Positions 1-20,293 of a stretch of DNA of 20,293 bases are shown one piece after another; positions within the stretch are counted from its first letter, which is position 1, and every line of letters begins with the position of its first letter. The stretch is from a virus. The notes under the pieces are model-generated. The model was not told where the DNA came from and made no database searches. It saw only the letters and a list, made by a program, of their open reading frames with translations. Both the position numbers and the translations under genes were made by a program. The stretch spans positions 1 to 20,293 of IMG/VR virus record IMGVR_UViG_3300043411_000178. One strand, 5' to 3'.

Positions 1-238
1 TGTCTCTGAGAGTGTCTTCATCCATATCAATAACTTCAGTCAGAAGGGACAGGTAATCGTCTGAATCCTTGTCTCTCTGAGCCGTCAGAAACCGAGCACG
101 AACAGCGTTCGACTTAACGATACAACTCTTCTGCTCAGCGGGGTTCAACTTCTTCAAGTAGAACTTGGAATCATTACCATCATCGTCTGAGATGGTTTCC
201 ATTTGCCCGCGCTGATATAGATCTTCAAGCTTAGCCAT
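1..238 (-). CDS. Probable tail assembly chaperone, N-terminal part
   Basis: The ORF runs off the left edge; 79 residues are visible, starting MAKLEDLYQRGQMETISDDD. The ATG at 238 has AAGGA five bases upstream. The segment is hydrophilic and helical (KLNPAEQKSCIVKSNAVRAR, then DYLSLLTEVIDMDEDTLRD). Its place right after the tail tube gene is that of the tail assembly chaperone, often made in two forms through a programmed frameshift near its 3' end, which lies outside this window. The call rests on position. Confidence 0.5.
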   Translation of the reverse strand, partial: MAKLEDLYQRGQMETISDDDGNDSKFYLKKLNPAEQKSCIVKSNAVRARFLTAQRDKDSDDYLSLLTEVIDMDEDTLRD

Positions 239-261
239 ATTTATCCTTGTCCTTTATACAG

Positions 262-291
262 GTCGGGAGGATCGCAATGGATCCTCCCGAC
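262..291 (-). terminator. Strong hairpin after the tail tube gene
   Basis: A perfect 12-base inverted repeat (GTCGGGAGGATC / GATCCTCCCGAC, 6-base loop) about 60 bases beyond the tail tube stop codon. The sequence after it on the minus strand (CTGTATAAAGG) has no T run, so it may be a transcript-stabilising 3' hairpin or a partial terminator rather than a classical intrinsic terminator. It ends 23 bases before the next start codon. Confidence 0.5.
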
Positions 292-348
292 TCTCGACCT
301 AATTACTCCGTAATACTAGCACAAACTTTACGTCTATGCCACTGTTAC

Positions 349-1569
349 TCAGGGACGCTCACCTTGGTAAACGATCATGGTTCCCGAGTCTGAATTCCAG
401 TTAAACGTAGGCTGGCCCTTCTGCTGTACGGAAGTCTGCATGGCAGGAACCTGAATACGTGCATCTGGGACGTAGATGGTCTTCAAGACATCACCAGTAT
501 CGGGGTGCTTGATCCGCATCTCCATCTCAAGAGGAGTGGAGGTAAGGGCGCCAGCCATCTCGTTATCCGGAACGTTGGCAACCGTGAAGATCTTAGTCAT
601 CATGTTGTCAACATCTACAGGCTTGACAACAAGGTTACCAGAAACCTCAGCGGTATCGTAGTCCTGTGCAACGTAGTGAGTGTTGCCCAGCTCTTCGTCA
701 GCCTCAAGGTTCACTCTACGAGTGGCCTCAATGGACTGGACGCCATCCCAAAGCTCAAGAGCAGGAGTGGCGGCACCGTCAGAGATGTAAACCTCAATGT
801 ACTGACCGCGGACTGCAGCAGGCTTCACCGAAACGTTCTGGTGAGAGTTCTGAGGGAAGGTGTTAGCCGTAGTGGTAGCGTACACAACGTGCAGCTCATG
901 GTAGCCCTCGTCGAACCAGTCAACCAAAAGCGTAACGCCAGTGGAAGTGTTCGTGTAGTCTGATCCGAAGAACAGTCTCTTGCTCTCGTTGGTGGTGGTG
1001 TTAACCACACATACCGAGACAGCGTTAAGGGTGTCACCGTTGTCATTGAAGGTGATGTCACCGGTCTGAGCGAAGTTGTAGGACAGAGTGTTGTTTACAA
1101 GAGTAAACACCTCAGCCTTAGGCGTGCCGTCCTTGACGTAGTAGATACCGTCACCCTTGAAGTCGAACGACTGGGTGGCGTTCTGTCGAACACCGAATCG
1201 GTACGTTACGGACTCTAGAGTCAAGTAAGGAATAGCCACGCCACCGACGATGTCGAACTGGCCATTCTTACGCTTGAACGGAGAAACCACGTCCAAAGGA
1301 ACTGAATCTGCAAAGTCGAACTCGTCGCCCTCAACAGCCGCCGTTGGGTCTCTGTTGAGAATGAGAGACTCAATCTCAGTAGAGACATCCAAGGACTCAA
1401 TGCTGAATGTAAGGTCCGGAATGTCTCGAACAGTAGCTACCGTTAGATAGTTACCGGTCTCGTAAATCTTCTCTTCCGGGATGTTCAGTGACGACACACC
1501 ACCGGTCTGGATTCTGTCAATTACGAACTGATTCGCAACGTGCAGAATCTGTCCTGCCTTTGTAGCCAC
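349..1569 (-). CDS. Major tail tube protein
   Basis: A 406-residue, beta-rich protein. It begins MATKAGQILHVANQFVIDRI, and YETGNYLTVATVRDIPDLTF followed by DVSTEIESLI is typical of the tube-forming domain of siphovirus tail proteins. The middle and C-terminal parts contain many Thr/Val-rich strands that may form an extra Ig-like domain, which would explain a length above that of a simple tube protein. The start is GTG with AGGAGG five bases upstream, a strong site that suits an abundant virion protein. A 12-pair hairpin follows the stop and a chaperone-like gene comes next, the usual order. A tail sheath is less likely because no separate tube gene follows in the visible sequence. Confidence 0.75.
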   Translation of the reverse strand: MATKAGQILHVANQFVIDRIQTGGVSSLNIPEEKIYETGNYLTVATVRDIPDLTFSIESLDVSTEIESLILNRDPTAAVEGDEFDFADSVPLDVVSPFKRKNGQFDIVGGVAIPYLTLESVTYRFGVRQNATQSFDFKGDGIYYVKDGTPKAEVFTLVNNTLSYNFAQTGDITFNDNGDTLNAVSVCVVNTTTNESKRLFFGSDYTNTSTGVTLLVDWFDEGYHELHVVYATTTANTFPQNSHQNVSVKPAAVRGQYIEVYISDGAATPALELWDGVQSIEATRRVNLEADEELGNTHYVAQDYDTAEVSGNLVVKPVDVDNMMTKIFTVANVPDNEMAGALTSTPLEMEMRIKHPDTGDVLKTIYVPDARIQVPAMQTSVQQKGQPTFNWNSDSGTMIVYQGERP

Positions 1570-1655
1570 AAGAGCCTCCTAGAAAGTACTTTAATATGCA
1601 TCAAAAAGTGACGCGCTTATGATAATACTCGGCACTGAGAACCCTTAGTCTTAGG

Positions 1656-2501
1656 CTACAATGGGAACAAAGTGCCCGGCTTGATTCGAACACCCTTCTC
1701 AGCCTTCTCGGAGGCTTCCGCCATACGCTCATCAAAGTAGATCTTGTACTCAATCGGGAATCTATCTTCCAATCCTTGAAGGCCAGCATCCAGATAGTGG
1801 CGAGCCTTAATGCCGACCGTGGGAAGACGCTTCTTGATCCGTACCGTGGCCTTCGCCCCTGGACCACCACGGGTAACAGTCTTCACCAAGGTAACAGCAC
1901 CAGGACGGAACTCGTTACCAGTACTGGCACCCGAGAATTCATGCCTTGGGATGGATGCATTCCCGTCACCATCGAAGAAGATACCAGCAGGCATTGAGAA
2001 GCCAGGTCGTGGCTTGTCCCTGAATCCAACAGGTGGTCCAATAACCCTGTCATCGAACCGTAACCTGAATACACCATTGGGACCGCCCTTGCCAGCGGCC
2101 TTACCAGCACCGAAGTTCAATCGCGCCCAATGCTTGGCCTCATCATTAAGGACCTGAGTGTTGGCGAAGTAGATACCATGAGCATCAGAATAGGCGAACT
2201 TGTCCGACCTTACTGCCCTCTGAAGGCCACCCGTCAAACGACCTCTCTCCGCACCGTAATGCTTGGCTCGCGAGCTGATCTGAGAGACAGAATTCCTAGT
2301 TCGAGCAAGCATCTCTTTGACGATCTTCTCATTGGTCGTCTCAAGCTTGCGAGGGTTGTTGATCTGAACAGCTTCAGCTAGAGCTTTCACCCCACCATGA
2401 GGACCAATCGTACCCCTAGAATAAGTGTTAACGATGTTCTTGGCCAACGCTCTATTCATCTTCATAGAAGAGTCGATACAGAACCCCGCAAGATCTAACA
2501 T
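1656..2501 (-). CDS. Tail-region protein, possibly HK97 gp10-like
   Basis: A 281-residue basic protein. The N-terminal part is helical (ALAKNIVNTYSRG, then ARTRNSVSQISSRAKHYG), and the middle is rich in Gly, Pro, Arg and Phe (VGFRDKPRPGFSMPAGIFFD). Toward the C-terminus PTVGIKARHYLDAGLQGLED resembles the end of minor tail/neck proteins, in which a 'PARHFL' segment precedes a final helix. It stands directly before the tail tube gene. A GGGGAG site lies six bases before the ATG. Naming it gp10-like is a guess from position and C-terminal pattern. Confidence 0.5.
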   Translation of the reverse strand: MLDLAGFCIDSSMKMNRALAKNIVNTYSRGTIGPHGGVKALAEAVQINNPRKLETTNEKIVKEMLARTRNSVSQISSRAKHYGAERGRLTGGLQRAVRSDKFAYSDAHGIYFANTQVLNDEAKHWARLNFGAGKAAGKGGPNGVFRLRFDDRVIGPPVGFRDKPRPGFSMPAGIFFDGDGNASIPRHEFSGASTGNEFRPGAVTLVKTVTRGGPGAKATVRIKKRLPTVGIKARHYLDAGLQGLEDRFPIEYKIYFDERMAEASEKAEKGVRIKPGTLFPL

Positions 2502-2503
2502 CG

Positions 2504-2800
2504 CTACTCCCCTATTTCTAGACTAGCCTTCATAAACTCGGTGTTGTTGTGGATGTCTTCAAGCATACTAACAAAGTAATCGTTAGAGATACCCGACTCG
2601 CTCTCTGCTCGCTTAACGCAGTCCATCGAAAGTTCGGCTAACTCATTCACTTCATCGAGGATAACCTTTCTCAGACTGAAACAGACGTCATCAGGTAAGA
2701 ACTTATCACAATTAGTCTCCTTGAAGGACAATAGGATAGCGGAGGCTCGCCTGGCCCTTCGGTCGATCGCATCATTCAATTCTTCCGTTAAATCACTCAT
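2504..2800 (-). CDS. Small helical protein of unknown function
   Basis: A 98-residue acidic, probably all-helical protein starting MSDLTEELNDAIDRRARRAS. It contains DDVCFSLRKVILDEVNELAE and no recognisable domain, signal peptide or membrane segment. The ATG overlaps the HNH stop as ATGA, and the stop lies two bases before the next gene. Its place among the tail genes suggests a small virion or assembly protein, but nothing in the sequence shows that directly. Confidence 0.6.
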   Translation of the reverse strand: MSDLTEELNDAIDRRARRASAILLSFKETNCDKFLPDDVCFSLRKVILDEVNELAELSMDCVKRAESESGISNDYFVSMLEDIHNNTEFMKASLEIGE

Positions 2801-3441
2801 CCGTCATACCTTTCAAGAATTTCCTTGGCCCATACTACCAAATCTTCTACACGTTGACCGGCTGGTTGAGTCTTTACCCACAACTCCAAGTTCTCTGGTC
2901 TATTATCGGTACGAACACCATTCTTATGGTGGATATTCTCGCCCTTGACAAGGGGCCTACCGATTGTTTCTTCCATGACTAGGATATGTTCTAAAACATA
3001 TCCCTGCTTACTTGAACGTGGATGATCTGGACAAAGTTCTAGTGTATATCCGGCCGCATTAACAATGTATTGCTTCTTTTTCGGATACGACCTTTTAGCC
3101 AACCCAGTAACCCACCGCTCTGCTGCCCCGCAGGATCTACACATCTTAGATGTTCTAAGCTGCATTGGGCCGTGGCAGCGAGGGCACTCAAACATAGGTC
3201 GATTGTCCATAAACTTCTTACGAGTACAAGGAAGACAATTCCACTTATGTAGAGTTTCAAACTCAACTCCACACGTCTTACAGTCTCGCTTTACTGGATT
3301 AGCAGCCTTAGCGTCTTTATACTGTTGATACCTCCGCTTCGTGCGGATGGCAGTTACTTCCTTCTTACACTTCGCACAACGGGCTTGACCCTTACGATTC
3401 ACTGCCTCGTTAACGTTACATCTTCCACAAATTCTATTCAT
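2797..3441 (-). CDS. HNH homing endonuclease with three zinc fingers
   Basis: A 214-residue protein. Three C4 zinc-finger-like groups come first: C5-x2-C8/C22-x2-C25, C54-x2-C57/C69-x2-C72 and C86-x2-C89/C101-x2-C104. The nuclease core follows: YVLEHILVMEETIGRPL (148-164), then ENIHHKNGVRTDNRPENLEL (168-187), the typical HNH pattern of phage homing enzymes, with H152, H171, H172 and N180. It lies inside the connector/tail gene row and its stop overlaps the next start as ATGA, so the row stays coupled. Its own ribosome site is weak. It is a mobile gene with no expected structural role. Confidence 0.9.
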   Translation of the reverse strand: MNRICGRCNVNEAVNRKGQARCAKCKKEVTAIRTKRRYQQYKDAKAANPVKRDCKTCGVEFETLHKWNCLPCTRKKFMDNRPMFECPRCHGPMQLRTSKMCRSCGAAERWVTGLAKRSYPKKKQYIVNAAGYTLELCPDHPRSSKQGYVLEHILVMEETIGRPLVKGENIHHKNGVRTDNRPENLELWVKTQPAGQRVEDLVVWAKEILERYDG

Positions 3442-3471
3442 ACCAGTTTATCGTCAATGATGCACATTAAA

Positions 3472-3987
3472 TCAAGAGCCGTAGTAATTGTCAATCAACA
3501 AGAAGCGACAGCTGTACCAGTTCTTCAACCAAGTATCAGCAGCGATTTCTGGCTTGTCGATGATCACGTCCTCAATCTGACAGGTGAAGATCGGTACCGG
3601 AGTAGCCAGTGTCCAATCATATACTTCCAACACTGGACCTTGGCGCCCTATGGAGTACATCTTCCCTCTAAGGATATCTCGTACATCATTGATCAAATGG
3701 ATGCCAATGGACTTGTCGGCTGCATAGAAGTCCACATAGAAGCCCCAACTTACCTCAGTGAAGTCCGACCCCAGTTCAGCTTCATTCTCATCCATGTCGA
3801 AGTCAGCCAAAGCAATCGTGTTTAGAGGGATCTCTCTATTCAGCGGCAAAGGCTCAGGAGTGATCCGAACATTCTCGCGACCGGGCTGCCCGTCGAACCA
3901 GCCGAGCTGATCCAAGGAGTCTTCAAGCATACGAAACAATGAATCGTGGATCAATCGGGAGCGAAGTCCGCCAGTGTAGTCAGTCAT
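3472..3987 (-). CDS. Probable tail terminator / tail completion protein
   Basis: A 171-residue mixed alpha/beta protein. The N-terminal helix (SRLIHDSLFRMLEDSLDQLG) is followed by strands, LGSDFTEVSWGFYVDFYAAD, a helix IGIHLINDVRDILRGKM and C-terminal strands ending CRFLLIDNYYGS. This order matches tail terminator proteins, which cap the tail tube and join it to the head. Its position before the tail tube gene, separated only by an HNH gene and two tail-region genes, agrees. The start at 3987 has only a distant GAGG site, so coupling to the gene before is likely. Confidence 0.5.
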   Translation of the reverse strand: MTDYTGGLRSRLIHDSLFRMLEDSLDQLGWFDGQPGRENVRITPEPLPLNREIPLNTIALADFDMDENEAELGSDFTEVSWGFYVDFYAADKSIGIHLINDVRDILRGKMYSIGRQGPVLEVYDWTLATPVPIFTCQIEDVIIDKPEIAADTWLKNWYSCRFLLIDNYYGS

Positions 3988-3993
3988 TTTCTG

Positions 3994-4440
3994 TTACGCC
4001 TCATCCGCAGCTTCGCAGTAAATCGGATACATATCGAACTCAAACATACTGATCGTGTTGCCAATACTCTTGATCAAGAATGTAGCCTCACTGATCAGGA
4101 TCTTATTAGCACCTTCGACTAAGGCGTACTCCTCTGCCATGACATAGACAATGGCGCGAGACGGCGTGAACTCACCAACAGAAGTCATCTCTTCTCGGGA
4201 TACTCTAGCCACGTACTCAACAACACAATCCACCTTAACTGGAGCATTTGCAACAGTAGTGGTTGGGGCTGCGTCCCATGAATATGGGCGACCCATGGAG
4301 TCTGCAGTATCGAACGTCTTTACATCGTCCCAAACAAACGTAGTCTGCTCAGCCGTTTGATTCGGATTGGCCATCTGCATGGCGAAGAGAATCCCTTCAC
4401 GGAACTTGGCGTAAGGAAACCTTGGATCTGTACCACCCAT
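3994..4440 (-). CDS. Probable head-tail connector (stopper-like) protein
   Basis: A 148-residue, beta-rich protein. DCVVEYVARVSREEMTSVGE and PSRAIVYVMAEEYALVEGA alternate strands, followed by ILISEATFLIKSIGNTISMF, the compact beta-barrel pattern of stopper or connector proteins that close the head-tail channel. It starts seven bases after the previous stop, with a GAGGTAAGG site overlapping that stop. The next gene starts six bases after its own stop. The name rests mainly on gene order. Confidence 0.5.
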   Translation of the reverse strand: MGGTDPRFPYAKFREGILFAMQMANPNQTAEQTTFVWDDVKTFDTADSMGRPYSWDAAPTTTVANAPVKVDCVVEYVARVSREEMTSVGEFTPSRAIVYVMAEEYALVEGANKILISEATFLIKSIGNTISMFEFDMYPIYCEAADEA

Positions 4441-4446
4441 AATACC

Positions 4447-4944
4447 TTACCTCATCCAGTAGGAATCGCCGTAAATCAACACGTCATTAGCAGTAGTGGA
4501 CAGGTCAATGATGAAGTCGGTAGTAGCACCAAGATCAGACAGACGAGACAGGATCATATCCCGCTTCTTAATCCACTCATCCAAGATAGCCTTAAGGGCA
4601 GTCGCAGAGTTCTGAGTTTCAAACTCGGCAGGTCCGGCCTTAGCTCGGAACAACGTATTAGTGTTACGAATAGACTGCAGGATGATGTTCAGGCCCGCGT
4701 AGAGGACAACGATCTGCTGATAGTCCCTCTCCAAGTCGTCAGCGGCTGGATCGTCGGGAACGATCTCATCGTCTTCATTGACATAGAAACCTGTAAACAG
4801 ACCGGCCTCAATCCGCGCAGACCAAAATGCATCAGCCAAATAGCCGACCCACATCGTGGACGTGACGTTAGGATACAAGTCCTCGTCGGGTGGGCTGATC
4901 GTTCTCTTCAGAGGATCGATCAGATCATTCAAATCTACAGCCAT
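4447..4944 (-). CDS. Probable head-tail adaptor protein
   Basis: A 165-residue protein, mainly helical, starting MAVDLNDLIDPLKRTISPPD. The pattern of an N-terminal helix, WVGYLADAFWSARIEAGLF, an acidic DPAADDLERDYQQIVVLYAG and a long middle helix resembles head-tail adaptor/connector proteins that bind under the portal. The position, two genes after the capsid and three before the HNH gene, fits. The ATG has AGGAGG upstream. Identification is by position and fold character rather than a specific motif. Confidence 0.6.
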   Translation of the reverse strand: MAVDLNDLIDPLKRTISPPDEDLYPNVTSTMWVGYLADAFWSARIEAGLFTGFYVNEDDEIVPDDPAADDLERDYQQIVVLYAGLNIILQSIRNTNTLFRAKAGPAEFETQNSATALKAILDEWIKKRDMILSRLSDLGATTDFIIDLSTTANDVLIYGDSYWMR

Positions 4945-4960
4945 GGAAGCCTCCTAATAC

Positions 4961-5446
4961 TTAAGCAGTATCGGCAGACTTCCCTACGGAACTGACCGAG
5001 CCAGACGGCTTCAGTTGGGCAAGACGACCCTCAAGAGCTTGGACACGCTTATAGGGAGCGTCAGCTTCCTTAGCGATCTCAATCCAGTGCTTCACGGTGA
5101 TAACGTTCGTGACCTCGCCAAGACGAGTTGCGAACGTACCAGCGTGGCCCTTGATGAGCTTACGCATCTCTTCCTTGTCCATAACGTTCGGGTTGTTAGC
5201 GAACTGAAGTCTGTCCTCATCGGTAATCAAGCGCACAGGCACTAGCATACCATTCAGGAAAGGATCCATCGATTCGTCTGCACAGATCTCCTGATTGATC
5301 TTGCGATCACGAGGAGTAATATGCAGCTTTCGGCCGCCCTGTACGCGCTCTTCACCCATGCTGCCGTCTGCGCCGATCTTGCGAACAACGGTAGACGCTT
5401 CAGTGGCATTCTCCCACAATTCCGTTACATCATCTGTTGATGTCAT
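4961..5446 (-). CDS. Virion-region protein of unknown function after capsid gene
   Basis: A 161-residue protein, hydrophilic and largely helical, starting MTSTDDVTELWENATEA. RKLHITPRDRKINQEICADE (39-58) precedes a proline-containing segment (FLNGMLVPVRLI), and the C-terminus is a helix plus a Ser/Gly-rich tail (SGSVSSVGKSADTA). The ATG at 5446 has AAGGAG in the same leader as the decoration gene; an in-frame start at 5479 would lie in the terminator hairpin. Position just after the capsid gene and before connector-like proteins suggests a head or head-tail interface role, which is inference only. No domain recognised. Confidence 0.6.
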   Translation of the reverse strand: MTSTDDVTELWENATEASTVVRKIGADGSMGEERVQGGRKLHITPRDRKINQEICADESMDPFLNGMLVPVRLITDEDRLQFANNPNVMDKEEMRKLIKGHAGTFATRLGEVTNVITVKHWIEIAKEADAPYKRVQALEGRLAQLKPSGSVSSVGKSADTA

Positions 5447-5480
5447 TCTATCTCCTTTTTCCCTTTTATAGAAAGCCAAA

Positions 5481-5504
5481 GGCCATGGGGATTAACCCAT
5501 GGCC
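5481..5504 (-). terminator. Hairpin terminator after the capsid gene
   Basis: A perfect 9-base inverted repeat (GGCCATGGG / CCCATGGCC, 6-base loop), followed on the minus strand by TTTGGCTTTCT. The stem is GC-rich and the downstream tract is moderately T-rich, so this is a plausible intrinsic or attenuating terminator. It would end part of the capsid transcripts before the connector genes. It also makes the upstream start at 5479 for the next gene unlikely. Confidence 0.6.
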
Positions 5505-5521
5505 CAAGACTATCACATTGA

Positions 5522-5537
5522 AATAGCTTACGCTATC
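5522..5537 (-). other. Short hairpin with GNRA loop after the capsid gene
   Basis: On the minus strand GATAGC-GTAA-GCTATT folds into a six-pair stem (one G-U pair) closed by a GTAA tetraloop of the GNRA class. It lies between the capsid stop codon and the larger hairpin at 5481-5504. It might stabilise the 3' end of the capsid mRNA; chance is not excluded. Confidence 0.3.
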
Positions 5538-5560
5538 ATTGAACCCGCATTTTACCTTAA

Positions 5561-6496
5561 TCAGGCAGTGATGCTGGTGTCGATGATTCGACGTAGACGC
5601 TCTGGACGCCACACGATTCCGCCGAAGTCACGACGCTGCATGTAGTGCCAGAACCAGTTGTCCTGCTCGGTGAACTGCTTGGTCTTAGCGCCACCCCAGA
5701 AGGCAAACTTGGAGGCATCTCGACCCACGACCCACAGCTCGTTGGCTGGGAAGAATGGGTTGTCGTTGTCGTCCTTGTAGTTCCGAAGGTTGACGATGTT
5801 AGCACCACGGTACAAGCCCATGACGCCACGCTTAAGCAGCTGCTCGTTGGTCTCAGGAGTGTATGCGCCGTACGCACCACCATTGAGAGCAACAACACCA
5901 TCGACGATCTTGTCGGTGATGGTTCGGCGACCGATGATGACTACGTCATCGTTGGTCTCGTCCTTGACCTCACGGATAGCCGTGTTCAGCGTGTCCAAGG
6001 ACAGGCCAGAAGCTGACGTGTAGTAAGGGGACGATGCCGAGACAGCATCCTGGAAGGTGCGAAGAACCCGAAGGTTGATCTCACCAGCAAGACGCTGGAT
6101 GCCCTGGTCGATGACACGCTGAGCGGTCGGACCGAAATCGGCTTCCATCTTGTCTTCCATCTCGGACACGTGGAAAGCCACTGTGTCACGAAGGATCTCG
6201 AAACGGTCCTCACGGATCGTGCTTTCCTCAATGTAGCCACCTGGAGTGATCCAGTGTGCCCGCATACCCTTAGCCTCTGAGACGTAGGAACGTCCAGTCG
6301 GCGACAGGTACTCAACGTCAGCCAAGAGATCAATCAAGTTCTCCTGCTCGAAGCCATCGGTGATCTGCTGAGAAATGACTTCCGCCATCTCCTCACGCCA
6401 CGCATCACGCTTCCAGTTGAGACGGGCTTCCTCGTTGAGGGCCTTGATCTTCTGCTCGTGAGCTGCTCGCTCTTCTGTGGTCAATCTCTTACTCAT
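5561..6496 (-). CDS. Major capsid protein (HK97 fold)
   Basis: A 311-residue protein. The first 60 residues are helical and charged (N-arm), followed by LSPTGRSYVSEAKGMRAHWI. The middle has the long helix MEADFGPTAQRVIDQGIQRL expected of the spine helix. Near the C-terminus PANELWVVGRDASKFAFWGG and FWHYMQRRDFGGIVWRPERL match the end of HK97-fold capsid proteins in phages of this type. I take the ATG at 6496 because AAGGAG lies five bases upstream, overlapping the previous stop; the frame extends to 6547 but that would overlap the decoration gene. A short N-arm and a separate scaffold agree with no scaffold domain being fused. Two hairpins follow the stop. It forms the hexamers and pentamers of the head. 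Confidence 0.88.
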   Translation of the reverse strand: MSKRLTTEERAAHEQKIKALNEEARLNWKRDAWREEMAEVISQQITDGFEQENLIDLLADVEYLSPTGRSYVSEAKGMRAHWITPGGYIEESTIREDRFEILRDTVAFHVSEMEDKMEADFGPTAQRVIDQGIQRLAGEINLRVLRTFQDAVSASSPYYTSASGLSLDTLNTAIREVKDETNDDVVIIGRRTITDKIVDGVVALNGGAYGAYTPETNEQLLKRGVMGLYRGANIVNLRNYKDDNDNPFFPANELWVVGRDASKFAFWGGAKTKQFTEQDNWFWHYMQRRDFGGIVWRPERLRRIIDTSITA

Positions 6497-6506
6497 TGTT
6501 TTCTCC

Positions 6507-7085
6507 TTAGAAGAGGAAGCGAGCTTCGATTTCGCCGCGGTCAGCACTTACGCCGGTAATTACCAGCCATGCCTCATCGACGTCCGAGGTCTCGACCCAG
6601 TAGCCATTGTCGTCCGAAGGGGTGTCATGCGGACGAAGGTAGTTGCCGACAGCGACAGATGGAGTAGCCTGTGAAAGCCCCGCCACCATGATTCTGCCTG
6701 CGTAGTCTCGCTGTCCGTAGAACGACCGGTCTTCGGTATTGCGAAGAACAATCTTCACCTGAGGACCGGACACAAGGTAGCAACCGCGACCAGCAGGTGC
6801 CGTGTCAAAGTCCGAGTAGGTGGTTAGTACAGGATCGAAGCCGCTCATGGCATCGTAGCTCCACTCGTAGATCGCTAGACCGTGAATACCCGAAACCGGG
6901 CCACTCACGCCAGTAGCGACTTCGACTGGAAGTCTGCCGTTTGCATCTTCGCCATCAGCTGTGATGACCTCAACGGGGGCGCCGAACGGAATGGCGTCCT
7001 CGCCTGCAGGGATCACGTAGCGCGCAGCTCGCTGACCCTGGTGAGGCTGTACTCTGAATTCAAAGTTACGTCCGTAGGTTGACAT
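6507..7085 (-). CDS. Probable capsid decoration protein
   Basis: A 192-residue, glycine- and beta-rich protein. RYVIPAGEDAIPFGAPVEVI (22-41) followed by repeated short strands (GIHGLAIYEW, GRGCYLVSGPQVKIVL, VAVGNYLRP) resembles small head decoration or capsid-stabilising proteins that bind the outside of the shell. It lies between the scaffold and the major capsid gene, a position often held by decoration proteins. The ATG at 7085 follows AAGGAG in a leader nearly identical to that of the gene at 5446, suggesting high expression. Its stop codon is embedded just before the capsid gene Shine-Dalgarno site. The assignment rests on position and general character; a head fibre or other virion protein is possible. 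Confidence 0.55.
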   Translation of the reverse strand: MSTYGRNFEFRVQPHQGQRAARYVIPAGEDAIPFGAPVEVITADGEDANGRLPVEVATGVSGPVSGIHGLAIYEWSYDAMSGFDPVLTTYSDFDTAPAGRGCYLVSGPQVKIVLRNTEDRSFYGQRDYAGRIMVAGLSQATPSVAVGNYLRPHDTPSDDNGYWVETSDVDEAWLVITGVSADRGEIEARFLF

Positions 7086-7096
7086 TTTCTATCTCC

Positions 7097-7813
7097 TTAG
7101 TATGCCCGACGTGCGTCGAAACCGGCGTCACGTAGTTCGCCAAGAGCGCTGAGATGCGACTTCTCACCATGCTGCTCGGAGGCAGTCTCTAGCTTGGTGG
7201 TGGTCGGAATCTTTGACTCGATCTTCTTGCCAGCCTTAACGGACAGGACCTTGTACTCTTCAAGAGTTGCGGTGAACAGCTCTTCGTCCATCTTGGACCA
7301 TCTATCAGCGTTAGCCTCAAGATACTCGTCGTCGAACGATGCAGCTTCCTTGACGGCCTCTACTCGCTCAGCCTTCTTGGACTCAGCAGCTTCGGCAGCC
7401 TCGGCAGCTTCCTTCTCTGACTCTAGGTAAGAGATGGTGTCGGTGAGAGACTTCTGAGCGGCAGCCAACTGCTCCTCGGCCGCAGCCTGAGCAATCTTCG
7501 CGGCGTCAAGGTCGGCCTCAATAGCGGCAACCTTCTCATCCGCAGCCTTCTGAGCCTCAGCGACCCTCTCGTCAACCGCAGCTTCGTTCTTCTCGGCCTT
7601 GAGCGTATCGAGCTCGGCCTGCAGTGGAGCAAGTGCTTCGGCCAACTTGGCTTCGACCTGTTCCGTTGTAAAGGTTTCTCCGCTCACGGTTCCTCCTAGA
7701 GCTTCTAAGCTTGCTAAACAAATCTCGCACTTTTCAGCATCATGTTCGATCCCTGAGGACTCGATAACGCTGTTGTGCATTTCCTTGATTAGTGCTAGTT
7801 CTTCGATCTTCAT
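7097..7813 (-). CDS. Scaffolding protein (coiled coil)
   Basis: A 238-residue protein with a long Ala/Glu/Lys-rich coiled coil at about residues 52-158, the hallmark of phage scaffolds that shape the procapsid and are then lost. The C-terminal third (after about 160) contains FDDEYLEANADRWSKMDEEL and a basic end (ARRAY) that may contact capsid protein. The N-terminal 40 residues include a CEIC pair and look separate from the coiled coil. The ATG at 7813 has AAGGA upstream. An in-frame GTG at 7687 has a much stronger AGGAGGA site, so a shorter 196-residue product beginning VSGETFTTEQ may be made as well or instead. The gene lies between protease and decoration/capsid genes. Confidence 0.78.
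   Translation of the reverse strand: MKIEELALIKEMHNSVIESSGIEHDAEKCEICLASLEALGGTVSGETFTTEQVEAKLAEALAPLQAELDTLKAEKNEAAVDERVAEAQKAADEKVAAIEADLDAAKIAQAAAEEQLAAAQKSLTDTISYLESEKEAAEAAEAAESKKAERVEAVKEAASFDDEYLEANADRWSKMDEELFTATLEEYKVLSVKAGKKIESKIPTTTKLETASEQHGEKSHLSALGELRDAGFDARRAY
7685..7697 (-). promoter_or_regulatory. Strong internal ribosome binding site in the scaffold gene
   Basis: AGGAGGA (7691-7697) stands three bases before an in-frame GTG (7685-7687) at codon 43 of the scaffold ORF. This is the best Shine-Dalgarno match in the neighbourhood and falls exactly at the boundary between the short N-terminal segment and the coiled coil. It may direct a second, shorter scaffold product or be the main start. 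Confidence 0.55.
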
Positions 7814-7883
7814 TCTTAGTCCTTAAGTCATACGACATGTGGGGACATGAAGTACATCGGAAGTGCCCGATCTAATTCAAATC

Positions 7884-8675
7884 TTAGCGCGTGAGAGCCT
7901 GACGATTCAGCTCCAAGAGCGTCCTCATCATATGTTCTGCTGTCGCCGTGTCCAGTGAATATTGTGCCTTGACCTGCTCAAACGCCTCCTCGTTCTCACG
8001 AAGTTGCGTCTCAATCAACGCACTGACTTCGCTAATGGCGGCGTGCCTCCATCCTGGGCGGTTGGGCGGCAAGATGAGTGCGTTACCCATGAAGTCAGGG
8101 TTAATCAAGTTCTTATCAGAAGAGGCAGTGAAGTCATTCAGATGATCACAGTAAGATGGGTCAGTGCGTGAAATGTACTCAAAAGTCTTATCACACTCGC
8201 CGCAATTAATCTGCTCTGGTCGAGCTTCCATACTGTAGAACAGTAGACCTTCAGCGTGGGCCTTCTCTACCTTCTCTGCGACTTCGGGGAATCTCGCCTT
8301 CCACAATACGGAAAGAGCCTCCACGTAAGGATTGAGAGGAGTTGCCTCTGCAGCCCCTTCGCCACCAATCGGGAAGACGATCTCGCTGGCCGGAACGTTA
8401 CCGACAATCAAGGAAGAGTGGTTCACGTTAAGGGGTCCGTACTTCAAGCAACCGATCTTTGCTTCCAAGTCGGCAAATGAGAATCGCTGCCGGTTCGTGT
8501 TGGCACGATCTGCTTCTACGTACTTACCTAGAACCCAACTATAGTTCCTGTTCTGGTACATGTGATTCTCTGCCCATGCCAACTCTAGGTTGGGATCGCC
8601 AGGCTCAACCATATGGGCACGCGATGTCAGGAAGATGCTCTTATTGCCTTCAAAGACGAAGTTGTCATCACTCAT
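7884..8675 (-). CDS. Prohead maturation protease
   Basis: A 263-residue protein between portal and scaffold, the usual place for the capsid maturation protease. YGPLNVNHSSLIVGNV (79-94) offers H86 and EGLLFYSMEARPE (142-154) offers S148, the His/Ser pair expected in the herpesvirus-like prohead protease fold. Directly after it lies a zinc-knuckle-like group, C158-x2-C161 and C176-D-H178, which I know from phage prohead proteases in the pattern 'VSMxC...CxxC...YCxHL'. The C-terminal 60 residues are helical and may act as a scaffold-binding or self-cleaved tail. It starts two bases after the portal stop. The catalytic third residue cannot be assigned by eye, and a structural head protein of the same family is possible. 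Confidence 0.7.
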   Translation of the reverse strand: MSDDNFVFEGNKSIFLTSRAHMVEPGDPNLELAWAENHMYQNRNYSWVLGKYVEADRANTNRQRFSFADLEAKIGCLKYGPLNVNHSSLIVGNVPASEIVFPIGGEGAAEATPLNPYVEALSVLWKARFPEVAEKVEKAHAEGLLFYSMEARPEQINCGECDKTFEYISRTDPSYCDHLNDFTASSDKNLINPDFMGNALILPPNRPGWRHAAISEVSALIETQLRENEEAFEQVKAQYSLDTATAEHMMRTLLELNRQALTR

Positions 8676-8677
8676 GA

Positions 8678-11365
8678 TCAGTCTGCTTTCTTAGTAATGT
8701 TCCGAGGAGCTTGGCCTTGGCCTTTTCCAGGAGCGGCTCCGCCCCCATTGGACCTACCTCCACCCATTCGACCTACATTCTTAGTATCGGCAGGAGCCTG
8801 ATCAGATCCATCGGGTCCCCCATCCGAGCCGGGAATTCCTTGATTATTGGGATTGATTGTCTCAAAGATGTCGTCCATCCCAGAATCCTTCTCATACTCA
8901 CGCCATCTAGCTTCATCATCTTGATCCATGTCGAACTCAGACAGAAGAGTCTCGCGAGAGATCTCATTCATGGCTCTAAGCTCAATCATGAAGGACGAAT
9001 AGCTTGGGTCGAACTCAAGAGCGATCTTCGAAGGAACGAACCTAAGAGTCGGATCCTCATCTAGGATATCGTTCTTCTCCATAATGCGCTCAAAAAGATT
9101 ACGCTCCAAGGCACGCTTAAGCTGATGGCGTGATGACTCAAGACCCTTACCAATGACTCGGGTAAGATCGCCAGACTTGTCACCCTTGGCCCCGGACGAG
9201 TTACCAGTCCAGAACACAGTCCCATTACGTCTTACAAGCCAGGTAGAATCAGGCGTGGTTGGGCACCAAACCTTGCCGGAGTAGTTAACCCAGTCAAAGT
9301 TCTTGTTGCTGATAGGCGAAGTGAACTCAGACTTCAATAGCGTGGTGGCAATGATAGGGTCCAGATCTCCAACTGGCTTACGAGTTGAGGTTCTAATTGG
9401 ACGACCCGAAAGAACAGCAGCCATCTCAAAGGCTCTCGTGAAGTCAGGGTTGTTGCTGAACATGGAGTTCTTACCACCAGAACGGCAACCGTCGGCATCA
9501 ACGCAAGTCTCAACAAACAAGTCAAGCTGCTTAGACGTCAACGAAGTCAAGAATTCAGGAGTAGGAACCTTATCAGGGGATACGGTATCCAGAAGAGAAG
9601 CGATGAACTCAGACTTTACAGCGAAATCCCTATTAGCCCCCGTTCCCCATTCGTTCCACTTGCCATCCGTGCCAGGTTCCCCAAAAAGGGTACCGCACAC
9701 GTTCCGAATTCTGTCACAAAGGGTCGGGTTCGCAGTTTCACTTTGAGACACAATCCTTCTCTCCCACGCCAACCCCCTGCTGTGGACGTAGCCTTCGGTC
9801 ACGTACCACGCAACAAACTCAACGAACTCATCCGAGAACGGTGAAATCACTGGAGCATCATGCGGTGCAGAAAGAGGAATACGTGAAGCAGTGTTCAATG
9901 TTTCCGAAGTCTTCCACATGTACCGAGTGCCATCTTGCTTTGTGAACCAACGGTGGTTCGGGGTAGACAAAGAGGAGTGGGACGCCGACTCCATTGAGAG
10001 CATCTTTCCATCATAATCAAATACATTAACCGCCTGCAGATCTTGCCAATGCGATCGCTGAGTGGCGGGATCCATTGTGAGGACTCGTTCACCCTTCTGC
10101 AACTGATCGTAGGTCTTCCACCCAGCAGAGGTCATAACCTCAGCATCAGGAGTCAAACAGTAGTTACCTGTCATGAGGATTCGATATAGACGTGCAGTTA
10201 GACGAGCATCAATCGTGTTATACTGCTCAGGCTTCAGAGTTGTATCAGTGCTTGGCGTGACGATCTCAATCTTCAATCGGTGATCACCAACAATAAGGGG
10301 CATACGTGCGAGCGAACGGGCATAGCCCTTCAGTGCATTAACTTCAGCAGGAGTAGCAGGACGCTTGTCCGTACCCTTCGTGATCACAATGATGAAGTTC
10401 GTAGCTGCAATCAGGTGGGTTCGATCTCGTTGACGCAGGTTGTTCTTGATGTCCAGAAGCTCAAACACGCTCTTAAGACGAACGTTTGCAAACTTCTGGT
10501 ATCCAGACTTAGTATCTGTATGACGCCACACGGACTCAGGGTTAAGAAGATAGAAGCTAGACGTTCCACCAACTGTACTGATTCCCATGTCAGCAAGCTG
10601 GTTTCTCTCAGACTGAGTAGGCTCGTACTTCTGAGTAATGATCTGCTTGATGATGAGGTCTTCTTCTTCACCTGCGAGAACCTTGTCGATTCCTAGAGAC
10701 TCCGAAGCGTCGGGCATGTAGAGAAGCTTCTCCTTGCCAAACCAGAACATACCGCAAGGTACGACCTTCATAGGGTCGAGCATGGTGATCCCGAGAGGAA
10801 CTTCCAAGCCAGTGAAGGTCTTCTTCTTCTTCTTGCCGGTGTCAGTCTTGCCACGTACCTTGAAGTTCTTGGTGCCCCACCAAATAGCAACGATAACCTG
10901 AGAGTAAGTAAACATCTCACGCCACATCTCACGCATACGAGAATCAAGATCTACCGTCTTGGCGATCTGATTCCAGATGTCTTCCTGATCTTGGTCTTGT
11001 AAATCGAACTTCATCTTTGAGAAAGCCAAAGACTCAGTAGTCTCCACAACGCCGGATACAACATCATCTGAAGCAACAGCATCGAACGCTACTTGGAATT
11101 GATCATATACGCTACCAGGCGTAAGATAACGATCACGGTTGAATATGCCGCCCAGTCTACGGGAACCAGAGTTGGCCTGCAGATCCGTGGCCCATTGTTG
11201 GATGGCGGCGACCTCGGGCGAATCGTAGATAGCCTTATATACATCAAGAGGGTCGACCTCGACGCCAGTATTATTGACGATCTCTGCAGATTTAATAGTT
11301 CGATCGACAAATTCCTCTACGGGCTCAGCCGAAGTCTCTAGATCAGGTCCGCTGCTACTCATCAT
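8678..11365 (-). CDS. Portal protein interrupted by an intein
   Basis: An 895-residue precursor. Residues 1-402 and 723-895 form a 575-residue portal extein; residues 403-722 are an intein. The N-terminal part has IFNRDRYLTPGSVYDQF and the helical stretches of portal rings, and later residues (LLDIKNNLRQRDRTHLIAATNF) resemble the portal stem/wing region of phages with long portals. The extein C-terminus, from about residue 840, is low-complexity and rich in Gly, Pro, Asp and Asn. The portal forms the dodecameric ring at the packaging vertex and docks the terminase; its place after terL and before the protease and scaffold supports the call. The joined extein reads MTGNYSSGAKGDKSGD across the insertion site. 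Two ATG codons open the ORF; the first shares a base with the previous stop. Confidence 0.85.
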   Translation of the reverse strand: MMSSSGPDLETSAEPVEEFVDRTIKSAEIVNNTGVEVDPLDVYKAIYDSPEVAAIQQWATDLQANSGSRRLGGIFNRDRYLTPGSVYDQFQVAFDAVASDDVVSGVVETTESLAFSKMKFDLQDQDQEDIWNQIAKTVDLDSRMREMWREMFTYSQVIVAIWWGTKNFKVRGKTDTGKKKKKTFTGLEVPLGITMLDPMKVVPCGMFWFGKEKLLYMPDASESLGIDKVLAGEEEDLIIKQIITQKYEPTQSERNQLADMGISTVGGTSSFYLLNPESVWRHTDTKSGYQKFANVRLKSVFELLDIKNNLRQRDRTHLIAATNFIIVITKGTDKRPATPAEVNALKGYARSLARMPLIVGDHRLKIEIVTPSTDTTLKPEQYNTIDARLTARLYRILMTGNYCLTPDAEVMTSAGWKTYDQLQKGERVLTMDPATQRSHWQDLQAVNVFDYDGKMLSMESASHSSLSTPNHRWFTKQDGTRYMWKTSETLNTASRIPLSAPHDAPVISPFSDEFVEFVAWYVTEGYVHSRGLAWERRIVSQSETANPTLCDRIRNVCGTLFGEPGTDGKWNEWGTGANRDFAVKSEFIASLLDTVSPDKVPTPEFLTSLTSKQLDLFVETCVDADGCRSGGKNSMFSNNPDFTRAFEMAAVLSGRPIRTSTRKPVGDLDPIIATTLLKSEFTSPISNKNFDWVNYSGKVWCPTTPDSTWLVRRNGTVFWTGNSSGAKGDKSGDLTRVIGKGLESSRHQLKRALERNLFERIMEKNDILDEDPTLRFVPSKIALEFDPSYSSFMIELRAMNEISRETLLSEFDMDQDDEARWREYEKDSGMDDIFETINPNNQGIPGSDGGPDGSDQAPADTKNVGRMGGGRSNGGGAAPGKGQGQAPRNITKKAD
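9200..10159 (-). other. Portal intein with LAGLIDADG endonuclease and mixed class signature
   Basis: Encodes 320 residues, from CLTPDAEVMTSAGWKTYDQL to VFWTGN, with Ser as the next extein residue. Position 1 is Cys, as in class 1 inteins. Block B is STPNHRWFT, with Thr, His and also Trp at B:12. Block F is KVWCPTTPDSTWLV, with Cys at F:4. The last residues are WTGN, with Thr two before Asn and Gly in place of the usual penultimate His. The endonuclease motifs are FVAWYVTEGYVH (115-126) and LFVETCVDADGC (214-225). Cys1 together with the Trp-Cys-Thr triplet leaves the splicing class open. Confidence 0.9.
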
Positions 11366-11697
11366 TATGTGGTCCTACCTACTAATTTGAGGTCCATTTC
11401 TTGGACCGCTTGCCTTCTGCTATGGATCTTGAACTGCCTATCACACTCGTTAATGAACGGATCCACCTCATCAATACGCATGCGACCGGCTGCTTGCTTT
11501 GAGGATCTGGTGAGCTTCCCACGCACTTCACTCATTCTAGCGGTCCAAGAGGATAGCTTTAAGAAGATATCCTCAGGGAATTCGTTAGGAAAACCCTTCA
11601 TCTCAGCGTAGTAACCATCAATTTCTCTTCTCAGCTTACTTAGCCAGTCGTTACCCTTAGTTTCGTCAGTACCTGAAGTTAGTTCGAACGCAGTCAT
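11365..11697 (-). CDS. Small protein between terminase and portal, function unknown
   Basis: A 110-residue, mostly helical protein beginning MTAFELTSGTDETKGNDW. The frame is open to 11766, inside the terminase gene, but the ATG at 11697 has GGAAGGTG just upstream and avoids the overlap, so I prefer it. The C-terminal half is basic (TRSSKQAAGRMR, then FKIHSRRQAVQEMD), which could suit nucleic-acid or protein contacts. Its stop shares one base with the portal start (TAATG), so the two genes are probably translationally coupled. No recognised domain. Confidence 0.6.
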   Translation of the reverse strand: MTAFELTSGTDETKGNDWLSKLRREIDGYYAEMKGFPNEFPEDIFLKLSSWTARMSEVRGKLTRSSKQAAGRMRIDEVDPFINECDRQFKIHSRRQAVQEMDLKLVGRTT

Positions 11698-11725
11698 TTC
11701 ACCTTCCAAGGAGTTCGTACGAGTT

Positions 11726-12754
11726 CTACCATCCTTCAAGGAAGTCATCGTACATTGGGACATCAATTACATCTTCTTGAGCCTGATTGCCAAGAAGCTT
11801 CTCAATCGGATATTGCTTCCATGCCAAAGCGGCCATGCGGGCGGCGTCGAGAACGTGGAAGTTTCCAGAAGAGTATCTTCTCTTCTTTCCGTACATATCC
11901 ATATCCGACTTTACAACCTGCATCTGCCCTTGGAAAGAAGCGAGCAGAGAATCGTCGAATGGCAGCCAGATGCGACCTTGATCCACCATCGTCCTAAGAA
12001 CGTCAGTGGCGTATATCTCAACGATAGCTTCGACTGCAGCTTCGTCTGCTGGATCATCAACCATTTCGTCGAAATCAACCCGTTCATCGAACCCGACTAC
12101 GATCTTAGAGCCAAACTTGTATCCTCGGATCTTCTCAACATAACCAACCGCAGCATCCTGCATGTCTTGGAACAGAGGAAGTCCGTTACCGGTAGCATCC
12201 ATTCCGAAACTTCTCATACCAGGGAAGTTCTTGAACAACCAAGAGATGACTCTCACTTGATCACTTGCCTTAACACGAACAAGCTGAACACGTGCAAGAA
12301 GCCTAAGGTAAGACTCTCCATCCGCAGGAACCTTCTTGCCAAACTTCTCCCGAAGCTTCTTTTCAGCCGCGTCCATCTGACACTCACCGAAGATGAGGAT
12401 CTCAGATGGATCGTTGGTGTAGCCTACGTCCATACCTCCCCAGAAACTCTTAATGGCTGAGTTAGGAACAGGAATGTGACGGGACAGCACAGACTCAACG
12501 TCACCGCCTGCATCATTGATGATCTCGGCAGTGATCCTAGTTTTGTTATACTCGTCACTGTTGTAGTCCGACTCGTTCTCAGTATCAATGCAGTTATGGA
12601 CAAGGACAGGCTTTTCCCCTGCATAGAACGAGGGATGTCCCTCTACCGTCAGGTCGTAACATAGGACATGATCTTTTCCACCACTGAGCTTGTTGAATTC
12701 ATCACTTCCATATTGGAGAACCTCAATACTGTCCACCCTTGAGATCTTAGCCAT
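11726..12754 (-). CDS. terL: Large terminase nuclease half, starting with a C-terminal split intein
   Basis: A 342-residue precursor: 54 residues of C-terminal split intein, then 288 residues of TerL beginning CIDTENESDYNSDEYN. The RNase H-like nuclease domain shows its acidic motifs in order: GGMDVGYTND (D109), FGMDATGNG (D186) and NFHVLDAARMAA (H300, D303). It cuts the DNA concatemer at the start and end of packaging and must be joined to the ATPase half by trans-splicing, leaving Cys at the junction. Spliced together, the three exteins total 68 + 202 + 288 = 558 residues, a normal TerL length. The ATG at 12754 lies inside the endonuclease gene and has only a moderate GAGAG site upstream. 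No other start fits, since the intein motifs begin just downstream. Confidence 0.92.
   Translation of the reverse strand: MAKISRVDSIEVLQYGSDEFNKLSGGKDHVLCYDLTVEGHPSFYAGEKPVLVHNCIDTENESDYNSDEYNKTRITAEIINDAGGDVESVLSRHIPVPNSAIKSFWGGMDVGYTNDPSEILIFGECQMDAAEKKLREKFGKKVPADGESYLRLLARVQLVRVKASDQVRVISWLFKNFPGMRSFGMDATGNGLPLFQDMQDAAVGYVEKIRGYKFGSKIVVGFDERVDFDEMVDDPADEAAVEAIVEIYATDVLRTMVDQGRIWLPFDDSLLASFQGQMQVVKSDMDMYGKKRRYSSGNFHVLDAARMAALAWKQYPIEKLLGNQAQEDVIDVPMYDDFLEGW
12593..12754 (-). other. C-terminal half of a split intein (TerL)
   Basis: The first 54 residues of the downstream terminase ORF, from MAKISRVDSIEVL to VLVHN. Block F is LCYDLTVEGHPSFYAG, with Asp at F:4 as in ordinary class 1 inteins. 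Block G is VLVHN followed by Cys as the first extein residue. It lacks blocks A and B, which are supplied by the upstream ORF ending at 13655. The first 106 bases are also the 3' end of the endonuclease gene in a different frame. Confidence 0.92.
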
Positions 12755-13845
12755 GTGTCTCTCTTTTCATCCTCATCGACAAAGTACTTATGGTTGTCGC
12801 CGTCTACTTCAATGGCGATCATATTATTTACATTCGCTATATCAAGATACATGTATACAACTCCAGACACTTCGCCTAAAGGGGCGCACCAATATTGTGG
12901 TTGCCAGTCAGAGCTGGATCCACCAAGTTCTTGCCAAAGCCTGAACTGAGGAATAGGCAGACCACCGGTTTGAATTGACTGCCATGGGGATTTGACATAC
13001 TCGGGCAATCTTCTAGAAGCGTAGCCACATGCCTTAGAGCAGAACCTTTGCGTTGGGCTGTTCGGCACAAACTGCAATGAGCACTCAACATAGTCGCAAT
13101 CCCTTGAAACGCGCCATTCAGGAGACTTCTGGTTTGCACACTTGGTTCCACAAAACCGAACCTTCTTGGATGTCCTATAGAAGGGATATCCACAACGTTC
13201 GCATTCACAGTATTCCTTGGTCTTGCGAGACGATGGGAGGGTATTCTCCCTAGCCCACGCCCCACTACAATCGCGAGAGCAGAACCGCTTGTTTCTACCA
13301 CTCTCTAATATTTCCCCGCACATCTCGCATTCACGAACCTTACAACGGTCTGGATTGCGAAAGTTATATGCACACTCAGTAGAACAGAACTTAACTTGAT
13401 CGCCGGAGATAGGGATATCACAATACTGACAAGCATCGAATCTTTGACGCGTCTTCTTTGAGTCTGCATTGCATCGGACGCTACAGTACTTCCTCTGATC
13501 CCCCTTGAGGTCCGATCCGCAGGTCAAACAAGCTACTTCCCGCTTCGCCCTAGCGCGAGCATCACGACACCACACAGAACAGTAAGCGGATCCTCGCCCC
13601 ATAATGGGCTCACTACATTCCTTACACCTCTTCTTATTAGCAAGAGATTCCTTCTCACCAAACTTCCTCATACAGCTTCTGCCGCAGAAACGCTTCGCTC
13701 GACTCTTCTCCGGAATCATCAACCCACAATTCTCGCACGTCTTCTGGCGAGAAGAGCTGATCTCCCGGTCGAAGTTCTCCAGCTTGGACCCATCCTCTTT
13801 GGGTGAAAATGGGGTGGTCTGGAGTACAGTAGAGTTCGTTCCCAT
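12649..13845 (-). CDS. Zinc-finger Vsr/EDxHD-like endonuclease between split TerL halves
   Basis: A 398-residue protein. Residues 37-273 hold seven tandem copies of a C-x2-C...C-x3-C module of about 30-40 residues, for example TCENCG...RFCGRSC, ACLTCG...KYCSVRC and ECEMCG...RFCSRDC; in the last copy the first pair is spaced C-x4-C. A nuclease-like domain follows: IPQFRLWQELGG, then MIAIEVDGDNHKYF and DEDEKRDTWLRSQGWTVLRF. E346, D348, H352, R362 and D363 fit the Vsr/DUF559-like fold and the EDxHD endonuclease family reported from split-intein loci. I chose the ATG at 13845 because AAGGTGG lies six bases upstream and because the next in-frame ATG would lose the first zinc-finger cysteines. The gene overlaps the upstream ORF by 191 bases and the downstream ORF by 106 bases. 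It is inferred to be the mobility enzyme of the locus. Confidence 0.85.
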   Translation of the reverse strand: MGTNSTVLQTTPFSPKEDGSKLENFDREISSSRQKTCENCGLMIPEKSRAKRFCGRSCMRKFGEKESLANKKRCKECSEPIMGRGSAYCSVWCRDARARAKREVACLTCGSDLKGDQRKYCSVRCNADSKKTRQRFDACQYCDIPISGDQVKFCSTECAYNFRNPDRCKVRECEMCGEILESGRNKRFCSRDCSGAWARENTLPSSRKTKEYCECERCGYPFYRTSKKVRFCGTKCANQKSPEWRVSRDCDYVECSLQFVPNSPTQRFCSKACGYASRRLPEYVKSPWQSIQTGGLPIPQFRLWQELGGSSSDWQPQYWCAPLGEVSGVVYMYLDIANVNNMIAIEVDGDNHKYFVDEDEKRDTWLRSQGWTVLRFSNMEVMNSTSSVVEKIMSYVTT

Positions 13846-16024
13846 CAACAACCACCTTACAAATAGTGTCATGCTTAGATTCGATGTTGTTCAACACCGT
13901 CCCATATCCAACGGCGTTTGCAACCTTTGAACCTATTTCGACATCTTGGATTGGAGTTGTAATGTCTCCATCCAACGTGAGGATGGGAGTATCCCGAAGT
14001 TGACAGCGCATGAGACGGTGGAGCACGAACAGGGGATTGGTGGCGTCACCGTGCTCACCGAGCACGTTGCGACGATAATCAGGGTCGTCTCTGGAGCCGT
14101 ACTCAGCAATCTTCTTCCTGCGAACAGTATCCGACCATTCTGGCGAGTGCATGGCGTAGATACGGTGAACCGTCCACTCAGTTTTCGGATCCGCGGATCG
14201 CTTGTAGAAGTCGTCCTGAACACCACGGGTTACACCGTGAGCACGCCATGAAGCCCCCGTCATACCTTGACGAAGGGTTTCAATGATCTCGGTCCAACCA
14301 GCGTGTGGGTAGTCCTGAGCCTCATCCTGCTCTAGCCAGATCGGGTGAGTTCCCTTAATTCCACGCCCATCTCTCTGAGGAATCTTGCCCAAGATACGAG
14401 CACCGTTGGCGAAGTTCATGATGAACGGTCGATGCGAAATCCTCGACCTATTCTTCAACAGCATCTCTTGAGCTAACCGTGTAGAAGTGAAGAGTTCTTC
14501 AATAATTCCAGTGATAGGCTGAAGGTGGTTAAGTTCAGGGGCAGTAACAACCATTTCCTGCTTAGGGTACAGGAATGGAAACGCATATGCCCTGAGCTGG
14601 ATGCTCTTGCTATTATGGGTAGGGATCATGGTTTCGCCAACCAAAAACAAACTACTAGGCCCCGACACCCTAATGCAGCGAACCGGAACGGAAGGTACCG
14701 GATCAACAGACTCAACGATTCTGTGGGTCAATTTGGTTCGACTTAGAGGAGATACTTCTTTTACTCTATCAGCTTTTCTCTTAATCTTGAACGGCTGGAT
14801 ATCCAGTGGCTTAAATCCTACCCTCCAAACAATACCAGCATCCACGCCATTACACCTTGCACGCTTTGAGCCAATAAAGGGCTTCTGACCCAGAGATGCC
14901 GCAAGCTCAAAAACGGACCTAGCTAGAAGTTCACTCTTGAATGTAATTTCACAACGGCCGCTTTTGCAGCAATGCCCATCGCTGTCCATGAGACCCTGAA
15001 GTAAACTGAGCCTTTGAGCCTCCGAACCTCTCATGTAAGATGTGGGCACGTGCTTGTTGTTGTGCAGGTTAAGCTTCTTCAGCATTCGATTCAATTCGAA
15101 TCCAACTAGATCCCCACGAATAGGACCACCAGCAGACGCTCTGTATTCACCACGAATAAACTGCGTAATAGAGGAAGGATAAAGGCCAAACTCTTTAGCG
15201 AGATCTCGTAATTCTTCCCCATTCTTGACCCGTATACGAATACTCCTTACATCCCCACTGCTGAGAGAATCCACACGAGGCTTAAATTCAGGATCATCCA
15301 ATACTGGAAGCTCTGTCCATACATCATGAACACCCTTTAGCCTGAGGGCGTATAGAATGTTGCCCTTGAGTTTATCCAAGGAGTATCCTTCAGAGTCTAA
15401 GATCTCTTCTACGTTCTTATAGTCTTCGTCACCGATCGTGAGCATAGCCCCCGCCGAATGACCATCTCCGAGCCAATAGCCAAGCAAATATGGAGACAAG
15501 ATTCCATAATCCTTGTCATCTATAGCAAGGGGCTTGGCAACATCAATTGAAGTTCCAAGAAGATCTTGAGTGGTTACTGTCTTCTTAGACTTGTCCCTAC
15601 GATTTCGGGAATTAACTACCCATTCGTGGTCGGCGTCAGCGATGATTTCAGACCCGTCACTGAATTTGACCTTGAAACAAGGTCGATCATTCATAACATC
15701 GAAGACTTCAAGTACATTAACAGGTTGACCTTGCTCGTTGAAGATAATGTCACCGACACGCAGCTCTCCCATTGTTGTCCAACCCTCTGGAGTTGGTACT
15801 TTCGTCACTGTGTGTAGTGCTTTGCCCACTGAGCGTGAGCACTGGTCAATCTGAAGAGTATCCGAACATCTCCACCACGCCACCTGGTATGGACGAGCGC
15901 GGAAACACCCATCAGTCTCCTCATCGACTGGAGCGTAGAGTGTAAGCTCTGCCAAGTCGATGCCGGATGGATCTTGGGTGATGGCGTACAGAGCGCATTC
16001 AGCGTCTGACAGGTTCTCTAACAT
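13655..16024 (-). CDS. terL: Large terminase ATPase half with class 3 intein, ending in an N-terminal split intein
   Basis: A 789-residue precursor. Residues 1-68 are the N-terminal extein, ending at the Walker A motif (SRSVGK). Residues 69-471 are a LAGLIDADG intein inserted within that motif. Residues 472-673 continue the ATPase: SKSIQL completes Walker A, WLEQDEAQ (563-570) is Walker B with the catalytic Glu, and HGVTRG is a probable coupling motif. The extein stops at NPLFVLHRLMR, and residues 674-789 are an N-terminal split intein beginning CQLRDTPILTLDG. The ORF then terminates, so the nuclease domain is missing from this polypeptide and is encoded separately at 11726-12754. The start lies three bases after the HTH gene with a weak Shine-Dalgarno site. 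After cis-splicing this half would supply the packaging motor ATPase; joining to the nuclease half requires trans-splicing. Confidence 0.92.
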   Translation of the reverse strand: MLENLSDAECALYAITQDPSGIDLAELTLYAPVDEETDGCFRARPYQVAWWRCSDTLQIDQCSRSVGKALHTVTKVPTPEGWTTMGELRVGDIIFNEQGQPVNVLEVFDVMNDRPCFKVKFSDGSEIIADADHEWVVNSRNRRDKSKKTVTTQDLLGTSIDVAKPLAIDDKDYGILSPYLLGYWLGDGHSAGAMLTIGDEDYKNVEEILDSEGYSLDKLKGNILYALRLKGVHDVWTELPVLDDPEFKPRVDSLSSGDVRSIRIRVKNGEELRDLAKEFGLYPSSITQFIRGEYRASAGGPIRGDLVGFELNRMLKKLNLHNNKHVPTSYMRGSEAQRLSLLQGLMDSDGHCCKSGRCEITFKSELLARSVFELAASLGQKPFIGSKRARCNGVDAGIVWRVGFKPLDIQPFKIKRKADRVKEVSPLSRTKLTHRIVESVDPVPSVPVRCIRVSGPSSLFLVGETMIPTHNSKSIQLRAYAFPFLYPKQEMVVTAPELNHLQPITGIIEELFTSTRLAQEMLLKNRSRISHRPFIMNFANGARILGKIPQRDGRGIKGTHPIWLEQDEAQDYPHAGWTEIIETLRQGMTGASWRAHGVTRGVQDDFYKRSADPKTEWTVHRIYAMHSPEWSDTVRRKKIAEYGSRDDPDYRRNVLGEHGDATNPLFVLHRLMRCQLRDTPILTLDGDITTPIQDVEIGSKVANAVGYGTVLNNIESKHDTICKVVVDGNELYCTPDHPIFTQRGWVQAGELRPGDQLFSPEDVRELWVDDSGEESSEAFLRQKLYEEVW
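13658..14005 (-). other. N-terminal half of a split intein (TerL)
   Basis: The last 116 residues of the upstream terminase ORF. Block A is CQLRDTPILTLDG with Cys1. Block B is LYCTPDHPIFT, with the usual Thr-x-x-His (T61, H64). GWVQAGELRPGDQLF follows, as in complete splicing domains. It stops after a charged tail ending YEEVW, without blocks F and G or any endonuclease domain. Its matching C-terminal half is at 12593-12754. The last 191 bases, including the stop, are also read in another frame by the inserted endonuclease gene, so the tail after about residue 54 is dual coded. Confidence 0.9.
14612..15820 (-). other. Class 3-type intein with LAGLIDADG endonuclease in the TerL Walker A motif
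   Basis: Encodes 403 residues. It begins ALHTVTKVPTPEGW, so position 1 is Ala rather than Cys or Ser, and ends IPTHN with Ser as the first residue of the following extein. Block B reads ADADHEWVV, with His at B:10 and Trp at B:12. Block F reads VPVRCIRVSG, with Cys at F:4. Block G has Thr two before the final Asn. This Trp-Cys-Thr set with a non-nucleophilic first residue is the class 3 signature, in which the block F Cys starts splicing. The homing endonuclease motifs are YLLGYWLGDG (111-120) and LLQGLMDSDG (273-282). A predicted helix-turn-helix (about 201-224, ELRDLAKEFGLYPSSITQFI) lies between them. Removing the intein restores SRSVGKSKS, an intact P-loop. Confidence 0.92.
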
Positions 16025-16027
16025 GGA

Positions 16028-16573
16028 TCACGCGTTCTTGAGCTTGAGGTACGTTGAGACAGAGCTTTCTGGCGATTCAATGAATGCCAACTCCATAGCT
16101 CCCAAGATGTAGGCGACCCTATACTCAAGGAAGTACGAGGGGTGCTTACCGAAAGCCTTGGAAATTACTTGCAAATCTACGATTGACGGTGTAGCCTTAC
16201 CATTTAGGATTCGGTACACAAGATTGAAGTCCAATCCAACCTTGTTCGCCAAACCTCTGATGGAGAGATCTCCACGCAAGTGCTCAAGGGTCTCATCAAT
16301 TGGCAAATACGAGTAGTCGTCAGCGATAAACTGGGTGTATCGTTCTGCCGATCGCTTGGGGTCCAATGTGGGACGAGGGCCAGGGCGGCCAAGAGTGGAC
16401 TGATCCGACTTGAGTACGCTCTTGATGATCAACCCAAGGAGACCAATGTCAGCCTTGAATGCTGCTTCCCAATCCAAAGCCTGATATGCAGGGAACTGCT
16501 CCTTGATGAGACCCTTGCGGGTGCTCCAAGACATCTTCTTCCCATTAGCTTCAAATACAGATAGATCTACCAT
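16028..16573 (-). CDS. HTH DNA-binding protein, candidate small terminase subunit
   Basis: A 181-residue protein. Residues 103-126 (LSIRGLANKVGLDFNLVYRI) form a clear XRE/Cro-like helix-turn-helix, followed by LNGKATPSIVDLQVISKAFG as in lambda-repressor-type domains. The N-terminal 70 residues are basic and helical. I take the ATG at 16573 as start because it shares one base with the previous stop (TGATG); a TTG at 16591 would add six residues. It ends three bases before the large terminase gene. DNA recognition directly before TerL fits a small terminase subunit that selects packaging sites, but a transcription regulator with this fold cannot be excluded. C-terminal oligomerisation features of TerS cannot be judged by eye. 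Confidence 0.65.
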   Translation of the reverse strand: MVDLSVFEANGKKMSWSTRKGLIKEQFPAYQALDWEAAFKADIGLLGLIIKSVLKSDQSTLGRPGPRPTLDPKRSAERYTQFIADDYSYLPIDETLEHLRGDLSIRGLANKVGLDFNLVYRILNGKATPSIVDLQVISKAFGKHPSYFLEYRVAYILGAMELAFIESPESSVSTYLKLKNA

Positions 16574-17274
16574 CACAACGCTCGAATCCAAATTTGTTGC
16601 CCACCCTGAAGTGCCTTCTCCTCATGAGGTTCAGCCTCCGGTGGAATCTCCTGCCTGAAAACTCTATCAATCTCGTCATACCGAGGATAAGCTTCTTCGA
16701 CTAGCCACTTACGGATATCCTCAAGTCTACAGCGAACCTCTTCACGCTCCTGCTCATCGCAGTTGTCGTACAACTGGACCTTCCCTCGCAACTCCTGCCA
16801 GAGCTCAATGATGAGGTTGAATTCCTTATGGCGCTTGATGCCGAAGTGCTTAGCGCGAACTTGAAGCTCCTCAATGTATTTTGCAACATCTTCGGTGCCC
16901 TTCTGCTTGTCACGGCTAACCTTGTCGATCGACAACTTGTCTTTCGTGGCCCGCAGCTCAGCAGAGAAGTCCTTAATCTGGGACTGAATGACCTTGGTGT
17001 CGATCGGCTCATTCCAGTAGTTCTGTTCTGCAGAGAACCAGAGCGACCACCGTAGGATCAGATGCTCATTGATTACGATTCGGTCGAGGTCAGAAAGGTC
17101 GGAGACGTTAGTGAAAGAGTTGTCCTTGAAGTATCCGGTTACTCTGTCATTGAAGCTCTCAACCTCTGTCTTGTGGACATGATAGACGTTCCCTGAGGGT
17201 AGGGAGACAGGCCGCATGTCTTCCATGTGGTCAACTTCATTGACCTTATCTTCTAGCTCATCAAGTTCATCCAT
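16573..17274 (-). CDS. Helical protein of unknown function upstream of terminase
   Basis: A 233-residue, strongly charged and probably all-helical protein. The first 20 residues are very acidic. Residues 62-125 are rich in helix formers (INEHLILRWSLWF, then a lysine-rich stretch). Residues 137-190 hold LQVRAKHFGIKRHKEF followed by NCDEQEREEV, patterns I associate with uncharacterised proteins lying just before terminase genes in phages. No enzyme motif is visible. The ATG at 17274 has AAGGA eight bases upstream, and its stop shares one base with the next start. The position suggests a packaging accessory or an unusual small terminase subunit, but that rests on context only. Confidence 0.6.
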   Translation of the reverse strand: MDELDELEDKVNEVDHMEDMRPVSLPSGNVYHVHKTEVESFNDRVTGYFKDNSFTNVSDLSDLDRIVINEHLILRWSLWFSAEQNYWNEPIDTKVIQSQIKDFSAELRATKDKLSIDKVSRDKQKGTEDVAKYIEELQVRAKHFGIKRHKEFNLIIELWQELRGKVQLYDNCDEQEREEVRCRLEDIRKWLVEEAYPRYDEIDRVFRQEIPPEAEPHEEKALQGGQQIWIRAL

Positions 17275-17311
17275 AGTACTTTCCTTCTTTAGACCTAGTC
17301 TTTCGACAGCT

Positions 17312-17332
17312 TTGATTCATTTTCAGAATCAA
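17312..17332 (-). terminator. Small hairpin at the end of the glycosyltransferase cassette
   Basis: A perfect 7-base inverted repeat (TTGATTC / GAATCAA with a 7-base loop) covers the stop codon of the glycosyltransferase. No run of T follows on the minus strand, so it is not a classical intrinsic terminator. It marks the boundary between the modification cassette and the packaging genes and could be an mRNA processing or stability element. It could also be chance. Confidence 0.25.
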
Positions 17333-18141
17333 TTCCACCTTCTGAATGGTGCTGGATCTAGCACAAGACCAGCATTAAGTGGTGCCAAGAACCAAAAGTA
17401 GGTCTCGAATACTTCACGCAAGGCGTCTTCTCCACTCTGCTCAAGGACCTGTCCGTACTGTCTCCAATGGAGTCCCATGTCCTCAGGGAGATTAGAGGCG
17501 TCGTAAGCTTGCTTGCCGTTAATCGCCTTTCGCTTGAAGTGCTCAAACGATCTATATGGGAAGTGACGAAGCTCCAGCCCACCAGTGATGCCATATCCTT
17601 CCTTAAGGGTGACACCATGGTTGCCCTGATGGATCACACAGCCTTCCTCCCACCGGAAAGCCACCTTAGGTAGAGCTTGAGCTTCTGGCTGTCTCCACTC
17701 AATGACCTCAAATGGATTCCCGACTTTATCGAGAGACGACGGGAAGTGATTTGTGATTGAACAGTTCACAACCCTGTAGTGATCCTGCAGTCCACGGAGA
17801 AACGGAGCGAGACGATCCTCGCGGGAGAACCAGATCTCATCTGCATCGAAGGGGACGATCCACGACGCACCTTCCCCATGGGCTTGGTTGGCCAACTTGG
17901 TCATCTTCTCTGACTGGTAGTATCCAAGTTCATCGTCGATCTCAAGGATAAGACGACAGCCTCTCTCTACGGCGTAATCGACGCACGAGAGGATCTTATC
18001 TCTAGTCCCGTCGGAAGACAGATTATCTGCGATAATGATCCCGTCGACACCCTCATCAATCAGATGCTTGATGACGTGATCCGCTACGTCTTCCTCATCT
18101 CGAAACATGGATACGGCCCAGATCTGTTCTTGTTCACTCAT
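17329..18141 (-). CDS. Family 2-like glycosyltransferase
   Basis: A 270-residue protein beginning MSEQEQIWAVSMFRDEEDVA, the start of a Glyco_tranf_2_4-like domain: a strand, then RDEED, and later GIIIADNLSSDGT (34-46), the typical 'NxSxDGT' loop of family 2 enzymes. WIVPFDADEIWF (94-105) contains the DADE metal/nucleotide-sugar motif. The C-terminal half has HFP and HFPYRSFEHFKRKAING-type segments often seen in this family. The start ATG shares one base with the stop of the previous gene (TGATG), so the two are likely translationally coupled. It is the last gene of the modification cassette. A small inverted repeat overlaps its stop codon and a 54-base gap separates it from the packaging genes. 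Substrate unknown. Confidence 0.8.
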   Translation of the reverse strand: MSEQEQIWAVSMFRDEEDVADHVIKHLIDEGVDGIIIADNLSSDGTRDKILSCVDYAVERGCRLILEIDDELGYYQSEKMTKLANQAHGEGASWIVPFDADEIWFSREDRLAPFLRGLQDHYRVVNCSITNHFPSSLDKVGNPFEVIEWRQPEAQALPKVAFRWEEGCVIHQGNHGVTLKEGYGITGGLELRHFPYRSFEHFKRKAINGKQAYDASNLPEDMGLHWRQYGQVLEQSGEDALREVFETYFWFLAPLNAGLVLDPAPFRRWN

Positions 18142-18827
18142 CAGTATCCCGTTCCCACTCTGCTCTGTCCGATATGTTCTACTCTTGGATCATCAAGCTT
18201 CTTGCCCCAATACGCAAAGCTGAATCCATCATGCAGCAGTTCAGCCGTGAAACTCTTCTCGCTTCCAGCAACTTGAGGCCAAGTGCGTTCTACCACGTTA
18301 CGATGATACAGTGATGGATTCGTGGTAAAGAAGTTACTGTGAACCGTCACGTCATGACCATCTATCTCCATGTCGGTGTACAAATCGGGCCACATCTCCA
18401 CAATGCCACCAGCATCCTTCTCTTCTGGACTCCAAGCCTGCCTCTTGAGTGCGACTTGGGCCAAGGTTGGAAGACTGTCATCCAAAGCGGAAGCGAACAA
18501 GACATCTCCCATGGCCTGGATTGGCAGGGTTCCGATTGGACTCAGATCAAAATCATCCTCCAAATGAAAGATGTAAGTTGAGTGTCCGATGTTGTTCCAA
18601 CCAAGCTGAATAGCACCATGGAAGCCGAGTTTACGACCTGCCGTTAGGATCTCAAAGTCGGGATACGCAGCTATCAACTCACGACGGAATCCCTTGTTGA
18701 GGGAATCGCATACCATCAGCTTCCTGTACGGAACAATCTCCTCCGGCCACGTCGCCCTAAGGCTAGCCACGGTCTGCGCCAGACAATCCCCACGACCATC
18801 AGTGATCACCATGATTGTGAAATTCAT
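18141..18827 (-). CDS. GT-A fold glycosyltransferase
   Basis: A 228-residue protein starting MNFTIMVITDGRGDCL, a typical first strand of a GT-A nucleotide-sugar-binding domain (residues 1-24). FHLEDDFDLS (87-96) carries the EDD that acts as the metal-binding DxD-type motif. The middle region has the long helices and GFHGAIQLGW segment (68-77) expected before that motif. No membrane segment is visible, so the enzyme should be cytosolic. The ATG at 18827 overlaps the methyltransferase stop as ATGA and follows a G-rich AGGGG site; the frame stays open 51 bases further upstream but that extension looks unlikely. The family is recognised only at fold level, and the donor sugar and target are unknown. 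Together with its neighbours it probably decorates a virion protein, phage DNA or a host glycan. Confidence 0.7.
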   Translation of the reverse strand: MNFTIMVITDGRGDCLAQTVASLRATWPEEIVPYRKLMVCDSLNKGFRRELIAAYPDFEILTAGRKLGFHGAIQLGWNNIGHSTYIFHLEDDFDLSPIGTLPIQAMGDVLFASALDDSLPTLAQVALKRQAWSPEEKDAGGIVEMWPDLYTDMEIDGHDVTVHSNFFTTNPSLYHRNVVERTWPQVAGSEKSFTAELLHDGFSFAYWGKKLDDPRVEHIGQSRVGTGY

Positions 18828-19471
18828 CCCGCACCCCTGATGTGATTCCACACGATGGGATGGACAACTGAGTTCCAACCTTGAGGAAGTTGATAGTCCT
18901 TCTTACTCAGAAAAAGAATGTTCTGCTTATACCAAGGCTCAACGTCAGAATTATCCCACGTCAACTTCCTAATGAAATCCGACACATACTTGAACCCATG
19001 AGACTGAAACTTCTCAACCCAATAGTCAGGCCACTGCTCGTTAAGGTGTCCGACGCCCCCCTGACCCGGAATCGCTGCCGAGAACAGAAGGTGATCCGCA
19101 GATCCAGCCACCTGGGCCACGTACGCATCTGCATTATTGGGGTGAACATGCTCCGCTACTTCCAAAGACACTGCCAGGTCCCACTTGCCCTCCACCGGAT
19201 CAAGCGAATCGAAATTGATGGATCCAAACTCAGCATCATCGATCAACAACCTTGATCGGTCCACATACTCCCCATCAAATCCCTTAACCTTGAACCCGTC
19301 CTCTTTAAAGGCTCTCAGCCAAGCCCCCTGTCCGCATCCCCAATCAACCACACTAAGATCAGACACACTCAGATGTTTGTTGAGAGTTTGACGAACAACA
19401 GGAACAATAACCTTAGCGGACTTGTAGCTACCATCATTTATCATGTCAAAAAACTCATCATTGTAAATCAT
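18824..19471 (-). CDS. Class I SAM-dependent methyltransferase
   Basis: A 215-residue protein with a Rossmann-type methyltransferase core. Motif I is VVDWGCGQG (41-49), the usual S-adenosylmethionine-binding glycine loop. FDGEYVD (65-71) supplies the acidic residue after strand 2, and LEVAEHVHP (103-111) is the motif common in small-molecule and sugar methyltransferases. I chose the ATG at 19471: it overlaps the stop of the HNH gene as ATGA, is preceded by AGAAGG at a good distance, and gives the family-like start MIYNDEFFDMINDGSYKSA. An ATG at 19498 in the same frame would add nine residues and also has a weak Shine-Dalgarno site. No DNA-methylase catalytic motif such as DPPY or PC is visible, so the substrate is more likely a sugar or glycan than DNA. 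The flanking glycosyltransferases support that inference. Confidence 0.8.
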   Translation of the reverse strand: MIYNDEFFDMINDGSYKSAKVIVPVVRQTLNKHLSVSDLSVVDWGCGQGAWLRAFKEDGFKVKGFDGEYVDRSRLLIDDAEFGSINFDSLDPVEGKWDLAVSLEVAEHVHPNNADAYVAQVAGSADHLLFSAAIPGQGGVGHLNEQWPDYWVEKFQSHGFKYVSDFIRKLTWDNSDVEPWYKQNILFLSKKDYQLPQGWNSVVHPIVWNHIRGAG

Positions 19472-20013
19472 ACCGTCATCCTTCTGGTTTGTAGCCATTC
19501 GTTCCTACATGTTCGACACAATCGTCTCAAATTGGGATAGGTATATGTGTTCTCGGGAGTGAAAGAATGACCCTTAGTGCAAGCCTCAGATTGAGGACGA
19601 ATAGAACGAGGGATTCGTCGTGAGTTCTCCGCGGGAGTAACCGGTTCTAGATGATCCGGATTTACACAATTGCGAATTCGACATAGGTGATCCAAATGCA
19701 GTTCACTCGACACCGCTCCAACCAAATGCTCATAACCCCACCGATGGGCGCTTGCAACTTTCTTTCCTTGATCATGAAATTGCCCATACCCAGTAGCTTG
19801 AAATAAGCAAGCCGTCCACAACCAACAAGGGCCCAACTCGGGTGCATAGACAGGGATCGGACCATTCTTGTCGACCTTATCCATCCATCTAGACAAAGAA
19901 GATTGACGATCTGTCCTACCCGTCCGCTTAAGCCTTTGATAATGCTTAGAGCACAGACCGCGAGCGATAGCACATAGATCGCAATCCTCCACGGAGCTGT
20001 CATACTGTGTCAT
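19468..20013 (-). CDS. Free-standing HNH endonuclease with zinc-binding motifs
   Basis: A 181-residue protein. An N-terminal segment with CDLC (11-14) and RGLCSKHYQRL (19-29) resembles the zinc-binding start of many phage HNH proteins. A central CWLWT segment (63-67) precedes the HNH core, LDHLCRIRNCVNPDHLEPV (107-125), with H109, N118 and H121 as likely metal and catalytic residues and C111/C116 as extra ligands. A C-terminal C145/H149...C166-x2-C169 group looks like a second zinc site. The gene sits inside a glycosyltransferase/methyltransferase cassette and shares ATGA overlaps with the gene before it and, if the internal start is used, with the gene after it. It is therefore probably a homing endonuclease that entered an operon without breaking it. 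A role in DNA packaging, known for some terminase-linked HNH proteins, is less likely here. Confidence 0.85.
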   Translation of the reverse strand: MTQYDSSVEDCDLCAIARGLCSKHYQRLKRTGRTDRQSSLSRWMDKVDKNGPIPVYAPELGPCWLWTACLFQATGYGQFHDQGKKVASAHRWGYEHLVGAVSSELHLDHLCRIRNCVNPDHLEPVTPAENSRRIPRSIRPQSEACTKGHSFTPENTYTYPNLRRLCRTCRNEWLQTRRMTV

Positions 20014-20293
20014 CTATTACTCCAAGCTTCCTTATTAGCGTTCTTGATGTTATTATACCACATCTTTTGCAGTGATGCATCACTGTTTCTACCTTTTTCA
20101 TTAACATGTACCTTATAGACTGCATCAGGACACTTGCCGATGGTGGCCCCAGCGCAGTACATCCGAAGCCACAAGTCCCAATCCTCATAGATGGGTTGAT
20201 CCATAAAGCCATTGACCTCAATGAACTTGGCAGTATCGATCATTGCGCCAATCACAATGAAATTGCCTTCGATAAGGGACTTCTCGGGGATTA
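20010..20293 (-). CDS. Family 2 glycosyltransferase, C-terminal part (5' end outside window)
   Basis: The reading frame is open to the right edge of the window, so the start codon lies beyond base 20293 and only about 93 C-terminal residues are visible. They contain GNFIVIGAMIDT, then FIEVNGFMDQPIYEDWDLWL, the pattern of GT-A fold family 2 glycosyltransferases, where an EDWDLWLR-like segment follows the sugar-binding region and carries the probable catalytic Asp/Glu. A GTG or ATG inside this region could start a short ORF, but the conserved residues upstream of them argue for a longer protein. The stop codon overlaps the next start in an ATGA, which indicates translational coupling. Donor and acceptor sugars cannot be read from the sequence; the methyltransferase and glycosyltransferases that follow suggest a shared glycan or base-modification pathway. 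Confidence 0.75.
   Translation of the reverse strand, partial: IPEKSLIEGNFIVIGAMIDTAKFIEVNGFMDQPIYEDWDLWLRMYCAGATIGKCPDAVYKVHVNEKGRNSDASLQKMWYNNIKNANKEAWSNR

What the first reader, a model, noticed from the sequence alone, without database searches (positions are those of the whole stretch)
11726..16024. Large terminase gene fractured by a split intein with an endonuclease gene in between
The sequence shows TerL encoded by two ORFs. The upstream one ends in intein blocks A and B (Cys1, T-x-x-H), and the downstream one begins with blocks F and G (ending VHN, then Cys). A separate endonuclease gene lies between them. Fractured genes with split inteins and Vsr-like endonucleases are known from environmental phage sequences (Dassa and colleagues), so the principle is established. 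Here a key packaging enzyme depends on it, and the split falls between the ATPase and nuclease domains. The exteins add up to a normal 558 residues.
Basis: partly seen in the sequence, partly recalled or inferred. Interest (0 to 1): 0.9.

Follow-up and report, generated by a model that had tools for sequence, protein, structure and literature searches.

The report
Phage packaging motor split by intein
A phage's DNA-packaging enzyme is encoded in two separate genes whose products should stitch themselves together, and a selfish DNA-cutting gene sits between them in another reading frame; about 100 related loci suggest that such gene breaks arise from inserts in which one stretch of DNA encodes two proteins at once.

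Summary
TerL is encoded by two ORFs (13655-16024 and 11726-12754, minus strand). The first ends in a 116-residue N-intein, the second starts with a 54-residue C-intein, and the splicing motifs are present. Twenty related TerLs read straight through the junction, so the halves restore a continuous 558-residue TerL.

The ORF between the halves is a Vsr-like endonuclease (DUF559; nearest folds I-Bth0305I and 3HRL) with at least six zinc fingers. It lies in the +1 frame and overlaps both intein halves. The locus matches the 'fractured gene' architecture of Dassa et al.; split TerL inteins are already known (AceL-TerL, GOS-TerL).

Less expected is the family. In 100 loci with a homologous endonuclease and both intein halves, the endonuclease is always in the +1 frame. 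In 94 the intein frame stays open across it: in the 75 tested, 15,286 codons hold no stop where 583-926 are expected. Six are broken; in the five tested, stops are at the neutral level (window: 31 seen, 32.6 expected). Fractured genes therefore look like decayed dual-frame inteins. This may overlap a 2025 preprint that I could not read.

The parts
15821..16024 (-). TerL extein 1 (68 aa), ends in the Walker A motif SRSVGK
   Evidence: alignment to intein-free TerLs
14006..14611 (-). TerL extein 2 (202 aa), rest of the ATPase domain, ends ...LHRLMR
13658..14005 (-). N-intein half (116 aa: 86-residue Hint core plus a 30-residue acidic tail), Cys1, TPDH
   Evidence: own profile 89.5 bits; Pfam Intein_splicing 7e-7, PT-HINT 1e-5
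12649..13845 (-). Vsr-like (DUF559) endonuclease with six CxxC...[FY]CxxxC zinc fingers; most likely start ATG at 13845 with AAGGTGG upstream (ORF open from 13872)
   Evidence: Pfam DUF559 7.7e-14; model and Foldseek to I-Bth0305I and 3HRL; start scan; zinc fingers
13655..13845 (-). overlap of N-intein ORF (frame 0) and endonuclease (+1)
12649..12754 (-). overlap of endonuclease 3' end (+1) and C-intein 5' end (frame 0)
12593..12754 (-). C-intein half (54 aa), ATG start with AGAGAG upstream, ends VLVHN
   Evidence: TIGR01443 3e-4, above its cut-off; own profile 40.7 bits
11729..12592 (-). TerL extein 3 (288 aa), nuclease domain, starts CIDTEN

Best explanation
The TerL gene was invaded by a mobile intein whose homing endonuclease lies in the +1 reading frame inside the intein. 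In this phage the intein frame has since filled with stop codons across the endonuclease, so TerL is made as two polypeptides (extein 1 + Walker A intein + extein 2 + N-intein; C-intein + extein 3). The intein halves should associate and splice in trans through Cys1, the block B His, the block G His-Asn and Cys+1, joining LHRLMR to CIDTEN; the Walker A intein splices in cis; the product is a 558-residue TerL. The endonuclease is translated from its own internal start, cuts intein-free terL alleles at this junction and so spreads the insert. Shown by sequence: anatomy, motifs, restored TerL, frame relations, neutral number of stops, fold of the nuclease. Inferred: trans-splicing, cutting site, homing, direction of evolution from dual-frame to fractured.
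For: Gap-free junction against GX15bay and 20 other TerLs. Intein motifs and profile hits. Nuclease family and fold. In all 100 loci with both intein halves the homologous endonuclease is in the +1 frame; 94 keep the intein frame open, 75 of them tested with 0 stops in 15,286 codons against 583-926 expected; five fractured ones, window included, sit at the neutral number. On the tree the fractured state needs two changes, the window apart from a clade of five. The C-intein's first strand, ISRVDSIEVL, is homologous to W-x-R-V-x-S-V-E-I in unbroken relatives and overlaps the endonuclease C-terminus, so it cannot be a frameshift product. An unbroken relative folds as a Hint domain with a disordered loop exactly over the endonuclease.
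Against: No splicing, cutting or expression data. The window is a very divergent member (end branch 2.98), so its place on the tree is unsure, and its +1 phase alone has a 1 in 9 chance. No relative with an intein at this TerL site, broken or not, was found, so the intermediate step in TerL is not seen. The root is not inferred, so the direction from dual-frame to fractured rests on numbers and parsimony.
Confidence: 0.87

Rival explanations
1. Sequencing or assembly indels broke an ordinary intein with an in-frame endonuclease domain.
For: N- and C-halves are in the same frame and the endonuclease in the other, so two compensating indels would join everything.
Against: A frame switch at the 3' side cannot keep both the DUF559 C-terminus and the first strand of the C-intein, because they share the same 106 bases. 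The +1 phase is the same in 100 independent records, including finished GenBank phage genomes. Stops in the intein frame are at the neutral number.
Confidence: 0.03
2. The two TerL parts work as separate, unspliced subunits (gene in pieces, as reported for a phage ribonucleotide reductase with an inserted endonuclease gene) and the intein remnants are dead.
For: The split falls between two folded domains, where a two-subunit enzyme could work.
Against: All nucleophiles and assisting residues are kept in both halves, Cys+1 included; in a dead intein some would be expected to be lost.
Confidence: 0.06
3. A programmed +1 frameshift at the end of the N-intein makes an N-intein-endonuclease fusion instead of internal initiation.
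For: The strict +1 phase in all loci would also follow from a frameshift mechanism, and the zinc fingers begin right where the N-intein core ends.
Against: A start codon with a Shine-Dalgarno-like sequence (-6 kcal/mol or better) lies near the end of the N-intein in 64% of loci against 6% of single control ATGs (this compares the best of several candidates with single ATGs, so it is inflated). Common descent explains the fixed phase as well.
Confidence: 0.12
4. Fractured genes came first: a free-standing endonuclease invaded an existing split intein, and dual-frame inteins arose later by loss of all stops.
For: The tree is unrooted.
Against: It would need removal of about 8-12 stops per locus many times over, against two losses of the open frame in the other direction.
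Confidence: 0.1

Closest known systems
Fractured genes with split inteins and Vsr-like endonucleases (Dassa et al. 2009, doi 10.1093/nar/gkp095; known to me by citation and memory, text not held)
   Same: Conserved phage enzyme gene, split intein, endonuclease gene between the halves, Vsr-like nuclease fold.
   Different: Host gene is TerL; the endonuclease overlaps both halves in +1; a second cis intein in the same gene; six zinc fingers. Whether Dassa's loci share the +1 phase could not be checked.
AceL-TerL and GOS-TerL split inteins (PMC11766414)
   Same: Natural split inteins in phage TerL from environmental DNA; Cys+1.
   Different: Those are split near the N-terminus of the intein (N-halves of 25 and 37 aa, C-halves of 104 and 115); this one is split at the usual endonuclease site (116 and 54 aa). 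Insertion sites not compared.
I-Bth0305I homing endonuclease (PDB 3R3P) and 3HRL
   Same: Top structural matches of the nuclease domain; 3HRL profile E 1.9e-9.
   Different: 3R3P is titled a homing endonuclease and 'mobile intron protein'; 20-25% identity; no zinc-finger array in those structures.
ShiLan element, out-of-frame HNH endonuclease in a phage methylase (PMC11855218)
   Same: Endonuclease hidden in a second frame of an unbroken host ORF.
   Different: No intein there, HNH nuclease, third frame; here the frame 0 product is a real intein.
TerL inteins of mycobacteriophages (PMC5050341)
   Same: Walker A insertion between Lys and the next residue is the classic site TerL1-a.
   Different: None of those is described there as split.

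Membership tests
Fractured gene with split intein (Dassa) | Conserved enzyme gene in two ORFs that restore one protein | tested here: met
   gap-free alignment across the junction
Fractured gene with split intein (Dassa) | N-intein and C-intein halves with intact splicing residues on separate ORFs | tested here: met
Fractured gene with split intein (Dassa) | Free-standing Vsr-like endonuclease gene between the halves | tested here: met
   DUF559, Foldseek I-Bth0305I and 3HRL; note overlap with both halves
Fractured gene with split intein (Dassa) | Trans-splicing activity | not testable with these tools
   needs co-expression
Dual-frame intein with +1 endonuclease (as seen in 94 loci) | Endonuclease in +1 frame relative to both intein halves | tested here: met
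Dual-frame intein with +1 endonuclease (as seen in 94 loci) | Intein frame open across the endonuclease | tested here: not met
   31 stops in the window: it is a broken relative, not a member in function
AceL-TerL/GOS-TerL group | Atypical split, N-half of about 25-37 residues | tested here: not met
   N-half 116 aa, C-half 54 aa
Class 3 intein (Walker A insert) | No Cys/Ser at position 1 and the W/C/T triplet in blocks B, F, G | tested here: met
   Ala1, HEW, VRC, PTHN read by eye; no class-specific model was run

The most novel reading that the evidence does not exclude
There is a widespread class of phage inteins in which the same DNA encodes a splicing domain with a disordered loop in frame 0 and a Vsr-like homing endonuclease in frame +1; the fractured genes that supplied many natural split inteins are decayed members of it. 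The window shows the decay in an essential packaging gene.
Probability: 0.6. Interest if true: 0.85.

Novelty: new variant of a known kind. Interest (0 to 1): 0.72.

Why it matters
Natural split inteins are widely used protein-joining tools, and how they arise is unsettled. The comparison gives a concrete route: an endonuclease encoded in the second frame of an intein keeps the intein frame open only while the two halves must be one chain; once they work in trans, stops accumulate and the gene is fractured. It also shows that an endonuclease gene goes unannotated in 40 GenBank phage genomes, because only the intein-containing helicase is called. In the window the essential TerL depends on both a trans-splicing and a cis-splicing event.

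Tried and rejected
Direct searches of IMG/VR with the window's TerL C-part and endonuclease found no relative; profile queries were needed. In-frame endonuclease domain: rejected by frame analysis. Intron: no Rfam match. Promoter and terminator scans near the locus are at the shuffled level. Complementary charge of the halves as a sign of a tuned split intein: not found (window -13 and -3). The idea that the loop of the unbroken inteins is under its own selection was dropped: its identity between relatives (mostly 33-54%) is only slightly above the 33% of the same, untranslated frame in fractured pairs, while the endonuclease frame keeps 54-87%. Most of the 80 bacterial-genome hits were ordinary DUF559 genes without intein halves (24 had at least one half). 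Gosselin et al. 2025 (doi 10.1101/2025.01.02.630785) and Dassa et al. 2009 could not be read.

Full report
What is there. On the minus strand TerL is encoded by ORFs 13655-16024 (789 aa) and 11726-12754 (342 aa). The first holds extein 1 (68 aa), a complete 403-aa intein placed between GK and S of the Walker A motif, extein 2 (202 aa) and a 116-aa N-intein. The second holds a 54-aa C-intein and extein 3 (288 aa). The window is a whole 20,293-base IMG/VR virus record, classed as a possible fragment.

The junction is real. The joined TerL matches the TerL of phage GX15bay over 98% of its length (41% identity by tblastn, E 3e-136), with no gap at LHRLMR|CIDTEN. Twenty IMG/VR relatives read through this point without an insert, and 15 have Cys at the position that would be +1. 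The split lies between the ATPase domain and the nuclease motif GMDVG. TerLs of this family are an intein hot spot: seven loci (L013, L015, L016, L017, L112, L114, L115) carry complete inteins, all in one open frame and at other sites.

The intein halves look competent. Cys1, TPDH, the block F Asp and His, VHN and Cys+1 are present. Pfam Intein_splicing reaches 7e-7 on the N-half (below its gathering score), TIGR01443 passes its cut-off on the C-half, and the closest solved inteins are PI-MtuI, gp41-1 and NrdJ-1. Nothing here shows splicing.

The endonuclease. ORF 12649-13872 has a DUF559 nuclease domain (7.7e-14) and six CxxC...[FY]CxxxC zinc fingers. The predicted nuclease domain (pLDDT above 90 over much of 310-407; the rest of the model is poor) matches I-Bth0305I and 3HRL best (E about 4e-3, probability 1.00; 3HRL by profile 1.9e-9). 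The ORF is in the +1 frame relative to both intein halves, which share one frame. It overlaps the N-half by about 191 bases from the likely start at 13845 (AAGGTGG upstream) and the C-half by 106. In the 3' overlap the same bases encode the end of the DUF559 domain and the first strand of the C-intein, so no single frame shift could join them.

The family. A profile of the endonuclease found 80 further IMG/VR loci (of 211 relatives) and 80 bacterial-genome loci; phage records supplied five more types, and 40 GenBank phage records carry it. Scanning three frames with intein profiles, with no constraint on frame, placed the endonuclease in +1 in every locus with an intein half. Of 100 loci with both halves, 94 keep the intein frame open across the endonuclease and six do not. 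In 75 open loci there are 0 stops in 15,286 codons; permuting synonymous codons of the endonuclease predicts 583, uniform synonymous choice 926, and the third frame holds 991. Some of these loci are near-duplicates, so the sum overstates independence, but most single loci are also significant. The five fractured loci tested have stops at the permuted expectation (window 31 against 32.6). The distribution is two-state: constrained to zero, or not constrained at all.

What the two frames encode. For an unbroken relative (L027, identical to the CP-T1 region), the model of the intein frame has residues 1-92 and 301-355 at high confidence with Hint-like strands, and residues 94-300, which lie over the endonuclease, at about 40. 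Between relatives the endonuclease frame is 54-87% identical and the intein loop mostly 33-54%, about as low as the untranslated frame of fractured pairs. So the loop seems to be selected only to stay open. Hosts are almost all helicases, with the insert at motif II DE|C; the window is the only TerL among them. Tetrasphaera phage TJE1 TerL has an intein overlapped by an HNH endonuclease in +2; there the open frame alone is not significant (P 0.21).

Where the fracture came from. On a quick tree of intein plus nuclease the fractured state needs two changes: a clade of five helicase loci next to unbroken L067, and the window on its own long branch. The simplest reading is that fracture is derived from the dual-frame state and happened at least twice. 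The window's exact place is unsure.

Known and not known. Fractured genes with Vsr-like endonucleases (Dassa 2009), TerL split inteins (PMC11766414), Walker A TerL inteins (PMC5050341) and an out-of-frame endonuclease in a non-intein insert (PMC11855218) are established. Full-text searches found no report of out-of-frame endonucleases in inteins, but Gosselin et al. 2025, titled with 'non-canonical architecture', is cited in PMC11855218 beside overlapping reading frames and could not be read. I therefore call this a new variant of a known kind.

Noticed in passing
14612-15820: Complete class-3-like intein (Ala1, LAGLIDADG signal) in the TerL Walker A motif, so one TerL needs both a cis and a trans splicing event. 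Among its closest phage matches is an intein in the terminase of Stenotrophomonas phage SOVA965.
   Followed up: partly
9200-10159: The portal gene (8678-11365) carries a 320-aa intein (C...FWTGN|S), resembling by eye the second TerL inteins of L016, L112 and L115: related inteins sit in two different packaging genes.
   Followed up: partly
L020:3000-3911: Tetrasphaera phage TJE1 TerL intein is overlapped by an unannotated HNH_3 endonuclease in the +2 frame, a second type of dual-frame intein.
   Followed up: partly
L019, L022, L023, L024, L025: GenBank phage genomes annotate only the intein-containing helicase; the +1 DUF559 endonuclease gene is unannotated (40 records by tblastn).
   Followed up: yes
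2797-3441 and 19468-20013: Two more free-standing HNH endonuclease genes in the window (HNH_3): the phage is rich in selfish endonucleases.
   Followed up: no
L013, L015, L016, L017, L112, L114, L115: TerL relatives carry complete inteins at several further sites (P-loop, G|THP, Walker B region, ATPase end, nuclease domain), up to two per gene.
   Followed up: partly

What the first reader, a model, noticed from the sequence alone, without database searches (positions are those of the whole stretch)
14612..15820. Ala1 class 3 intein sitting in the Walker A motif of TerL
Ala at position 1, Trp after the block B His, Cys at F:4 and Thr in block G together match class 3 inteins, which use the block F Cys to begin splicing. 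The insertion point (SRSVGK / SKS) breaks the P-loop, so the ATPase is inactive until splicing. The same polypeptide then ends in a split intein with class 1 features, so one TerL needs two different splicing chemistries.
Basis: partly seen in the sequence, partly recalled or inferred. Interest (0 to 1): 0.78.

Follow-up and report, generated by a model that had tools for sequence, protein, structure and literature searches.

The report
Class 3 intein in phage packaging motor

Summary
Window 14612-15820 (minus strand) encodes a 403-aa intein between the Lys and Ser of the TerL Walker A motif (SRSVGK|SKS). It has Ala1, Trp67 (B:12), Cys382 (F:4), Thr401 (G:5), a His-Asn end and +1 Ser. Its closest solved relatives are the class 3 DnaB inteins of M. 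chimaera and M. smegmatis, and Cys382 aligns with the catalytic Cys118 of the latter. The host is a divergent TerL; seven relatives have both insertion sites empty. A class 1 split intein with a zinc-finger/DUF559 gene between its halves follows in the same TerL.

The anatomy is not unusual. Of 79 IMG/VR class 3 relatives checked, at least 59 have GK directly before the intein, and most hosts are terminases. Inteins at the K|T position of mycobacteriophage TerL are published, and M. smegmatis DnaB already combines a P-loop class 3 and a class 1 intein. Four other phage TerLs here combine a class 3 with a Cys1 intein. Not found elsewhere: a class 3 cis-intein together with a split class 1 intein in one TerL. 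Verdict: supported, a new member of a known kind. Splicing itself is untested.

The parts
15821..16024 (-). TerL N-extein (aa 1-68), ends ...CSRSVGK (first part of Walker A)
   Evidence: aligns with intein-free TerL of GX15bay and relatives
14612..15820 (-). class 3 cis-intein, 403 aa, with LAGLIDADG endonuclease domain
15611..15628 (-). block B HEWVVN (His65, Trp67 = B:12)
14666..14683 (-). block F VRCIRV (Cys382 = F:4, predicted first nucleophile)
14612..14623 (-). block G PTHN (Thr401 = G:5, His402, Asn403)
15461..15487 (-). LAGLIDADG motif 1 (LLGYWLGDG)
   Evidence: Asp119 conserved in 76 of 78 relatives
14975..15004 (-). LAGLIDADG motif 2 (LLQGLMDSDG)
   Evidence: PF14528 E 4.5e-4 on the intein; Asp281 conserved in 78 of 78
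15155..15220 (-). helix-turn-helix-like insert between the LAGLIDADG motifs (intein aa about 201-222)
   Evidence: weak: phrog_517 HTH E 0.003, HTH_38 E 0.055; two predicted helices, low confidence
14006..14611 (-). TerL extein, rest of the ATPase domain (SKS..., Walker B-like IWLEQDEAQD, ...LMR)
   Evidence: 61% identical to GX15bay TerL
13658..14005 (-). IntN half of a class 1 split intein (Cys1, TPDH block B)
   Evidence: PF14890 E 7e-7 on P0001; PDB hits to Mtu RecA, gp41-1 and NrdJ-1 inteins
12649..13872 (-). free-standing zinc-finger/DUF559 gene between the intein halves, probable homing endonuclease; its ORF overlaps both halves
   Evidence: DUF559 E 8e-14; start codon uncertain
12593..12754 (-). 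IntC half of the split intein (YDLTV, HN, +1 Cys)
   Evidence: TIGR01443 above its cut-off
11726..12592 (-). TerL C-terminal extein, RNase H-like nuclease domain
   Evidence: aligns with GX15bay and IMG/VR TerLs; the model of a relative matches solved TerL nucleases

Best explanation
It is a mobile class 3 cis-intein with a LAGLIDADG endonuclease, sitting between Lys and Ser of the TerL P-loop. Inferred course: after translation the intein folds, His65 helps activate Cys382, and Cys382 attacks the Lys(-1)-Ala1 bond to form a branched thioester. Ser+1 of the C-extein takes over the N-extein, Asn403 cyclises, and an ester-to-amide shift rebuilds CSRSVGKSKS. Separately IntN (end of the same ORF) pairs with IntC (start of the next TerL ORF) and trans-splices by the class 1 route, joining ATPase to nuclease. 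Only the two events together give a complete TerL. The endonuclease most likely copies the intein into empty TerL alleles during co-infection. Shown by sequence: anatomy, class signature, junctions, empty alleles. Inferred: chemistry, activity, order of events.
For: Exact junctions and A1/W67/C382/T401/H402/N403/S+1. Class 3 crystal structures are the nearest solved relatives by sequence, and the model's splicing domain matches 6bs8 at Z 22.9, rmsd 1.2 A, 46% identity over 124 residues, against Z 19 and 27-29% for gp41-1 (model pLDDT 87.8). Trp, Cys and Thr invariant in 78 of 78 IMG/VR relatives. Window groups with 21 class 3 inteins against 8 class 1 inteins across a 99/96 branch. L037, the same TerL family, carries a class 3 intein at the same K|S site and is its nearest row in the tree. 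Both sites are empty in GX15bay and L023-L028. Lower G+C of the intein (0.46) than of the flanking TerL stretches (0.54, 0.53) fits later arrival. Host is a TerL: phrog_5909 terminase matches 7 of 8 alignment members; Foldseek top hits are T4 gp17, G20c, Sf6 and HK97 TerL.
Against: No splicing or cleavage was measured. Grafting WCT onto a class 1 intein did not give productive class 3 splicing (PMC7664689), so the signature alone is not proof. The AU test did not reject a tree holding the window with the class 1 inteins (p 0.38). The 78 relatives were retrieved with class 3 queries, so their uniformity is partly selection. The TerL model has low confidence in the ATPase domain. Pfam does not recognise this TerL's ATPase stretch.
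Confidence: 0.93

Rival explanations
1. The intein splices by a class 2-like route: Ser+1 attacks the N-junction directly and the block F Cys is only structural.
For: Position 1 is not a nucleophile, as in class 2; the intein L055_c1, which starts with Cys1, also has Cys at F:4, so Cys there is not by itself diagnostic.
Against: All of W67, C382 and T401 are present, the triplet that marks class 3 (PMC5050341, PMC7891396), and the nearest solved relatives are class 3.
Confidence: 0.04
2. The inteins are kept because splicing is a switch: class 3 splicing (with a possible Cys48-Cys382 redox trap, as in M. smegmatis DnaBi1) and trans-splicing time TerL assembly during infection.
For: Cys48 is present in the window and in 56 of 78 relatives; M. 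smegmatis DnaBi1 is inhibited by a Cys48-Cys118 disulfide (PMC6195587); insertion in the P-loop would keep the ATPase off (inference).
Against: An intact LAGLIDADG domain and empty alleles in close relatives are what a selfish, constitutively splicing element predicts; the five TerL inteins tested by Kelley et al. spliced quickly (PMC5050341).
Confidence: 0.1
3. The intein, or the fractured TerL, is decayed and the window is a dead or misassembled terL.
For: The record is a 20-kb virus fragment with no coverage data here; TerL is split over two ORFs with a third overlapping both.
Against: No stops or frameshifts, all catalytic residues kept in both inteins, TerL motifs kept in the exteins, and split halves with a gene between them match the known fractured-gene plan (PMC7891396).
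Confidence: 0.03

Closest known systems
TerL1-a inteins of mycobacteriophages (Kelley et al. 2016, PMC5050341), e.g. the intein of Miniwave TerL read here
   Same: Inserted between Lys and Ser/Thr of the TerL P-loop; Miniwave's has Ala1, W, C and T by alignment
   Different: Different TerL family, no HTH-like insert, no split intein in the same protein; assigning Miniwave to TerL1-a is my inference from the junction
Class 3 intein in TerL of IMG/VR record L037
   Same: Same TerL family, identical K|S insertion site, nearest row in the tree
   Different: TerL not fractured; no HTH-like insert
M. smegmatis DnaB with DnaBi1 (class 3, P-loop) and DnaBi2 (class 1) (PMC6195587)
   Same: Two inteins of class 3 and class 1 in one P-loop ATPase; Cys48 and Cys118 have counterparts in the window
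   Different: Bacterial helicase; both inteins are in cis; DnaBi1 lacks an endonuclease
L055, L097, L071, L075 phage TerLs
   Same: A class 3 intein (in L055, L097 and L075 right after GK) plus an intein starting with Cys in the same TerL
   Different: Their Cys1 inteins lie within one ORF; L055 carries three inteins
Fractured-gene split inteins with an intervening homing endonuclease (AceL NrdHF, PMC7891396; gp41-1, NrdJ-1 and AceL-TerL from own knowledge)
   Same: Split intein halves on two host-gene fragments with a free-standing endonuclease gene between
   Different: AceL NrdHF is itself a split class 3 with a GIY-YIG gene; here the split intein is class 1 with a zinc-finger/DUF559 gene

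Membership tests
class 3 intein | no Cys/Ser nucleophile at intein position 1 | tested here: met
   Ala1
class 3 intein | Trp at B:12 | tested here: met
   Trp67, same column in 78 of 78 relatives
class 3 intein | Cys at F:4 | tested here: met
   Cys382 aligns with Cys118 of 6bs8 and is invariant in 78 of 78
class 3 intein | Thr at G:5, then His-Asn, and Ser/Thr/Cys at +1 | tested here: met
   PTHN|S
class 3 intein | sequence and fold group with solved class 3 inteins rather than class 1 | tested here: met
   the AU test on splicing blocks alone was not decisive (p 0.38)
class 3 intein | splicing depends on the block F Cys through a branched thioester | not testable with these tools
   needs protein chemistry
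LAGLIDADG homing intein | two LAGLIDADG motifs with their acidic residues | tested here: met
   Asp119 and Asp281; whole model matches PI-SceI, Z 26.7
LAGLIDADG homing intein | cleaves the empty allele | not testable with these tools
   empty alleles exist but cleavage was not assayed
phage large terminase (TerL) | P-loop and Walker B ATPase followed by RNase H-like nuclease | tested here: met
   RSxGKS and IWLExDEA in the family alignment; phrog_5909; Foldseek top hits are TerLs, although the ATPase part of the model is weak
class 1 split intein / fractured gene | IntN with Cys1 and TxxH, IntC with Asp at F:4 and HN|C, on two ORFs with a gene between | tested here: met
class 1 split intein / fractured gene | trans-splicing | not testable with these tools
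   needs co-expression

The most novel reading that the evidence does not exclude
A phage terminase whose maturation needs a redox-sensitive class 3 cis-splicing event in its P-loop and a class 1 trans-splicing event joining ATPase to nuclease, so that splicing gates DNA packaging.
Probability: 0.08. Interest if true: 0.55.

Novelty: new member of a known kind. Interest (0 to 1): 0.27.

Why it matters
It adds one well-defined example to the evidence that class 3 inteins favour the terminase P-loop across unrelated TerL families. It also provides a natural pair for comparing class 3 cis- and class 1 trans-splicing inside a single protein, which could serve as two orthogonal ligation steps. It does not change the picture of intein biology.

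Tried and rejected
Close relatives of the intein, of TerL-C and of IntN were sought in IMG/VR with single-protein queries: no relatives; a two-sequence TerL alignment worked. GTDB genome contigs: none. PDB search with the TerL family profile found no terminase; fold comparison did. The Dassa 2009 fractured-gene paper is not held, so statements about it rest on papers that cite it and on own knowledge. Rejected: class 1 or class 2 intein, intron, decayed ORF. A second fold job on the TerL relative gave only a partial model (pLDDT 58.7). The HTH-like insert has weak family support only and low model confidence, so it is not claimed firmly.

Full report
Observation. The window is a 20,293-base virus record. 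On the minus strand, ORF 13655-16024 encodes 789 aa without a stop. Residues 69-471 are the intein, 403 aa, window 14612-15820, exactly the stated coordinates. The N-extein ends CSRSVGK and the C-extein starts SKSIQLR, so the insertion lies between the Walker A Lys and Ser. By intein numbering the key residues are Ala1, Asp62, His65, Trp67, Cys382, Thr401, His402 and Asn403, with Ser at +1.

Class. Against PDB sequences the best matches are the class 3 DnaB inteins 6rix and 6riy (M. chimaera) and 6bs8 (M. smegmatis), E 5e-27 to 9e-26. In the alignment VPVRCIRV lies on VPVRCVEV, which puts Cys382 on residue 118 of 6bs8, the published catalytic Cys118 (PMC6195587). An AlphaFold2 model from 54 sequences has mean pLDDT 87.8. 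Its splicing domain matches 6bs8 at Z 22.9, rmsd 1.2 A and 46% identity, ahead of gp41-1 (Z about 19, 27-29%); the whole chain matches PI-SceI, an intein with a LAGLIDADG endonuclease. In 78 IMG/VR relatives Trp, Cys and Thr of the triplet are all invariant, with the caution that they were fetched with class 3 queries. On splicing blocks the window lies with 21 class 3 inteins, separated from 8 class 1 inteins by a 99/96 branch, but an AU test did not reject moving it (p 0.38). The signature is therefore solid and the chemistry inferred: grafting WCT onto a class 1 intein did not give productive splicing (PMC7664689).

Host. The host is a divergent TerL. Its nearest annotated relative is the terminase of GX15bay, 61% identical over the ATPase part after the intein. 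Six IMG/VR relatives, L023-L028, have neither intein. Pfam barely sees the family, but phrog_5909 (terminase large subunit) matches 7 of 8 members of the alignment. A model of the intein-free relative L023, although weak in the ATPase part, matches T4 gp17, G20c, Sf6 and HK97 TerL first.

Same site elsewhere. L037 carries a class 3 intein at the same K|S position of the same TerL family and is the nearest row in the tree, weakly supported. L029 has two class 1 inteins, one three to four residues upstream at SR|SVGKS and one next to Walker B. So the P-loop of this TerL family has been invaded at least twice by different kinds of intein.

How common it is. In annotated phages the same K|S/T junction with a class 3 intein occurs in Makalu002, Kae01, RaK2, Slicko01, Mwe-JY05, Miniwave, CMP1, BF486P1 and B124-14 (some of these records are annotated only as hypothetical protein or HNH endonuclease domain protein). 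Of 79 IMG/VR loci examined for the junction, at least 59 have GK immediately before the intein. Their C-exteins match terminase families of several types: TerL_ATPase 24, Terminase_6N 17, GpA_ATPase 14 and Terminase_3 4 of 77 members, and PHROG terminases likewise. Kelley et al. report that the commonest mycobacteriophage TerL sites are in the P-loop, TerL1-a lying between the invariant Lys and the Thr (PMC5050341).

The second intein. The ORF ends in an IntN (aa 674-789, window 13658-14005) with Cys1 and TPDH. The next TerL ORF starts with an IntC (12593-12754) with YDLTV and HN before a +1 Cys. Between them is a zinc-finger/DUF559 gene whose ORF overlaps both halves. IntN resembles class 1 inteins (Mtu RecA, gp41-1, NrdJ-1). 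The break lies between ATPase and nuclease domains; the site is empty in all relatives, three of which already have Cys at the +1 position (L023-L025).

Two chemistries in one protein. M. smegmatis DnaB has a class 3 intein in its P-loop and a class 1 intein elsewhere (PMC6195587). A class 3 cis-intein with a split class 1 intein in one TerL was not seen elsewhere, but my search could not show that it is unique.

Function. The most likely reading is a selfish element: both LAGLIDADG acidic residues are kept, empty alleles exist, and the intein has lower G+C than the flanking TerL stretches. A switch is possible but unsupported. Cys48, which forms the redox trap with the catalytic Cys in M. smegmatis DnaBi1, is present here and in 56 of 78 relatives.

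Verdict. The finding is a new member of a known and abundant kind, with one mildly unusual feature, the added split class 1 intein.

Noticed in passing
window 15113-15301 (intein aa 174-236); L033, L042, L047, L048, L049, L050, L054, L058; L040, L044, L045: Class 3 phage inteins often carry an extra module between the two LAGLIDADG motifs: zinc-knuckle-like (CxRGH...CxxC) in 18 of 78 relatives, and a possible HTH in the window, L040, L044 and L045.
   Followed up: partly
intein residue 48, window 15677-15679: Cys48, described as non-conserved in the M. smegmatis DnaBi1 redox trap, is present in the window and 56 of 78 phage class 3 relatives.
   Followed up: partly
L055 (ORF of 1248 aa): A single TerL with three inteins: class 3 in the P-loop, a second class 3 after VMVEGE, and a class 1 mini-intein next to Walker B (YIW|C...N|CDE).
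   Followed up: partly
window 9200-10159 (-): The portal gene carries a 320-aa intein with Cys1, TPNH, Cys at F:4 and a penultimate Gly (WTGN|S), so neighbouring packaging genes hold three inteins.
   Followed up: partly
window 12649-13872 (-): The gene between the split intein halves has repeated zinc-finger-like CxxC...FCxxxC motifs and a C-terminal DUF559 domain; its ORF overlaps the coding regions of both intein halves in another frame.
   Followed up: partly
L029 4660-8496: A relative TerL with two class 1 inteins, one just upstream of the window's site (SR|SVGKS) and one beside Walker B.
   Followed up: partly
window 2797-3441 (-) and 19468-20013 (-): Two further HNH_3 endonuclease genes in the same 20 kb, so the region is rich in mobile endonucleases.
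   Followed up: no
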